Below, one piece after another: positions 1-63,022 of a DNA stretch of 63,022 nucleotides (the first letter of the stretch is position 1; each line of letters starts with the position of its first letter). Under the pieces are notes generated by a model. The model did not search any database, was not told the DNA's origin, and was given only the letters and a program-made list of their open reading frames with translations. Source of the DNA: Martelella mediterranea (GTDB taxonomy: Bacteria > Pseudomonadota > Alphaproteobacteria > Rhizobiales > Rhizobiaceae); the NCBI RefSeq assembly GCF_021021415.1, contig NZ_JAINWJ010000052.1, forward strand, positions 1-63,022, in the 5' to 3' direction. Made by a program: the position numbers and the translations under genes.

Positions 1-61
1 TCCTTCTGATATCACTCAATAACTTTTAAATCGGCCTCTTAAAGCACGAGAAGCGCGGCTT

Positions 62-394
62 TTGCTTCGCGAAGAGGAAATCCGACGGCGAGAGGAAGAC
101 TTGACCGCCAGGGTCTCCGCATTTGATGAGCTTGAGGTTGCGATGGAGGAAACGCTCTCTGCAGCGGAACGGGGCGAGATCCATTTCTCCCCCAGAGGCT
201 TCCAACCCTCTAATCCAAATATCAGCGGACGGCTCCAGAACTTCCTGAATCCTGACCTCCGTCAAACTCCAGCAAGAAAGATTTTCGAAAACTTTCTTAA
301 GCTAATCAAGAGGACGGTTGTCGGCTCAACCGGGCACCCCTCTGTCTCGACAGACGAGATACCTGCGGAAGACCTGGACAGACCCGGTCTTTAG
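62..394 (+). CDS. Hypothetical protein or gene fragment
   Basis: A TTG-initiated open frame of 110 codons. The frame is also open upstream back to about position 23. The first 50 residues are rich in Glu and Arg and look like a charged coiled coil (LREEEIRRREEDL). The rest has no recognisable domain. No clear ribosome binding site is visible and it lies directly beside IS66 debris, so it is probably the tail of a broken gene. I do not recognise a family and assign no function. Confidence 0.2.
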   Translation: MLREEEIRRREEDLTARVSAFDELEVAMEETLSAAERGEIHFSPRGFQPSNPNISGRLQNFLNPDLRQTPARKIFENFLKLIKRTVVGSTGHPSVSTDEIPAEDLDRPGL

Positions 395-431
395 TCCGAT
401 TCGGCACCGAGTTGCATAACGGCCCTCAGGC

Positions 432-930
432 GCCTATTGCTTTCGGCGTCCTTGAGATGCTCGAACAGCCTTTAGTGAACCGGACGCCCGTGCCAAGCTG
501 CGCGACCACCCCAGGCGGCTCGTGTCGAGCGTTCAAGATCGATCCCCTGTCGCTTGTGTAATTGAGCCTGCCTGAGCGGCAAATGGACAGTGTATTTGAG
601 ACCAGCACCTGAGCGACGGTCACCTTGGTTGGAATATCGCCTTCGCGCAGCCACAGGAGCCGGAACTTGGACGCCGACTTCCTGCCCCGCACGAGTGGCG
701 TATTTGGGACGGAGCACCACGAACACGCGGAACTGCACCGGCACGATGTTGAGCTTCTCCCCGATGTCTTCGCCGATCCGGTGCAGGCCATTGCCGCAGC
801 AGGAGCATTCATGGCTCTCAATGTTGATGACAGCATCGATGCGCGGCAGCGGGGTGTCTCGTTACATGCCGCACAAGCGCAGACATTGCTGGCAGACACC
901 GGGCCATACAGTCCTATCGTCAATTGACCC
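432..930 (-). pseudogene. IS66-family transposase (TnpC) remnant
   Basis: The minus strand carries the zinc-finger and middle region of an IS66 transposase, broken across frames. Readable pieces are LHRIGEDIGEKLNIV followed by PVQFRVFVVLRPKYA in one frame, GDIPTKVTVAQVLVS in a second, then LPLRQAQLHKRQGIDLERST and the end RLFEHLKDAES back in the first. These match the order in full-length TnpC proteins of about 500 residues, so only roughly a third remains. At least two frameshifts and a stop near 890 make it non-functional. No terminal inverted repeat was seen. Confidence 0.8.
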
Positions 931-1060
931 CAACAACAATGACGAGACAATCATCCGCCATGGCAGTTCATCAGCTTTGCGCAGCAACGCCTCGACACTA
1001 GCAAAGGGCGGATGCTCCTTGCTGCGTTCTGCGCCGGCTTGGGCTGGCGATCTGTCTGAG

Positions 1061-1927
1061 ATGCGGCGGTCAGAGGAACAGAGTGGGGAACGGCGCGTCT
1101 ACGGTCTGATACTGGTTGGCGCAGGAACCGTGCTTTGGAGCCTTGCTGGCCTGTTCGTACGCACAATTGATCTTGGGCTTTGGGATCTGATCCTATGGCG
1201 TTCTCTCTTCGCCTGCCTTTGCCTTGTTGCCATCGCCATCGCAAGGCCGGCGGAAGCGGTGCGTTTCGACTGGCGCTTCTGCCTGGCCGCCTACTTCTCC
1301 GCCACCGCAATGTTCTGCTATGTCGCCGCACTCACGATGACGACGGTAGCAAACGTTTTGATCATCTACGCGACACTTCCCTTCGTGACAGCCGCATTGG
1401 CCTTCGCGGTCGGTCGGGAAGCAGCCTCGCGACGCCTGTTGATGGCGAGCACGGTATCTATTATCGGGATCGTGCTCGTTGCGGGGACGGCACTGGGGGC
1501 GAGCGATATCAAGGGTAACTTGCTGGCCTTCGCAATGACGCTGAGCTTTGGGGCGCTTCTCATCGTCACACGCCGCAATCGAGCCCTGAATCTCATTCAC
1601 GTGAATGCCGCGGGGGCAGCGTTGTGTGCGATTGCGGCATTCCCATTCTCATCCGGCCAGCTTCCGGGGTACGGTGCGCTTGCATTGATATTCATGCTGG
1701 CCCTTCTCACGACCGCGCTCGCATTCCTGCTGTTCCTCGCGGGTGGACGTCATGTCGCTTCGTCGGAGTCGGCTTTGATCGCGCTTCTGGATGTCGTCCT
1801 CGGTCCGCTCTGGGTTTGGCTGGCCTTTGCCGAAAATCCAGGAAAATGGGCGATAGCAGGTGGTTCTATCGTAGTGGCGGCAGTGGTTTGGTATTTTTGG
1901 CCGTCCCTGCGCCGGTCCCGCTCATGA
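1061..1927 (+). CDS. DMT-superfamily (EamA) transporter
   Basis: A 288-residue integral membrane protein with about ten hydrophobic segments arranged as two EamA halves, the usual size for drug/metabolite transporters that export amino acids or small metabolites. The first helix, GLILVGAGTVLWSLAGLF, follows a short polar N-terminus (MRRSEEQSGERR). The frame is open upstream to 590, but that part crosses the IS66 scar and reads as Cys- and Pro-rich noise, so the ATG at 1061 is chosen; no strong ribosome binding site supports it. The substrate cannot be read from the sequence. The gene stands alone. Confidence 0.8.
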   Translation: MRRSEEQSGERRVYGLILVGAGTVLWSLAGLFVRTIDLGLWDLILWRSLFACLCLVAIAIARPAEAVRFDWRFCLAAYFSATAMFCYVAALTMTTVANVLIIYATLPFVTAALAFAVGREAASRRLLMASTVSIIGIVLVAGTALGASDIKGNLLAFAMTLSFGALLIVTRRNRALNLIHVNAAGAALCAIAAFPFSSGQLPGYGALALIFMLALLTTALAFLLFLAGGRHVASSESALIALLDVVLGPLWVWLAFAENPGKWAIAGGSIVVAAVVWYFWPSLRRSRS

Positions 1928-2077
1928 AGCGACGCGTCTGATCGCGGGAAACACCTGCTCAAGACTTTCAGCAATGTGTAACGTCAAATACTATCGGCAA
2001 TCACGAAAATGTTCTGCTCCGAGACAAACAACATGACGTCCGCATCGAAACCCGGCCCTTTCGGCAAGGGTGTCCGC

Positions 2078-2857
2078 CTATGCGGGACATTTTTGGCGAA
2101 CCGAGTTCTGAAAGTTGTCGATGAGGCGTTGGGTAAGCGGGCCAACGCTCCATTGGGCCCCAATCGCTGGCCCCTTGAGTTCGACGACGGGCTGGATCTC
2201 GATCGACGTGCCGACAACGAAGACTTCATCAGCCGCGCACAACTCCTCCAGCGAGACTTTTCGCTCCTCGAGTTCCAGGCCGGCCTTCTCCGCGAGAGCG
2301 AAGACATGGCGTTTGGTGATGCTGTCGAGAAAACAGTCTGCTACCGGGGACACGAGCTTGCGACCCTCGACCAGTATTATGTTCGTCGCGGTCGTTTCGG
2401 CAACATCTCCGTCGACGTCGAGCAACAGGGCATCGTCGAAACCCTCGTCATTTGCGGCATGCCGCGCGAGCGTGCCGATCATGTAGAGACCGGAGCATTT
2501 GGAGGCCGTCGGCGCCGTATCGACACGCGGACGCCTCCAGGAGGAGAGCTGAAGGCGAATACCCGTCGTGCTCCTTCCCTCGGCGGTCGGCGGCGGCCAA
2601 TCCCAGGCGGCAATCGCAACGTGGATAGTGGCGTTGCGGGCGGCCACCGTCACGCTCTCGCTGCCGCGCCAGGCAATGGGACGGATATAGGCATCCTTCA
2701 ATTCGTTGGCCCAGAGAACGGCTTCACATGCCTTGACGAGCTCACGGCTCGAATAGGGAAGCGTGTACCCGACGATCTCTGCAGAACGCTGGAAGCGGGA
2801 GAAATGCGCGTTGGACAGGAATATACATCCGTCATAGGCCCGAATTCCTTCGAACAC
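2078..2857 (-). pseudogene. Branched-chain aminotransferase-like protein, N-terminally truncated
   Basis: A class IV PLP aminotransferase resembling IlvE (branched-chain amino acid to 2-oxo acid transamination). The frame opens with FEGIRAYDG, which in intact proteins is preceded by about 30 to 40 residues carrying the first strands and the HYG motif. The PLP lysine is present in TASKCSGLYMIGTLARH, as is the ETTATN cofactor loop and the C-terminal GTSIEIQPVV segment. Upstream, the homologous N-terminus is missing and a signal-peptide coding stretch in another frame takes its place, so a deletion has probably fused two genes. A GTG at 2857 could start translation, but the enzyme would lack part of its fold. 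Confidence 0.7.
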
Positions 2858-2874
2858 GGCCCCGCCAGCTCCAT

Positions 2875-2979
2875 CGCAAGCGCTGATGTGGGCAGTAAAG
2901 CGGTGGTCGTGAGAAGCGTCAGAGCCCAGACCGCGGGAATGGCGAAAAGTTCACTTCTCTCGTTTCGGCGGAGCTTCAT
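2875..2979 (-). other. Orphan signal-peptide coding stretch
   Basis: Starting from an ATG that overlaps the cupin stop codon as ATGA, with GGGAGGGAGAAGA just upstream, the minus strand reads MKLRRNERSELFAIPAVW and a hydrophobic core ending in TSALA, a textbook signal peptidase I site. The mature protein is missing: beyond about residue 36 the frame enters the aminotransferase in the wrong phase. It is best read as the start of a lost periplasmic protein gene that was translationally coupled to the cupin gene. Confidence 0.55.
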
Positions 2980-3470
2980 TCTTCTCCCTCCCAATAGCCG
3001 ATTGCGGCATTTTTCTTCACCGTCAGTTCCAGGCGCCGGGCGGCTTTCTCGCCACCCGGCGCGGAGCCCGCGAATACCGTCACCTTGTCGCTATCGGGAT
3101 ATTCCAGGACGTCGGGTTCATTCATGGTGCTGATCGCCAGATAACGCAGCGGTTCAGAGCCTGCCGCCCGTAGTTGATGAGCTGTGTCAACGCCACCGGC
3201 GGGGCAAACGACGACATCGCCGGCGCACACCCCATGTTCTTCCTCGCCATATCGCAGCACACCGGCCCCCGCCAGAATGACAAAGAGCTCGTCATTTGCA
3301 TGGTGGCAATGAAAGGGCCAAGCCTTCTTGCCCGGGGGCATTTCAACGTAGCGAGCGCCAAGCCGCTTCGCGCCAGACGGCGCTGCGACGGCAGCCATGT
3401 GCACTTCATAAGCTCCACCATGCGATTGTGTCTGAAGCGGCAGTTCTCGAAGGCGAACGATTGGATTCAT
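2976..3470 (-). CDS. Cupin-domain protein
   Basis: A 164-residue single-domain cupin. The metal-binding first motif is visible as WPFHCHHANDELFVILAGAG, followed by a second motif around VVCPAGGVDTAHQLRA. Such proteins are small beta barrels that bind a metal or a sugar-like ligand; the substrate is unknown. The ATG at 3470 is preferred to the longer open frame (to 3596) because AAGGAAA lies 5 to 10 bases upstream. Its stop overlaps the next start as ATGA, so it was once the first gene of an operon whose second gene is now destroyed. Confidence 0.75.
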   Translation of the reverse strand: MNPIVRLRELPLQTQSHGGAYEVHMAAVAAPSGAKRLGARYVEMPPGKKAWPFHCHHANDELFVILAGAGVLRYGEEEHGVCAGDVVVCPAGGVDTAHQLRAAGSEPLRYLAISTMNEPDVLEYPDSDKVTVFAGSAPGGEKAARRLELTVKKNAAIGYWEGEE

Positions 3471-3634
3471 CGACTTTCCTTGGCTGATTTCAAGCTTTTC
3501 AGCAAAAGAACCTGCAATCGAAGATGAGAACAAATGAGTGCTTCTCACGCCATATGGAGGGATGCTCATTCGACAATCTCCATTCTGGCGAAGCAAAAAC
3601 GGATATCTGAAAGCAACAATCGAGGGGCGCGAGC

Positions 3635-4630
3635 GTGATCAACCCCGGACATGAGACAGACATCGCCAACGTCCGAGGGGCGGCAGGCCAGGCCTTGCCT
3701 GTGCGCCTGGAAACGGATGATGGCCAGCTTCTCGGCGGGTTTCTATGGCGACACGGCGGTGCTGCGGCCGCGCGCCCGATCGTGATCATCAGCGCCGCGA
3801 CGTCTGTAAGGTGCAGCTACTATGCGCGCTTCGCCGACTACCTGTTTCTCAACGGGCTCGACGTACTCACCTTCGATTACCGGGGGATCGGCGAATCCCG
3901 GCCGAAATCCTTGCGCGGATACCGTGCCGACTGGGTGGATTGGGGCGCGCACGATCTGGAGGCAGCGCTCGCATACGCTGAACGCACCTTTCCGGGGCAG
4001 GAAATCCATGTCGTGGGCCATTCGATCGGCGGCTTTGCGATCGGGCTTGCGCCCTCGAATTGGCGGATCGGACGCATTCTTACCGTCGGATCCCAATTCG
4101 CCTATTGGCGGGATTACGACGAGGCCGAACGCCGGCGCATGTTTATCAAGTGGCACATCGTCATGCCGCTTTTGACACGGATGTTCGGCTACTTTCCGGC
4201 CAAACGGCTTGGCTGGATGGAGGACACGCCCACGGGCGTGGTCCGGGACTGGAGCCGAATGAAGGCCCGGTTCGAGCACACCGTGCGGCAGGATCGTTTC
4301 ATCGGTGGGGAGCGGGAATCTATAAACCTGCAAAGACGCTTCGCCAGGGTGACAGCGCCTATGCTCGCGATTGGCCTTGAAGACGATCCGCACGGCACGC
4401 CTGCGGCCCTCAACCGACTGCTCGCCTATTTCACGTCCAGCCGCCGGTATCATTGGCGCATTGCTCCAGCCGACATTGGCGTATCATCCATCGGACATTT
4501 CGCTTTCTTCCATGACCGGTTCAAGGACAGTCTATGGCCGCTCGCGCTTGATTGGCTGCGCGAAGGGGAGATCCCGCGCGATGCGCCCGGCCGACTGCTC
4601 AATGAAGCAACGCCCGGGACAACGACATGA
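3635..4630 (+). CDS. Alpha/beta hydrolase
   Basis: A 331-residue alpha/beta-hydrolase fold protein. The strand-turn FDYRGIGES and the nucleophile elbow HVVGHSIGGFAIG (Ser in GHSIGG) are clear. A late acid (GLEDDPHG) and the histidine in SSIGHFAFF complete a plausible triad. There is no signal peptide, so it is cytoplasmic. The GTG start gives INPGHETDI. Relatives include uncharacterised hydrolases that act on large esters; no substrate can be named. It is divergent from the cupin gene and ends against the Tn3 scar. Confidence 0.75.
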   Translation: MINPGHETDIANVRGAAGQALPVRLETDDGQLLGGFLWRHGGAAAARPIVIISAATSVRCSYYARFADYLFLNGLDVLTFDYRGIGESRPKSLRGYRADWVDWGAHDLEAALAYAERTFPGQEIHVVGHSIGGFAIGLAPSNWRIGRILTVGSQFAYWRDYDEAERRRMFIKWHIVMPLLTRMFGYFPAKRLGWMEDTPTGVVRDWSRMKARFEHTVRQDRFIGGERESINLQRRFARVTAPMLAIGLEDDPHGTPAALNRLLAYFTSSRRYHWRIAPADIGVSSIGHFAFFHDRFKDSLWPLALDWLREGEIPRDAPGRLLNEATPGTTT

Positions 4631-4769
4631 CGATAACGATCAAGGCCGCAAGCCACGCAGACAGAAGCGGCTGGGAAAACTCTGGGCGGAAACCTGCGCG
4701 CATTTCGGCGCCGGGGACATGAAGGAAGCGGTCATCACCGGGCTGTGGCAGCGCGTATCGCTCGCCCGC

Positions 4770-5085
4770 GGCGTCACAACCAAGTTGCCCGCTTCAAGTC
4801 TGGCGCCTTCCAATTTCCCATTGCGGGGGCGGTGGGCAAGACGTTTGAGATTGAAGTCCAGCATCTCCTGGATTTCAACAAGCCACGTAACACCATCTCC
4901 CTGCACACCAAGGCCGAGCTTGCCTTCTTTTTTAAAGTTTTCGAACTTGGCTCTTTCGATCAGACGCTCGTCAAGCGGTCGGAACGAACGGCTGCCCTCA
5001 ACCCATATATCGCCGGAACGCAATTGATCTCGCAGACGTGCGAGCGTTGCGATTTCGTAAAGGCGTCGATCCGTTTTCCGTCAAA
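4770..5085 (-). pseudogene. Tn3-family transposase (TnpA) fragment
   Basis: The minus strand reads DRRLYEIATLARLRDQLRSG and then DIWVEGSRSFRPLDERLIER, a signature stretch of the middle of Tn3-family TnpA (normally about 970 to 1000 residues). It continues through FENFKKEGKLGLGVQ to LEAGNLVVTPRAS before similarity is lost. A stop just upstream and the small size show that only about 100 codons survive. The catalytic DDE region and the 38-bp ends are not seen. Confidence 0.65.
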
Positions 5086-5166
5086 CACAGAACCGCTCTA
5101 AAGCAAGGTTTGAGGTTGAGATGACGCGGGCTCGCTCGAAGCGCTCACGCGGTGAATGAAAGAGCA

Positions 5167-5925
5167 TCACACGACTTCGGTCGTCGCAGCAAAGCTGATG
5201 CCGATCGAGCGGATGGACTTGATCGGCAGGTCGACGTTGGCGGAAGCGGCCTTCTGCTTCAGCCTGTGAACGATCGCATCAATGCTGCGCGTTTCGGGTT
5301 TGTCGTCATAGCCAAACTCGGACGCCAGTTTGCTCCGGCTGACCGGATCTCCCTTGGCCTCGACGAGAAGCGCCATAAGTTGCATTTCGCGTCCGGTCAG
5401 ATCGATTCCGATGTCGGCGGGAGACGTCAGTACATAGTTGAGACGGTCAAGCCGCCAGGTCTGATTGATGGATTGTGCGACATCAGCATCGTCCCCCGCC
5501 TTTCGCGGCTCCGGCAAGCGGCGGACCAGATTGCGGATCGCCAGCACAAGCTCAAGGCCATCGACAGGCTTGGTGAGGTAAAGATCGGCACCTTGCTGAT
5601 AACCCCGGACGCGATCATCGCGGCCTGTGCGCGCGGTGAGGAGGATGATGCCTCGGCCCTCTGCTTCGCCGGCAAGATCACTCACGAGTTCGAAGCCGCT
5701 GCAATCGGGGAGATTCACATCGATGATGGCCACTTCGAAGGTTGCGTTGCGCAGCGCCCTGTAAAATTCCAGTCCGCTGGATGCCTCGGTCACATCATAG
5801 CCGCTCAGCTTCAAGTATTCGGCAAGGCTCTGGCGCAAATCGTCGTCGTCTTCAACCAGTAGTATGCGGACTATTGCCTTGAGTTGCCCATCGGCATGCT
5901 TGATAGTTTGAACATCTTCCGTCAT
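5167..5925 (-). CDS. OmpR-family response regulator
   Basis: A 252-residue two-component response regulator. The receiver domain (residues 19 to 135) has the acidic pair in LLVEDDDD, phospho-acceptor Asp69 in IIDVNLP, Thr97 and Lys119 in LYLTKPVD. The C-terminal winged helix (LTGREMQLMALLVEAKGDPV through SIDAIVHRLKQK) is of the OmpR type. The ATG at 5925 fits the domain start; the frame is open further upstream but runs into the divergent kinase gene. It faces the histidine kinase across 67 bases and is its likely partner. Candidate target sites lie in front of the peptide genes at 8186-8219. Confidence 0.85.
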   Translation of the reverse strand: MTEDVQTIKHADGQLKAIVRILLVEDDDDLRQSLAEYLKLSGYDVTEASSGLEFYRALRNATFEVAIIDVNLPDCSGFELVSDLAGEAEGRGIILLTARTGRDDRVRGYQQGADLYLTKPVDGLELVLAIRNLVRRLPEPRKAGDDADVAQSINQTWRLDRLNYVLTSPADIGIDLTGREMQLMALLVEAKGDPVSRSKLASEFGYDDKPETRSIDAIVHRLKQKAASANVDLPIKSIRSIGISFAATTEVV

Positions 5926-5992
5926 TGCTGTCTGATCGGGTTTCTGAATGCGCTTCCTTCGTAAGCGACGATAATCAAGGAGAGCATTCGCG

Positions 5993-8062
5993 ATGTCCAG
6001 ACGCCTCCGCCGTTTCTGGATGCACTTTCCGTGCCTGGAGTGGTTGAGCACCGTTCCGATACTGACGATGGCGCTCTTTGTTGCAGCCGGCGGATTGTCT
6101 TGGGCAATGGACGCCGGTTCCGGCGACGTGCCCGATTTGCACGTCTCGACCTTCGTCGACGAAACTGCCGAGCTTACTCTTGCGGACATTCTGGCCGACG
6201 GTGAAGCCATCCGCTTCACGCCGTCTGCCCGTGACGGGATAGGCGCGCGTTACAGCCGCGACGTCGTCTGGCTGAAAATCCTGATGACACCCGAGCAGAC
6301 GATGCCCGCACTGATGGCGCTGTCGCCAAACTTCGTCGATATGATTGATGTTTATCTTGCCGACATGGCGCCGGATCTTGGCGTGAACGACTTCACCCAT
6401 ATCGCGCTCGGCGCGCATCGGCCGCTCTCGACCAACGGATATTCCGGGCTGGACGAAGTGGTTCCGCTGTCGTTCATAGCCGGACGCCCGAAGATCGCCT
6501 ACATAAGAGTCGCCTCGCCGAACGTCACCCTACTTCTCAATGTCAGACTGTACCGCCCTGAAGCCTATGTGGTGGAGGATGCCTTCGTGAGTATTGTGGG
6601 CGGCATCGTGCTGGGCAGCATGTGTCTTCTGCTGATCACCCAGTTGATCCTGTTCCAGTTCGATCGGGATCCTATTTATCCCTTGCTCGCCCTCAGTACG
6701 CTGAGCGCGGCCGCATATCACATAGGCAGTCTGGGATATTCGCGGCTGCTTCTGTTCCCCGCCGGCGGAACCGGCAACGACATTTTCCTGGCGTTCTTCT
6801 CTTCCTTCGGGCTGACGGCGGGAGCGCTGACAACTTGGCGCGTTTTCGATCTGCGTGGCCGGAGAAGCTGGATGCTCTGGACATGCGCCTTCGTTGCCGT
6901 GGCCGGCCTTGTTTGCACGATTGCCATTTTCTTTGGGCTCAATCTTCATTTCGCGCCGCTGCGAAACCTTCTGATCCAGATCTTCGTGACGATCACAGCC
7001 GGCTATAGTCTCTGGACGATCCGGCGCGGCGACTGGGCCTCCTATCTGCGCGCCGCCGCTTTCGTATCGCTGTGGATGGGGCTTACGCTTATGCTCCTTT
7101 ACTATTCCAATGTGCCCGGCCTGCCGGAATTGGCGTCGAAGGGCTATGCCATCGCTTGTCTGCTGGAAGCGATGCTGCTGACCCTGATGCTCAGTTGGCG
7201 TCTGAGAATGGCCAATCGGCTCAATGCCGCGCTGCAGGAAGAGGCGCTTCTGTCTGCCCGGAACGCTGAACAGCGCGCGATAGAAATCGCGCGCGAGCGC
7301 ACCAGAGAACTGGCGGAGGCCAAGCAGACCGCCGAGGCCGCGCTCGCGGCCGAGATGGAGCATAAGAAGAACCAGGTTCGCTTCATGGAGGTTATTTCCC
7401 ACCAGTATCGCACGCCACTCGCTTCGATCCGTTCAAGCGTCGATACGATCGAGCTCAGCCTGGCCGCGGACGACGAACCCAATCGCCAAAGGATAAAGCG
7501 GATCCGCCGCGGAATTGCCCGCCTCGTTGAAGTGCTGGAGATCAATCTTGGACGAAGCCGCATTCAGGGCTCCGCGCTTGAACCGCAGTTTTGCGCTATC
7601 CGCATTGGCCCGATGATCTCCGATATCGGCCGTCGCGCCAGAGAATTGATGCCGGGCGCGGCCTTCCAGATTGACATACCACCGGAAGAGCAGGACGTGG
7701 AGATCGATGTGGATAGCCACATGCTCAGCCTGGCATTGATAAATCTCTTGGAAAACGCCGTGAAATACTCGACGCCGACTGGAGAAAAGCCGGTGACGCT
7801 GTCAGTCGCGGTTGACGGACCGCTCGTGGCCTTCTCTGTCAAAGACGAAGGAATCGGAATTCCTGCGAGTGAGATCGAATCCGTTTCCAAAGAAAGGATT
7901 CGCGGTTCGAACACGGCCAAGATCGAAGGCACGGGCCTTGGTCTGTCGCTCGTAACGCGCATTGCCGCCGCCCATGGCGGCAGGCTCGAGATTGAAAGCA
8001 TCGAGAGCATGGGCACGAGAGTTACGATCTTGCTCCCGCGAGCGCAACGCGGGTCCATATAA
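5993..8062 (+). CDS. 7TM-DISM sensor histidine kinase
   Basis: A 689-residue hybrid of a 7TMR-DISM sensor and a histidine kinase. After a signal anchor (residues 15 to 40) comes a periplasmic DISM extracellular domain (about 45 to 185), seven membrane segments (about 190 to 410), a coiled coil rich in Glu and Ala, the HisKA H-box EVISHQYRTPLASI with phospho-acceptor His470, and an HATPase domain with N box (LINLLENAVKYS), G1 (VKDEGIGIP) and G2 (GTGLGLSLV). AAGGAGAG sits 8 bases before the ATG. Extracellular DISM domains are known to bind small carbohydrate-like or other extracellular ligands. Its position suggests it senses a cue for the peptide export locus downstream. Confidence 0.88.
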   Translation: MSRRLRRFWMHFPCLEWLSTVPILTMALFVAAGGLSWAMDAGSGDVPDLHVSTFVDETAELTLADILADGEAIRFTPSARDGIGARYSRDVVWLKILMTPEQTMPALMALSPNFVDMIDVYLADMAPDLGVNDFTHIALGAHRPLSTNGYSGLDEVVPLSFIAGRPKIAYIRVASPNVTLLLNVRLYRPEAYVVEDAFVSIVGGIVLGSMCLLLITQLILFQFDRDPIYPLLALSTLSAAAYHIGSLGYSRLLLFPAGGTGNDIFLAFFSSFGLTAGALTTWRVFDLRGRRSWMLWTCAFVAVAGLVCTIAIFFGLNLHFAPLRNLLIQIFVTITAGYSLWTIRRGDWASYLRAAAFVSLWMGLTLMLLYYSNVPGLPELASKGYAIACLLEAMLLTLMLSWRLRMANRLNAALQEEALLSARNAEQRAIEIARERTRELAEAKQTAEAALAAEMEHKKNQVRFMEVISHQYRTPLASIRSSVDTIELSLAADDEPNRQRIKRIRRGIARLVEVLEINLGRSRIQGSALEPQFCAIRIGPMISDIGRRARELMPGAAFQIDIPPEEQDVEIDVDSHMLSLALINLLENAVKYSTPTGEKPVTLSVAVDGPLVAFSVKDEGIGIPASEIESVSKERIRGSNTAKIEGTGLGLSLVTRIAAAHGGRLEIESIESMGTRVTILLPRAQRGSI

Positions 8063-8545
8063 CCGGCTCGTCCCTGCTCGTCGGGGAGACATTACCCGCT
8101 GCATGTGGATAAGCGCGGAATGACCTTCCAGACATAGACCGTCGGCCACGTCCACCCTGGAGAACGGCAGCGAGCATATCCGGATTGTTACATAATGTTA
8201 CTTTGAAACAAAATGTAACTAATTAAATTTACTTCATTATGCGTTTCTTATTTGATAGTTTCTCTGATTTATATTACATTCAACGCATTGGATATCGATC
8301 GCGAACTTTTCTGCTGACTGGCGACAAAAGCGTGGCAAGCGAAAGAACTGCATAACGCAAAGAACGCCACCGTATGAGTTAAGGATGCTGTCTCGGAAGC
8401 GCTGCGCTCCCGATCGTACAGAGGCGCGGATGCGGCTTTACCTTTTGTACAACAGGATGGTGAAGAAAGCCGCGATGACCGCCAAGAGCGATCTCGAAAA
8501 TGCCGACAAAGCGATTTGGAACAGATCAAGCTGAAGGAGAACGAA
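8063..8545 (+). other. AT-rich control region before the leader-peptide genes
   Basis: 483 bases with no convincing gene. Bases 8186 to 8290 are markedly richer in A and T than their surroundings and hold the tandem TGTTAC elements described separately, so the promoter of the first peptide gene is probably here. A 25-codon open frame (8457-8534) ends inside the ribosome binding site of the first peptide gene; it has only a weak start signal and is not called. Confidence 0.45.
8186..8219 (+). promoter_or_regulatory. Candidate response-regulator binding site, tandem TGTTAC
   Basis: TGTTAC occurs at 8186-8191 and again at 8196-8201, exactly ten bases (one helical turn) apart, and an inverted copy GTAAC lies at 8215-8219. 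Tandem half-sites at one-turn spacing are typical of OmpR-family dimers. The site is in the AT-rich stretch 330 to 360 bases before the first leader-peptide gene. That the divergent two-component pair binds here is inference. Confidence 0.4.
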
Positions 8546-8866
8546 ATGCCAAAAGAGAACATGAAATCTCCAATCGATGCCGACGACACCGAAATCACGG
8601 AGCTGGGCGCCGAGGAATTGCAGGGGGCGACCGGCGGCGTCCTGGCCGGCTTGATCGGCCCCGGCGATGATGTGACGCAGAGCATCGCCAGCGGCATCGA
8701 AAATGCCGTCGACGCAACCAAAAATGTGGTCGAAGCCGGCGCCTCGGATGTCGCTAAAGGCGCGGAATGGGTTGGCGATGCAGCGTCCAAGGCCGGATCG
8801 GCGCTTGAGACCGGCGTCGAGGATGTCGCCAAGGGTATATGGGACGCCTCTGCGGACTGGTGCTGA
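8546..8866 (+). CDS. Double-glycine leader peptide 1 (candidate bacteriocin precursor)
   Basis: A 106-residue precursor. AAGGAG at 8534-8539 fixes the ATG at 8546. Residues 15 to 31, TEITELGAEELQGATGG, form a double-glycine leader of the kind cut by C39 peptidases, giving a core of 75 residues starting VLAGLIG. The core is acidic, Ala/Gly/Asp-rich and helical, with repeating blocks such as GASDVAKGAEWVGDAASKAG and TGVEDVAKGIW, and ends in Trp-Cys, its only Cys. It lacks the hydrophobic helix of the other two peptides. The exporter with a matching C39 domain lies 3 kb downstream. Toxin, signal or adhesin roles are all possible; I recognise no named family. Confidence 0.7.
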   Translation: MPKENMKSPIDADDTEITELGAEELQGATGGVLAGLIGPGDDVTQSIASGIENAVDATKNVVEAGASDVAKGAEWVGDAASKAGSALETGVEDVAKGIWDASADWC

Positions 8867-9081
8867 TGAGATAAAGCTGACCATTGATAATTCCGTCACG
8901 CTTGCCGACATTGCCATTAAGCAATTGGATTTGTTAGTGATTCTGTGGAGGATATCGGGGATTCAATCGCCGACCATGAGAAGAAAACCCCAGTGGGCTT
9001 CTGATAGATCGCTGCTCGATGAACGACGGCAAAGGCGATCACGTGGCAAGCAATGCGACACTTTTCTATGAAGGAGTTATG

Positions 9082-9447
9082 ATGACAAACGAAGGTAAAA
9101 AACTGGCCGGTCCGGAGACCGACGATACCGAGCTCCAGGAGCTCGGCCCGGAGAACCTCCAAAGTGTCTCTGGCGGAGGTTTTTTCGGTGATGCCTTGAG
9201 TGATCTTGAACAGGGTGCCGAAGATGTCGGTCATGCGGCTGCGACGGCGGGCAAATGGGTTAAGAACGAAGCCGAGAAGCATCCTTACGTTGCTGCTGGG
9301 GTTGGGGCTGTTGGCATTGCGGCTGTCGGCGGTGTCGCATATTTGCTTGCAGACGCAGGCGAAGATGCGGCGGCCGACGTGGCGCTGAAGCCCAACGGAC
9401 TTTCCTTTAAAGACAACATGCGCGATATGTTCGACGAATCCGACTGA
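9082..9447 (+). CDS. Double-glycine leader peptide 2, glycine-zipper core
   Basis: A 121-residue precursor; AAGGAG at 9071-9076 favours the second of two adjacent ATGs. The leader TELQELGPENLQSVSGG ends at Gly32. The core begins GFFGDALSDLEQGAEDVG, continues through W59-V-K-N-E-A-E-K-H-P68, and then has a hydrophobic helix (69 to 90) with repeated small residues (GVGAVGIAAVGGVAYLL), followed by an acidic tail. Such glycine-zipper helices are common in membrane-active bacteriocins. From residue 31 to 83 it aligns without gaps to peptide 3. No Cys is present, so no disulfide or thioether is expected. Confidence 0.72.
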   Translation: MTNEGKKLAGPETDDTELQELGPENLQSVSGGGFFGDALSDLEQGAEDVGHAAATAGKWVKNEAEKHPYVAAGVGAVGIAAVGGVAYLLADAGEDAAADVALKPNGLSFKDNMRDMFDESD

Positions 9448-9773
9448 CCGCACAGCTGGTCGCGTTGGACCATCGTCGCCGAAGGGTAAGCCGACGAAGG
9501 TCGGAAATAGAGGGGTCCTAAGCTCGAAAAAATGGAACTTAGGAAACTTGCTCAGGGAAATGAAGTATGTCGCCGGCGATGAGGTGTCCGAACAGGCTTT
9601 CAACAAGCTGACCGCCGTCGGTCCAAGCCATATAGGCCGGTGATTGCGTCGAGCGGTTTGAGTATCGCCGCTCCACGTCGGATGATGATCGAGGCCGGAA
9701 ATGGGGTTGCGTGAAGAATGTCGGGTCGTGTGTTTCCTTTCTTAATAAATCCAATCTGACGGAAGGTTGTCTT
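9448..9773 (+). other. Spacer between leader-peptide genes 2 and 3
   Basis: 326 bases without a called gene. A 27-codon open frame beginning MKYVAGDEVSEQAF (9560-9643) has only a weak upstream signal and no leader motif. No terminator hairpin with a T tract was found, so read-through from gene 2 to gene 3 is possible. An immunity gene would fit here by analogy, but nothing in this stretch looks like one. Confidence 0.3.
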
Positions 9774-10151
9774 ATGAAAGCTTCTGCAAACGGCATTTGT
9801 CCAGCCAAGTCGGACGAAACGAACATGGATGAGCTCAATCAAGAGGAGCTGCAAGTCGTTGCTGGTGGCGGCGTCTTTGGCGATGTTTGGGACGGAATTA
9901 AAACAGGGGCGGACGATGTCGGTAGCGCCGCTTCTTCCGCATATAACTGGACCAAGAGCGAGGCTGAAGCGCATCCTGATATCGCCAAGGGGATCGCAAT
10001 TGCGGGGTCGATGGCAGTAGGCGTCGCAGCAGGTGGCGCTATCGCTGAAGCGATTAGTGCCGGTGCGGAAGCCGATGCCGAGAAGGCGGGATTTTTAAGG
10101 GCGGCCAAGCGGGTCGCGGATGTCTTGAGGGATGATCCCGACTATGACTAA
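9774..10151 (+). CDS. Double-glycine leader peptide 3, glycine-zipper core
   Basis: A 125-residue precursor; GGAAGG at 9761-9766 supports the ATG at 9774. The leader NMDELNQEELQVVAGG ends at Gly32. The core starts GVFGDVWDGIKTGADDVG, shares the W59/K61/E63-A-E65/H67-P68 block with peptide 2, then has a small-residue hydrophobic helix (70 to 94, AIAGSMAVGVAAGGAIAEAI) and an alternating acidic/basic tail ending DDPDYD. Its one Cys is in the leader. Peptides 2 and 3 are clear paralogues and may act together or be alternative versions. Confidence 0.72.
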   Translation: MKASANGICPAKSDETNMDELNQEELQVVAGGGVFGDVWDGIKTGADDVGSAASSAYNWTKSEAEAHPDIAKGIAIAGSMAVGVAAGGAIAEAISAGAEADAEKAGFLRAAKRVADVLRDDPDYD

Positions 10152-10586
10152 ATCGCCACTCAGGTCGCCGGCTTAGGCGACTTGGGCGAAAGCTGCTTAC
10201 GGCTGAAGAAGCTGCCGCTTTTCTGAAAGAGACGTTCCTCCAGTGAAAAGTGCCCAGGAGCGAATGGAGGGCCTGACTAGCGTAGACTTCCAGAATGGAA
10301 GTCGCCGGGAGCGACTTAATTGGCGATGGTGAAGACAGACGTTAAGGGCGACCACCCTGGTAGGTGACTAAAGATCTAACAAGCGGTACTGGGCTGCCAG
10401 CCAGCAAGACTCTAGAGATCGTTCTCGGCAGTTTTCTCGAACGCCAACATTCGCAGGAGCGGATCCCGCTCCGCGAGCGACGGATTAGTTCTGAACGCAG
10501 CGAAATGCAGGCTGGGCGGTTTTTCGGACGTGGAAATCGAGCACCGTAACATCGTGCTCCAAGAATATCGAAAGTGCGCCAAGTTC
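10152..10586 (+). other. Intergenic region before the exporter genes, with a small hairpin
   Basis: 435 bases with no supported gene. A short perfect stem, GTCGCC at 10164-10169 with GGCGAC at 10176-10181, lies just after peptide gene 3 but lacks a T tract. It could reduce read-through so that peptides are made in excess of the exporter. A stretch reading LLTAEEAAAFLKE at 10193-10231 recalls the start of excisionase-type helix-turn-helix proteins but stops after 17 codons. Confidence 0.3.
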
Positions 10587-11864
10587 ATGTCCAATTCCGA
10601 AGAGCCCCGCAAACAGGTCTATCGCGAATCCGCTCTCAAACATCTTCAGACCCCTGAAAGCACCGACAGCCTGATGCGTGTCGTCGGCCCGAGCGGCTGG
10701 GTTGTGGCGATCGCAATCGCGCTCGTCTTCTGCGGCGCGATTTACTGGAGCATTTTCGGAACGGTGACGACCTTTGTGCAAGGCAAGGGCATTCTCGGCC
10801 CGGCCTATGGGGAGACCCGCGATTTCGTTGCGACCCACTCGGGCATATTGCGCTCGCTGCCGGTTCAGCTAGGCGATACGGTTGAAAAAGGCGAGCTTCT
10901 GGCATCCATCGAGATCGTCTCGGTGGCCGAAGACAAGCGCGAGGCGGAGCGCACGCTGCGTTCGCTGAAGACCGAGCAGGATCTTCTGGAAACCTACTGG
11001 AACAACCTGCTGCCGCAACAGCTGGCCGACCTCAAGCAGAAGGAACAGGATCTGGAGCGCCAGATCGCATGGGACGAACAGCAGCTCGAGAGCCGCAAAA
11101 AAATTCTCGAAGGCTTCGAACAGGCCAGCAGCGATGGCGCGATAACGCCGCTGAGGCTCGAACAGGCCCGGGACGCATTCATTGAGGCATCCGCGAATCT
11201 GGATGGGAACAAATTCGACAAGGAGCAACTTGCGGCCAAGCGGCTTGAGCTTGAAAACCAGAAGACCACAGCGTTTCAGGCGATGAGCGACCGGTTGCTG
11301 AAGGCCCAGGAAAACCTGGCCGATCTCGAAGACACGCTTGATAGCGGCGGAAAGGTGCTCTCCGACATGGCCGGACAGGTCATCGCAGTCGACGCCAGCA
11401 TCGGCTCCTTTGTCCAGCCGGGATCGCCCATCGTGACGGTCCAGCCCGTCAACACCGATATCGAAGGGGTGTTTTTCGCCAATCCGCTGCACGGCAAGAA
11501 AATTCTGGCGGGCATGGAGGTCAATGTTTCGCCCTCGACCGTCGAGGCGTCACGTTTCGGTACCATCCGCGGAAAGGTCGTCTGGGTCAGCGAAGATCCG
11601 CAAAGCGACACCGCCGTCGCGCGTCAGCTTGGCAACGAAACGCTGGCCAAGGCACTTGCCGGCAATGAACCCCCGATCGCCTTCGGCGTTCAGCTTGAGA
11701 AGGACGCGGCCTCGCCCTCCGGCTTGAAATGGACCTCGGGGCACGGTCCGAATATGGAGGTCCGTACAGGTACCCTGGCCGACGCAGATGTCGCCGTGGA
11801 ACAGGTGCCGCCGATCGTTCTGGTGATCCCGGCTATCCGCCATGTCCTCGGTCTCGATCAATGA
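10587..11864 (+). CDS. HlyD-like periplasmic adaptor of an NHLM-type peptide exporter
   Basis: A 425-residue membrane-fusion protein. It begins with a cytoplasmic segment (ESALKHLQTPESTDSLMRVV) and one membrane helix (WVVAIAIALVFCGAIYWSIF), then a lipoyl half (GTVTTFVQGKGILGP), long coiled coils (about residues 115 to 265, KQKEQDLERQIAWDEQQLES), the second lipoyl half (GQVIAVDASIGSFVQPGSPI) and a beta-barrel. The 'SPE-x-LD-x-LM' style start before the helix is typical of NHLM-system secretion proteins. The ATG at 10587 is chosen for size; a GTG at 10530 is possible. It would bridge the inner-membrane ABC proteins to an outer-membrane channel, which is not encoded here. Confidence 0.82.
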   Translation: MSNSEEPRKQVYRESALKHLQTPESTDSLMRVVGPSGWVVAIAIALVFCGAIYWSIFGTVTTFVQGKGILGPAYGETRDFVATHSGILRSLPVQLGDTVEKGELLASIEIVSVAEDKREAERTLRSLKTEQDLLETYWNNLLPQQLADLKQKEQDLERQIAWDEQQLESRKKILEGFEQASSDGAITPLRLEQARDAFIEASANLDGNKFDKEQLAAKRLELENQKTTAFQAMSDRLLKAQENLADLEDTLDSGGKVLSDMAGQVIAVDASIGSFVQPGSPIVTVQPVNTDIEGVFFANPLHGKKILAGMEVNVSPSTVEASRFGTIRGKVVWVSEDPQSDTAVARQLGNETLAKALAGNEPPIAFGVQLEKDAASPSGLKWTSGHGPNMEVRTGTLADADVAVEQVPPIVLVIPAIRHVLGLDQ

Positions 11865-11880
11865 TCGGCGGAGCGCGGGC

Positions 11881-14067
11881 ATGACGAAGCTGTTTTCGGC
11901 GCTGAGACCGGGAAGGATCTTTCGCAGTGCAAAGACGCCGACCATCCTGCAGATGGAGGCGGTCGAATGCGGCGCTGCCTGTCTCGCCATGGTGCTAGCC
12001 CATCACGGACGATGGGTCGCACTTGAAAGGATGAGGCTCGAATGCGGTGTGTCGCGGAATGGCTCGAACGCCTGGAGCCTCATCGAGGCCGCCAGACGCT
12101 TCGGCTGTGAGGCCAAGGGGTTCAAGGTCGGACTGGAGCGACTGCGCGAGGTGACGCTGCCGGCCATCATCTTCTGGCGTTTCAATCACTTCGTCGTGCT
12201 GGAAAAGATCGACCGCAAGGGCGCCCAGATCAATGACCCGGCGCAGGGGCGCAGGCGCGTCGCCTGGTCGGAGATGGATAGGGATTTCACGGGCATCGTG
12301 GTGACCGTCGAGCCCGGGCCGGATTTTACGACCGGCGGCGAGAAACCATCGGTGCTGCGCGAGTTGAGGCAGCTTTCGCGCGGGACGGCAGGACCATTCG
12401 CCTTCATATTGCTGGTAACGCTCCTGATGGTCATTCCCGGCATCGTGATACCGGCGCTCAGCAAGATCTATGTCGATGGCTTCCTTGTGGGAGGACAGGA
12501 GGACTGGGTCAGGCCGCTGCTTGCGGCCTATGTCGTGGCCGGCGGGTTGAGCCTGCTTCTGAGCTGGCTGCAGAAGCACTACCTGATGCGGTTTTCCGCC
12601 AGGGTCAGCATCGACATGACGCGCAAGGTGCTGTGGCGTCTGCTGCATCTGCCGATGGACTTTTTCAGCCAGCGTTTTGCCGGGGATATTTCGAGCCGGC
12701 TTGGTTCCGCCGGCCGGGTGGCGTCGATGATCTCCGGTCCGCTGGCGTTCAGCATCGTCGGCATGATCTCGATCGTCGTCTATGGCGCTCTGATGTTTTC
12801 CTACAGCGTGCCGCTGGCCTCGCTCGTCGTCACCATGGCCTTCATCAACCTGATCATGGCGCGGGTCGTCTGGCTGCGGCTGGAGAATGCGCGCCATCTA
12901 CTGGCCAAGAACGGGGCGGAGCAGGCCTCGGCGATCATGAGCGGCCTGTCGGCGATCGAGACGGTCAAGGCCGCCGGGCTCGAGGATGATTTGTTTTCCC
13001 GCTGGGGCGGCCTTCAGGCCCAGCTCGTCTCGCTGTCGCAGACCATCGGGCGGCAAAACAACCTGCTCGGCCTGCTGCCGGGAACTCTTTCAGCGCTGGG
13101 GCATATCGCGATTCTTAGCCTCGGCGCCCTGTTCGTTCTGGACGGTCGGCTGACCGTTGGCGACCTTGTCGCGTTTCAGGTTCTGGTCGGCAGTTTCAAC
13201 GGGCCGATTTCGGGGCTCGTGGGACTGGGTTCGTCATTGCAGACGACGCAGGTTGATCTCAACCGTCTCGACGATGTCATCAATTACGGTTCCGCCGAGC
13301 CGGAAGTGGTGCCGCGGCCGCAGTCCGTCACCGCCGCAGCCAGACTTGTCGGCAAGGTCGGGCTTCGCAATGTCACCTTCGGATACAGCCGGCTTGAAAA
13401 GCCGTTGCTCGACGACTTTTCGCTGCTGTTGCAACCGGGCATGCGGATCGCGCTCGTCGGCGCCAGCGGCTCGGGAAAGTCGACCGTCGGCAAGCTGGTT
13501 GCCGGGCTTTACCGGCCATGGCAGGGCGAGATATTCTTCGATGACATCCCCCTGCAACAGATCGACCGTCTGACGCTGACCTCGTCTCTCGGCGTGGTCA
13601 GCCAGGATATCAATGTCTTCAGCGGGACATTGCGGGACAATATCACGCTCTGGGATACATCGATCCCCGAACCCGCGATCAGCCGCGCGGTCGCCGATGC
13701 CTGCCTCGATCAATTGCCGCTGGTGCGCGAGCAGGGGATCGATGCCGCCTTGTCGGAAGCAGGGCGCAACCTGAGCGGCGGCGAGCGCCAACGGCTCGAG
13801 ATTGCCCGCGCTCTGGCGCGCGATCCGTCGGTGCTGATCATGGACGAGGCGACGTCGGCGCTCGACCCCGTTACCGAGCAGACCGTCGACATGAACCTTA
13901 GACGGCGCGGCTGCGCCTGCCTGATCGTCGCCCAGCGGCTCTCGACCATCCGCGACAGCGACGAGATCATCGTTCTCGATCAGGGCCGGATCGTCCAGCG
14001 CGGCACGCATGATCGATTGATAGCTGAGCCGGACGGGCACTATGCCCGCCTTGTGGCCGCTCACTGA
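11881..14067 (+). CDS. C39-peptidase ABC exporter for double-glycine peptides (NHLM type)
   Basis: A 728-residue peptidase/permease/ATPase. The N-terminal C39 domain has Gln24, catalytic Cys30 in VECGAACLAMVLAHHG, His103 in FNHFVVLEK and Asp119 in NDPAQGR, so it should cut after the Gly-Gly of the three precursors. Six membrane helices follow (about 155 to 430), then an ATPase with Walker A GASGSGKST, signature LSGGERQRLEIARAL, and Walker B VLIMDEATSALD. GGCGGAG lies 7 bases before the ATG at 11881; an upstream ATG at 11842 would overlap the adaptor gene. It is tightly linked to both neighbours. Confidence 0.88.
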   Translation: MTKLFSALRPGRIFRSAKTPTILQMEAVECGAACLAMVLAHHGRWVALERMRLECGVSRNGSNAWSLIEAARRFGCEAKGFKVGLERLREVTLPAIIFWRFNHFVVLEKIDRKGAQINDPAQGRRRVAWSEMDRDFTGIVVTVEPGPDFTTGGEKPSVLRELRQLSRGTAGPFAFILLVTLLMVIPGIVIPALSKIYVDGFLVGGQEDWVRPLLAAYVVAGGLSLLLSWLQKHYLMRFSARVSIDMTRKVLWRLLHLPMDFFSQRFAGDISSRLGSAGRVASMISGPLAFSIVGMISIVVYGALMFSYSVPLASLVVTMAFINLIMARVVWLRLENARHLLAKNGAEQASAIMSGLSAIETVKAAGLEDDLFSRWGGLQAQLVSLSQTIGRQNNLLGLLPGTLSALGHIAILSLGALFVLDGRLTVGDLVAFQVLVGSFNGPISGLVGLGSSLQTTQVDLNRLDDVINYGSAEPEVVPRPQSVTAAARLVGKVGLRNVTFGYSRLEKPLLDDFSLLLQPGMRIALVGASGSGKSTVGKLVAGLYRPWQGEIFFDDIPLQQIDRLTLTSSLGVVSQDINVFSGTLRDNITLWDTSIPEPAISRAVADACLDQLPLVREQGIDAALSEAGRNLSGGERQRLEIARALARDPSVLIMDEATSALDPVTEQTVDMNLRRRGCACLIVAQRLSTIRDSDEIIVLDQGRIVQRGTHDRLIAEPDGHYARLVAAH

Positions 14068-14079
14068 GAAGCAGACCGG

Positions 14080-16920
14080 ATGACCGACAGCCCGCAAACA
14101 GACCTGCCACCGGCGCTTCGCAAGGCCCGCGACGCCGCCCGGATGCCACGTGCCATCCCGCTCAATGAGGTTGATGGCGTCTTCGTTGTCGAAGAGGGCG
14201 CTGCCGACGTATTCGCGGTCGACCCCGATACGCAGATCTACGGGCCGCTGCATCATCTCATGCGCCTTGCAGGCGGCGACGCATTCACCGGGCTGGCCGA
14301 TGTCGTCTGGGACGGCGGCGCGCCCGATATCATCGTTGTCCCGGCACCCGGTTGCCGCCTCGCCGCCACCGAAGAAGGGCCGTCCGGCGCGGGCATCGAC
14401 GCCTGGATCGGCCGCCTGCTGGCAGCGTGCCCATCCGCGCTGCCGCCGCGCGGCATCGCGCCGTTGCGCGCCGGGCAGCATGTCTCGATACCGGAAGGAG
14501 CGGCGGTCTGCGCCGCCGGCGCATTGCTCTGGCTTGAGACGGATGGCGTTCTCAAGTCAGGCGACGGGCGCGAGCTCGGGCCGGGTCTGGCGCCGTTGAC
14601 GGCGGATTTCTGGGTCCAGGCGCAGGCCCCGGTCACGGCGCGGGTCCATGATAGCGCAGCCCTTGCCGAGGCGGGATGGCTGCAACGCGGGCGCGCGGAA
14701 GCGTTGCGCGTCGCGCTCGCAGGCATCGCAACGACGCTGGCCACAAATCGCCTCGACGGCCGGGACGACGTCTCGCGCCGCGACCAGGCGGCGGAGCTGC
14801 GCCTGAAGGCCGCCTCCGGCGAGGTGGCGGCGCTTCTCGATCACCGGGCGAAACAGCCAGCGGGCACGCTGGAGCCCGATGCGCTGGCGCGCTGCGCGGC
14901 CCGCGTGGCGGCGGCGGATGGTATCCGGCTGAAGGCCCAACGGTCTCTTGTTAAAGGGGAGCGCGGCGAGGCGATCGCGGCGATCGCCCGGGCCAACCAT
15001 GTGCGCTCCAGGCGCGCGCGGCTGCCAGAGGAATGGTGGCGCGGCGATCACGGCGCGTTCCTGGCATTCACCGAAAGCGGCGAACCCGCCTGCCTCATCC
15101 CCGGCCGCTTCGGTTATCGCCATATCGATCCCGAGGGCCGCGAGCGCAAGGTCGGCAGGCAGTTTGCCGAAACGCTCGCGCCGGAAGCCTATATCTTCTA
15201 TCGGCCGCTGCCGGACGGCAAGGTGACGTCGCGCATGCTGCTCGGCTTCGTGTTCCGCAACAATGTCCGTGCCTTCGCCACCATCCTGATCGCGTCGGCC
15301 TGCGCGGCGCTGCTGGCGCTGCTCACGCCGCTGGTGTCCGGCCATATCTTCGATACGATCATCCCGAAGGCCGAATACGACCAGTTGCGCCAGGTCACCA
15401 TCGTTCTGGTGGCGGCGGCGTTTGCCACGCTCGGCTTCGGTACGGCGCGGGCGTTGACGCAATTGCGGATGCGCGGCCGGATCGACGCGGTGGTGCAGAG
15501 CGCGGTCTGGGACCGGCTGCTGCGCCTGCCGGCCTCCTTCTTCCAGCAATACGAGGTCGGTGATCTGGCGAACCGGGCATCCGGGATCAACGCCCTCAGC
15601 CGGGCGCTCAGCGGCTCGACCCTTTCGGTGCTGTTCAGCGGCTTGTTCTCCACCGTGAGCCTGGCTATGATGGTCTATTATCAGCCCATGCTAGCCGGCA
15701 TTGCCGTGGGCTTCGTGGTGTTCGTCATTCTGATCAGTTCGGCTTTTGCCTATCTGCAACTGCTATACCAGCGCGAACAATACGAACTGCGCGGAAAACT
15801 GTCCGCCAGAACCTTCCAGTTCGTGTCCGGCATTGCCACGCTGAAGGTGAACGGTGCGGAACGGCTTGCGTTTGCCGACTGGACCGAGCGCTTTGCCCGC
15901 GACATGCATTTCCGGCTGCGCTCCAACGTGCTGTCCTACAGCGAGGGGCTGTTGACGAGCGGGGTCCTCATCGTCTTCCATATCGTCGCGCTGGCGGTGT
16001 TCGCCTTCTATGTCGAGGACGTATCGACCGGTACCTTCATCGCGTTCAACACGGCCTTCGGGCAGTTTTACGGCGGGCTCTCCGGCTTTGCCGGCGCGTT
16101 CGTCACGCTGATGTCGCTGAAGCCGCTCTATGAACGCACCGAGCCCATTCTGGCGGGCGAGCCGGAGGTTTCCGGCGCTAAAATCGACCCCGGCGAGTTG
16201 AGCGGCCGGATCGTCATCGCCCATGCCAGCTTCGCCTATGAGGCGGCCGGCCGGCCGATCCTCGACGATGTGAGCATGGATATCCGGCCCGGCGAGTTCG
16301 TGGCGGTCGTGGGGCCGTCGGGCAGCGGCAAGTCGACGCTGCTGCGCTTGCTGCTGGGCTTCGCGACGCCCCAGAAGGGCGGCGTTGCCTATGACGGCCA
16401 TGATCTCGAAAAGCTCGATCCCGCCGCGCTGCGCCGGCAGATTGGCGTGGTCCTTCAGGATGGCAAGCTCCTGACCGGCAGCATTCGCGACAACATCACC
16501 GCCAACGGCATCTACACCGAGGCCGATATCTGGCAGGCCGTCAGGGATTCCGGCCTCGAGCGGGATATCAGGGCGATGCCGATGGGCCTGCAGACGCCGG
16601 TCGGCGAAGGGGCGGCAACCTTTTCGGGCGGGCAGAAGCAAAGGCTGCTGATCGCGCGCGCCCTGGTGCGCAAGCCGCGCATCGTTCTGTTCGACGAGGC
16701 GACCAGCGCGCTCGACAATGTCACCCAGGCCGAGGTCAGCGCCGCGCTGGAACGCATGAAGGCGACGCGCATCATCATAGCGCATCGGCTTTCAACAATC
16801 CGCCATGCCGACCGCATTTATGTTCTCGAAAACGGCCGGATCGTCGAGAGCGGGAGCTATGACGAACTGCTCGCGCAGGATGGCGCTTTCACCGCGCTGG
16901 CCAACCGTCAGTTGGTTTGA
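14080..16920 (+). CDS. Second NHLM-type ABC transporter permease/ATPase
   Basis: A 946-residue protein that starts 12 bases after the C39 transporter. The first 370 residues form a long cytoplasmic extension without C39 catalytic residues, as in the partner ATPase of NHLM systems. Then come six membrane segments (about 390 to 690) and an ATPase with Walker A GPSGSGKSTLLRLLLG, signature FSGGQKQRLLIARAL and Walker B IVLFDEATSALD. Pairing of a C39 transporter with this longer partner distinguishes NHLM exporters from ordinary class II bacteriocin exporters, which have one ABC protein. Its exact role in the pair is not known to me. Confidence 0.87.
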   Translation: MTDSPQTDLPPALRKARDAARMPRAIPLNEVDGVFVVEEGAADVFAVDPDTQIYGPLHHLMRLAGGDAFTGLADVVWDGGAPDIIVVPAPGCRLAATEEGPSGAGIDAWIGRLLAACPSALPPRGIAPLRAGQHVSIPEGAAVCAAGALLWLETDGVLKSGDGRELGPGLAPLTADFWVQAQAPVTARVHDSAALAEAGWLQRGRAEALRVALAGIATTLATNRLDGRDDVSRRDQAAELRLKAASGEVAALLDHRAKQPAGTLEPDALARCAARVAAADGIRLKAQRSLVKGERGEAIAAIARANHVRSRRARLPEEWWRGDHGAFLAFTESGEPACLIPGRFGYRHIDPEGRERKVGRQFAETLAPEAYIFYRPLPDGKVTSRMLLGFVFRNNVRAFATILIASACAALLALLTPLVSGHIFDTIIPKAEYDQLRQVTIVLVAAAFATLGFGTARALTQLRMRGRIDAVVQSAVWDRLLRLPASFFQQYEVGDLANRASGINALSRALSGSTLSVLFSGLFSTVSLAMMVYYQPMLAGIAVGFVVFVILISSAFAYLQLLYQREQYELRGKLSARTFQFVSGIATLKVNGAERLAFADWTERFARDMHFRLRSNVLSYSEGLLTSGVLIVFHIVALAVFAFYVEDVSTGTFIAFNTAFGQFYGGLSGFAGAFVTLMSLKPLYERTEPILAGEPEVSGAKIDPGELSGRIVIAHASFAYEAAGRPILDDVSMDIRPGEFVAVVGPSGSGKSTLLRLLLGFATPQKGGVAYDGHDLEKLDPAALRRQIGVVLQDGKLLTGSIRDNITANGIYTEADIWQAVRDSGLERDIRAMPMGLQTPVGEGAATFSGGQKQRLLIARALVRKPRIVLFDEATSALDNVTQAEVSAALERMKATRIIIAHRLSTIRHADRIYVLENGRIVESGSYDELLAQDGAFTALANRQLV

Positions 16921-17028
16921 CTAGCGCCAAGTGGATTTCTTTTGTTGTGCGCTTGAAGACTGGATCGTTTGGTATTGGGCTTTTCCGCTGTGATTTCCCG
17001 TTTGGAAGCACGAGAGGAAGAGGTTAAG

Positions 17029-17200
17029 ACAACGAAGATTCTCGGACGACAAGAAAGCGTTTATTCTGAAGCAGGGCGATCACGGCGTGCCGTGGCCGAG
17101 ATCTGCTGCAGGGTTGGAGATCAGTCAGGCGGCGTATATTAACTGGAAAGAATGTGCGGTCTTGAACGGGTACGAACAACCGACCGGTCAAAATATTGGT
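17029..17200 (+). pseudogene. IS3-family orfA (transposase HTH) remnant
   Basis: Two overlapping plus-strand frames together read RRFSDDKKAFILKQGDHGVP, then VAEICCRVG, then ISQAAYINWK, the helix-turn-helix order of IS3-family OrfA proteins (RFTDEQ...V-x-E-x-C-RRHGIS...TFY-x-WK). A frameshift and stop break it after about 45 codons. The rest of the 442-base gap between the ABC exporter and the next gene (16921-17362) holds nothing else I can identify. Confidence 0.5.
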
Positions 17201-17362
17201 CGTCAGTATGTCAGCGAAACAAAGACTTAGTGTAGAATCCCTCCGCGACGGTATCCGGGAGTAGCGGTCAACCGTCAATCAGTATCGTTTGAAGGCGAGG
17301 GACACTGAGCTCGGCTGTGCGAGAGTCGAGAGAATGGGGCATTGCACGACACTGTCCGTGAT

Positions 17363-18439
17363 TTAAACAAGCTGCTCCAGCGCACGGATGACCATCTCTC
17401 GCGTCACCGGCCCCGGTTCGTTATAGATGATCTCTCCCGGTCGGCAGGCGCGCTCGGCAATGATAGACAACTTTTCGGGCGTCACGTCCGCGATGCCGAT
17501 CTCGGCAAGGTGCGTCGGCAGACCTGCCCGCAGCATGAATGTCCGCACGCGGTCATACTCATCCATGTCTCCTTGCATTAGAAGTCCCGTCAAAATGCCG
17601 ATCGCAACCTTCTCGCCATGCAGGTAGTGGTGGACCTCATCGAGCTGGCTCAGGCCATGATGGACAGCATGGGCGGTGGCCACGCCGCCGGATTCGAAGC
17701 CCAGCCCGGACAATAGGATATTGGCCTCGACAATGCTCTCAAGCGCCGGGCTGACCTCGCCGCGCGCGCAATCCGCCAGCGCCTCCACCCCACAGGTCAT
17801 GATCGTCTCGCGGCAGGTCGCGGCGATGGTGTAGGCAAGCGAAATCCCAGGCAGACCGAGGCAATTGTTGGCGCCGCTCCTTTCGCAGGAAGCGGCCTCG
17901 TACCAGGTCGCCAGCGCATCAGCGATACCTGCCGCAAGAAAGCGCGGCGGCGCCTTGGCGATGATCGCGGTATCCACCAGAACCAGATCGGGATTGCGCG
18001 GCAGGAAGCGGTCATGAGAAACCGAGCCATCGGGATTGTAGACCACCGAAAGTGCGGAACAGGGCGCATCCGAGGCGGCGATCGTGGGCACGATCATCAC
18101 CGGCAACGACAGATCGTCGGCGACCGACTTGGCGGTATCAAGCGCCTTGCCGCCGCCCATGCCGACGATGACGCCGGCCGAAACCTCCCGCGCCTGCGCC
18201 CCTGCCTCGGCAATCGCATCCAGCGAGCACTCGCCGGCGAAGCGGACAAGCGTGGCCCGCCCTTTGGCAAGATGCGACCGCAGTTCGGGAGCGAACCGGT
18301 CATAGACGCCGGCATCCAGCAGGATCAACGCATGCGGCGCAAAACCCTCGATCTCTCGATCGAGACGTTCCAGCGCGCCCGGTCCCTGGATATAGCGGCC
18401 GGGAAAGCGGATACCTTTGAGCACGTTACCAGCAGACAT
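17363..18439 (-). CDS. Glycerol dehydrogenase-like iron-containing alcohol dehydrogenase
   Basis: A 358-residue member of the GldA branch of group III alcohol dehydrogenases (polyol or hydroxyketone oxidoreduction with NAD). The NAD loop GVIVGMGGGKALDTAKSVAD is clear, as are metal ligands in GIADALATWYEA (Asp), ATAHAVHHG (His) and HYLHGEKVAIG (His). The start overlaps the end of the upstream SDR gene by 14 bases, which marks a translationally coupled operon. It is the last gene of the unit that begins with the importer at 22712. The natural substrate may be a polyol other than glycerol. Confidence 0.82.
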   Translation of the reverse strand: MSAGNVLKGIRFPGRYIQGPGALERLDREIEGFAPHALILLDAGVYDRFAPELRSHLAKGRATLVRFAGECSLDAIAEAGAQAREVSAGVIVGMGGGKALDTAKSVADDLSLPVMIVPTIAASDAPCSALSVVYNPDGSVSHDRFLPRNPDLVLVDTAIIAKAPPRFLAAGIADALATWYEAASCERSGANNCLGLPGISLAYTIAATCRETIMTCGVEALADCARGEVSPALESIVEANILLSGLGFESGGVATAHAVHHGLSQLDEVHHYLHGEKVAIGILTGLLMQGDMDEYDRVRTFMLRAGLPTHLAEIGIADVTPEKLSIIAERACRPGEIIYNEPGPVTREMVIRALEQLV

Positions 18440-19193
18440 AGCCACCATCCGCCAATACGATTGAACCGGTCATCAGGCTTGCGGCATCGCTCGCCAGAAA
18501 AAGAACGACGGAGGCCACTTCGTCGGGGCGGCCCATCCGGCCCATCGGCGTGCCGCCGATCCAGTGCCGATACATCACTTCGTCCTCATAGACATAGGCG
18601 TTCATTTCGGTCTCGATATAGGTCGGGGCGACCGCGTTGACACGAACGCCGCGCGCGCCCCATTCGGCCGCCAGCGAGCGCGTCAGGTGATGAACGCCGG
18701 CCTTCGAGGCATTGTAGTTTGCCTGTTCCTGCGGACGATTGACGATTACGGCCGACATCGACCCAACATTGACGATCGAGCCCTTCTTGTTCTCCAGCAT
18801 CTCGCGCCCAAAGGCGCGGCAGCACCAAAACAGGCCGTTGAGATTGACGTCGATGACCTTGTTCCAGGTCTCGTCCGACATGGTTTCTGCGGGCTCGTTG
18901 GAAATCGCGATCCCGGCATTGTTGACCAGGATGTCGAGACCACCGGATGCCGCCACGGCCTGAGCCGCGGCATCCACGGCGCGCGGATCGGCAACATCAA
19001 GCGCCATTGCCTCGGCTGAAAAGCCCTTCTCCGAAAGCGTTTTCGCCATCGGCTCCGCGGCGGAGCCAAGATCGGTCAGGATCACATGGGCGCCGGCCTC
19101 GGCCAGAGCCTCGGCGATAGCGGCACCGATGCCGCGCGCGGCCCCAGTGACGAGGGCCCTGCGGCCCTTCAATGAAAAACGATCCATATACAT
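18426..19193 (-). CDS. SDR-family oxidoreductase
   Basis: A 255-residue classical short-chain dehydrogenase: TGAARGIGAA cofactor loop, NNAGIA, catalytic Ser in VNVGSMSA and the Tyr-x3-Lys of YNASKAG, with the C-terminal GSIVLADGGY. Members typically oxidise a sugar or polyol hydroxyl with NAD(P). The ATG at 19193 (MYMDRFSL) sits just after the permease gene; an in-frame ATG two codons later is equally possible. It is part of the importer operon and so probably acts on the imported compound. Confidence 0.85.
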   Translation of the reverse strand: MYMDRFSLKGRRALVTGAARGIGAAIAEALAEAGAHVILTDLGSAAEPMAKTLSEKGFSAEAMALDVADPRAVDAAAQAVAASGGLDILVNNAGIAISNEPAETMSDETWNKVIDVNLNGLFWCCRAFGREMLENKKGSIVNVGSMSAVIVNRPQEQANYNASKAGVHHLTRSLAAEWGARGVRVNAVAPTYIETEMNAYVYEDEVMYRHWIGGTPMGRMGRPDEVASVVLFLASDAASLMTGSIVLADGGYVCW

Positions 19194-19204
19194 TTCGGTT
19201 ACTC

Positions 19205-20170
19205 TCAACGGCGAAGGGCTGCTGTGCCATACTGCAGAAGCATGGCGATGATGATGATGACGCCCATGAAGACCTGCTGGTGATAGCCGGGCACATGGGC
19301 AAGGTTCATGAGGTTCGAGATCACGCCGAGGATGCATACACCGATGAAGGTGTTGATTGCCCCGCCGCGTCCGCCAAGCAGGCTTGCGCCGCCGATCACC
19401 ACGGCGGCGATCGCATCAAGCTCCGCGCCGACCGAAATGGTGGCCGAGCCGATTCCGGTGCGGCTGGAGGAGATGACGCCCGCCAGCGCCGCCAGAATAC
19501 CGGAAATGACGTAGACCGAAACCTCATAGCGCGCGATCGAAATGCCCGACAGACGAACGGCCTCCGCGTTGGAGCCAACCGCTTTGACCATGCGGCCGAA
19601 GCGGGTATAGGTCAGCACCAGCCCCGCGATCACGAACACAGCCACCATCAGGATTACCGGATAGGGAACGCCGGCAAGGCTGCCGACGCCGAAGCCGGTG
19701 ATCAAGTCGCCTGCCGAGCCCATGCGGATCGGCTGGCCGTTCGACGCGATCAGCGCCGCGCCGCGCGCGATCGTCATGACCGCAAGCGTGGTAACGAAGG
19801 GCGGCAGGCGCAGGAGGGCGACCAGCAGGCCGGATAACAGGCCGCAGGCGGCGCCAACGATGATCACCATGCCGATTGCCGCGCCCGTTCCGTATTGCTG
19901 CACGATGATGGCCGATGTCACGCTGCCCAAGGCCGCCACCGAACCGACAGAAAGGTCGATGCCGCGGGTCAGGATCACAAACAGCATGCCGACCGAGATC
20001 AGACCGATGCCGGAGACCTGGCGCAACACGTTGAAAAGGTTGCGCTGGCTGAGAAAGACGTCGGACATCGATGTCGCAAAGATCAGCAGCACGACCAGCA
20101 TCAGCGCGGGGCCGATGCTGTGGAGAAGCGCCGAGAACCGGGCAATGGGAGAGGTTTTTTCTTGTATCAT
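19205..20170 (-). CDS. Ribose-type sugar ABC transporter permease
   Basis: A 321-residue inner-membrane permease of the RbsC/XylH family with about ten helices. The family motif GLISVGMLFVILTRGIDLSVGSVAALG is split here by the usual loop, and GRMVKAVGSNAEAVRLSGI is the cytoplasmic loop that contacts the ATPase. The start at 20170 follows the ATPase stop by four bases. It works with the neighbouring ATPase and binding protein to import a monosaccharide or polyol. Confidence 0.9.
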   Translation of the reverse strand: MIQEKTSPIARFSALLHSIGPALMLVVLLIFATSMSDVFLSQRNLFNVLRQVSGIGLISVGMLFVILTRGIDLSVGSVAALGSVTSAIIVQQYGTGAAIGMVIIVGAACGLLSGLLVALLRLPPFVTTLAVMTIARGAALIASNGQPIRMGSAGDLITGFGVGSLAGVPYPVILMVAVFVIAGLVLTYTRFGRMVKAVGSNAEAVRLSGISIARYEVSVYVISGILAALAGVISSSRTGIGSATISVGAELDAIAAVVIGGASLLGGRGGAINTFIGVCILGVISNLMNLAHVPGYHQQVFMGVIIIIAMLLQYGTAALRR

Positions 20171-20174
20171 CGGC

Positions 20175-21689
20175 TCACACGGTCGTTTGGGCAGGCGCGA
20201 CACCTTGAGCAGCGCCCGACATCGCGAGTTTGAGGAGGTTTTCTTCTGAAAAGTCGTCCGGGAACAATTCACCGGTCATCACGCCTTCGCGCATCACCAG
20301 GATGCGATCGCAAAGTCCGAACAGTTCGTGGTGCTCCGAGGATACCACCAGCACCGCCCGGCCTTCGGCGGCGAGTTGCTTGATCAACGCGTAGATTTCG
20401 GATTTGGCGCCGACATCGACGCCGCGCGTTGGCTCGTCGAAGATCAGCAATTCCACATCGGCGTGAAACCATTTGGCCAGCACGACCTTTTGCTGATTGC
20501 CGCCCGACAGGCTGGAAACCGGCGCATCCGGGCCGTCGGATTTGAGGCGGATGCGGCGGGCGAGTTCCAGCACCGTATCACGCTCCGCCTTGCGGCGGAT
20601 GATCCCAAGCGCCGTGGTGAGCGGCGACAGCCGCGCCATCGTGGCGTTGACCCGGATCGCCATGTCGAGCAGCACGCCCTGATCCTTGCGGCTTTCCGGC
20701 GCAAGCCCGATGCCGGCGGCAACCGCGTCCTTCGGCTGGCCGAGCCGGAGGCGCTTGCCCTTCATGTAGATTGCGCCGCTATCGTGCCGGTCGGCGCCAT
20801 AGATCAGCCGAACCAGTTCGGTGCGGCCGGCGCCCACAAGGCCGCCAATGCCGACAATTTCGCCGGCGTGAACGGAGAAATTCGCGTCGGAGACAGCGCC
20901 AGTCCGGCCGAGGCCTTCGACGCGCAGGATCTCCTCGCCCACCGGGCGCTCAACATCGGCGCCGAAAAGATCGGACAGCGGGCGGCCCACCATCATGCGG
21001 ATCAGCCCGTCGGTATCGACATCGCCGCGCTCGACGGTCGCGACGCTTGCGCCATCCTTCAGAACGGTCATCCGATCGGAAATCTGCATGACCTCATCGA
21101 GCCGGTGGGAAATGTATATGATCGAAACGCCGCGGTCGCGCAGTTCTCCGATAATGGCAAGCAGACGCTGTGCATCCTGCACCGAAAGCACGGCCGTCGG
21201 TTCATCGAAAACCATGACGCGTGCCTTCTTCGACAGCGCCTTGGCGATCTCGACGATCTGCTGATGGGCAACCGAGAGCGACCCGGCCCGGGCATCCGGC
21301 CTGATATCAAACCCGAGATCGGCGATCAGCTTCGCCGCCCGTTTGTTGATATCGCCCCACCGGATGAAGCCCGGAAGCTCGCCCAGAAAAATGTTCTCGG
21401 CGACTGTGAGGTCGCCCGCAAGCGCCATCTCCTGGTGGATGATGGTGATGCCTTTTTCGATGGCATCCTGCGGACGGCTGAAGTGAACCGTCTCGCCATC
21501 AATCGCGATCTCGCCATGGGTCGGTATGTGCTCACCGCCCAGAACGCGGATGAGCGTGGATTTTCCCGCTCCGTTTTCACCCAGCAACGCGTGAATCTCG
21601 CCCGTCCGGAGCGTGAAGTCCACCCCCTCGAGCGCCTTCAGTCCGCCGAAGTGTTTGTGAATACCGTTGAGCGCAACGACATCCGTCAT
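20175..21689 (-). CDS. Ribose-type sugar ABC transporter ATPase
   Basis: A 504-residue duplicated ATPase of the RbsA/MglA family. The N-terminal half has Walker A GENGAGKSTLIRVLGG and Walker B VMVFDEPTAVL. The C-terminal half has the degenerate Walker A GGLVGAGRTELVRLIYG, signature LSGGNQQKVVLAKW and LLIFDEPTRGVDVG. The ATG at 21689 is supported by AAGGGG upstream. It energises the permease directly downstream. Confidence 0.92.
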   Translation of the reverse strand: MTDVVALNGIHKHFGGLKALEGVDFTLRTGEIHALLGENGAGKSTLIRVLGGEHIPTHGEIAIDGETVHFSRPQDAIEKGITIIHQEMALAGDLTVAENIFLGELPGFIRWGDINKRAAKLIADLGFDIRPDARAGSLSVAHQQIVEIAKALSKKARVMVFDEPTAVLSVQDAQRLLAIIGELRDRGVSIIYISHRLDEVMQISDRMTVLKDGASVATVERGDVDTDGLIRMMVGRPLSDLFGADVERPVGEEILRVEGLGRTGAVSDANFSVHAGEIVGIGGLVGAGRTELVRLIYGADRHDSGAIYMKGKRLRLGQPKDAVAAGIGLAPESRKDQGVLLDMAIRVNATMARLSPLTTALGIIRRKAERDTVLELARRIRLKSDGPDAPVSSLSGGNQQKVVLAKWFHADVELLIFDEPTRGVDVGAKSEIYALIKQLAAEGRAVLVVSSEHHELFGLCDRILVMREGVMTGELFPDDFSEENLLKLAMSGAAQGVAPAQTTV

Positions 21690-21740
21690 CACTTTCCCCT
21701 TCACGTGGCCGGAGGGCGGAGACCGCCCTCCGGAGCGAAC

Positions 21741-22712
21741 TCAGAATACCGAGTTTTCGTCGTAATACTGGTCGACATTGTCCTGGGTGATGGCGGCCGG
21801 CGTGGTATAGGTCACCTTCGGCGTATTTTCATCCAGCGAACCGTCAATGGCCTGCTTGGCGATATCGACGGCGGTGGTGGCGACGACGCGCGGGCTGTTG
21901 AGGCCGGTGGCGCCATATTCGCCTTCCTTGATCAGTTCGAGCGCCTCGCGCTGGCCGTCGGCGGCCGCAACCAGCAGCACATCGTTTTCCAGCCCCTGGG
22001 CGCGCAGGGCATTGCGGGCGCCAAGCAGCATGGAATCGTTTTCGCCGAGCACGACATTGACGTCCGGATTGGCCGTCAGGATGTCTTCCATGGCGGTGAG
22101 GCCACCCTCATTGCCCCAGTTGCCCCAGCCCTGGCCGACGATTTCGAAGCTCGCCTTGCCGCCATTGCGCAGTTGGCCTTCAATCAGGCCGGCGAGCACG
22201 CCGAGACGACGCTCCTGGCCGACTTCATTGCCCTGATCGCCGGAAAGTAACGCGATCTTCAGGTCCTCGCCCTTGGTCTGGTCGGCGAGCCACTGGCCGA
22301 CGAGCTGGCCGTTCTGGGTATTGGACGACTGCACCAGGGTGACGATATTGGCCGACGGATCGATGGTGGAGTCGATCGCGATCACTTTGACGCCGGCGGC
22401 GGCGGCGGCGTTAACGGCAGGTACAAGGCCCTGGCTGTCGCGCACATTGATGATCAGTGCATCAACGCCCTGCGCGACCATATCCTCGACATCGGCAACC
22501 TGCTTGTTGAGGTCATCGCCGGCATCGGCCGACACGGTCTTGCAGCCGATTTCCTCGGCATATTCACGAGCATACTGCTCCTGGGCGGCAAAGTAGGGCG
22601 CGCCGAGCGTCTTCATCGAAATGCCGATCAGGCAGTCGTCCTGCGCCTGTGCGGAACCGGCAAGCGCAGCCATGGCCGCAGTCGCCAAAAGAGCGAGATT
22701 GAACGTCTTCAT
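21741..22712 (-). CDS. Sugar ABC transporter substrate-binding protein
   Basis: A 323-residue periplasmic binding protein of the RbsB type. The signal peptide MKTFNLALLATAAMAALAGS ends at AQA before QDDCLIGISM. The two-lobe fold is seen in TLGAPYFAAQEQYAREYAEE, DALIINVRDSQGLVPAV and GENDSMLLGARNAL. GGAGGAAATCA precedes the ATG. It is the first gene of a five-gene operon (importer, SDR, GldA-like) and lies 50 bases from a palindromic operator. Ligand identity cannot be read; sugars or polyols are usual. Confidence 0.9.
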   Translation of the reverse strand: MKTFNLALLATAAMAALAGSAQAQDDCLIGISMKTLGAPYFAAQEQYAREYAEEIGCKTVSADAGDDLNKQVADVEDMVAQGVDALIINVRDSQGLVPAVNAAAAAGVKVIAIDSTIDPSANIVTLVQSSNTQNGQLVGQWLADQTKGEDLKIALLSGDQGNEVGQERRLGVLAGLIEGQLRNGGKASFEIVGQGWGNWGNEGGLTAMEDILTANPDVNVVLGENDSMLLGARNALRAQGLENDVLLVAAADGQREALELIKEGEYGATGLNSPRVVATTAVDIAKQAIDGSLDENTPKVTYTTPAAITQDNVDQYYDENSVF

Positions 22713-22760
22713 TGATTTCCTCCTGACATAAAGGGCCCCGTCCTCACGGCGCTCCCATAT

Positions 22761-22777
22761 ATGTAGTTAAATTACAT
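22761..22777 (+). promoter_or_regulatory. RpiR-type operator 1
   Basis: ATGTAGTTAAATTACAT, an imperfect palindrome lying between the importer operon and the RpiR gene. A nearly identical copy is at 27912-27928 and a variant at 27810-27822. The pattern TGTA-GTT-N-AATTACA resembles published HexR/RpiR operators. Binding by the RpiR protein encoded next door is inferred. Confidence 0.6.
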
Positions 22778-22852
22778 AAATTCGGCATCGTCAAGCGGAT
22801 GCGCTACATATTCGAGGAAATTATGGGCAAATTGGCTAGTAAAACTACCAAA

Positions 22853-23728
22853 TCAATCGATTCTGCCGCTCCGAAGCCGCGCAAGGGTGGCCTTCATCTG
22901 ACGCAGGCGCTCATGATGCGCGCCATCGCGCCGCAGGCTGACCGCGGTTGCCAGGATGTCGATGACGACGAGGTGGGAAAGCCTTGATACTGTGGGCGTG
23001 TAGAGGTCTGTATTTTCAAGCGTTTCGACCATGAGCACGACGTCGCAATGCTCGAGCATGGAGGTTTCGTGCCCCGTGAGCGCGATCGTGCTTGCGCCCC
23101 GCGCGCGCGCAACCATCAGCGCCTCGCGAACCTCACGGGTGTTACCGGTGTTGGAAATAGCAACCGCGACATCGCCGGCACCCAGCATGTCGGCGGTCAT
23201 GAACATCTGGTGGGCATCAGTCGGCGCGCCGCAGGGACAGCCAAACAGCGGAAATTTCTGCTGCGCGTCCAGCGCGACGATACCGGAAGCACCGACGCCG
23301 AAGAACTCGATTCTCCTGGCGTCCGAGAGCAGCTTCACCGCTGCTTCGACATGCTCGGCTTTCAGCCGGCCCTGCGCCCAGTTCAGATTGGAAAGATTGT
23401 AGTCGAACACCTTGGTGATGATGGTCGCCAGATCGTCCTCCGACGATATCGCCGTATGCGAGGTGGTGCGGGCGAAGGCGAGCGAACGGGCAAGCCAGGC
23501 GCGCATGTCGCGATATCCCTTGCACCCGATCGCCGTGCAGAAGCGAATGACGGTCGGCTCGCTGACGCCTGCCGCTTCGGCAAGGTTGGCGAGCGTCATG
23601 TTCACCGCCTCGGCAGGACGATCGAGGACGATATCGGCAACCCTGCTGTCTGACTTCCGCAGTCCGGGTTTGGCGCGGACGATCAACTCCAGCAGGTTGT
23701 CATCCGTGTGGGATGCCCTCTGATCCAT
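22853..23728 (-). CDS. RpiR-family transcriptional regulator
   Basis: A 291-residue regulator with an N-terminal HTH_6 domain (SDSRVADIVLDRPAEAVNMT ... AGVSEPTVIRFCTAIGCKGY) and a C-terminal SIS sugar-phosphate-binding domain (IEFFGVGASGIVALD, AVAISNTGNTREVREALMVA). AAGGAG before the ATG at 23728 fixes the start, which lies inside the end of the upstream lactonase-like gene, so it is the last gene of the enzyme operon. Family members sense phosphosugars. Three matching palindromes in front of this operon, the importer and the kinase gene make it the likely local regulator. Confidence 0.88.
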   Translation of the reverse strand: MDQRASHTDDNLLELIVRAKPGLRKSDSRVADIVLDRPAEAVNMTLANLAEAAGVSEPTVIRFCTAIGCKGYRDMRAWLARSLAFARTTSHTAISSEDDLATIITKVFDYNLSNLNWAQGRLKAEHVEAAVKLLSDARRIEFFGVGASGIVALDAQQKFPLFGCPCGAPTDAHQMFMTADMLGAGDVAVAISNTGNTREVREALMVARARGASTIALTGHETSMLEHCDVVLMVETLENTDLYTPTVSRLSHLVVIDILATAVSLRRDGAHHERLRQMKATLARLRSGRID

Positions 23729-24563
23729 GGCGTGCTCCTTCGTGGCCGGGCACGATCCGGAGCGTCTTCCCAAGGGCGGGCTTCACGATGGCGGGGCGAG
23801 GCGTCACCCGCGCGGCCGCGTCGATTTTCTGCGGATCGAGCGTGTTGAACGCGAACATACCAAAATGATGCGGCACGAGGTAGGGGGTATGGCGGGCAAG
23901 CGCAACCGCCTCGTCCAGGTGGAAGTTGCCCGGAATGCCAGCAGCCAGGCGCCTGGCATCGCGGCCGTTCACCGGCAGCAGCGCAATATCAGGCGCGAAG
24001 GCGGCAAGGGCGGCGTCGAGCCCCTCGAACGGAATGCTGTCGCCCGAATGGTAAATCCTGAGCCGCCCGGAAGCGATGCCGTAACCAAGGAAGACATGAC
24101 GCCCCGCTTCGTCACGCTCCAGGGCTTCGTGCGCGGCGGGGAAGACGGTCAGTTCCAACCCTGGCAGCGGCTCGAACACCTCGCCGGCATCGACCGGCAC
24201 GAGATTGGCCCCCTCGCCTATCCGCTCGCGGGCAACGCTTGCGCGCGCCGCCGGAACAACGAAGGCAAGGTCGGGAAAGCGTGCGGCGAGCGGCGCGAGC
24301 GTTCCGGGATCCATATGATCGGTATGGGCGTGGGTAACCAACACCAGATCCGGGCGCGGCAGGTCCTCCACAAGGATCGGCGGCGCAGCCATGCGCTTGT
24401 GATCATTCTTGGCGCCGGCATATTTCATCGCCAGGGAATCCGAAAGATAGGGATCGATCAGGACCCGGTGTGCGCCGGTCTCGATCCAGAACCCCGCCTG
24501 GCCGAGCCAGAAAAGCCCCGGCGATCCTCTCTGCGGAAATCCCGAAACCGCTTCAAGCCTCAT
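23700..24563 (-). CDS. Metallo-beta-lactamase-fold hydrolase, UlaG-like
   Basis: A 287-residue MBL-fold protein. The metal site is visible as THAHTDHMD, with later His ligands in FPAAHEALE and PHHFGMFAF and the Asp in YHSGDSIPF. The opening LFWLGQAGFWIET is typical of the UlaG (L-ascorbate 6-phosphate lactonase) branch. In this catabolic operon, lactone or phosphate-ester hydrolysis is a reasonable guess. It overlaps both neighbours by a few bases. Confidence 0.75.
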   Translation of the reverse strand: MRLEAVSGFPQRGSPGLFWLGQAGFWIETGAHRVLIDPYLSDSLAMKYAGAKNDHKRMAAPPILVEDLPRPDLVLVTHAHTDHMDPGTLAPLAARFPDLAFVVPAARASVARERIGEGANLVPVDAGEVFEPLPGLELTVFPAAHEALERDEAGRHVFLGYGIASGRLRIYHSGDSIPFEGLDAALAAFAPDIALLPVNGRDARRLAAGIPGNFHLDEAVALARHTPYLVPHHFGMFAFNTLDPQKIDAAARVTPRPAIVKPALGKTLRIVPGHEGARHGSEGIPHG

Positions 24564-25485
24564 GATGAACCAGAACCTCCAGAAGTCCGGCGACCGCGCC
24601 CTGCGTCGCGCGCGCGACCGATTCCACCGTAAAGCCGCCGATATGGCTCGTCAGCATCACCCGGGGATGGCGCAGAAGCGGCGTCAGCTCCGGCGGCTCG
24701 CGGTCGAAGGCATCGGTGGCATAGGCGGCAACCTGCCCGCTTTCGAGTGCGGCCATCATGGCATCGGGCGCTATCAGCTTCTCACGCGCGGTATTGACGA
24801 TGACCACGCCCGGCGCAAGCCGTTCGATCTCGCCAGCGCCAATGATCGGCTCCGCCTGCGCGGGAACATGCAGACTGACGATCTCGGCGTCGAGAAGCGC
24901 CGCGTTGAGATCGCAGCGTCGAAAGGCCGGATGGACGAGACGATCGTCCGGCGCAAAGGGATCGTAACCGCGCACATTGGCGCCAAGCGCGAGGCAGAAC
25001 TCCGCAAACGCGACGCCGATCGCGCCAAGACCGACCACGGCAACTTCGGCCCCATGAATTTCGCGTCCGATCCGGCGCGGCCAGTGACCCGCCGCCACGC
25101 CCATATGCGTGGGAACGAGATCCCTGAGCCCGGCAAGCGCAAAGGCCAGCGCCAATTCTGCAACGCCGCGGGCATTTGCGCCGGCGGCGCGCTGGACGGC
25201 GATGCCCCTCGCCTCGATTTCCGGCATCGGCAAATTATCGACCCCGGTGCCGTTGCGGCTGATGACCCGAAGATCGCGCGCCGCTTCGATGACGGCGGGC
25301 GAAACCGCCTCGACGCCAGCAAGCCAGCCAACGCAGCCGGCAATGTTTTCGATCAGATCAGCCTCTCCCGGCATCTTGCCCGGAGTCGGGCAGACGAGTT
25401 CAAAGCCTGCCCGCGTGAGCGGGGTAAGCTCCGGATGATCGCCCTTCGACAGCGACCGGGGCGTGATCAGAATGCGTCCGCTCAT
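24553..25485 (-). CDS. D-2-hydroxyacid dehydrogenase (PGDH-like)
   Basis: A 310-residue NAD-dependent D-isomer-specific 2-hydroxyacid dehydrogenase. The NAD fold is VAVVGLGAIGVAFAEFC; catalytic Arg lies in VISRNGTGVDN, Glu near FDREPPEL and His in LTSHIGGFT. It resembles 3-phosphoglycerate dehydrogenase but lacks the C-terminal regulatory ACT domain. The ATG at 25485 overlaps the preceding stop as ATGA. The substrate is probably a sugar acid or hydroxyacid made in this pathway. Confidence 0.82.
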   Translation of the reverse strand: MSGRILITPRSLSKGDHPELTPLTRAGFELVCPTPGKMPGEADLIENIAGCVGWLAGVEAVSPAVIEAARDLRVISRNGTGVDNLPMPEIEARGIAVQRAAGANARGVAELALAFALAGLRDLVPTHMGVAAGHWPRRIGREIHGAEVAVVGLGAIGVAFAEFCLALGANVRGYDPFAPDDRLVHPAFRRCDLNAALLDAEIVSLHVPAQAEPIIGAGEIERLAPGVVIVNTAREKLIAPDAMMAALESGQVAAYATDAFDREPPELTPLLRHPRVMLTSHIGGFTVESVARATQGAVAGLLEVLVHHEA

Positions 25486-26435
25486 GACCGCCCTGTCGCC
25501 TCCGCCGCAATGCGCGAAATTTCTTCGAAAGAGGGGCCGGAGACCGGTATCTCGATATCGAAAACCTCGGCGATCACCTGCGTCCAGCCGTGGATGAAAT
25601 AGGTCCAGCCATCCTCGATCTGCAGCTTCTTCCCATCCCGCTCCGCATTTGCCTGGTCGAGAAAGATCAGGTCGCCGCGATAATTGAGTTCCCAGACAAT
25701 TCCGTTTTGCGGAAACTGCGCGGCATCGGAAAGCGGCGAGCCCGGTGCATCCTTGCCAAGTCCCGTGGCGTTGATGACGAGACTGCCGGCGGGAAGCGCT
25801 GCAAGGATCGCGTCGTTTGCCGCAGGCTCCGGCGCAAGGTGATATTCGCAGACAACCCCGGTATCGATTTCCTCGTGAATCTCGCGGATATGGTCGAGGC
25901 GCGCGGCCGAGCGGTTGGAGACGATGATCCGAGAGGGACGGTTTTCGCCGCGTGCGCGCTGCATCAGGTGCCAGGTCAACGCGATCGTCGAACCGCCAGC
26001 GCCCATCGAAAACACAGCAGCGCCGGTTCTGGCGAAATGATCCGGCGGCAGGAAGCCATCGAGGGCGAGGCCGGAGGAGATCGGATCCTTGGCATCGCAT
26101 ATCAGCTTGCCGTCGCGCTTGGAAAGGCAGCTTGTCTCGCTCATCAGCCGGGCATGAGGCCCGATCTCGTCAAACATGTCTCTGGCTGCGGCATAAAGGT
26201 CGAGCTTGTGGGTCGTGACCAGCGCGCCGAGCGAAAGCGGATCATTCTTGATGAAATCGACCACGGCGCGATAATTCTCGACGCTGTCATGCGGGACGAG
26301 GTCGATACCCGCAATGTCGGCGTCGATCCCGAGATGACGCGCCCATTTCGGAAAAACCTTCATGATCGAAGATTTCCCCGTGGTGACGCCGATGAAGTAA
26401 AAGGTCGGCCGCGTAGCTGGCTTGAGCTCGATCAT
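25482..26435 (-). CDS. Shikimate dehydrogenase-like oxidoreductase
   Basis: A 317-residue AroE-fold protein. Recognisable parts are GALVTTHKLDLY (the catalytic Lys region), SCLSKRDGKLICDAKDPISS in place of the usual N-x-DG-x4-G-x-NTD, the NADP loop SMGAGGSTIALTWHLM and VINATGLGKDAPGSP. Divergence at the substrate site argues against a role in aromatic synthesis. AroE paralogues in catabolic operons act on quinate-, inositol- or sugar-acid-like compounds. It is coupled by ATGA overlaps at both ends. Confidence 0.75.
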   Translation of the reverse strand: MIELKPATRPTFYFIGVTTGKSSIMKVFPKWARHLGIDADIAGIDLVPHDSVENYRAVVDFIKNDPLSLGALVTTHKLDLYAAARDMFDEIGPHARLMSETSCLSKRDGKLICDAKDPISSGLALDGFLPPDHFARTGAAVFSMGAGGSTIALTWHLMQRARGENRPSRIIVSNRSAARLDHIREIHEEIDTGVVCEYHLAPEPAANDAILAALPAGSLVINATGLGKDAPGSPLSDAAQFPQNGIVWELNYRGDLIFLDQANAERDGKKLQIEDGWTYFIHGWTQVIAEVFDIEIPVSGPSFEEISRIAAEATGRS

Positions 26436-27076
26436 GCTTTTCTCAGTTCCTTGACGCTGGCCACTGCCGCCCGGGCGTTTTCGGTGATCGTGTTCCAGTT
26501 GCCGGCGGCGATGTCAGCCTTGGTGGCAATCCAGGTCCCGCCAACGGCGCGCACTTCGCCGAGCGCCAGCCAATCGCCGAGATTGGAAAGGCTCACCCCG
26601 CCGGTCGGATTGAAACCGATGCCTGTGTGTTTGTAGGGCGCGGCGATGTTCTTCAGCATGTTCGGCCCGCCGGCGGGCGTTGCCGGAAAGAACTTGACCA
26701 TGCGGCAACCGGCCTTCAGCGCCAGTTGCAATTCGCTCGGCGTCATGATGCCGGGGGCGAAGGGCAGACCTCGGCGTTTCGCGTGGGCCAGGATGTCGGC
26801 ATCGATCCCGGGAGAGAGCGCAAACTTGGCGCCGGCGTCGCTGGCGGCATTCACCTGCTCTTCCGTGATAACAGTGCCCGCGCCGAGATACATGTCGGGC
26901 CGCGCCTTCGCGATGGCGGCGATCGCCGCACGCGCGGCATCGGTGCGAAAGGTAATTTCGGCGACCGGCAACCCACCGGCAATCAGGGCATCAGCGAGCG
27001 GCAATGCATCCTTGGCATCATCGATCGCAATCACCGGCACAACGCCATAGCCCGAGAGGGTTTCGAAAATATCCAT
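26432..27076 (-). CDS. eda: KDPG aldolase-family protein
   Basis: A 214-residue class I aldolase of the KDPG/KHG family, which splits 2-keto-3-deoxy-6-phospho sugar acids to pyruvate and a phosphorylated aldehyde. Glu40 and Arg44 (VAEITFRT) and the Schiff-base Lys128 (CRMVKFFPA) are present, with the phosphate loop GFNPTGGVSL. Length is normal. In this operon it may act on a substrate other than KDPG. No dehydratase to make its substrate is present in the window. Confidence 0.85.
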   Translation of the reverse strand: MDIFETLSGYGVVPVIAIDDAKDALPLADALIAGGLPVAEITFRTDAARAAIAAIAKARPDMYLGAGTVITEEQVNAASDAGAKFALSPGIDADILAHAKRRGLPFAPGIMTPSELQLALKAGCRMVKFFPATPAGGPNMLKNIAAPYKHTGIGFNPTGGVSLSNLGDWLALGEVRAVGGTWIATKADIAAGNWNTITENARAAVASVKELRKA

Positions 27077-27169
27077 GATTTCTCCCGTTCGTACCTTCCA
27101 CTTCTTCAGCGGAAGGGAATGCAGTCTGATTTGCGCAATACCGGCAGGGGTCTCCCTGCCGGGGCTGCC

Positions 27170-27796
27170 TCATTGCTGGTCGGCGGTCGCAAGGATGCGG
27201 CGCACTTCTGCTTCGGTTCTCGGCCGGTAGTTGGGGTTGCGGATCGCCTTCCAGCCATCGCCATCGGCGACGATACGCGTCTCCATGCCGCCGGACTTGG
27301 CGATGATGCCGTAGTCCTGGCCGGAATCGCAGGGATAGCAGAAGCTCAGCACCAGCGGTTCGGTGCCGATATTGACGGTGCGATGGATCCACATAGGCGG
27401 CACATAGACGAGGACGCAAGGATCGAGCGGCAGGATTTTCGTTTCTCCCTCGGGCGATTCCAGCAGCATCAACCCCGATCCGCTTTCGCCATAATAGGTC
27501 TCCGGTCGGTTGGCGACGGCGTGAATATGGCCGCGCGTGACGAAGAACTCATTGCCGATCCGTCCCGGTTCCATAAAGGTCGTACCGAAGATAAGATCGC
27601 CATGATCCTGGCGAGGCCGCGCCTCGTGAACGGTGTAGACGACATCATCGCCGCGCCGTGCGCATTCGGCCTCATAGGCGGCGGTGTCGAGATAGATTCC
27701 GGAAAGCTCCGACAGCTTCTTTTCATAGCGGCCGGTGGCACCTGTCATCACGCCGCTCAGCGGGTCGATGACGTGCGACGTCGGGGTCTGATACAT
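27170..27796 (-). CDS. Cupin-type glucose-6-phosphate isomerase-like protein
   Basis: A 208-residue cupin of the archaeal-type phosphoglucose isomerase family (metal-dependent aldose/ketose phosphate isomerisation). The metal motif is GHIHAVANRPETYYGE with a second-strand His in WIHRTVNIG. GAGGAG precedes the ATG at 27796; the longer open frame to 27877 runs through the operator and is rejected. As the first gene of the enzyme operon, only 14 bases from an RpiR-type palindrome, it is probably under that control. Confidence 0.8.
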   Translation of the reverse strand: MYQTPTSHVIDPLSGVMTGATGRYEKKLSELSGIYLDTAAYEAECARRGDDVVYTVHEARPRQDHGDLIFGTTFMEPGRIGNEFFVTRGHIHAVANRPETYYGESGSGLMLLESPEGETKILPLDPCVLVYVPPMWIHRTVNIGTEPLVLSFCYPCDSGQDYGIIAKSGGMETRIVADGDGWKAIRNPNYRPRTEAEVRRILATADQQ

Positions 27797-27809
27797 GTCA
27801 CTCCTCAAG

Positions 27810-27822
27810 GTAGTTAAGCTAC
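27810..27822 (-). promoter_or_regulatory. RpiR-type operator 2
   Basis: GTAGTTAAGCTAC is a palindrome with four-base arms, in the same sequence family as the sites at 22761 and 27912. It lies immediately upstream of the isomerase ribosome binding site, where a bound protein would block transcription of the minus-strand enzyme operon. Confidence 0.5.
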
Positions 27823-27911
27823 ATATAGAACCAAATTTGCTGCCGATGAAAGGGGTAAAAGGGCAAAACATCGCCATTTCTCGTAAATTTTCTACGATAT
27901 TCGTCGCACAA

Positions 27912-27928
27912 ATGTAGTTTAATTACAT
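27912..27928 (+). promoter_or_regulatory. RpiR-type operator 3
   Basis: ATGTAGTTTAATTACAT differs from the site at 22761 only in the central bases. It is in the divergent promoter region between the isomerase and the FGGY kinase, 102 bases from operator 2, so looping or independent control of the two promoters is possible. Confidence 0.58.
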
Positions 27929-28013
27929 TTTCGGCTTGAAACTGCGGCCTAGCTGCCGCATGCTCCAAAGCATATAAAAGAGCCGGCCGGGCACGCGTCA
28001 GGGCCGACCTTCG

Positions 28014-28061
28014 GAGGAATCAATGCGCGATCTCTATGAGGAATCAATGCGCGATCTCTAT
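28014..28061 (+). repeat. Tandem 24-bp duplication of a translation start
   Basis: Two perfect, adjacent 24-base copies (28014-28037 and 28038-28061) each contain GAGGAATCA, an ATG and the codons for RDLY. The kinase therefore has two in-frame starts, each with its own ribosome binding site, at 28023 and 28047. Confidence 0.9.
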
Positions 28062-29543
28062 CTTGCAATCGACGTCGGCACCGGCGGGCTTCGCAGTGCG
28101 CTGGTGGACAGGACCGGTCGCATCCTCGCCTTCAGCCATAAGGAGCACGAACAGATCGTGCCGCGCTTCGGCTGGTCCGAACAACGCCCCGCTGACTGGT
28201 GGGAAGGCACCTGCGCGACGATCGGCGAGGTGCTGGAGAAGGTCGATAACGCCGCCGACCGCGTTGCCGCCATCTGCGCCTGCGGACAGATGCACGGCTC
28301 GGTACTGATTGATGATGACGGCAATCTGACCCGTGAGGCGGCGCTGCTTTGGAACGACAAGCGCAACGTCGCGCTCGTCGAGGCCTTCGCGAAAACGATC
28401 AGTAACGAGAAGGCGCTGGCGCTTGCCGCCAACCTGCCCGCGCCCGCATGGCCCGCCTTCAAGCTAGCGTGGATCGCTAAGAACGACCCCGAGGCCTTTG
28501 CCAGAAGCGCGACGTTGCTGATGCCGAAGGACTGGATCAATTTCCGCCTCACCGGCAGACGCGCCCAGGATATCACCGAGGCCTCGCTGAGCTTCCTGAT
28601 GGACTGGCGGTCCCGGCAATGGTCGGACGAGCTCTGCGCGATGACGGGCGTTCCCCGTGCGCTCCTGCCCGAATTGCTGACGCCTTCGGACGTGCTCGGC
28701 CCGCTGCTGCCCGATGTCGCGGCAGAGCTTGGCCTTTCCCCAGACATTCCCGTCCTCGTGGGGGCCGGCGATTACCCGATGGCGCTTCTGGGATCGGGCG
28801 TTATCGGACCGGGCATGGGCTCGGATGTCACCGGTACGTCGTCAATCATCACCGTGACCATCGACAAGCCGCTGCTCGATCCCGAAATCTCGAATGTCAT
28901 CAGCGCGGACGGAACCTGGGGCGCGATGACCCTGCTCGATGCCGGCGGAGATGCCGTGCGCTGGGCCAGACGGGCCTTCCACAACAATGAACGCAGCTAT
29001 GCCAGCGTCGCCGAAGACGCCGAGAAGGCGGAGGCAGGCGCGAACGGCCTGTTCTTCCTGCCCTATCTCAGCGGCGAGCGGTTTGCGAGAAAACGCAACT
29101 CCCGCGCCCAGTTCTTCGGGCTCAAGGCCGAGCACGGGCTGGCAGAGCTGCACCGCGCGGTGCTTGAGGGCGTCGCCTTTTCCGTGCGCCAGAAGCTGGA
29201 ACGGATCGAAGACCTCGGCGGCAAGCCGGACCGTATCGTCGCGGCCAGCGGCGGCGCGAAGAACGCGCTCTGGCTGCAGATCAAGGCCAGCATGTACGAC
29301 GTGCCCTATCTCGTGCCCGAGGAACTCGAATGCGGCGTTATGGGCGCGGCTGTGCTGATGGCCGCCGGAAGCGGGAATGAAGGCGGCCTTGGCGAGGCGG
29401 CGGCGAAAATGATCCGCTATACCGGCGAGATCATGCCGGATCCTGCCGAACGCGACCTCTACGACCGGATGATGCCGATCTACAATCGACTCTATGACAA
29501 TGCTCAGCACATCTATGACGATCTCGACGCTCTGATGAATTGA
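28023..29543 (+). CDS. FGGY-family carbohydrate kinase
   Basis: A 506-residue (or 498 from the second start) sugar kinase of the FGGY fold. The phosphate-1 loop YLAIDVGTGGLRSALVD, the phosphate-2/adenosine regions TGTSSIITV and ASGGAKNALWLQIKASM, and CGQMHGSVLIDD are clear. Family members phosphorylate pentuloses, polyols or related sugars. The second start gives the canonical N-terminus; the extra eight residues come from the 24-bp duplication. It is divergent from the enzyme operon and followed by an SDR gene 34 bases on. The ligand is presumably that of the nearby importer. Confidence 0.88.
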   Translation: MRDLYEESMRDLYLAIDVGTGGLRSALVDRTGRILAFSHKEHEQIVPRFGWSEQRPADWWEGTCATIGEVLEKVDNAADRVAAICACGQMHGSVLIDDDGNLTREAALLWNDKRNVALVEAFAKTISNEKALALAANLPAPAWPAFKLAWIAKNDPEAFARSATLLMPKDWINFRLTGRRAQDITEASLSFLMDWRSRQWSDELCAMTGVPRALLPELLTPSDVLGPLLPDVAAELGLSPDIPVLVGAGDYPMALLGSGVIGPGMGSDVTGTSSIITVTIDKPLLDPEISNVISADGTWGAMTLLDAGGDAVRWARRAFHNNERSYASVAEDAEKAEAGANGLFFLPYLSGERFARKRNSRAQFFGLKAEHGLAELHRAVLEGVAFSVRQKLERIEDLGGKPDRIVAASGGAKNALWLQIKASMYDVPYLVPEELECGVMGAAVLMAAGSGNEGGLGEAAAKMIRYTGEIMPDPAERDLYDRMMPIYNRLYDNAQHIYDDLDALMN

Positions 29544-29577
29544 TGAATGCGCGTTTTCGCGCGGAAAGGCAAAACAG

Positions 29578-30330
29578 ATGGACGCCCACCTGCAACCATT
29601 CGCTCCGGAATTTCTCGCCGGCAAACATGTCATCGTCGCCGGCGGCACCAGCGGCATCGGCCTTGCGATCGCGCAGGGTTTCGCCGCCCTTGGCGCCTCG
29701 GTGACAGCGTGCGGGTCCTCATCCGCGCGCCTTAAGGCGGCGAAGGCCTCTGCCCCGGACATCACGTTCGCGCAGCTCGACGTGAAGGACCGGGCGGCGG
29801 TTGCCGCCTTCATGGCCGCGCAGGAAACGATCGATATCCTGATCAATGCCCAGGGCATCGCCCGGCCGGAAGCGGAATGGGAGGCTGAGACGTTTGACGA
29901 GGTGGTCGACGTCAACATGACCTCCGCATTCGGCCTGACAATGGCGGCGCTGCCGAAACTCAAGGCGAGCAAGGGATCGGTGATCCTCGTCGCTTCCATG
30001 CTGAGCTATCTCGCCGATGTCGAGGTGCCGGCCTATACCGCTTCCAAGACCGGCATCATGGGACTGGCGCGGGCGCTTGCGCACCGCTTCGGCCCTGACG
30101 GCATTCGCGTCAACGCGGTTGCGCCCGGCTACCACCGTACAGACATGACCAGGGCGCTCTGGAGCAATCCGCCGTCCGAAAAGGTCATCGCCGACCGCGC
30201 GGCGCTGAAGCGCTGGGGCGAAGCCGAGGATCTCGTCGGTCCGATCGTGTTCCTGTGCAGCGACGCCGCCGCCTTCGTCACCGGCGTGACGCTACCCGTC
30301 GACGGCGGATTTCATACCGGGACATTCTAG
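29578..30330 (+). CDS. SDR-family oxidoreductase
   Basis: A 250-residue classical SDR: VAGGTSGIGLAIAQGF, NAQGIA (in place of NNAG), Ser in LVASMLSYL and YTASKTG, ending GVTLPVDGGF. The substitution of NNAG by NAQG is seen in some sugar dehydrogenases. It is co-directional with the kinase and probably forms a two-gene operon controlled from operator 3. It likely oxidises an intermediate of the same pathway. Confidence 0.84.
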   Translation: MDAHLQPFAPEFLAGKHVIVAGGTSGIGLAIAQGFAALGASVTACGSSSARLKAAKASAPDITFAQLDVKDRAAVAAFMAAQETIDILINAQGIARPEAEWEAETFDEVVDVNMTSAFGLTMAALPKLKASKGSVILVASMLSYLADVEVPAYTASKTGIMGLARALAHRFGPDGIRVNAVAPGYHRTDMTRALWSNPPSEKVIADRAALKRWGEAEDLVGPIVFLCSDAAAFVTGVTLPVDGGFHTGTF

Positions 30331-30347
30331 AGCACAGTTGAGAAAAG

Positions 30348-30382
30348 ATCGGGTCCGCATTTCGCAGGAATGCGGACCCGAT
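30348..30382 (-). terminator. Rho-independent terminator of the FrcK-like operon
   Basis: ATCGGGTCCGCATT (30348-30361) and its exact complement (30369-30382) form a 14-bp GC-rich stem with a seven-base loop. On the minus strand it is followed by CTTTTC, so it fits the end of the operon finishing at 30425. It may also slow transcripts from the plus-strand SDR gene. Confidence 0.75.
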
Positions 30383-30424
30383 AGACCTCCCATGCTTGAT
30401 GCATCCGGCGAATATCCCGAATAC

Positions 30425-31060
30425 CTACGTTTGAAACACGATATCCGCGGCACGGCTGCTCTCGATGACCGTCTTCGCATTGGGGAGGTCGTTTTGATGC
30501 GCCTTGGCGTGGGCGGCCTCCGGCGTAAAGCCCATGTCCGTCCAGCGCTGCAAAAGCCGGCGTTCCAGAACGTCAAACGGAACATCGAGACTGATGGTAA
30601 GGTCAAAAATATCGCGGAGATCACGCCAGCCGGGCGCGTCAAGCAGCAGATAATTGCCCTCCACCACCAACAGCGGAATCGAATTGGGAACGGCGCGCGC
30701 CCCTGCCCGGGAAATCTCCAGGTTGCGGTCGAACAGCGGAACGATGACCTCGTCCTCTTCATTGGCGCTGAGGCGGCGAAGCATCACCCCCAGACCGCCG
30801 ACATCAAAGGTATAGGGCGCGCCCTTGCGAGACAGAGTTTCCCGCGCTTTCAACAATCCGTCGTCAAGGTGGAACCCGTCCATCGGGATGACAGCGGCCG
30901 AACCCGGCAGCTGCCGATTGAGGTGCTCAACGAGGTCTTCGGCCAGTGTGGATTTACCGCTGCCCGGCGCCCCGGCGATCGCGACGAGACGGCGCGCGCC
31001 TCCTTGCAAGGCGGCAAGCGCATCGAGAAGGTCCTCGACCCTGGTTATCGTCTTCGGCAA
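30425..31060 (-). CDS. FrcK-like kinase (uridine kinase / nucleoside triphosphatase fold)
   Basis: A 211-residue P-loop kinase with Walker A AIAGAPGSGKSTLAEDL, a substrate Asp in IPMDGFHLDD, and the base LVVEGNYLLLDAPGW. It matches the FrcK group encoded in rhizobial fructose transport operons, where the protein is thought to phosphorylate the imported sugar, although this has not been shown for every member. It is the last gene of the operon that starts with the binding protein at 37656. Confidence 0.78.
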   Translation of the reverse strand: MPKTITRVEDLLDALAALQGGARRLVAIAGAPGSGKSTLAEDLVEHLNRQLPGSAAVIPMDGFHLDDGLLKARETLSRKGAPYTFDVGGLGVMLRRLSANEEDEVIVPLFDRNLEISRAGARAVPNSIPLLVVEGNYLLLDAPGWRDLRDIFDLTISLDVPFDVLERRLLQRWTDMGFTPEAAHAKAHQNDLPNAKTVIESSRAADIVFQT

Positions 31061-31136
31061 TGGTCCCTCCCGCGACGCATTTCATGCCGCGCATTCTCGC
31101 GGACATCAGCCCGATGCGCCCGACAGCGAAACACCC

Positions 31137-32186
31137 TTAACCCGTCGCGCCCTTATCGACAATGATCTGGATCTTGATGTCCGCTGGACGCCCCTCGGCG
31201 GCGCGCTCGAAGGCGGCGATGCTCTCTTCGAAGGGATAGGTTGTCGAGACGAGAGGTTTCAGATCGACCTTGCCGGAAGCAATCAGCTCAAGCGCCCGGT
31301 CGAACACATTGGCATAGCGGAACACGGTTTCGACCCGGATTTCCTTGGCGATGGCGTTGTTCACATTGAAAGGCACGCGGTCCGGCGGCAGGCCGACGAG
31401 CACCAGCGCCCCGCCGGGACGGACGGCCTTGATCATGTCGTCGTAGACGCGCGGATTGCCCGACGCCTCGAACACGACATCGGCGCCCCAACCATCCGTC
31501 TGGGCCGAGACGAAAGCGGCGAGGTCCTCGTTGGCCACGTTGACCGGCGCGATGCCGGGATAGCCGGCTGCGATCGCCAGCTTGGCGTCGGAAATATCCG
31601 AGATGATGACCTTGGCGCAGCCGCCGGCAAGAGCTGCAAGCGCGACCATGATCCCGATCGTTCCCGATCCGATGACGACGGCGACGTCGCCCGGCTTAAT
31701 CCGCGCGCGGGCTGCCGCCTGCATGCCGATGGCAAAGGGCTCGACGAGCGCGCCTTCGGCAAAGTTTACATTGTCGGCAAGTCGATAGGTGAAGGCTGCG
31801 GGATGAACCGTGTAGGGCGCCAGAATGCCGTGATCGGGCGGCGTCGCCCAAAATCGGACCGAAGGGTCGACGTTGTAGATGCCGAGCTTGGAAGCGCGCG
31901 AGGAAAGATCCGGGATGCCCGGCTCCATGCAGACCCGGTCGCCGACCTTGAGGTTCTTCACATTCGCGCCGACTTCGACCACGGTGCCCGAGCCCTCATG
32001 CCCCAGCACCATCGGTTCGCGCACGATATAATCGCCTATGCGGCCATGGGTATAATAGTGAACATCGCTGCCGCAGACGCCCACGGTGTGAACCGCGATC
32101 CGGACATCGTCCGGGCCAGGCTCGTTCGGCAGATCAATATCGCGAAGGGCAAGTTCGCCCTTTCGTTCAAGAACAAGTGCACGCAT
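31137..32186 (-). CDS. Xylitol dehydrogenase-like zinc alcohol dehydrogenase
   Basis: A 349-residue medium-chain dehydrogenase of the sorbitol/xylitol branch. Catalytic zinc ligands are in [10 protein letters not shown] and GHEGSG, with Glu in ALVEPFAIG, and the NAD loop is [10 protein letters not shown]. The lobe that carries four structural-zinc cysteines in many relatives reads [17 protein letters not shown] and has none of them. It would oxidise a polyol to a ketose, fitting the importer in the same operon. Confidence 0.85.
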
Positions 32187-32232
32187 GTTTTCCTCCAGTC
32201 GCGGTTTCCAGAAGCGGTTGGCGCGCGCCGCG

Positions 32233-33009
32233 CTAGACCGTCATCTTCATGCCGCCATCGACATAATAGGTCGAGCCGACGGAGTAGCTCGCGCGATCGG
32301 AGCACAGGAAGACGTAGAAATCGGCAAGCTCCGCGGGCGAGCAGAACCGCTTGATCGGAGCGTGCTCGTCGGCAACCTCCTGAAGATAGGCCTGCCAGTC
32401 ACCGCCCTTGTCCGCCGTCAGTTCGCGCGCGGTCTTTTCCCAGTCGGGCGTCTGCACCAAGCCAGGATTGACGCAGTTGACGCGGATATTCTTGCCGACC
32501 ACCTCGGTTGCGAGCGTGCGCGAGAACATCATCAGCGCGGCCTTGGTCACGTTATAGATCGGCTCGTACCAGAGCGGCTGGACGGCGCAGATCGATCCGG
32601 TGTTGAGCACGATGCCGCCGCCCTTCTTCTCCATCTGCGGCACCAGACCGCGCGAAAGCCGGATCGCCGCCATGACGTGGAGATCCCAATAAGCCTGCCA
32701 CTTCTCGTCGGGGGCTTCCATGATGGTTTCGTTGGAGCCGGTTCCGGCATTGTTGATCAGAATATCGGCGCCGCCGGCTTCTTCAGCGACGGCAACCACG
32801 GCCGCAACGCCTTCTTCCGTCGCGACATCGCCGACGGCGGGAATTGCCAGTTCGCCTATCCGCTCGCAAGCTTCCTGCACCTTGTCAGCCCGACGGCCGT
32901 TGACCAGGACGCGTACGCCCTCGGCGGCCAGCCCTTCTGCCACGGCAAGTCCGATGCCCGCCGAAGCGCCGGTGATGACGGCGACCTTGCCCTTGAGATT
33001 GAGATTCAT
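32233..33009 (-). CDS. SDR-family oxidoreductase
   Basis: A 258-residue classical SDR with [22 protein letters not shown], Ser in NTGSICAVQ and YNVTKAA, ending STYYVDGGM. Thr replaces Ser in the usual Y-N-x-S-K, which is common. The gene lies between the transporter permease and the xylitol dehydrogenase-like gene in the polyol operon, so a sugar alcohol or ketose substrate is likely. Confidence 0.84.
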
Positions 33010-33033
33010 TTCTTACTCCAGAATGCTTGAATG

Positions 33034-33981
33034 CTATTTGACGACCTGAAGAAGGCCACGATTGAGGGTCAGCGCGATCGCGCAGATAAGAACCGTGCCG
33101 AACAAGATTTGCTGCGCGAAGGCGTCAACGCCCATAAAGGTCATGCCGATGCGCATGACGATGACGATCAGCGTGCCGATCACCGTGTGCGCGACGCCGC
33201 CAGTGCCGCCCGTGATCGCGGTCCCGCCCACCAGAACGGCCGCGATTGCCGGCAGAAGAAGCTGTTCGGCGCCCGACGGATTGCCACTGGTCATTCGCGC
33301 TGCAAGCAATGCGCCGCCGGCGGCTGCGAAGGCGCCGGCGATGGTGAATGCGATGAGCTTACTGCGGCCGACATGGATGCCGGAGGCGCGCACAGCACTT
33401 TCATTGGCGCCGATTGCCCGGATCGCCCGGCCGAACTTGGTGTAACGCTGAATATAGACCCCGATCAGCCCAATCACCGCGCCGATCAGGATGATGTTCG
33501 GAATGCCGAAGGTGGTGCCGATAACCGGCGTCAGCACGTAGCGGTATTCGCCCGCGATCGTCACCGTGCGCGACGAGGAAATGAACAACGCCAGGCCGGA
33601 CACAACGCCGCCAGTGGCAAGCGTCGCGATGAAGGACGGCACGCGCAGGACCACATGCACGACGCCCGACATCAGCCCCGCCGCAGCCCCGGCAAGGATA
33701 GCAACCGGGAACGCGGCATAGGACAGGGATGGGATCGTCAACGCCACGATCACACCGCCAAGGGAGGCGACGGCGGGCACCGAGAGGTCGATCGATCCCA
33801 ACAGGATGACGAAGGAAAGCCCTGCCGCCAAAGTAAACAGAACCACCGAATCCGCCAGGATCACCAGAATTGTGCTGCCGCGGAAAAAGCCCGGCGAAGT
33901 TATGATGATCAGCACTGTCATAATGATGAGGAACAGCGTCGGCGCTGCGGCAAGAAGTTGCCGTCGAGACAGGATGCTCAT
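33034..33981 (-). CDS. Ribose-type sugar ABC transporter permease (second of two)
   Basis: A 315-residue permease with about nine or ten helices and the family motif GLSFVILLGSIDLSVPAVASLGG; the ATPase-contact loop is GRAIRAIGANESAVRASGI. The ATG at 33981 overlaps the ATPase stop as ATGA. With the permease at 35480, the operon encodes two different membrane subunits, so the channel may be a heterodimer rather than the homodimer usual for RbsC. Confidence 0.88.
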   Translation of the reverse strand: MSILSRRQLLAAAPTLFLIIMTVLIIITSPGFFRGSTILVILADSVVLFTLAAGLSFVILLGSIDLSVPAVASLGGVIVALTIPSLSYAAFPVAILAGAAAGLMSGVVHVVLRVPSFIATLATGGVVSGLALFISSSRTVTIAGEYRYVLTPVIGTTFGIPNIILIGAVIGLIGVYIQRYTKFGRAIRAIGANESAVRASGIHVGRSKLIAFTIAGAFAAAGGALLAARMTSGNPSGAEQLLLPAIAAVLVGGTAITGGTGGVAHTVIGTLIVIVMRIGMTFMGVDAFAQQILFGTVLICAIALTLNRGLLQVVK

Positions 33982-35483
33982 ACCATATGCTCCACAATGC
34001 GTGTCTGGGAGGGTTTGTCGTCGGCAGGCGCCGCGATCTCCGCCTGCATCCGGCCGTCGCGCATCACCATAACGCGATGCGACAGGCCGATGGTCTCGGC
34101 CAGCGTGTCCGCCAGAAGCAGGATCGCGAAGCCTTCCTCGCACAGATCACGGATGAGGCTGAAGACCTCGTGCTTGGCCCCGACATCGACGCCGCGCGTC
34201 GGATGATCGAGGATGAGAATGCGCGATCGCGCATTCAGCCATTTCGCGATCACGACCTTCTGCTGGTTGCCGCCGGAAAGCGAGCGGATCGGCGCTTCCG
34301 GTCCCGGCGCGCGAATGTTGAGCCGCTCGATCCAGCGCCTCGCAAGCCCGGTTTCCTTCGCTCGGTTCAGCCCGAGCGAGCCGACCACGCTGTCGAGATT
34401 GGCAAGGGAGATATTTTCCGAGATCGGCAGCATGGGTACCATGCCTTCGGTCGCGCGCTCGGACGGCACGAAACCGATGCCGAGCTTCACAGCCACGGAC
34501 GGGTCGGTAACATCGACCTTTCTGCCCTGGACCCATATCTCGCCGGTCTCCGCGCGTTCCATGCCGAACACGGAACGCACCAGCGCCTCACGGCCTGAAC
34601 CGATGACGCCGGCAATTCCCAGCACCTCGCCCTCATGCAGCGTAAGGTCGATGTCTTGGAATTCCTTGCCACGGCCAAGCTTCTTCAGCTCGAGCGCAAC
34701 CGTTTCGCGCGGTGGGAACTGCCTGTCCTCAAGGTAGAAATTGTGCTCGAGGGCACGGCCGACCATGATCTCGTGCAGTTTGGTCTCGTGCGCTTCGCCC
34801 ACCGGTATTTCGGCCACCACCTCGGCATCCTTCATGACATAGATGCGGTCCGATATCTCCAGAACCTCATCCAGCCGGTGCGAGACGAAGATGAAGCTTG
34901 CCCGGCTTTTGAGCGCGCGGATGCGGGCGAACAGCACGTCGATTTCGGCCTGTTCCAGCACGGATGTCGGCTCATCGAGCAGAATCACCAGCCGCTCCGT
35001 ATTGCGCTCCTCAAGGGTCAGCGCCTTGGCAAGCTCCACCATCTGGCGCTGGGCGAAACTCAGCTCGCCTGCAATCATCGCCGGATTGATATCGAGCTCG
35101 ACCTTTTCAAGGTTGCGCTGGGCTGCCTTGCGCATGGCGGCGTGGTCAACCAGGCCATATTTCATGAACCGCCATTCCTGGCCGAGATAGATGTTTTCGG
35201 CCACCGACAGCGTCAGGATCAGCGACTGCTCCTGATAGACCATGGCAATGCCCGCGGCATTGGCATCGAGCGGGCCGGAAAACTGTACCGGCTTGCCGTC
35301 AATCGTGTAATCGCCCGATGTCGGCCGCGCGCCGCCGGACAGAATGCGCATCAGCGTCGATTTGCCGGCACCATTCTCGCCGACCAGACCGATGACCTCG
35401 CCGGGGCGGATCTCGATGCTGGCGCGGGCGATCGCGGTGACAGGACCGTAGGTTTTGGTAATGTTTTCAAGGCGGATGGTCAT
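33978..35483 (-). CDS. Ribose-type sugar ABC transporter ATPase
   Basis: A 501-residue tandem ATPase: Walker A GENGAGKSTLMRILSGG, Walker B VILLDEPTSVLEQ in the first half; GVIGSGREALVRSVFG, LSGGNQQKVVIAKW and ILDHPTRGVDVG in the second, where His replaces the usual catalytic Glu of DEPTRG. Both ends overlap neighbouring genes by four bases (ATGA), so all three membrane genes are translationally coupled. Confidence 0.9.
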   Translation of the reverse strand: MTIRLENITKTYGPVTAIARASIEIRPGEVIGLVGENGAGKSTLMRILSGGARPTSGDYTIDGKPVQFSGPLDANAAGIAMVYQEQSLILTLSVAENIYLGQEWRFMKYGLVDHAAMRKAAQRNLEKVELDINPAMIAGELSFAQRQMVELAKALTLEERNTERLVILLDEPTSVLEQAEIDVLFARIRALKSRASFIFVSHRLDEVLEISDRIYVMKDAEVVAEIPVGEAHETKLHEIMVGRALEHNFYLEDRQFPPRETVALELKKLGRGKEFQDIDLTLHEGEVLGIAGVIGSGREALVRSVFGMERAETGEIWVQGRKVDVTDPSVAVKLGIGFVPSERATEGMVPMLPISENISLANLDSVVGSLGLNRAKETGLARRWIERLNIRAPGPEAPIRSLSGGNQQKVVIAKWLNARSRILILDHPTRGVDVGAKHEVFSLIRDLCEEGFAILLLADTLAETIGLSHRVMVMRDGRMQAEIAAPADDKPSQTRIVEHMV

Positions 35484-36487
35484 TTGCAGATTCCCTCCCG
35501 CTTGCGCGCGGTCGACGATGCGACAGCGATGATGATCAGCGCGCCGAGTACGGCCTGCTGCAGATAGGGCGGCACGCCGAGAAGGATCATGCCATTGCTT
35601 AGAACCGTGACGAGCAAGACGCCGAGGACAGAGTTCAAGACCCCGCCGACGCCGCCGCTGAGGCTGGTACCGCCGAGCACGACGGCCGTGATCGTGGTGA
35701 ACAGACGGCCCTCGCCGATATCGACATTGCCCTGGCCGAGCTGGGCTACCGCAAGGGCTGCCGCCAGGCCATAGAACGCGCCGGCGATCGCGAACACCAT
35801 TGCCCGGGTGCGCAGGATGGGCAGCCCGGCCATCACCGCAATCGCCTCATTGCCACCGATCGCCATCACATGCCGGCCGAACCGGGTGCGCGCCTGCACC
35901 AGAGCGGCAAGCGCGATGATCAGGATCGTGATCCAGACGGACAGCGGAAGGCCGAGAATACGGGTCACGATCAGCGTGCGGATATCGGCATTGCGAACCG
36001 CAATGGTTCCGCCGCCGAGGAGCAGCGTCGCAAGTCCCGCGGAGACGAACCACATGCCGAGCGTGACCATGAAGGAAGGAATGCGCAGGAGCGTATGGAG
36101 AAGACCTGAAACCGCTCCGGTCGCGAACCCGACGAAGACTGCCGCCAAAACAGCCATCACGCTACCGAAAGGTCCGGGGTCGAACCGCAGAACCATCGCC
36201 GCGATGGTCGCCGAAAGCGCGATCACGCCCTGCACCGAAAGGTCGATGCTGCCCATCAGGATGACGAATGTCGCACCCACGGAAAGCAGCACCGGTATGG
36301 CGGAGAGTGTTGCCAGACGCCCCATATTGGCGCCACTCAGGAACAGCGGATTGTAGATCGAGATCGCGGCGACCGCGACGATCAGGGCGATGAAGGTCGG
36401 AGCCAGACGCGCGAGCGGCGAACTGGAATGCGGCCATCCCAGCCGGCGCCACAAAGGCCTCGCCTGTCCAGCGGCTTCGGTAGCCAT
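35480..36487 (-). CDS. Ribose-type sugar ABC transporter permease (first of two)
   Basis: A 335-residue permease with a long polar N-terminus and about ten helices, the motif SVGATFVILMGSIDLSVQGV, and the loop GRHVMAIGGNEAIAVMAGL. It is only moderately similar to the second permease, so the pair is an old duplication and not a recent one. Confidence 0.88.
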   Translation of the reverse strand: MATEAAGQARPLWRRLGWPHSSSPLARLAPTFIALIVAVAAISIYNPLFLSGANMGRLATLSAIPVLLSVGATFVILMGSIDLSVQGVIALSATIAAMVLRFDPGPFGSVMAVLAAVFVGFATGAVSGLLHTLLRIPSFMVTLGMWFVSAGLATLLLGGGTIAVRNADIRTLIVTRILGLPLSVWITILIIALAALVQARTRFGRHVMAIGGNEAIAVMAGLPILRTRAMVFAIAGAFYGLAAALAVAQLGQGNVDIGEGRLFTTITAVVLGGTSLSGGVGGVLNSVLGVLLVTVLSNGMILLGVPPYLQQAVLGALIIIAVASSTARKREGICK

Positions 36488-36570
36488 ACAGAGAACTCCC
36501 TGAACCTGAAATTCTTAAGTGAGAAAAGAGAGCCGCGCCCGACAAGGGCGGACGCGGCATCGAGCAGATG

Positions 36571-37656
36571 TCAGGACTGCTCGATAGGCCCGGCGTAACG
36601 GGACCAGAGATCGTCCACATCAAGCTCGGGTTCTGCGACGAAATTGGCCTCGAAGAACTCGGCGGCGTTGCCGTCGTCGACCACCACGCCCTCGGCGTAG
36701 AATTCGCGCTTGTCCTTGCCGAGCGTCTCGACGTCAACCTTGCCGAGGCGGGCCATGAGCGGGAGCGCAAGGCCATAGGAGCCCTGCCAGAAGGGGTCCC
36801 AGGAGACCGTCGTCACCAGTTCTCCATCAACCACCGCCTGCACCGCGGTCTCGATGCCGTCGATGCCCGAAATCGCGACCTGGCCGGACATCGCGTTCAT
36901 GCGCAGCGCTTCGAGCGCGCCGATGGCCATGTCGTCATTGGCGCACCAGATCCCCTGGAACTTCGAGGGGAAGCGCGTCAGCCAAGTATTGACGATGTCA
37001 TAGGCCTTGGAAGCCTGCCAGTCGCCGACCTGGTAGTCGAGGAGCTCGACGTCGGGCGCGGCCTTGACCGCTTCCTCGAGGCCGGCGCGACGCTGGATCG
37101 CGACCGTGTTCGACAGGATGCCGCCAAGCGCCAGCAGGCCGCCCTTGCCGCCCATGGCCTCAATGACCTTCTCCGCAGTCACACGGCCATACTGTTCGCC
37201 GTTGAAGCTCATATGGGCCACGTAATTGGGCCCGACATCCCACGGGTGCAGATCAGCAGGCTTGTTCCACTGGGTAAAGACGTGGGCACCGGCATCGACG
37301 CAGGCTTCGACGATCGGGCGCGCGTCGGCAGCATCATTGGGGTCGACATTGACCACCGCGTTGCCGCCTGTGCGTGCCAGGATGCCGCGGATGTCGGCCA
37401 CGCCCTTTTCACTGTCGCCCTCGGTGACGAGCGTCACATAGTCGAGGCCGACGGATTTGGCATAGGCTTCGCCGCCGGCATTCCAAGCAGCATGATAGGG
37501 ATTGGAAAGCGAACGGATGGAATTTACCAGAAGCGGCTTTTCAGCGCCTTGCGCGAAAACCTGGCGTGCGAACGGAACCGTGGCCAGCACGCCCGCCGAT
37601 GCGAGCGAGCCCAAGAATGCGCGACGAGTCGGCGCGAGACGAGAAAGCGGTGTCAT
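36571..37656 (-). CDS. Sugar ABC transporter substrate-binding protein with Tat-like signal
   Basis: A 361-residue RbsB-type binding protein. The N-terminus TRRAFLGSLASAGVLATVP has a twin-arginine motif and ends at VFAQGAEK, so it is probably exported folded. Domain landmarks are NSIRSLSNPYHAAWNAGGEA, VVNVDPNDAADARP and CANDDMAIGALEAL. GGGAGGATATC precedes the ATG at 37656. It is the first gene of the seven-gene polyol operon and faces the LacI gene across a palindromic operator. Confidence 0.87.
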   Translation of the reverse strand: MTPLSRLAPTRRAFLGSLASAGVLATVPFARQVFAQGAEKPLLVNSIRSLSNPYHAAWNAGGEAYAKSVGLDYVTLVTEGDSEKGVADIRGILARTGGNAVVNVDPNDAADARPIVEACVDAGAHVFTQWNKPADLHPWDVGPNYVAHMSFNGEQYGRVTAEKVIEAMGGKGGLLALGGILSNTVAIQRRAGLEEAVKAAPDVELLDYQVGDWQASKAYDIVNTWLTRFPSKFQGIWCANDDMAIGALEALRMNAMSGQVAISGIDGIETAVQAVVDGELVTTVSWDPFWQGSYGLALPLMARLGKVDVETLGKDKREFYAEGVVVDDGNAAEFFEANFVAEPELDVDDLWSRYAGPIEQS

Positions 37657-37697
37657 GATATCCTCCCAAATGGCACTTGACTTGCTATTCATTGTGC

Positions 37698-37719
37698 ATG
37701 ACTAACTATGCATAGTCAT
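37698..37719 (-). promoter_or_regulatory. LacI-type operator of the polyol importer operon
   Basis: ATGACTA (37698-37704) and its complement TAGTCAT (37713-37719) flank a centre that contains the perfect palindrome CTATGCATAG (37706-37715). It lies about 42 bases before the binding-protein start. The LacI-family gene 370 bases away is the obvious candidate to bind it. Confidence 0.55.
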
Positions 37720-38084
37720 TTATAAGCGTCAACGGGAAATTTCCGGGAGTCGATTTTTGGCAGGCAAAGTAAGCAAGTACGGCTTGATGCCGCCGCTTCT
37801 GGATGTCGGCAAACGGTCGGCATCACGTGGCGAATATCTGGAATACGACGCGAAACGGATGATCAACAGCCACAGCATGCCATCTGCCACCGAGGCGCGC
37901 TTCATTCGTGGTCCCGGAAGCATCCGCCACCGGCACGGGGCGGTTACGGATCAGTTGCAAACGCTGTTGGCGTTCGGATATGCAGGTACGGTAGACAGGG
38001 GTCGCGGGTCACCGGAGGCGCAAGCGTTGCGAGCGTCCTCCGCTGCCAACCAACGCGACTGAACCCAATTTGAGGAGAACCCAT
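37720..38084 (+). other. Leader region before the LacI gene
   Basis: 365 bases without a supported gene. A 101-codon TTG-initiated open frame (37757-38062) has no ribosome binding site, no recognisable domain and a composition like non-coding GC-rich DNA, so it is not called. The region presumably holds the promoter of the regulator gene. Confidence 0.3.
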
Positions 38085-39134
38085 TTGCGGAAACGATACG
38101 CATCATCGACCGATGTTGCCAGGCGTGCCGGCGTTTCGCAATCGACGGTCTCCCGGACGTTTCGCGGCGACATCCATGTCTCGAACGAGGTTCGGGCCCG
38201 GGTGGAGGCGGCGGCCGAGGAACTCGGTTACAGACCCAACCTTCTCCCCCGGATCATGCTGACCCAGCAATCCAAGATTGTGGCGCTCGTTTTTGGCGGG
38301 TTGCACAACCCCTTCTATTCCCGCGTGCTGGAACATTTTACCGAACGACTGCAGGAAATCGGCTGTCAGGTGATGCTGTGCCACGTCGATAGCGACGATG
38401 CGCTTGATGCCGTCGTGCCACGTCTTTCCGGTTATCGCGTCGATGCCGTGGTCTCGGCGCTTTCGGTGATGACGGAGGCCGCCTCGCGGCAACTGACAGA
38501 TCTCGGCGTGCCGGTGATCTCGTTCAACACCCATCTGCGCCGCAAGGGCCTCTACACCATAAGCTGTGACAATGTTCTGGCCGGCAGGCAGGTGGCCCGA
38601 CATCTGATTGAGCAGGGCGCATCCCGGCTCGGCTACATGGGCGGACCGACCAACAACCCGGCCAATGCCGATCGCTGCCGCGGCTTTGCCGAAGAGGCTC
38701 AGAAGCAAGGCTTCAATCCGGTGATATCGAATGACGAATTCAGCTTCGCGGGCGGCGCGCGCCAGGCCCTCCGGGTGTTCGCCAGCGAGAACCCGCCGGA
38801 CGGCGTATTCTGCGGAGACGATCTGATCGCCATGGGCGCGATCGATGCGCTCTGGAAAACGCCGACGCTTCACGCTCCGGCGACATTGCGGATTGTCGGT
38901 TTCGACGATATTCCGCAGGCCACGTGGGCGCCCTACGACCTTTCCACCATGCGCCAGGACGAGGAAAATATGGTCGCCTGCGCGATCTCGATACTCGAAA
39001 ATTTGTATTCCGATGTGCCCATGCCAGAATCCGGCGAGTTTCCGGTTCTCGGAGAACTGGTCGTACGCTCTTCATCCGCTTCGGGCCTGTTGCTACCGCC
39101 GCTCACAGGCGGTATCAACTCAAGGCGCAATTGA
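38085..39134 (+). CDS. LacI-family transcriptional regulator
   Basis: A 349-residue repressor-type protein. The DNA-binding head reads SSTDVARRAGVSQSTVSRTF, with the hinge VEAAAEELGYRPN, followed by a sugar-binding core (VALVFGGLHNPFYSRVLEHF, VISFNTHLRRKGLYTI, FCGDDLIAMGAIDALW). A TTG start at 38085 is chosen because GAGGAG lies eight bases upstream. It is divergent from the polyol operon and should respond to its substrate. Confidence 0.88.
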   Translation: MRKRYASSTDVARRAGVSQSTVSRTFRGDIHVSNEVRARVEAAAEELGYRPNLLPRIMLTQQSKIVALVFGGLHNPFYSRVLEHFTERLQEIGCQVMLCHVDSDDALDAVVPRLSGYRVDAVVSALSVMTEAASRQLTDLGVPVISFNTHLRRKGLYTISCDNVLAGRQVARHLIEQGASRLGYMGGPTNNPANADRCRGFAEEAQKQGFNPVISNDEFSFAGGARQALRVFASENPPDGVFCGDDLIAMGAIDALWKTPTLHAPATLRIVGFDDIPQATWAPYDLSTMRQDEENMVACAISILENLYSDVPMPESGEFPVLGELVVRSSSASGLLLPPLTGGINSRRN

Positions 39135-39391
39135 TCCAGCGGACTCGTCGTGGAATGGATCGTCCAGCAGCCAGCAGTCCTCGACCATTCGTAGGCTAAG
39201 AGGAAACCGGAAATAGAGCCACACAGCGTGGGCAATGACTTCAGGGGGAAGCGATGCGGCGAAATCGTGGATCACGGTCTGTCATAACCCGTAATTCGCG
39301 CACCAAGTACCACATTCCGTGAAGTTGACGATTCCCACCAGGCCCTTCTCGGCTAGGCAAAGTTAATGTGACAACACCCGTCTTTCGGCCT

Positions 39392-40411
39392 TCAATCGAT
39401 TTTTTGCAACAGAGCCTCCATGCGAACGCCATTACAGAAAACGTGAAAGCTTGCGGGATCGGCATCCAGCGAAACCTCCTGGTCGCGCAGTTCGGGACCA
39501 GCCCGGTCTGTGCGCACCACCGCGTCGTTTCCGTCATCCAGCACAACGTGGACCAGGGTGTCGGACCCGAGCTGCTCCAGGAGACGAACCTTGCCGTGCC
39601 ATCGCCCTTGTCCTGTCACGATGCGCAGGTCTTCGGGACGCACGCCCAGAAGGTCGCCACCTGCCTCTTTAGCCTGTTCGTCTTGGAAAAAATTGATCCT
39701 GGGCGATCCGATGAAACCGGCAACGAACGGTGTCGCCGGGCGATCGTAAAGGTCGAGCGGACTGCCGACCTGTTCGATACTGCCGGCGTTCATCACCACG
39801 ATCTGGTCGGCCATGGTCATTGCCTCGACCTGATCATGTGTCACATAGATCATGGTCGCATCGATCTCGCGATGCAATTCCATCAGTTCGACGCGCATCT
39901 GGCTGCGCAGCGCGGCGTCGAGATTGGATAGCGGCTCGTCGAATAGAAAGATATCAGGATCGCGCACGATCGACCGCCCGATCGCGACCCGCTGGCGCTG
40001 TCCGCCCGAAAGTTCGGCAGGTTTACGGTCCAGAAGCGGCTCAAGCTGCAGGATACGCGCCGCGCGCGCCACCTTTTCATCGATTTCGGCTTTCGGGGTC
40101 TTGGCCAGGCGCAGCCCGAAGCTGACATTGTCGCGCACGGTCATGTGCGGATAGAGCGCATAAGATTGGAACACCATGGCGATGCCGCGTTTAGAAGGCG
40201 CCAGCTCCGTCACATCACGGCCACCGATTTCAAGCCGGCCTTCGCTAAACTTTTCCAAGCCTGCAACCATCCTGAGCAGTGTGGACTTGCCACAGCCGGA
40301 CGGCCCGATAAGCACTGTGAAAGATCCGTCCTCGATCTCAAGTGAGAGATCGGGGATGACCACGCTTGCTCCGAACGCCTTCTTCGCGTTTTTGAGACTG
40401 ACATGTGACAT
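39392..40411 (-). CDS. Maltose/glycerol-phosphate-type ABC transporter ATPase (UgpC/MalK-like)
   Basis: A 339-residue ATPase with Walker [18 protein letters not shown]-loop [16 protein letters not shown], signature [16 protein letters not shown], Walker [13 protein letters not shown] and a C-terminal OB-like regulatory domain ([12 protein letters not shown]). It is the last gene of the sulfatase importer operon and would drive the two permeases at 43396 and 44219. Confidence 0.9.
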
Positions 40412-40436
40412 GGAAACTGCTCCCTCTGACCCGTAT

Positions 40437-41924
40437 TCAGAAATCGGCGACGCGCTCGGGCCCGATCCCGGTGACGAGCATCATCTCGGAGAAAGCCCGT
40501 TCGGTCAGGCGGGCCCGAAGTGCCGCGTGATCAGGATCGTTCCACAGGTCAACAAACTCGTCGGGGTCCGTCTCAAGGTCGAAAAGCTCGCCCTCACCGA
40601 CATCGTGATAGATGTTCAGCTTATAGCGCCCGTCGAAATACATGCTCCCGCGCGATCCGCGACTGCCCGGGAAGCTGATCGCATCCCAGAATTCGCTCAG
40701 AACGCGATCCTTGTGGGTATTGAGCGGCGCTTTCCCGGTCAGCAGCGGGAACAACGACTTGCCCTGATCCTGATACATCCGCGGTACTTTAGCCGCATCG
40801 CAGAGGGTCGCAGGCAGATCAACCAGTTCAACCAGCGCATCCGAAATGCCTGCAACCGTGCGTCCAGGCCACGAAATCAACATCGGCACATGCACCAGCC
40901 CCTCGTAAAAGCGGCATCCCTTGTAGAGGAGTCCGTGGTCGCCCAGCATCTCACCGTGGTCGGACATGAACAGAACCAGCGTATCGCGGTCCTGCCCGGT
41001 TTCCTTAAGCGTCCGGAGAAGCGCGCCCACCATGTCGTCGATCAGTTCGATCATCGCGAAATAGGCGACCTTGATCTTGCGAGCATCATAGCTGTCGGGC
41101 GGCGTGTCGTGGCTTTCGCGCCCTTCCGGCACCGCGGTACCGGCACCGGTTTGCGGAACGATGCGCGGATCGACCGGGTTCACTGTCTGCTGATCCACGT
41201 CGCGGAACCGCTTGTGGTGCTCCAGGTCGCTCTCGCGGAACGCCGGCATCGGCACGGCGGCCGGATCGATGCGGTCGACATATTCGGCCGGCGGATCGAA
41301 CGGTGGATGCGGATCGAACAGGTTGATCGACAGGAACCAGGGCTTGTCCTTGTGGGCGTTGATGAACCGGCGTGCACGCTCGCCCGCCCAGGTGGTCTGG
41401 TGATACTCGCTCGGCACGCCCTCTGTCAGCGCCTCGCCGACGAACGAGTAGGCTTCATCGGGATCGACGCCCCGCTCGATCAGCCAGTTGTGATAATCAT
41501 GAGCCTTCTTTACCTCCGGCGTGGCGTGCTTTTCGGGGTAAGGATACTGGCTCCAGTAAAACTCTTCATAGCCGTCATCGGCGCGTTTTTCGATTCGGTT
41601 CTGGGCCGCGGCAAGATGCAGCTTGCCGATAAGTCCGGTGTGATAGCCGGCATCGCGGAACACGTGCGGCAACAGTTCCAGCCCGTCAGGAAAGGCATCG
41701 CAGCCATTGCGCTGCACCTTGTGAGCTGCGGGATACATGCCGGTCAGAAAGGTTGCGCGGCTCGGCGTGCAGATCGGGCTTTGCGTGTAGGTATTGCGGA
41801 AAGCGACGCCATCCTTCCCGAGACTGTCGATATTCGGCGTCCGCAGTCCCTTGAAGCCAAGCGCCGAGATCGTGTCCCAGCGCTGCTGGTCGGTGCAGAT
41901 CCAGAGGATATTTGGTTGTGTCAT
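40437..41924 (-). CDS. Cytoplasmic type I sulfatase
   Basis: A 495-residue arylsulfatase-superfamily protein. The formylglycine signature is [13 protein letters not shown], with Cys52 the residue to be oxidised; metal and active-site residues appear in [25 protein letters not shown] and [13 protein letters not shown]. There is no signal peptide, so it acts on a substrate after import. No formylglycine-generating enzyme is encoded in the window, so maturation depends on a gene elsewhere. Placement inside a maltose-type ABC operon points to a sulfated sugar or similar small sulfate ester; choline sulfate is an alternative. Confidence 0.88.
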
Positions 41925-42001
41925 GAACGGTCTCTCCTTGGTTCCCCGCCAGCGGCGGGGAAGAAAGTTGCATTTGGATTCTGGATCTGGCGAAGGCCCT
42001 A

Positions 42002-43315
42002 TCAGGGCAGCAGGCGCGCCCGTCGGAAGGTCCGTTCCATGTCACTATTGGCGGCATTGAGCGCGTCTTCGGCACTGGATTGGCCGGTGACGACTTCCTG
42101 CAGCGCGATGCCGACACGATCGGCCGCGGGACGGAATTCGGCGATCGGCAATCGGTAGAACGGATCGGCCGCCGCGAGCGTATCCCGATAGGCCTGCGTG
42201 AAGCTGCCAGCGCCGAAGTCGTAGCCGTGGCTCTCGATGAAGGCTGGGTCTTCCCACACCGAATTGCGGGTAACCGCAACGAAGGACGAGTTGCTGGCGA
42301 TATCGAGCATATTGTCAGTGCCGGTCGCCCAGATCAGGAAGGCCGCGGCGGCTTCCTTATTGCGCGAGGCGGCGTTGACGCCATAGGCCTGGCTGGTGAA
42401 CGGCGCGAAAGTGCCTGCCGGACCGCCCGGAGGAACGGCAAAACCGAGCTTGCCCGATACCTTGGACAATTCGGGATCGAGGATGCGGCCCGCAAGCGGC
42501 GCGCCCTCGATCGTCATGGCGATATTGCCCTGCTGCATGGCGATGACAACCTCGTCATAGCTGGCGGAGACCGATCCGGGTATCGCATGCTCGTTCATCA
42601 GTTCGGCATAATATTCAGCCGCCTCGATGGCCTCGGGCGAGTTGATCGCGGGGGTCAGGTCGTCCGGCCATGAGGTGACATAGGAGCCGCCCATGCCCTT
42701 GAGGATCTGGGTCCAGTACCAGATGTTTTCCGAGGTCGAGGGTTTGCCGCGCATGGCGGTGCAGGTGATGTCCACCTTCTCCTCGATCGTCCGGCACTGC
42801 TCCATCATTTCCGCGAATGTCTCGGGCGGACCGTCCAGCCCGGCCTCCTCGAAGATATCCGGACGCCAGTAGAGCATCTGCGTTGCCGCGAAATGGGGCA
42901 ATGCATAGATTTCGCCGTCAATGGTATTGGCTTCGATGGTGGCCGGCAGGAAGTCGTCGATATCGACATCGCCGGCAGCCTCAATGTAGGGGTTCAGCGG
43001 CTCTAGCAGCCCTGCCGGCGCAAAGCGCACGACCTCGGAGGCTTCCACGAATACCAGGTCATAGGCCGGCGAGCGCGACGACAACTCGACCGTGACCTTC
43101 TGAATGCCCTGCGTCAGCGAAAAAAGATCGAACTGGACTTCCGCCCCCGTCATTTCGGTGAATTCCGCGGCACGCTTCTGCAGCTCGATTTCCCAGGGCT
43201 GCTGGGTGCCCAGAACGCGCAGGGTGACGCCTTCGAATGGCTTGTCCTGCGCTGCGGCCCCTCCGGCGCTGGCCGCCAATACGGCAATGGCTGCAATTGC
43301 TGTTAGCTGTTTCAT
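42002..43315 (-). CDS. Extracellular solute-binding protein (family 1)
   Basis: A 437-residue MalE-type binding protein with the signal peptide MKQLTAIAAIAVLAASAGG ending at AAAQDKPFEG. Typical elements are VTLRVLGTQQPWEIEL, PHFAATQMLYWRPDIFEEAG, and AIEAAEYYAELMN. GGGAGGAC precedes the ATG at 43315. It delivers the ligand, presumably the sulfated compound, to the two permeases upstream in the operon. Confidence 0.87.
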   Translation of the reverse strand: MKQLTAIAAIAVLAASAGGAAAQDKPFEGVTLRVLGTQQPWEIELQKRAAEFTEMTGAEVQFDLFSLTQGIQKVTVELSSRSPAYDLVFVEASEVVRFAPAGLLEPLNPYIEAAGDVDIDDFLPATIEANTIDGEIYALPHFAATQMLYWRPDIFEEAGLDGPPETFAEMMEQCRTIEEKVDITCTAMRGKPSTSENIWYWTQILKGMGGSYVTSWPDDLTPAINSPEAIEAAEYYAELMNEHAIPGSVSASYDEVVIAMQQGNIAMTIEGAPLAGRILDPELSKVSGKLGFAVPPGGPAGTFAPFTSQAYGVNAASRNKEAAAAFLIWATGTDNMLDIASNSSFVAVTRNSVWEDPAFIESHGYDFGAGSFTQAYRDTLAAADPFYRLPIAEFRPAADRVGIALQEVVTGQSSAEDALNAANSDMERTFRRARLLP

Positions 43316-43395
43316 GATAGTCCTCCCTTTTGGATAATGATGAAAAATGCTCTCAGTCGAGCGATGGTCACTCTTCCTCCTGCGCGATTGCGCCC

Positions 43396-44217
43396 TCATC
43401 CCTTCACGCCTCCGGCCGTGGTCTGGACGAGATATTTGCGAATGAGCACGGCGAAGCACAGAACAGGCAGCAGTATCAGCGTGCCCGCTGCGGCAACCTT
43501 GCCCCACTCGGTCCCCTCGTAAGCCATGTAATTGAGGATGGAGACGGCTGCGGTTCGCGCCTCGACCCGCGTCAGGATCAGGGCGAACAGGAACTCGTTC
43601 CAAGCGAAGATGAACACAAGGATCGCGGTCGATGCGATGCCGGGCGCCGCCAGCGGGATCGCAATCCTGGTCAGCACCTGAAAACGGTTGGCGCCGTCGA
43701 CGATGCCGGCCTCCTCGATCTCGCGCGGCACCGCATCGAAGAACGGGATCACGATCCAGATCGCGAGAGGGATGGTGAAAACCGAATTGATCAGGATCAG
43801 ACCGGAATATGTGTCGATCAGCCCCACCTGGCTGTAGGCCATGTAGTATGGGATGACGTAGATCATCCCCGGCGCGGCGCGAACGATCAGAACCCAGGAC
43901 AGCAGCCCCGCACGCCGTCCGCCGGTCAGATGAGACAGGCCGTAGGCTGCCGGCACCGCGAACAGGATCGATATCAGCACCGTGCCGGAGGAGACGATGA
44001 TAGAGTTCATGAATGCATGCGTGAAGGCCTGGTCGGTCAACACCGCCGCATAATTGGCAAGGGTAAGCGAGGCGATCAGACGCGGGGGCTGGCTGAAAAT
44101 CTCGAGCTGCGACTTGAACGATGTCGACAGCATCCAGATCACCGGCGCCAGCAGGAACAGGGCGAAGATATAGGTAACTGCGTAGCAGAAGATCTTTTCG
44201 GGGCGGCTCAGATGCAT
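43396..44217 (-). CDS. Sugar ABC transporter permease, MalG type
   Basis: A 273-residue permease with six helices. The cytoplasmic EAA loop reads EIEEAGIVDGANRFQVLTRIAIPLAAPG, here split as EIEEAGIVDGANRFQ and RIAIPLAAPG, and an SFK segment follows helix 1 (MLSTSFKSQ). One base separates it from the upstream permease gene. Confidence 0.88.
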   Translation of the reverse strand: MHLSRPEKIFCYAVTYIFALFLLAPVIWMLSTSFKSQLEIFSQPPRLIASLTLANYAAVLTDQAFTHAFMNSIIVSSGTVLISILFAVPAAYGLSHLTGGRRAGLLSWVLIVRAAPGMIYVIPYYMAYSQVGLIDTYSGLILINSVFTIPLAIWIVIPFFDAVPREIEEAGIVDGANRFQVLTRIAIPLAAPGIASTAILVFIFAWNEFLFALILTRVEARTAAVSILNYMAYEGTEWGKVAAAGTLILLPVLCFAVLIRKYLVQTTAGGVKG

Positions 44218-44218
44218 A

Positions 44219-45100
44219 TCAGGCGCCTTTCGAAGTGGATTTGGCGATCTGCACCAGGAACGGCGTGCACAGCGTCATCATGACCAGAAAGAACATCACG
44301 ATGATCGAGGCCGCGTAGTCGATCTGCAAATAATCGAAGCCGGTGACATAGGCGTAGAAGTTGATCGGTGATGTCGCCCCGGCAGGTCCGCCCCCGGTCA
44401 GCACGAAAATGATCGGGAAAATCGCGAGCGCCTCGAGAATGCGGAACACCATGACGGTTCTGATGATCGGCATGATTGTCGGCACCGAAATGAAACGATG
44501 GCACTGCATCCATGTCGCGCCGTCGATCGTGGCGGATTCGTATTGATCCTTGCTGATGGTTTCGAGGCCGGACAGGAGCAACAATGCCACGAAGGGCGTG
44601 CCGACCCAGGTTGAGGCCGCGATCACCACCCCAAGCGCCGTGAGCGGCATGCTGAGCAGATCCGCCTCCAGGCTCGCGCCGGTGAGCGCCGCCAGATAGC
44701 TCAGTCCGCCGGCGCCGGGAATGACGAAGAGCTTCCAGACCAGGCCGCTGACCGCCGGCGGAATCACAGCAGGCAGCAGGAACAGCAGCCGCATCCAGCG
44801 CGTACCCGTCAGCTTTTCGCGCAGCGCGATGGCAAGCGTCAGACCGAACAAAATCTGCAGGGCGACCGGAATGAAAATCAGCGCCGCCGTTACCTTGAGC
44901 GAATTGAGAAATCGCGAGTCGGAAAACAGGGAGATGTAATTATAGAAGCCCTGATATTCGGGCGCCGCGCCTGAGGTGACGTCCAGATAGAACAGGCTGA
45001 TAATGAAGGTGATGATCAGCGGCACGACCGTGATCGTCCCCAGAAGCAGGAACGTCGGGGCGACATAGGCACCGTAACCGTTAAATCCACGTGTAGTCAT
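44219..45100 (-). CDS. Sugar ABC transporter permease, MalF type
   Basis: A 293-residue six-helix permease, the first gene of the operon. The EAA loop is YESATIDGATWMQCHRFIS followed by VPTIMPIIR. It forms the heterodimeric channel with the MalG-type protein. The start lies about 90 bases from the divergent LysR gene. Confidence 0.88.
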   Translation of the reverse strand: MTTRGFNGYGAYVAPTFLLLGTITVVPLIITFIISLFYLDVTSGAAPEYQGFYNYISLFSDSRFLNSLKVTAALIFIPVALQILFGLTLAIALREKLTGTRWMRLLFLLPAVIPPAVSGLVWKLFVIPGAGGLSYLAALTGASLEADLLSMPLTALGVVIAASTWVGTPFVALLLLSGLETISKDQYESATIDGATWMQCHRFISVPTIMPIIRTVMVFRILEALAIFPIIFVLTGGGPAGATSPINFYAYVTGFDYLQIDYAASIIVMFFLVMMTLCTPFLVQIAKSTSKGA

Positions 45101-45161
45101 CTTTTCCTCCCTTGCTCGAAACTTGACGCAACGACCACGTCAGGTCCAATATCCATTTCAG

Positions 45162-45183
45162 ATGCATCATTACAAATTTGCAT
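45162..45183 (+). promoter_or_regulatory. Candidate LysR binding site
   Basis: ATGCA (45162-45166) and TGCAT (45179-45183) form an interrupted palindrome with 12 bases between arms, in the short divergent region between the importer operon and the LysR gene. It lies next to the regulator start, as expected for an autoregulated LysR-type promoter. Confidence 0.4.
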
Positions 45184-45193
45184 AGTGGGCTCC

Positions 45194-46111
45194 ATGAATG
45201 AATTTTTGAGATTCCTCGCAGTAGCCGATATCGGCAACGTCTCGCGTGCGGCTGAGACTCTGAATCTGTCGCAACCAGCCCTTTCTCGGTCAATTTTTCT
45301 GCTTGAGCGGCGTTTTCGCACCACACTCTTTGTCCGGCGGAACGGAAAGATGGAACTGACCGGCGCCGGTCGTATTCTTTACGACCATGCAAGTCGTGCA
45401 TTGAACTTGTTGCATAGCGCGGAAGAGAGAATCGATTATGAAGGGGTCGGCGGCTCACTTTCGCTCAGCATATGCGCCGGCGACTCTTGGGGTAACGCGA
45501 TCTTGCCCGCCATTGTCGCCGCGTTTACCAGGGCCCATCCTGAGATCGACGTCAGACTTGACATCGTCGGCAGCGACGAGCGCATGGCCGGGCTTTCGGC
45601 CGGAAATTACGAGCTATCTTATGGCATATTGTTGCCGCGCCACGAGGCGACCGGAAAGCTGCGGTTCAAGCCGATGATGGAAGCGCCTTATATCGTCTAC
45701 GCATCGCAGAAGCACCCGCTGCGCGCGCTGGGGCGCTCGCCTACGGCCGAGGAGCTTCTGTCCTGTGGTTGGCTGAAACATAAGTTCGAATACGATCACG
45801 ATCCGGCCAGATGGCAAAGCATCGGCCGGCGCTATGCCCTCAGCACAAACACGACGCTGAGCTCCCTGGAGCTTATCAGGCAGACGGAACTGCTGATGTC
45901 AACATCCGAGATAAATGCCGCTCTGTTCGCGCGCCATGGGGTGACGATGCTATGTCCCGACCCTGAAACATACCGCCATATATCGGGTCTGCACACACTG
46001 GCGGAGGTTGAGCTCGGGCAGGCGGCCAAGCTGTTCAAGAACTGGTGCGAGAAGCAGTTTATCGAGACTGTTTCAGACCACTTCACCGGACCGTTACAGA
46101 AGCACTATTAA
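45194..46111 (+). CDS. LysR-family transcriptional regulator
   Basis: A 305-residue regulator. The winged helix is FLAVADIGNVSRAAETLNLS then QPALSRSIFLLERRFRTTLF, and the effector domain starts at LSLSICAGDSWGNAILPAIV. The ATG at 45194 is preferred over a GTG three codons earlier. Divergent placement suggests it activates the sulfatase importer operon in response to its substrate or to sulfur status. Confidence 0.86.
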   Translation: MNEFLRFLAVADIGNVSRAAETLNLSQPALSRSIFLLERRFRTTLFVRRNGKMELTGAGRILYDHASRALNLLHSAEERIDYEGVGGSLSLSICAGDSWGNAILPAIVAAFTRAHPEIDVRLDIVGSDERMAGLSAGNYELSYGILLPRHEATGKLRFKPMMEAPYIVYASQKHPLRALGRSPTAEELLSCGWLKHKFEYDHDPARWQSIGRRYALSTNTTLSSLELIRQTELLMSTSEINAALFARHGVTMLCPDPETYRHISGLHTLAEVELGQAAKLFKNWCEKQFIETVSDHFTGPLQKHY

Positions 46112-46350
46112 CTCAGAGGTTAAGTTCCAGTTTTTGATGGTTGGGTTTAGGTTGATTTTTTGGCTCGAGCCCGCTGCTTGCAGATGAACTCGGTCGATGT
46201 AGACGCCCAAGTTCTTTTGCTGCTGCTTAGGATGGGAATCTGTAATTGGGGTCGGTTTCGGCTGGGGGCAGAGTGACACCCTAGGCTTTTCCGCTCATGA
46301 GTTAGGTATATTCCCCGGCCAGCAGGAATTTGCGGCGAGCTAAGTCAGGT

Positions 46351-46664
46351 GTAAGCGGCAAACCGAGCCCGTTCAGGCGTGGTAATTCCACGGCATAAGC
46401 GCTTCGATTCCACTGCTTGGCCAACCGTTGGCGATGCGCTCGAGGGTCTGGGTAAGCCAGCTATTCGGATCGACATTGTTCATTTTTGCCGTCTGCAGCA
46501 GCGTGGCGATCGTTGCCCAGCTTCTTCCGCCGCCGTCGCTGCCGGCAAACAGTGAATTCTTCCGCGTTATGGCCTGCGGCCGGGTTGCCCGTTCAACGAT
46601 GTTCGAGTCGAGCTCGACGCGGCCATCGGTCAGCAAGCGCTCAAAGATGGCGCGGCGCGCAGTC
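46351..46664 (-). mobile_element. IS66 remnant: transposase C-terminus and one end
   Basis: The minus strand reads PTARRAIFERLLTDGRVELD, SNIVERATRPQAITRKNSLF, AGSDGGGRSWATIATLLQTA and ends WLTQTLERIANGWP...MPWNYHA, the highly conserved C-terminus of rhizobial IS66 TnpC. GTAAGCGGCAAAC at 46351 matches the usual GTAAGCG start of IS66 inverted repeats. The 5' part is cut off by the IS6 element at 46665. Bases 46112-46350 before it show nothing recognisable except a weak hairpin with a T run after the LysR stop. Confidence 0.8.
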
Positions 46665-47469
46665 GGTGATGTCAGGTTAACCGCAGCTGAAAGATTTGCA
46701 GATATCTAGCGGTCATGAGCCAAAGTCCTGTCAGCTACAAGCGCCATCGTTTCCCATCATCTGTGATCGCCCATGCGGTCTGGCTGTATTTCCGGTTTCC
46801 ACTGAGCCTGCGTCTGGTAGAGGAGATGCTGTTGGAGCGCGGTATCATCGTTTCCTATGAGACGATCCGCTGCTGGGCAAAGAAGTTCGGGCCAGTCTAT
46901 GCTCGCCGTCTGCGTCGCAAAGCGCCGAACCCAACGGATGTATGGCATCTGGACGAGGTCGTGGTGACAATCGGCGGCCGCAAACACTGGCTCTGGCGGG
47001 CCGTCGACCAGGACGGCTATGTGCTCGACGAGATCGTCCAGGTACGCCGGAACACCAAGGCTGCCAAGCGTCTTTTGACCCGGCTGATGTCGAAGCAGGG
47101 AGGCGTACCCAAGCGCATCGTCACAGACAAGCTTGGCTCCTATGGTGCTGCGAGGCGCCAGATCATGCCGGCGGTCGAGCATCGATCGCACAAGGGGCTG
47201 AACAATCGAGCCGAAAACTCGCACCTGCCGCTGCGAAAACGGGAGCGGGTGATGCAGCGGTTCCGTTCGGCAGGCGCAGTGCAACGTTTCACCAGCGTCT
47301 TCTCCGCAGTCCGAAATCTCTTCGTCCCAACCCACCTGAAAAAGACCGCCATCGACGTCCACCTGCATCGTCTCAGGGCGCTCGCACATTGGAAGGCATG
47401 GCCGGGATCGCCGCATGATCACTTCGAGCCGGTCGAATCCCAACTCGCCTCCGTTAACCTGACATCACC
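46665..47469 (+). mobile_element. IS6-family insertion sequence, 805 bp
   Basis: Perfect 17-bp terminal inverted repeats, GGTGATGTCAGGTTAAC at 46665-46681 and GTTAACCTGACATCACC at 47453-47469, enclose one transposase gene. Size and layout fit the IS6 family. The eight bases on the two sides (ending CAGTC on the left, starting ATCGAAGG on the right) do not match, so there is no target duplication. That indicates a deletion or rearrangement next to the element after insertion, consistent with the IS66 gene on one side only. Confidence 0.85.
46715..47467 (+). CDS. IS6-family transposase
   Basis: About 250 codons within the element. The DDE residues are in DVWHLDEVVVTIGG (Asp), RIVTDKLGSYGAA (Asp) and NNRAENSHLPLR (Glu), after a zinc-finger-like/HTH start (VSYETIRCWAKKFGP). 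All three acidic residues are present, so catalysis may be intact. There is no stop codon before the right end of the element: the frame stays open to 48592 through the neighbouring oxidoreductase gene, so the protein's natural C-terminus is changed or extended. Confidence 0.8.
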
Positions 47470-47620
47470 ATCGAAGGGTTGGTCTGGCGAAGCGCTGTCG
47501 ATCTTTAATGCGGCCGGAATCGCAAATATTATCTGGACGTTCGTTGTCTTCCTCCCAAGTCTTTTAAAATTACAAGATGGAACCGGGCCTGTCCGGATCG
47601 CTTGCACAAGGTGTTTGAAA

Positions 47621-48592
47621 ATGCGCTTCATAATTCATGGTGTGGGTGCCATCGGCGGCACGATTGCGGTCTCGCTTGCTTCGGCCAGTCAGAAGGTCAT
47701 CGGGATCGCGCGCGGCGAGCAGCTAAAGGCGATCAAAGCGAAGGGGCTGACATTGCGGACTCCCAGGGGAACCGAGACCTGTCACTTCGAATGCGTGGAA
47801 TCGCCGAGCGCGATCGCGCTTCTTCCTGACGATGTGGTGCTGGTCTGTACGAAGACCCAACACATGGGTGCAGTGATCGAGCAACTCGCGGCGGCTGGCC
47901 TTCAGGACCAGTCGATCTTCTGCTTCCAGAACGGTGTCGAGAACGAACGCACCGCTTTGCGGCGTTTTGCCAATGTACATGGCGTGAGCGTCATACTGCC
48001 GGCGGACTATGTCACGCCTGGCGAGATCCTCGCCTTCGGATCACCTCACTCCGGCTATTTCTATCTTGGCCGGTATCCGCAAGGTTTCGACAGTGTCGAT
48101 GAAGCCGTCGCGCAGGCGCTCACGGCGTCAGGCCTGCCAGCCTTTGTGGTTCCGGACGTGATGAAGAACAAATATGGAAAGCTGCTCTTAAACCTTCACA
48201 ACATCGTCGAGGCCGCATGCGCCGACCAGGGCGATATCGCGCCAATCGTCGACCTTCTCCGCGAAGAGGCAGAGGTGGTTTTCGCCGCTTCGGGCGTGCA
48301 ATGGCAGAGCGTCGGTGAAACCGATCCCAACCGTGGAAGGCTGATGAAGATGGCATCGATCGCAGGTTTCAGCCGTGCGGGGAGCTCCTCCATGCAAAGC
48401 CTTGCCCGCTCCACGGGATCTATCGAGACCGATTATCTCAACGGTGAAGTCGTTCTACTGGGGCGGCTGCATGGTGTCCCCACTCCTGCCAATACCTGGT
48501 TCTGCGAACTCGCTGCCCGCATGGTACGAGAAAAACTGCGGCCCGGAACGATTCCGCTGGACGAGGTCAAGCGGGCGCTGTCTCTCGCTTAG
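47621..48592 (+). CDS. Ketopantoate reductase family protein (PanE/ApbA-like)
   Basis: A 323-residue NADP-dependent reductase. The cofactor loop is FIIHGVGAIGGTIAVSLA, followed by VVLVCTKTQHMGAVIEQLA and FCFQNGVENE, and the C-terminal helical domain contains the catalytic Lys in KNKYGKLLLNLHN. AAGGTG lies eight bases before the ATG. Relatives reduce 2-ketopantoate, but many PanE paralogues act on other 2-oxo acids. It is in the same frame as the IS6 transposase upstream; the ribosome binding site argues that it is translated separately. Confidence 0.82.
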   Translation: MRFIIHGVGAIGGTIAVSLASASQKVIGIARGEQLKAIKAKGLTLRTPRGTETCHFECVESPSAIALLPDDVVLVCTKTQHMGAVIEQLAAAGLQDQSIFCFQNGVENERTALRRFANVHGVSVILPADYVTPGEILAFGSPHSGYFYLGRYPQGFDSVDEAVAQALTASGLPAFVVPDVMKNKYGKLLLNLHNIVEAACADQGDIAPIVDLLREEAEVVFAASGVQWQSVGETDPNRGRLMKMASIAGFSRAGSSSMQSLARSTGSIETDYLNGEVVLLGRLHGVPTPANTWFCELAARMVREKLRPGTIPLDEVKRALSLA

Positions 48593-48836
48593 AGTATCGG
48601 GTTTGATCAACATCTGTGTGCAGCCGGTGGTCGAAGGCACCCAATGACAGAAGGTGCAAGAGCGGCTTCATTATGTGATCGAACGGACCTGTTCCACCGG
48701 CTGCTCCTAACGCAAAAAGCGTCGCAAATATCCTAACATATCAAACAAATCCTCCAGCCCTGAAAAGTAAAGGGAATTTTCGTCGCGAAACTCGCTCTCA
48801 AAAGTCGAAGTTTCGCGACAGACATTTGCGATAGAT

Positions 48837-49272
48837 TTAAGCTGCGAGTGACATGCCCTCGGCCTTACGCTCCACGAGCGCCCAAATGTGGCCGAACGGA
48901 TCGAAGACCGAGGCCACGCGGCGGCCTATCACGTCAGTCTGGATTTCGTCTCGGATCACAGCTCCGGCTGAAAGGGCGCGCTGCATTACACCTTCAATGT
49001 TGCCAACCATGAGCTGGAAAATCGTGCTGACCGCCCCTGGTTCTTTCGGAAAGAAAGGGCCACCGTAGGATGGAGACTTTTCGCGATTGGGATTAGAGCC
49101 GGCGACCCACACAGGCAGGTTCCCGAACCGCATTTCGACAGCCGCCAGAGCGCCATCGATGTCATTGGTGTTCTCTTCCTGCGCACCAAAGGCGGCGGCA
49201 TAGAAATTAGCGGCCTCTCTCCCGCCCATGTTCAACAAACAAAGAAAGTTCGACGATGATATCTGCGGACAT
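48837..49272 (-). pseudogene. VOC-family (glyoxalase-like) protein, frameshifted near the start
   Basis: The minus strand has GAGGAG six bases before an ATG at 49272 and reads MSADIIVELSLFVEHGRE. It then shifts by two bases in the run GAGAGAGG to continue as GGREAANFYAAAFGAQEE and a complete PhnB/glyoxalase-like VOC domain (VEMRFGNLPVWVAG, FDPFGHIWALVE). Removing one AG restores a single 144-codon frame. A weak TTG at 49238 could still give a shortened protein. Function is unknown. The flanks 48593-48836 and 49273-49537 show no other gene. Confidence 0.65.
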
Positions 49273-49537
49273 CTTGGCTCCTCGCTCTATCTGAATCACC
49301 TCTCCACCATACCGCAAACTTTGCCGAACCACTGGCATCGGACGAGAGGCCGCCAAATTCAGGATTCACAACCATTTCGCCGAGGGCAGATGACCGGTTT
49401 GGGCTCATAAGCAGACGTCTGACCGCGAGAGCCCCGAACGTCCTATATGGGGGCGCATATCCGCGCTAAGTTGGTCCTCGGCTTTCGCTATCCTGATCAG
49501 CTAATGTGATTGGGACTGCCCACGCCGATTCGGCTCC

Positions 49538-50287
49538 TTATTGCTTTTGCCTGTAGCGGGATGGGACGCCGCCTGTTGCACGGCGAAACATTACAGCGAA
49601 TGAGGCGGAACTGTCATAGCCGAGGTCGAATGCAATGCGGGTCACCTGGTGACCTGCTGATAGCCGGGAAATGGCTGCCAGTACACAAGCCCTGCTACGC
49701 CATTCCACGAAGCTCAGGCCGGTGCCTGCGCGAAACACCCGGGTGAAATTGCGCCTGCTCATATTCAGGGCTGCACACCAGTCGTCTAGTTTTGCGTGGA
49801 CATTCGGCGCAGCGCTGAAAGCCATGCAGTGGTTCCTCAACGGGCCGGCCGGCGGCAATGGAAGCGTCAGAGGAACAATCGGCTGGCTTGCGATTTCCAG
49901 CAATACCAATGCAGACATCAGTCTGCGCCTGTTATCTCCAGTCCCGTTCGTCTCCGCAAGCGCATCAAGTAAGGCCCTGAGAAGCGTTCCCACTTCAAGA
50001 ACAACGCAATGTCGAGGCATCTGAGGCAAGAGCGCGGGCTTCAGGTAGAGACTGCGCATATTCACCTCGCCAACCATCGTGACTTCGTGTGGTGTCTCAT
50101 CCGGAATCCAGAGCGCTGCATCGGGTGGCATCATCCACAGGCCAGACTGTGTGGTCACGATCGCGGTTCCAGTCAGTCCGTAGAGGAGTTGCGAGCGTTC
50201 ATGACGATGCTCTTCCAAATGGCTGCCATCGGCATATCGCCGTCCGAGAGCAATAATATCCTCTGGTCCGGTAATGTCTTCGGTCAT
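49538..50287 (-). CDS. AraC-family transcriptional regulator
   Basis: A 249-residue regulator with an N-terminal cupin-type sensing domain (HLEEHRHERSQLLYGLTGTA, WIPDETPHEV) and a C-terminal AraC DNA-binding domain (LNMSRRNFTRVFRAGTGLSF, ITRIAFDLGYDSSASFAVMF with VTR at its start). It is divergent from the MFS gene with 88 bases between starts and is probably its regulator. This group often controls linked efflux genes. Confidence 0.85.
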   Translation of the reverse strand: MTEDITGPEDIIALGRRYADGSHLEEHRHERSQLLYGLTGTAIVTTQSGLWMMPPDAALWIPDETPHEVTMVGEVNMRSLYLKPALLPQMPRHCVVLEVGTLLRALLDALAETNGTGDNRRRLMSALVLLEIASQPIVPLTLPLPPAGPLRNHCMAFSAAPNVHAKLDDWCAALNMSRRNFTRVFRAGTGLSFVEWRSRACVLAAISRLSAGHQVTRIAFDLGYDSSASFAVMFRRATGGVPSRYRQKQ

Positions 50288-50375
50288 GGCTCACTCGCGA
50301 TGTTTTTTGGCTCATGATAGATATCATTGCAAAACGGGCACGGGCAAGAACACTGGGAACCAACGGGAGTTTCCA

Positions 50376-51581
50376 ATGTCCAGTCAAACCACGGTCTCCG
50401 TACGGAGACATGATGAAGGCCAGCTCCGGTTTTCCGGTATCGCCACCTCTCACTTTCTGAACGATCTGATGCAGGCTTTGCTGATCGCAAGCTATCCGCT
50501 ATTGCGCACGGAGCTTTCCCTCGACTTTCTGCAGATCGGCATGCTCAGCCTGACTTATCAGGTCACAGCTTCGGTACTTCAACCGATTGTCGGCGCGCTG
50601 ACGGATCGTCGTGCGCAGCGATGGAGCCTCGCTTTCGGAATGGCGCTGAGCGGCGTTGGCATCCTCATGCTCGGGTTGGCCGGGAGTTACATCCATCTCC
50701 TGATTTCCAGCCTGTTCCTCGGCCTCGGGTCTGCGGTCTTTCATCCCGAAGCGGCTCGGCTTGCGCGCAAATGGGCACGCGAAAAAGTTGGCCTGGGCCA
50801 ATCACTCTTCCAGCTCGGTGGCAGTCTCGGCACCATGGCGGGACCATTGCTGACAGCGGCGATCGTACTCCCCTATGGTCAGGGCTCGATCACATGGTTC
50901 CTGCTCGTTGCCTTGATCGGCGTATTTCTGACAGTATGGATCACTGCAGCCGAGCCGGATCAGATAACTCATGCAGCGACGCGACCTTTCCGCGTCCCTG
51001 CCGGTCAGCAAACATCATCCGTCGCGCATCCGGCAGGTCAACTCGCGCTTCTCTTTGCTCTCGTCTGCGCGAAATACATTTATATCGTTTGCTTCAGTAG
51101 CTTCCTGGTTTTCTATCTGGAGGCGGCACTCGGCTTTCCGGCTTCGAAGGGACTTATCGTCCTGTTTGGCTTTCATGCGGCGGTTGCGGGGGGAGGCCTT
51201 ATAGGTGGCGCCTTCAGCGATCGGCTCGGTACGGCTCGCGTCATAGCCTTTTCGTTTTGGGGGGCAGCGCCCTTCGCACTGGCTTTTCCCTATTTGGGGC
51301 AGGTCGGGGCGATAGTGGCCGCAATCACGGCGGCTGCGGTCATTGCCTCGGCCTTTCCCGCGATCATTGTTCACGCCCAAAGTCTTGTGCCGGCACGTAT
51401 AGGAATGATCTCCGGCCTGTTCTACGGCACGGCTTTCGGTGTCGGCGGCCTCGCCTCTGCCGTATTCGGCTGGCTGGCAGACGCCACCAGCGTCCACGCC
51501 ATCTTCGTCTGGTCGGCCTGGCTGCCACTGGCCGGTGTCCTGACGGTTCTACTCCGCAATTCCAGGCCCGACGCGGGGTGA
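50376..51581 (+). CDS. MFS efflux transporter (fosmidomycin-resistance type)
   Basis: A 401-residue major facilitator with about twelve helices. The start SHFLNDLMQALLIASYPLLR, the loop VGALTDRRAQRW and GGAFSDRLGTARV are typical of the FsrA-like branch. GGGAG precedes the ATG at 50376. The paired AraC regulator suggests inducible export of a small toxic compound. The substrate is not deducible. Confidence 0.84.
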   Translation: MSSQTTVSVRRHDEGQLRFSGIATSHFLNDLMQALLIASYPLLRTELSLDFLQIGMLSLTYQVTASVLQPIVGALTDRRAQRWSLAFGMALSGVGILMLGLAGSYIHLLISSLFLGLGSAVFHPEAARLARKWAREKVGLGQSLFQLGGSLGTMAGPLLTAAIVLPYGQGSITWFLLVALIGVFLTVWITAAEPDQITHAATRPFRVPAGQQTSSVAHPAGQLALLFALVCAKYIYIVCFSSFLVFYLEAALGFPASKGLIVLFGFHAAVAGGGLIGGAFSDRLGTARVIAFSFWGAAPFALAFPYLGQVGAIVAAITAAAVIASAFPAIIVHAQSLVPARIGMISGLFYGTAFGVGGLASAVFGWLADATSVHAIFVWSAWLPLAGVLTVLLRNSRPDAG

Positions 51582-51817
51582 CGTCTGTAGGTTTCCTGGC
51601 TATAAGAGCAAGCGTTGCTCCAATTAATGTCGGCTTTTCCGCGTTCGCCAAATCCAGTCTCATGACCGAATAGGCGGCGCTTTGCGGACCGGCAGAAATG
51701 GGGCCGTCTGCTGACTGTCCGATCCTGGTTGAGAGTTCCAGAAAGCCGATGTTCGATCAATGACCTTTTGTTGGCCGTTCGCAGCCGGCCCCTGCGAACG
51801 ACACAACCGAAACCGTG

Positions 51818-53098
51818 CTAAAACAACAGATTGGGCAACCACAGGGCAAGTTGGGGCGCGGCCAGCATCAGGGCGATCATTGCCATCAGCGCAATAATGA
51901 AGGGAGTGACTCCGATGAAGACGTCGGTCAAATCACCCCTTCCCCGCACGCCATGCACGACATAGCACAGCATGCCGATGGGCGGCGTCAGCACCGAGGT
52001 CTCGGCGACCAGCACCATCATCACCCCGAACCAGATCGGGTCATAGCCAAGGCCAACGACGATCGGCGTGACGATCGGGATGGTCAGCACGATCATCGCC
52101 AGCGTATCCATGAACATGCCGAGCACCAGATAGACCGCGAGGATGAGCAGCATCGTGGCCAGCGGGCTCCAGTTCAACCCGCGAACAAGATCATTCACCG
52201 TGCCCGCCATGCCGGTTGCGCCGATGACGAAGTTCAGCAGGAAGGCCAGCAGCGTGATCAGGATCATCATCGACGAGGTGCGAACCGTGCCGATGAACAC
52301 CTCGACCATCATCGACCAACTCAACCTTCTGGAAAGCGCCGTCAGCACCAACGAGGCAATCACGCCGATCGACGCGGCCTCGGTCGGCGTCGCCCAGCCT
52401 GCATAGATAGACCCGATCACCACGGCAAAGAGCCCGAGCGGTGGGGCGAGATCGGATAGGCTGTGCAGCAAGGCCCTGGCCGTGATGGGCGCACGGTCGC
52501 CATCCAGCGACGGCTTGACGACGCACAAAACCAGAATGGTCAGCGAAAAGATCAACGCCAGCACGATGCCGGGGACCAGACCCGCCATGAACAGCCGCGG
52601 CACGGAGGTATCCGTCAGAAAGCCGTAGATGATCATGTTGATCGAAGGCGGGATCAGAATACCCAGCGTGCCGCCGGCCGCCAGGCTGCCCAGAAACAGG
52701 CGCTCGCTGTAGCCGTGGCGATCGACCTGCGGCATCGCTGTGGTGCCGATGGTCGCGGCCGTGGCGACGCTCGATCCCGATGTCGCGGCAAACAGCGCGC
52801 TGGCACCGATATTGGCGTGCATCAGCCCGCCCGGCAGCCAGCCGAGCCAGGCCGAAACGCCGCTATACATCCGGTCGGCGATCCCGGAGCGCAGCAGGAT
52901 CTCGCCCATCATGATGAACATGGGAATCGCGATCAGGGTGAATTCGATGCTGTGCGACCATGCGATCTCCCCGAAGGCGCGCTGCAGCGGCAGCGGCGTC
53001 AGTAGCCAGTCCAGCAGCACCGCCAGCCAACCAAGAACCGCGGCAATCGGCAAGCCGAGGGCGATCAGCAGGAACAGAAGAATTAACGCTATGCCCAT
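51818..53098 (-). CDS. TRAP transporter large permease (DctM)
   Basis: A 426-residue protein with about twelve to thirteen helices. Diagnostic segments are GASALFAATSGSSVATAATI, GGTLGILIPPSINMIIYGFL and ATPTEAASIGV, all hallmark DctM motifs. It couples Na+ gradient to uptake of an organic acid delivered by the DctP protein. The start at 53098 lies two bases from the DctQ stop. Confidence 0.92.
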   Translation of the reverse strand: MGIALILLFLLIALGLPIAAVLGWLAVLLDWLLTPLPLQRAFGEIAWSHSIEFTLIAIPMFIMMGEILLRSGIADRMYSGVSAWLGWLPGGLMHANIGASALFAATSGSSVATAATIGTTAMPQVDRHGYSERLFLGSLAAGGTLGILIPPSINMIIYGFLTDTSVPRLFMAGLVPGIVLALIFSLTILVLCVVKPSLDGDRAPITARALLHSLSDLAPPLGLFAVVIGSIYAGWATPTEAASIGVIASLVLTALSRRLSWSMMVEVFIGTVRTSSMMILITLLAFLLNFVIGATGMAGTVNDLVRGLNWSPLATMLLILAVYLVLGMFMDTLAMIVLTIPIVTPIVVGLGYDPIWFGVMMVLVAETSVLTPPIGMLCYVVHGVRGRGDLTDVFIGVTPFIIALMAMIALMLAAPQLALWLPNLLF

Positions 53099-53099
53099 G

Positions 53100-53651
53100 T
53101 CAAAGTCTCCGCAGCGCCGATTCCGACGCGCCCAGTTCGGCCGCAAGCGCCTTTTCGCCGCGCACCAGGGCACGCACGAGATCAAACAGCAGCGCGATCA
53201 GACAGATCAGAAAGAAGATCAGCCCCGCCAGCCATAGCGCCTGCGGTATCCATAGCGGCGTGGCGAGCGGGGTGCTGGCGCGCGCGCCAAGGCGCAGCGA
53301 TTCCGCCAGCGTGCCCCAGGCATGAAAAACGACAATGCCGATGATTCCGGCAAAGGCGGCCAGCGCCAGCACGTCCAGCAAGCGCTGCACCCCGGCCGGC
53401 ATGCGGAGATAGACCAGATCGACGCGGATATGGGCGCGCATGAACAGCGCCTGCGCAAAACCCCAGGCCATGGCAATGGCAAAGGCGTAGCCGGCCAGTT
53501 CGTCGACGCCGACGAGGCTGTGGTGAAACAGCCTCCGCGCCAGGATTTCTGCCGTCATCAACCCTGCGGACCCCAGCAGCAGCAAGCCGCTGCCGATGGC
53601 CGCGAAACGGGCGAGACGTGCCAGTTTGCGAGAGATAAGGGTGTTTTCCAA
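53100..53651 (-). CDS. TRAP transporter small permease (DctQ)
   Basis: A 183-residue protein with four helices and the DctQ landmark DELAGYAFAIAMAWGFAQAL followed by RAHIRVDLVYLRMP. A TTG at 53651 directly after the DctP stop and a GGGGA run is the best start; the longer open frame lies inside dctP. It stabilises the large permease. Confidence 0.85.
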   Translation of the reverse strand: MENTLISRKLARLARFAAIGSGLLLLGSAGLMTAEILARRLFHHSLVGVDELAGYAFAIAMAWGFAQALFMRAHIRVDLVYLRMPAGVQRLLDVLALAAFAGIIGIVVFHAWGTLAESLRLGARASTPLATPLWIPQALWLAGLIFFLICLIALLFDLVRALVRGEKALAAELGASESALRRL

Positions 53652-53656
53652 TCCCC

Positions 53657-54739
53657 TTACCTCGCCGGCTCGAGCTCGATGTCGACGACCTCGCCGACCG
53701 TTTCGTTCCAGCGCTGAACGCAATCGGCGCCGCAAGCCTGCGTGAATTCGGGCATCACATTTTCAGCGACAATCGCGCGAAGACGTTCGTTTTCGGCGGC
53801 GGTGAGTTCGACCAGCGTCAGATCGGATTTGGTCAGGTTGCGCGGCGCGGTCGCCTCGGGCTCGCAGCGGTCATCGCCGACCGAGCACCAGATGCCCTGC
53901 TGGGTCGCGACACGGGCCATCTCCCAGCCGGCAGGTTCGAGTTTCTCGCGGATCTCCGAGCGCAGGAATTCCTGCACGGCGGGGTCAAGTCCATCCCATG
54001 TCGCGGAATTGGCGACGATGAAGTTGACGCCCCAGCCGACCGTGAGGTCGACAAGGTGGGTCGCGACATCGGTCCACTTGGCGTTATTGCCGGAATTGGA
54101 GCCGGTAAAGGCGCAATCGATCACGCCGCGCTGCAAGGCGGGCACGACTTCGTTGAAGGCCATGGTCACGGGTGTGGCGCCGAGCGCGGCCGTCAGCGAT
54201 GAGGTCGTGGTCGAAAACACGCGAACCTTCTTGCCGGTCAGGTCATCCAGGCTCGTAACCGGAGTGGCGCACCACAGCACCTGCGCGCCCGTCGGCCAGA
54301 AGCCGAGCGGCACCACGTCCAGGCGTTCGCGATAACGTTCCTCAAGCACCGGGCGGTAGACTTCGATGACCTGCTGCAACGTGTCGATATCCTGTGCCAG
54401 CCCGGCAAGGTCGATCGAGTCGTTTTCGGCCAGTTCGCCGGAAATCAGCGTCGTGCTGCCCGCAATGATATCGGCAACGCCAGAGGCGGCAAGCCGCATC
54501 AACTCGGGGCCCTTGACGCCCAGGTCGGTCATGCTGACGGCGTCGGCAGTGACCTGACCGTTGCTGTCGGCAGGAATGGTTTCATTCCAGAACGGCTGCA
54601 GAACATTGGTCCAGTTCGGCGAGTTGACGGGCGAACCGATGACAGACAGTTCCGTTTTCGGCAGATCCTGTGCAAAGCCTGCAAGAGGCAGCAGCCCGAC
54701 AATGGCTGCGGCGGCGACAAACTTGTGGGATGTATGCAT
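53657..54739 (-). CDS. TRAP transporter substrate-binding protein (DctP)
   Basis: A 360-residue periplasmic binding protein. The signal peptide HKFVAAAAIVGLLPLAGFAQ is followed by DLPKTELSVIGSPVNSPNW. The DctP helix GKKVRVFSTTTSSLTAALGA carries the Arg that binds the ligand carboxylate, and MAFNEVVPALQRGVIDCAFT is the family signature. It is first in the dctPQM unit and 60 bases downstream of the D-glutamate cyclase-like gene, which hints at a glutamate-like or other carboxylate ligand. Confidence 0.9.
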   Translation of the reverse strand: MHTSHKFVAAAAIVGLLPLAGFAQDLPKTELSVIGSPVNSPNWTNVLQPFWNETIPADSNGQVTADAVSMTDLGVKGPELMRLAASGVADIIAGSTTLISGELAENDSIDLAGLAQDIDTLQQVIEVYRPVLEERYRERLDVVPLGFWPTGAQVLWCATPVTSLDDLTGKKVRVFSTTTSSLTAALGATPVTMAFNEVVPALQRGVIDCAFTGSNSGNNAKWTDVATHLVDLTVGWGVNFIVANSATWDGLDPAVQEFLRSEIREKLEPAGWEMARVATQQGIWCSVGDDRCEPEATAPRNLTKSDLTLVELTAAENERLRAIVAENVMPEFTQACGADCVQRWNETVGEVVDIELEPAR

Positions 54740-54799
54740 GTGGGTTCTCTCTCTGTTGGTCTGAGGGCGGCCTCGCCGAAGCAAGGCCGATTTGGCGGC

Positions 54800-55846
54800 T
54801 TATCGCGCCGCTTCTTTCATCTTGCCGTGGGACAGCCCACGGTCAGGTGGAGCAATATTGAGCCGCACCATGTCGCGCAGCAATTGAACGATGGCCATCG
54901 AGCTTTCGCCTTCCGCGCCGTCGACGATGAAACGCGAGGTGCAGTAGCGCATTTCCCAGCCGCCGGCATCGAGGCAGGCGCGGATCACGCGTTCTTCGGT
55001 CTTGGGGTCCTGAACCAGTTCCTTGTCCTTCAACAGGAAGCCCAGCATCGCCGCGACGCCGTAGGCGCCCCAGTTCGAGATCGAGGCGGGCAGGAAGATA
55101 TCCGTCGCCGTCACCGTGATCGCGCCGCCCGGCTCGTCAGTCTGGGTTTCGCGACCATAGGGATGAAAGTCCTGCATGAAGGAATGGATACGGCCGAAGC
55201 CGATCTCATTGCCATTGTCGCCGATGCCGATGCTCAGCACATTCTGGGCCGCGGCCTGATCGAACAACGGCGCGATGTTGACGCAGTTCTTGGGCGCCAC
55301 GCCCGTCGAATAATGCACGATGCCGCTTTCGTTCGGGCCCAGTCGCTCGATCGCGATGATCGCCTTCGGCTGCATCTTTGCAAGAAGCTCGCTCGCCCAG
55401 CCGTCGATCTCTGCCTGGTCCTCCGGCGCCGTCACCTGCGCTGCCCCCATCCGGCGGCCCTTGGCCAGATCATAGTCACGCACCATTAGACCCGCCGCCT
55501 CTGACGAGGCCTTGATTGGCGGGGCGTGACAGACTTCCGAAACATAGACCGGCACGGCCTTCAGCCCCCAATACAGCGCGCGGGCAAGCGAAACGGCGCC
55601 GGGCGGGCCGTCGCTTTCGCCATGGGGCACTTCGGGCATATAACCCGCGCCGGTCACGATCAGCACGACATCGCCTTCACCGACATGCTCGACGAGTGCC
55701 TCGGCAGCGCGCGCGGTGATCGGACGACCGCCGCCCTCGCGTCGCGCCTCGTTGTAGATCGGCGCAATGATATTGTGGTTCATGCCGCGGTTGCGCATTT
55801 CGACAGTCACCAGGCGGTCGACATATTCACCAATGATATCCGGCAC
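54800..55846 (-). CDS. D-glutamate cyclase-like protein (DUF4392)
   Basis: A 348-residue protein matching the DUF4392 family. Motifs are VLIVTGAGYMPEVPHGESDG, IAIERLGPNESGIVHYSTG and SIGIGDNGNEIGFGRI, which form the phosphate- and substrate-like pocket. The eukaryotic relative DGLUCY converts D-glutamate to 5-oxo-D-proline. Whether this bacterial protein does the same is inference. It shares the operon with the TRAP genes and is divergent from a LysR regulator. Confidence 0.78.
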   Translation of the reverse strand: MPDIIGEYVDRLVTVEMRNRGMNHNIIAPIYNEARREGGGRPITARAAEALVEHVGEGDVVLIVTGAGYMPEVPHGESDGPPGAVSLARALYWGLKAVPVYVSEVCHAPPIKASSEAAGLMVRDYDLAKGRRMGAAQVTAPEDQAEIDGWASELLAKMQPKAIIAIERLGPNESGIVHYSTGVAPKNCVNIAPLFDQAAAQNVLSIGIGDNGNEIGFGRIHSFMQDFHPYGRETQTDEPGGAITVTATDIFLPASISNWGAYGVAAMLGFLLKDKELVQDPKTEERVIRACLDAGGWEMRYCTSRFIVDGAEGESSMAIVQLLRDMVRLNIAPPDRGLSHGKMKEAAR

Positions 55847-56016
55847 AGTGCTTCCTTCTTATTGTTCAGCAGTACTTTGCGCTGATCGTAGTGAAGCGCT
55901 GCGCGGTGTGGCGAATCGAATTTTGGAATACAGCATCAGGAAATGTTATGCCATTGCTGAAAACGTTCATTCATGTTTGCCTGCATTGGGGCCATTTCCG
56001 GTTCAAGGAGACGAGG

Positions 56017-56937
56017 TTGCGATCGCTCAATCACCGCCAGATGCTGGCCTTTCGCGCCGTGATGCTCAGCGGCAGCATGACGGCCGCTGGCCGCATCCTG
56101 CACATCAGCCAGCCGGCTGTGACCCGGTTGGTGCGCGACCTGGAAGCCGATCTCGGTATCACCCTGTTCGCCCGCAAATGGTCGAGCGTCCGCCCGACCA
56201 CCGAAGCCGTCGCGCTGTTCCGCGAGGTGGAAAAATACTTTGATGCCATGGAGCGCATTCGCGACAATGCCCGGCAAATGCGCGAGCAGCAGGATGGACG
56301 GTTGAGGATTGCCGCCATGTCGACGCTTTCGTCCGGTGCCTTGCCCGAGGCCATCAGGCGGTTTCGGGTCAGGCAGCACGAAACCGATTTCTTCATCCAT
56401 TCCGATAATTCGGTGCATATCCTGGACGCCCTGCAGCGCGACGAATTTTCGGTGGGCCTGTGTCGCGTGCCGCCGGAGCGCACGGATATCGACCATCTGG
56501 AGATGCCCGTTTCATCAGCGATCTGCCTGCTGCCGAGAGAGCATGAACTGGTGGCAAAGGACATTGTCACCGTCGAGGACCTCGCCAGGCAGCCGTTCAT
56601 TTCGCTCGGCGTGAGCAGCCTGCTTCGGATGCAGATCGAAGCCGCGATGGAGGCTGCGGGCATTCAACCCGGCAGGACGGTGCAGACGCTCTATTCCAAC
56701 ACCGTTCCAAGCTACGTTTCCGCCGGGCTCGGCATTTCTGTCGCCGATATCTTCTCCGTCATGGCGATCGACCTGGAAAAGATCGCTGTGAAGCCGTTCG
56801 CGCCGGAGATCGAGTTTCGCTTCTCCGCTATCTTTCCGCCGATTGCCAAGACACAGGGAGCGGAGCTGTTTTCACAAGTGTTCTTCGACGTCGTCAAAGA
56901 TCAGATCGCAGACGTCGAAAATCTGTTCCGGAATTAG
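56017..56937 (+). CDS. LysR-family transcriptional regulator
   Basis: A 306-residue regulator with the HTH MLAFRAVMLSGSMTAAGRIL then HISQPAVTRLVRDLEADLGI and an effector domain from RLRIAAMSTLSSGALPEAIR. A TTG at 56017 with AAGGAG six bases upstream is a better start than the ATG at 55948. It is divergent from the D-glutamate cyclase/TRAP operon and probably controls it. Its TAG stop lies in what appears to be the terminal sequence of an IS481 element, so its last residues may have been altered. Confidence 0.85.
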   Translation: MRSLNHRQMLAFRAVMLSGSMTAAGRILHISQPAVTRLVRDLEADLGITLFARKWSSVRPTTEAVALFREVEKYFDAMERIRDNARQMREQQDGRLRIAAMSTLSSGALPEAIRRFRVRQHETDFFIHSDNSVHILDALQRDEFSVGLCRVPPERTDIDHLEMPVSSAICLLPREHELVAKDIVTVEDLARQPFISLGVSSLLRMQIEAAMEAAGIQPGRTVQTLYSNTVPSYVSAGLGISVADIFSVMAIDLEKIAVKPFAPEIEFRFSAIFPPIAKTQGAELFSQVFFDVVKDQIADVENLFRN

Positions 56938-57060
56938 GCGTTTGATCCCAGAGTTTGATGGTGCGATGTTTTCCATGGAATGGAAGGAAGCACTATGGGG
57001 CAGATACGTCACGGCAGCGCCACGACCACGCACGCAGTCCGAGCTGCAATATCAGGATCG
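56935..57060 (+). mobile_element. IS481-family left-end remnant
   Basis: TTAGGCGTTTGATCCC at 56934-56949 looks like an IS481 terminal repeat. An ATG at 56995 after GGAAGGAAG begins MGQIRHGSATTTHAVRAAI, the conserved start of rhizobial IS481 transposases. Similarity ends after about 20 codons and a stop follows at about 57094. The rest of the element is gone. Confidence 0.65.
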
Positions 57061-57076
57061 CTGAGAGGCCGTTCTA

Positions 57077-57442
57077 TCAGGACTCAAAGTCGATAAAATC
57101 GACGATCCTGCCATCGCGGAGCGTGAAGATGGCAATGAACTTGCCTTCGGCTTTCGTTCCGTCTCGAAACTGGATGTCATCCACCCGTTCGTGGCTGACT
57201 ACCGGTCCGCGCGCCCACGTCGTGCCGGGCGTAACGGTCATGTCAACGCTGGTCGCGCGGTCCATCGTGACTGCAAAGTCTGGCTGGCTGAAATCTGGTG
57301 TCCTCCCGATCTTCCCGAAAGTGAACCTGAAATCATCCGCGAGATAGGCTATGGCCTTGGCGTGGTCTTTCGCATTCCACGCGGCGATGAAGGCATCGAT
57401 CGTCGCGATGTTGGCCGTTTCTTCGGCGGTCAGCGATATCAT
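57077..57442 (-). CDS. SnoaL-like / NTF2-fold protein
   Basis: A 121-residue single NTF2-fold domain: ANIATIDAFIAAWNAKDHAK, AIAYLADDFRFTFGKIGRTP, DDIQFRDGTKAEGKFIAIFT. It resembles limonene-epoxide-hydrolase/SnoaL-type proteins, which may be small enzymes or binding proteins. It follows the NADP-binding reductase in the same direction and may belong to its operon. Function unknown. Confidence 0.75.
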   Translation of the reverse strand: MISLTAEETANIATIDAFIAAWNAKDHAKAIAYLADDFRFTFGKIGRTPDFSQPDFAVTMDRATSVDMTVTPGTTWARGPVVSHERVDDIQFRDGTKAEGKFIAIFTLRDGRIVDFIDFES

Positions 57443-57518
57443 GTTGTTTCCGTTTCAAATCTATCATGGGAGATGGCTGCCGATCCAGGAAATAAAAGGA
57501 GAGTCTCCCGGAGAGTTG

Positions 57519-58127
57519 TCATGCTGCATCAGTTGCAAACAGCTCAAGCCTGCTGAACGGGCCGCCAATTTCCATTTGCCGACCTGCGGTCGCGAGCGGA
57601 CCGATCGCTACGGATTGAAAGCCGATCTGCTCGATCAGACCTGACACAGCCGAGACGGCGTCCGGGTCGTCGCCAGCGACGAACAGGACACGTCTGAAAC
57701 CTGTCGGCACCGGTGCGAACATCGTTGCAAAAGGAAGCGTATTGAACGCTTTGACGACGCGAGCGGAGGGCGCCAAACGGGTAACGATCTCGCTTCCGGA
57801 ATCGCCTTCAAGGTTGTCGACCTGAATATCGGGGATGATGCTCAGGATGATGTTCGTGGCATCGACGACGATACGCCCGCCCCAATCGATATCCTTGCGC
57901 AGAACGTCTCGGACGTTCCGCCAAGGCACGGCCAGAAGGATCATATCGGCCTGATCGAGAAGGTCATCGACCGTGACCGGTTCGAGAGGCTGATCAAGCC
58001 CTCTCACAGTTTCAGCGAGACTTACCGTCTCGCGGCCATTCGTGATCAGGATTTGGTGGCCCGCCGCCGCAAGGTGCGTTCCAAGGGTGGTGCCGACCGT
58101 TCCTGCTCCTAAGATTCCAATTTTCAT
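57519..58127 (-). CDS. NAD(P)-binding reductase, F420-dependent NADP reductase-like
   Basis: A 202-residue Rossmann protein beginning KIGILGAGTVGTTLGTHLAA, with LLAVPWRNVRDVL, VVDATNI and ARVVKAFNTLPFATM, as in the NADP oxidoreductase coenzyme F420-dependent family. In proteobacteria without F420, these proteins probably use flavin or another partner. It lies downstream of the zinc-less dehydrogenase and is likely co-transcribed. Confidence 0.82.
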   Translation of the reverse strand: MKIGILGAGTVGTTLGTHLAAAGHQILITNGRETVSLAETVRGLDQPLEPVTVDDLLDQADMILLAVPWRNVRDVLRKDIDWGGRIVVDATNIILSIIPDIQVDNLEGDSGSEIVTRLAPSARVVKAFNTLPFATMFAPVPTGFRRVLFVAGDDPDAVSAVSGLIEQIGFQSVAIGPLATAGRQMEIGGPFSRLELFATDAA

Positions 58128-58247
58128 GATGCTTCTCCTGTGGTGCTATACTCACCGCCAGCCGACCGGGTGGATTTCGCGCCGGCGGGCGAGTTCATCC
58201 CTTCTGCAGGTCCGGTCCTTTCGACCGGCCAGCATGCAACGCTGAGG

Positions 58248-59261
58248 CTATGGCCTGAAGAAGATGAAGCCGTCGCGGTTCGGTGCCTCCACGGCCGCAA
58301 TTGCCTCCTGAACCTCGGCCAGACCGAAAACACCTCCGGTTTTGAAAAGGGACGGCATTTCGGAGGCGAGGTCGAATGCCGATCGAATGTCCTCGGCCTG
58401 ATCCTCACGAGAGAGTTCGGAGAACCATCTCGTGAACACCACTCCGCGGATGATGAACTGACGGCCGACAATTTCCGGCGCACCGATACCGAGACTGGTG
58501 CCGCCAAGAGCGCCGTAGGTGACGATGGCCGCGTCATCAGACAACAGCGATGCGTACTCCCGGACCAGCGAACCGGAAACGCAATCGAGAACGCCGACGA
58601 TCTTCTTTCCGCGGGCCAGGGACGTCACCTGCGCCTGCCAGTCCGCGTCCTCGCTCGCGGCGATTTGTGCGCCGTTCAGCTCTGCCATGCCACGAGTCGC
58701 GCTCGCCTTGCTGCGTGAGAGACCGATTGGCGCGAGGCCTTCCTTGGCCAACAGATGCAGCAGCAGACGCGCAACGACCGAGCCGGCTCCGGTGACGAGC
58801 ACCGCACCATCGCGCAGCACCTCCTCGCTAGCCGACTTGCGCAAACCGCGCAGGATCATGCGCGCCGTGACATAATTGATCATGAGTTGCGCTGCGATTT
58901 CATCGCTGAGGTTCCGCGGGACAGGGATAGCCGCACAAGCTGGGATCACGACGCTCTTCGCCCAGGATCCGGCGGCCGGAAATCCGATAACCCGATCGCC
59001 GATCTGGAGATTACCCTGACTTTCGGCCTTCGAGCCAAGGGCGCGAACGATGCCGACAGCCTCCGAACCGTGTCGAACATAGCCGACATCCTCCGGGATG
59101 CGTGGTTGCGCTCGGATCAGTTGCAGATCTCCATGATGGACAGGTGCAAGCGTGACGTCGACCAGGGCTTCCCCTGGGCCGAGCTCGTTGTAGTCCTCGA
59201 TATCCATGGGCTTCAGCACATCAGCCGGTCCCCCCAGGGCGTTCTGAACGACAGCCTTCAT
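58248..59261 (-). CDS. Quinone oxidoreductase-like MDR dehydrogenase
   Basis: A 337-residue medium-chain reductase without zinc-binding Cys residues. Landmarks are PVHHGDLQLIRAQPRIPEDV, GSEAVGIVRALGSKAE, VLVTGAGSVVARLLLHLL and GVLDCVSGSLVREYASLL. AAGGAG precedes the ATG at 59261. The family reduces enones or quinones with NADPH. It is divergent from the TetR gene and the likely target of that regulator. Confidence 0.83.
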   Translation of the reverse strand: MKAVVQNALGGPADVLKPMDIEDYNELGPGEALVDVTLAPVHHGDLQLIRAQPRIPEDVGYVRHGSEAVGIVRALGSKAESQGNLQIGDRVIGFPAAGSWAKSVVIPACAAIPVPRNLSDEIAAQLMINYVTARMILRGLRKSASEEVLRDGAVLVTGAGSVVARLLLHLLAKEGLAPIGLSRSKASATRGMAELNGAQIAASEDADWQAQVTSLARGKKIVGVLDCVSGSLVREYASLLSDDAAIVTYGALGGTSLGIGAPEIVGRQFIIRGVVFTRWFSELSREDQAEDIRSAFDLASEMPSLFKTGGVFGLAEVQEAIAAVEAPNRDGFIFFRP

Positions 59262-59339
59262 GGTCACTCCTTGTTCGCTTGCAATGTGCGATCCCATGCT
59301 TTTAATAATGACACGTGACATCAAATTAATGATGATATA

Positions 59340-59353
59340 TGACATCATTGTCA
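59340..59353 (+). promoter_or_regulatory. Candidate TetR operator
   Basis: TGACATCATTGTCA is a palindrome with five-base arms in the divergent region between the reductase and TetR genes. A related direct copy, GTGACATCA, lies about 30 bases earlier at 59316-59324, and TGATG/CATCA arms overlap both, giving a dense set of half-sites. Confidence 0.5.
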
Positions 59354-59372
59354 AGCCTCAGGGGAGTACGTG

Positions 59373-59945
59373 ATGCGGGTGACCAAGGAAGTGGCGGCAG
59401 AGAACAGGAGGAAGATCCTCGAGACTGCGACGCAACTCTTCAAAGTGCATGGCTTCGACAACGTCTCCGTCGCGGACCTAACCAAGGTCGCCGGATTCAC
59501 GCATGGCGGCTTCTACAATCACTTCGGATCAAAAGCCGATCTTGCAGCTGAAACGGTCCGATACGCGTTCGACAAGGCCTTGAGCGAAATCTCCAGAGAC
59601 AATGCTGCGGGTGACACGACGCCCATGGCAGATCGGCTGGCAAACTACCTTTCGGCCGAACACCGCGACAACCCCGGGGGAGGTTGCCCGACTGGCAGTC
59701 TGCCCGTTGACGTGGGGCGCTCTGTTGCTGGAGCACAGCAGGCCTACGCAGATGGGCTTGAGCGTTACATAGAGCTGATAGAGGATGTGTTCCCCGCGAG
59801 CGAGAGCCATAGCCGCGAGGCGGCGATTGCCACCCTGTCGACGCTCGTTGGCGCGATAATCCTGTCGCGTGCAGTGCGGGAAGGCAACCCTGAGCTGTCG
59901 GATGAAATCCTGCGAGCCGCCTCTTTTCGTACCGAGCCTCGCTAA
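59373..59945 (+). CDS. TetR-family transcriptional regulator
   Basis: A 190-residue repressor-type protein with the HTH RRKILETATQLFKVHGFDNV then SVADLTKVAGFTHGGFYNHF and a ligand domain containing CPTGSLPVDVGR, as in the TetR group with C-terminal domain like AcrR/YcdC relatives. GGGGAG precedes overlapping GTG and ATG starts; the ATG at 59373 is used. It probably represses the divergent reductase gene. Confidence 0.87.
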   Translation: MRVTKEVAAENRRKILETATQLFKVHGFDNVSVADLTKVAGFTHGGFYNHFGSKADLAAETVRYAFDKALSEISRDNAAGDTTPMADRLANYLSAEHRDNPGGGCPTGSLPVDVGRSVAGAQQAYADGLERYIELIEDVFPASESHSREAAIATLSTLVGAIILSRAVREGNPELSDEILRAASFRTEPR

Positions 59946-59959
59946 GGCAGGATCTAGGA

Positions 59960-60483
59960 GGTTCCCGAAGACGGAGTTGATCGGGAATATTCCTGAAGTC
60001 CTGCCCCGGTTTTCTGCCGCGCAGAAGCGGCGTGCGGCATGGGCGCGCAATTCGAGGAATTCGTCCATCGGAAGAGCGGTGATGTAGAATGCCGTCGCAT
60101 CAGGCAAGGATTCGGACAGCCAGAACTGGTGTTCGACGCCATCCGTCCGTCAAATACCGTGCCAGGCGTCGGCGGCGCGACGCAGTTCGAGGCCGTCGAG
60201 ATGGGCGAGAACGATGGCCGGCTGGCCGGTAGCCTCGTCCGGTCCGGCCGGCACCAGTTTGACGGCCTGCGGCTGAAATCGGGGGGACCAGAACAGTGGA
60301 TCGTGCGGGAAACCGCAATCCCCACCGTCGTACGAAGTTTTCGAGCTCACTCCCATCCGAACGCCCGGTCCGGATCAGACGCTGAAAATCTCTTTGAGAC
60401 TCGTCATTGCGACGAAGATACTCCCAGGCGAGACCGGAAGCAAGAAGGTCTTTGCATGCCCGTGAGCCGCTGGCGTCTACCAA
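59960..60483 (-). pseudogene. DUF2285/DUF6499-type protein, frameshifted
   Basis: Three minus-strand frames together give one protein: DLLASGLAWEYLRRNDESQR with LENFVRRWGLRF, then HDPLFWSPRFQPQAVKLVP with ADAWHGI, then LPDATAFYITALPMDEFLEL with RAHAARRF. This is the order of the DUF6499 and DUF2285 domains found in rhizobial plasmid and integrative-element proteins. At least two frameshifts make it inactive. Confidence 0.65.
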
Positions 60484-61141
60484 TTAGCTCTAGCCATGGC
60501 GTGTCCTCCTCGCGGACGTGCGACACCACGCCCGATCCATGCGTTTCCACTGCGGATCAGTCAGCCAATAGAGGGAATAGCGCGATATGTTGTTCGGGAT
60601 ACCCGAACACTTGTCGCTGCTCAGGTACATGGTTCTTCCATGGTTTCCGCGAGCCGGGCACAGCCCGGCGAGCGTCGGCCATGTGTTCTGGCATGGCCAC
60701 AACGCCGATCCGCGACGCCGGATCGGCGGAAAACTGGGGAACCCCGAAAGCCTGAAACGCGCAAACGCGCCCGTCGCTCCCACTTCATCAAGATCATCGC
60801 AGCCTGGGTGATCACAGTGCCCGCCGCAGCGCTTATGTCCGCCGCATGTTTCCTGCTGCTGCGCGCAATCGGGTTTTTTTGGCGAAAGCGCGTCTGCGGG
60901 ATGCGCCATAAAGCGAGAGGCATTTGCCCTCACTAAACGATTGACAGGTACAGACGTTTCAGCACAACCAACATACACTCTCGTTATAAGGGGAATCTTT
61001 CATAAGATTTCTCTTAGTTATCAACATTTTACGCAGTTTTTCGTATTATTTGGACTGGATAACATTTTCGCACACCGGGTAAACTGCTCCCATCAACCAC
61101 AGCGGAGGCAAGGCCTCCACCGGACTGGAGCACTCGGGCCT
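60484..61141 (+). other. Decayed DNA with possible IS5 and transporter traces
   Basis: 658 bases without an intact gene. On the minus strand, SRYSLYWLTDPQWKRMDRAW at about 60515-60580 resembles the start of IS5-family transposases. On the plus strand, IIAAWVITVPAAALMSAACF near 60790-60860 looks like the last helix of a PiT-type phosphate transporter. Both are isolated. Bases 60940-61080 are AT-rich and may hold the promoter of the recombinase pair. Confidence 0.35.
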
Positions 61142-61318
61142 ATGGCGCGAGAACGGACGAGGCATGTCAAAATCAGGAACAAGGTGGCGGGTGACGCCCG
61201 CACTTTGTCTGTTGACAATGCGACTGCTCCTTCAGACCATAAAGAAGATTTCTACAACTTCATCCGCGCTCTCGCTCGTGATCAGGCACGCAAGGACCAT
61301 GATCGCGATCCGGGGTGA
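61142..61318 (+). CDS. Small protein upstream of the recombinase
   Basis: A 58-codon frame (MARERTRHVKIRNK ... EDFYNFIRALARDQARKDHD) that is highly charged and ends 21 bases before the recombinase start. GGAG is present but at a loose distance from the ATG. The tail FIRALARDQARKDHDRD has a coding-like pattern. I do not recognise a family; a small recombination-directionality or accessory protein would fit the position, but this is only inference. Confidence 0.45.
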   Translation: MARERTRHVKIRNKVAGDARTLSVDNATAPSDHKEDFYNFIRALARDQARKDHDRDPG

Positions 61319-61339
61319 GAGGCAATCCGGAGACCAGCG

Positions 61340-63022
61340 ATGTCCAGTCCCATCCGCGCTGTCATATACGCCCGTTACTCGACTGATCTTCAGCGTGACG
61401 CCTCGATCAATGACCAGGTTCGCGCGTGCCATGACTACGCAAAGCGTCAGGGTCTCGATGTAGTCGAGATCTATTCCGACCGCGCAACGTCCGGCGCCAG
61501 CCTGATGCGCAGCGGAATCCAGAAGCTGATGCGCGATGCGCAGTCGCGGCAATTCGATATTGTGATCACGCACGCCCTCGATCGTCTGTCACGCAATCAG
61601 GCCGACATCGCAGGCCTCTATCAAAAACTTCAATTTGCCGGCGTCATGATCGAGACGATCTCGGAAGGCAGCATCGATGAGATGCATATCGGCCTGAAAG
61701 GCACGATGAATGCGCTCTATCTCAAGGATCTTGGCAAAAAGACACGCGAGGGGCTTCGCGGCCGTGCATCGGCAGGCAAATCCGCCGGCGGCAAGACCTA
61801 TGGCTATGATGTTGTCGCCAGGCGCGATCAGGTGGGCGAGCCCGTTCACGGAGAACGCGCGATCAATCGGAGTGAAGCAGCCATTGTCCAACGTATTTTC
61901 CGCGAATACGCGAATGGCATCTCGCCGAAGAAGATTGCGGAAGCGTTGAACCGCGAACAAGTCCCGGCGCCCCGCGGAAAGCACTGGGGCGCCTCTACAA
62001 TCCATGGAAACCGGGAACGAGGCACCGGCATTCTCAACAATGAACTCTATATTGGTAGGCTTGTCTGGAACCGTCTCACCTATGTCAAAGATCCCGAGAC
62101 GGGAAAGCGAGTGTCGCGCCCGAACAGGCAAGAGGATCTGACCATAACCGACGTCCCGGATCTGCGGATCGTCGATCAGGGCGTCTGGGAGGCCGCCAAA
62201 GCTCGACAAGGCGCGCTCAAATCGAAGGGCACCGGAACAGCCGTCTGGGACCGACGGCGTCCGCGAACGTTGTTTTCCGGGCTGATGCGTTGCGGTTGCT
62301 GCGGCAGCGGTTTTTCCAAAATACAGAAAGATGCTTTCGGGTGCTCCGCCGCGCGCAACAAGGGCAACGCCGTCTGCACCAACATGCTCACCATAAAGCA
62401 GCGAGATCTCGAAACCCGTGTTCTTGACGCGCTGACCAACAATCTGATGGAGCCGGAAGTTGTCAGGATTTTCTGCGAAGAATATACAGCGGAACGGAAC
62501 CGGCTTGCCAATTCAGCGGCATCAGATCGCAAAACCAAGGAAGCAGAGTTGGCCAAGGTCAAGAACGATCATGCCAAACTGGTTGACGCGATTGTCGCCG
62601 GCGTGCCGGCCGATCAGGTCAAGGACCGCATGAACGACCTCGATCGGCGCCGCAAGGCCCTTGAGCACGAGCTTGCAACCATCGAGGCGCCGGAGCCGGT
62701 CCTGTACCACCCGTCGATGGCGGCACGCTATCGCGAGCAAGTTACAATGCTCATCGCTGGCTTGAGCGAAGCTGATCAGATGCTCGGGTCGAAAGAAGCG
62801 CTTCGCGATCTGATCGAGAAGATCGTTCTGACGCCATCGGAAGACGGAACCGGTCTCGACATCGACCTTCATGGCGCGATTGCGGGACTACTGCATCTCG
62901 CGACGGGTGTTTCGGCGCAGAACGACAAAAAGGCTTCACCCGGTGCGAGTGAAGCCTTTGATATGCTTGATAAAACAGTGTTGGTTGCGGGGGCAGGATT
63001 TGAACCTGCGGCCTTCAGGTTA
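61340..63022 (+). CDS. Large serine recombinase, open to the window end
   Basis: At least 561 codons without a stop. The resolvase domain starts SSPIRAVIYARYSTDLQRDA with nucleophile Ser14, followed by the conserved DRATSGASLMRSGIQKLM, HALDRLSRN and LYLKDLGKKTREGLRG. A recombinase domain (KTYGYDVV to ILNNELYIGRLVWNR), a zinc ribbon (LMRCGCCGSGF ... CSAARNKGNAVC) and a coiled coil (KEAELAKVKNDHAKL) follow. GGAG lies seven bases before the ATG at 61340. The last codons run into a tRNA gene on the other strand, so the true C-terminus is uncertain. Such enzymes integrate and excise genomic islands. Confidence 0.85.
   Translation, partial: MSSPIRAVIYARYSTDLQRDASINDQVRACHDYAKRQGLDVVEIYSDRATSGASLMRSGIQKLMRDAQSRQFDIVITHALDRLSRNQADIAGLYQKLQFAGVMIETISEGSIDEMHIGLKGTMNALYLKDLGKKTREGLRGRASAGKSAGGKTYGYDVVARRDQVGEPVHGERAINRSEAAIVQRIFREYANGISPKKIAEALNREQVPAPRGKHWGASTIHGNRERGTGILNNELYIGRLVWNRLTYVKDPETGKRVSRPNRQEDLTITDVPDLRIVDQGVWEAAKARQGALKSKGTGTAVWDRRRPRTLFSGLMRCGCCGSGFSKIQKDAFGCSAARNKGNAVCTNMLTIKQRDLETRVLDALTNNLMEPEVVRIFCEEYTAERNRLANSAASDRKTKEAELAKVKNDHAKLVDAIVAGVPADQVKDRMNDLDRRRKALEHELATIEAPEPVLYHPSMAARYREQVTMLIAGLSEADQMLGSKEALRDLIEKIVLTPSEDGTGLDIDLHGAIAGLLHLATGVSAQNDKKASPGASEAFDMLDKTVLVAGAGFEPAAFRL
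62929..62959 (-). terminator. Terminator of the tRNA gene
   Basis: AAAGGCTTCAC (62929-62939) and GTGAAGCCTTT (62949-62959) form a perfect 11-bp stem with a nine-base loop. On the minus strand the stem is followed by a run of five T residues, as expected for a Rho-independent terminator 23 bases after the tRNA 3' end. It lies inside the open frame of the recombinase. Confidence 0.75.
62982..63022 (-). tRNA. tRNA-Met (probably initiator fMet), 3' half only
   Basis: The minus strand begins TAACCTGAAGG (anticodon 3' base and 3' anticodon stem), then a variable loop, a T arm with GGTTCAAATCC, and ends CCCCCGCAACCA with an encoded CCA. The A at position 72 before the discriminator A fits the unpaired first base pair of initiator tRNA. 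The window stops at the third anticodon base, so the identity rests on similarity to fMet tRNA. Confidence 0.8.

Follow-up and report, generated by a model that had tools for sequence, protein, structure and literature searches.

The window, the whole 63,022-nucleotide stretch of Martelella mediterranea DNA that was analysed, holds a response regulator, a histidine kinase, three small genes, an HlyD-like gene and two ABC protein genes, each at the place where a sequence-only reading had put it. The features are as follows:

5167..5925, minus strand: OmpR/PhoB-type response regulator, 252 aa from ATG 5925 (Pfam Response_reg 9e-24, Trans_reg_C 6e-10)
5993..8062, plus strand: 7TMR-DISM sensor histidine kinase, 689 aa (Pfam 7TMR-DISMED2, 7TMR-DISM_7TM, HisKA, HATPase_c)
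8187..8219, plus strand: tandem GTTAC box, candidate response-regulator binding site (pattern match and alignment)
8251..8280, plus strand: predicted promoter (consensus match only)
8546..8866, plus strand: precursor P1, 31-aa leader, acidic 75-aa core with C-terminal DWC
9082..9447, plus strand: precursor P2, 32-aa leader, 89-aa core (alternative ATG at 9079)
9774..10151, plus strand: precursor P3, 32-aa leader, 93-aa core with one glycine zipper
10530..11864, plus strand: HlyD-like periplasmic adaptor, TIGR03794 (GTG start listed, in-frame ATG 10587 possible)
11842..14067, plus strand: ABC1, C39 peptidase-permease-ATPase, TIGR03796
14080..16920, plus strand: ABC2, second permease-ATPase with a long N-terminal extension, TIGR03797 (no peptidase domain found)

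The open reading frame of the response regulator was listed with a GTG start at 6219, but the divergent arrangement in a second Martelella genome (G001) and the sequence itself make ATG 5925 the likely start.

Exporter proteins and the gaps between genes

All three exporter proteins resemble the NHLM/NHLP three-gene exporter (PMC2887384) in scoring above the respective cut-offs: 258 bits against 156 for the HlyD-like protein (TIGR03794), 943 against 853 for ABC1 (TIGR03796) and 820 against 709 for ABC2 (TIGR03797). ABC1 has Walker A, Walker B and signature motifs, and its C39 residues Cys43, His116 and Asp132 are intact when aligned with PCAT1. Judged by these scores and residues the trio is a genuine NHLM/NHLP exporter, as the sequence-only reading had proposed. 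That reading also drew attention to a long non-catalytic extension of ABC2, which is present and gave no C39 match in Pfam but is nothing special, because 21 of the 24 other matches in the order are equally long (open frames of 844–1137 codons, stop to stop). The structure model of the N-terminal 390 residues of ABC2 (alignment A3) was too poor for a comparison against fold libraries (pLDDT 41), and we know of no established role for a peptidase-less second ABC protein. Searching named genomes with ABC2 gave five loci, the best in M. limonii at 74%; four partial matches at 27–35% identity were set aside. Among the matches listed from plasmid records (25 of at least 5000) identity was 31–47%, and 11 of the 25 are annotated as NHLP exporters.

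The cluster contains no outer-membrane channel, and TolC-type matches lie on other contigs of the genome. No immunity gene was recognised in eight intergenic gaps (three in the window, one each in genomes G007, G001 and G011 and two in G012), where open reading frames of at least 25 codons were listed with their hydropathy, a procedure that short or distant genes could escape. The highest 19-residue hydropathy mean was 1.29, in an open reading frame antisense to genes. Outside the near-identical window/G007 pair, the gaps had only short DNA matches to one another: matches of 43–45 bp to G012 close to where HlyD begins, and one of 87 bp shared by G001 and G011. The earlier description of the system as "self-contained" is therefore not upheld.

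Precursor leaders and cores

P1, P2 and P3 have Gly-Gly leaders of 31, 32 and 32 residues and acidic, Gly/Ala-rich cores of 75–93 residues, with Shine-Dalgarno-like sequences at all three genes. The P2 core includes a 22-residue stretch without charge or proline, and an uninterrupted glycine zipper is found in P3 only, being absent from P1 and P2; the structure model of P3 (alignment A4) was likewise too poor for such a comparison (pLDDT 44). The Martelella loci, with 1 to 7 such genes each, yielded a set of 16 distinct precursors of 72–132 residues with cores of 41–98 residues. They form a leader family by sequence, the leader being 31–32 residues long in 15 of them (39 in the M. limonii gene) and pairwise column identity averaging 0.47 over the leader and 0.27 over the core. 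Coding constraint is seen in five precursor pairs with real divergence (dN/dS 0.14–0.42), and this, together with relatives beside the exporter in four other genomes (see below), indicates that the small genes are more than chance open reading frames. All 16 cores are acidic, and glycine zippers occur in eight, exceeding shuffled sequences at p < 0.05 in three.

The window's three precursors matched no Pfam or NCBIfam family above its cut-off, P3 having a weak Bacteriocin_IIc match (E 0.0087). Within the set of 16, three weakly matched Bacteriocin_IIc (PF10439, best E 0.0064) and one the cerein-7B model (TIGR03949, E 3.1e-4). NHLP (TIGR03793) or Nif11 (TIGR03798) leaders were found in none of the window's three at E 0.1 and in none of the 16 at E 1. 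Nif11 positive controls from loci L075, L078, L110 and L115 and an NHLP control from L079 scored above the cut-offs, while long-leader controls from L074 (31.3 vs 32.3) and L076 (43.7 vs 50.9) fell below. The earlier placement of these precursors outside known families was thus borne out, as was the statement that no modification enzyme is nearby: none of a known kind was recognised with Pfam among ten window neighbours (two without any match) or among ten proteins near three relatives (two without a Pfam match). YcaO is absent from the window's genome. Cysteine is absent from 13 of the 16 cores and occurs once in each of the other three, so that for most of them lanthionine and Cys-thiazole are excluded. 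We infer that the cores are secreted and probably unmodified.

Distribution and regulation in Martelella

The exporter and a leader-bearing gene occurred together in 6 of 13 Martelella genomes and were both absent from the other seven, co-occurrence counts that are not independent because these genomes form few close groups. A profile built from the window's three precursors alone (A1) found relatives adjoining the exporter in four other Martelella genomes and one further weak match in G011, far from the exporter. It missed M. limonii (G003), the weaker case among the six, where open reading frames and a pattern search revealed a single gene with the leader, separated from the exporter by about 2.5 kb and another gene; this genome has neither kinase nor box. 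A giant glycine-rich, autotransporter-like open reading frame adjoins the M. limonii exporter. A leader profile (A5) built from these same genes is circular in its own genomes, and therefore only its absence elsewhere is independent. Five weak leader matches in Martelella (E 0.03–0.63) were not counted as precursors, although one of them, in G011, could plausibly be an orphan; four extra pattern-search matches in the six loci were set aside as they lack the family leader. Profile A2, run against 396 further genomes of the order, gave no convincing Martelella-type precursor; two borderline matches (E 1.1e-4 and 9.9e-4) were set aside, the open frames that contain them being 296 and 503 codons long.

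The six loci had no highly similar gene in common in flanks of 2.2–4 kb, and by this comparison the cassette sits in different chromosomal surroundings and may well be mobile. The window and G007 cassettes share 95% DNA identity, with blastn homology starting only at 8536, shortly 5' of P1.

Kinase homologues (E < 1e-60) were found in 5 of the 13 Martelella genomes, the same five that have A1-type precursors and the box, and in two of the five no intact kinase lies within the locus. The GTTAC box was the sole exact pattern match in the window's 5.4-Mb genome, and a looser pattern gave one exact match per genome in those 5 of 13, always upstream of the first precursor. With two mismatches allowed, the window's genome had 5 matches vs 11 for the reversed control, and therefore only exact sites carry weight. 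A TTTGAW element begins 64–65 bp past the box start in all five genomes. Kinases and regulators fall into three types (the window; G001 and G011; G007 and G012), and the boxes, sorted by eye, fall into the same three, so that box type tracks regulator type and not exporter kinship, as the near-identical window and G007 cassettes illustrate. These patterns make the link between regulator and precursors now stronger than adjacency, and suggest that the response regulator binds the box.

Related systems and interpretation

We compared the locus with other NHLM loci of the order, typing leaders by pattern and by eye. Of 21 other exporter loci, nine had Nif11 or nitrile-hydratase-type leaders, four had short leaders and eight received no call, including L108 and L111 with possible short leaders; profile checks, on one peptide each, covered seven of the nine loci with long leaders and three of the four with short ones. 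The short-leader loci (L105, L106, L112 and L113, Rhizobiales) resemble Martelella in having short GG-leader peptides within 20 kb of an NHLM exporter. The exporters of L104 and L105 are the sister group to those of Martelella, but at neither of these two loci does a homologue of the regulator or the kinase lie within 20 kb. In cyanobacteria, Wang et al. (2011, PMC3140520) placed 150 of 290 precursors in no named family, including 15 of the 61 in group IV, defined by LanM, and 16 of the 37 from group V, and both groups are said there to encode an extra peptidase-less ABC protein. They resemble our locus in having a C39-ABC protein, a peptidase-less ABC protein, an HlyD protein and some precursors without a named family; they differ in phylum and in that the description gives no regulator, the comparison covering gene content and family assignment. 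In view of the four short-leader loci and the unassigned cyanobacterial precursors, the "new class" inferred by the sequence-only reading is not supported as it was put. Compared with the NHLM/NHLP systems described in PMC2887384, Martelella differs in its short leaders without an NHLP/Nif11 domain, the lack of a recognised modification enzyme and the presence of a two-component system and box. Among the papers listed in literature searches, judged by title and abstract opening and mostly outside subscription papers, none dealt with a Martelella bacteriocin or a two-component-controlled NHLM locus.

On balance, we read the cassette as a mobile, two-component-controlled, class-II-like, bacteriocin-like export cassette for probably unmodified proteins. 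The histidine kinase and response regulator would sense a cue, and the regulator would bind the tandem GTTAC box and activate the promoter before the precursor genes. The C39 domain of ABC1 would then recognise the common 31/32-residue leader and cut after Gly-Gly, and ABC1, ABC2, HlyD and a TolC-type channel encoded elsewhere would export the cores, which may attack the envelopes of competing relatives, most likely as several membrane-active proteins working as a set. Class II microcins and class IIb/IIc bacteriocins (PF10439, TIGR03949) share the short double-glycine leader with its cognate C39 ABC protein, and the weak profile likeness points to this known functional type. These systems have a single peptidase-ABC exporter, and Gram-positive two-peptide bacteriocins are usually cationic whereas the Martelella cores are acidic. 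Acidity, zippers in only half of the cores, the absence of a recognised immunity gene from the gaps, the poor P3 model and the lack of kinase and box in G003 all count against a bacteriocin cassette.

It is unlikely that the cores are instead cell-surface proteins, Gly/Ala-rich products that aggregate as an adhesin or matrix on the producer, or contact-dependent toxins of the Cdz type. Cdz of Caulobacter, as described in PMC5380434, gives an alphaproteobacterial precedent: GG-leader glycine-zipper proteins with type I export and contact-dependent action, more than one per locus, the Cdz-like candidates being 60–151 residues long; the immunity gene cdzI and stationary-phase induction set it apart. 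All 16 Martelella precursors fit that size range and a leader ending in G[GAS], zippers occur in 8 of 16, and the giant open reading frame beside the M. limonii exporter would suit a surface role. Against this, P1 and P2 lack an uninterrupted zipper, no clearly hydrophobic small CdzI-like open reading frame was found in the eight gaps, and Cdz exports with one ABC protein. We think it more doubtful still that the cores are signals sensed by the 7TM-type kinase, with peptide quorum sensing auto-inducing the operon; kinase and precursors co-occur in five genomes even when unlinked and regulator types co-vary with the box, but cores of 41–98 residues are long for pheromones, several kinds occur together and the DISMED2 sensor domain is not, to our knowledge, a recognised peptide sensor. 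That an enzyme encoded at another site modifies the cores, in the manner of many NHLP/Nif11 systems, seems very improbable given the scarcity of cysteine, the absence of YcaO and the lack of a recognised enzyme nearby, even though the exporter family, as Haft et al. (2010, PMC2887384) present it, was defined through precursors of those types, often modified.

Going beyond the bacteriocin-like reading, we suggest only tentatively that an alphaproteobacterial lineage repurposed a dual-ABC modified-peptide exporter as a dedicated exporter of unmodified, recombining membrane-active arsenals, each coupled to an interchangeable regulator-plus-box unit, with sensor, promoter and weapon set being exchanged independently from strain to strain (as at the window junction at 8536) and moving from one chromosomal site to another. 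Such a locus weakens the working rule by which the exporter trio is taken as a sign of a modified-peptide pathway, and genome miners could therefore misfile or miss such loci. Induction is the usual obstacle with silent bacteriocin clusters, and here the leader motif, the regulator and the predicted box allow it to be tested directly in strains of Martelella. Simple gene-encoded substrates could likewise serve to study the second, peptidase-less ABC protein.

The exporter and its precursor family

The window corresponds to contig C55 of its genome. The features of the window on which the comparison rests are:
8187..8219, box (tandem GTTAC element)
8546..8866, precursor gene P1
9082..9447, precursor gene P2
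9774..10151, precursor gene P3
10530-11864, HlyD-like protein
11842-14067, C39-ABC protein
14080-16920, second ABC protein

The exporter trio passed the cut-offs of TIGR03794, TIGR03796 and TIGR03797 and, judged by sequence, is a bona fide NHLM exporter, as the sequence-only reading had proposed. The catalytic C39 residues which it had also reported are retained (Cys43, His116 and Asp132) in an alignment to the reference protein PCAT1 spanning almost the full length of the C39-ABC protein. Six of the 13 Martelella genomes carry the second ABC protein as a full-length orthologue (73-100% identity), among them Martelella limonii, with 74% over this protein.

In P1, P2 and P3 the leader spans 31, 32 and 32 residues and the core 75, 89 and 93, and a Shine-Dalgarno-like sequence stands ahead of each gene. 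The A1 profile, built from these three genes alone, found relatives in 4 more of the 13 genomes. A pattern search gave 18 leader-bearing genes over the six exporter loci: 3 in the window, 3 in G007, 7 in G012, 2 in G001, 2 in G011 and 1 in M. limonii (G003). Four extra pattern matches in these loci were discarded because the family leader was absent. The seven genes of G012 lie within 2.7 kb (L070, 10634-13370).

Among 16 aligned precursors (P2 and P3 of G007 were omitted as near-copies), the leader had 31-32 residues in 15 and 39 in the M. limonii gene. Positions L21, L26, Q27, G31 and G32 were invariant and D14 and E20 almost so. Mean pairwise column identity was 0.27 in the core vs 0.47 in the leader, which is the usual pattern of a leader held for one exporter with cores diversifying freely. 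Seven precursor pairs were compared for dN/dS: whole-gene values were 0.14 to 0.42 in the five truly diverged pairs, with up to 0.56 for the P1 core between window and G007, and the remaining two (P2 and P3 of window vs G007) were almost identical. All 16 cores were acidic and 13 lacked Cys; P1 (window 8855-8863) and its G007 and G012 relatives carry a single C-terminal Cys (DWC/NWC), the sole Cys across the 16 cores. Glycine zippers were seen in 8 of the 16, exceeding shuffles at p < 0.05 in 3.

A leader-only profile gave 18 strong matches (E below 1e-11), all in the same 6 genomes which carry the exporter, and zero matches at E up to 1 in the other 7. Since the profile was built from these same genes, the independent part of this result is the absence from the other genomes; a perfect 6/7 split has a chance of 1 in 1716 if genomes are independent, which these are not. 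The weakest case is the M. limonii gene: the A1 profile failed to detect it, and ~2.5 kb and another gene separate it from the exporter. Adjoining that exporter (L002, 139-6156) are a very large glycine-rich ORF, autotransporter-like by eye, and a 172-aa ORF resembling a secreted IalB-type protein, also by eye. Distant from its exporter, G011 also has a plausible orphan gene (L020; G011:C1:476465-476668) whose GG-leader, LDQKDLESASGA, is related to those of the family.

Regulators, boxes and possible cassette exchange

The two-component pair of the earlier reading was confirmed as an OmpR-type response regulator and a 7TMR-DISM kinase, encoded divergently with likely starts 67 bases apart. Kinase homologues (E below 1e-60) were found in 5 of the 13 genomes, the same 5 which have A1-type precursors. 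The kinase is inside the locus in the window, G001 and G011; in G012 an intact copy lies ~12 kb off, with broken remnants in the locus (L070, 13768-14234), and in G007 it lies ~1.2 Mb away. Upstream of the first precursor in all five is the box [GA]TTAC-N5-GT[TA]AC-N13-GTAAC, with a TTTGAW element beginning 64-65 bases past the box start. Each of these genomes matched this pattern exactly at a single site and the other 8 at none, and the reversed control of the pattern had 2 matches over all 13; as the pattern was derived from these very sites, only its uniqueness and its absence elsewhere are independent. A stricter form matched exactly once in the window's genome (5.4 Mb), and with ≤ 2 mismatches it gave 5 matches there vs 11 for the reversed control. 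The kinases fall into three types (window; G001 and G011; G007 and G012), with 78% and 87% identity within and 55-61% between types, and the response regulators and, by eye, the boxes sort into the same three. M. limonii, with the exporter and one leader-bearing gene, has neither kinase nor box, which counts against a universal regulator-precursor link.

The cassette from P1 to the second ABC gene has 95% DNA identity between window and G007, and blastn homology starts only at 8536, immediately before P1. The cassette is thus common to both but the regulator and box types are unlike, so promoter and regulator differ together. Identity was ~99% for P2 and P3 (block 8975-10625), 92-96% for the three exporter genes and 78% for P1, and this mosaic suggests exchange of precursor blocks. 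The 2.2-4 kb flanks on both sides of the six loci had zero highly similar common genes (best translated matches 29-55% over 37-103 residues), and the cassette may well be mobile.

NHLM loci outside Martelella

We compared 21 non-Martelella loci: 6 represent every non-Martelella genome above the TIGR03797 cut-off among 297 family genomes searched, and 15 come from the order, where a search of 397 genomes gave 24 matches besides the window. By pattern and eye, leaders were Nif11-type in 7, NHLP-type in 2, short in 4 (L105, L106, L112 and L113) and without a call in 8. Profiles confirmed this typing above cut-off for L075, L078, L110, L115 and L079 and stayed below it for L074 and L076; peptides of L105, L106 and L113 had zero leader-model matches above cut-off. 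In the 27-row C39-ABC protein tree the six Martelella rows clustered together (100/100), with L104 and L105 branching next to them (100/100). L105 has short-leader peptides, one of them Gly/Ala-rich; none were found in L104 by pattern and eye. The short-leader label needed 2 changes on the tree vs 6.6 in shuffles, a low count which near-copies favour. On this basis, short leaders mark this exporter group, and they probably also occur in at least one further place in the tree. Directly 3' of the second ABC gene of L113 (G318) is an ORF (13561-14118) resembling, by eye, a cyclic-nucleotide-binding domain, recalling the CAP_ED proteins recorded in cyanobacterial clusters (PMC3140520).

A proposed regulated bacteriocin-like export cassette

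The sequences establish which exporter this is, that the precursors share a leader family and are under coding constraint, and that regulator, box and precursors co-occur. In the best explanation, the regulator would bind the candidate box, the C39 domain would cleave the leaders, and the cores, predicted to stay without modification, would leave through a TolC channel, for which contigs C62, C46 and C10 of the window's genome carry the strongest candidates, and may kill other cells. No immunity gene was recognised in the gaps searched, and here the bacteriocin reading is most vulnerable. To our knowledge, the closest studied small-protein weapon in an alphaproteobacterium is Cdz (PMC5380434).

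In the extracts consulted, Haft et al. (2010) linked the NHLM exporter with NHLP precursors (PMC2887384), and Legionella NHLP-type exporters are recorded in an account whose consulted part leaves substrates unnamed (PMC6959600). Wang et al. (2011; PMC3140520) counted 290 cyanobacterial precursors and left 150 of them outside any named family. The unassigned ones make up 15 of the 61 in group IV and 16 of the 37 in group V, two groups said to encode a peptidase-less ABC protein. Those counts mean that unassigned precursors beside this exporter kind were already recorded, and the 'new class' of the sequence-only reading is not supported as stated. The system is real and conserved, apparently mobile, and not categorically new. 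With the exporter kind already known, its interest lies in its substrates and in the regulator-box unit.
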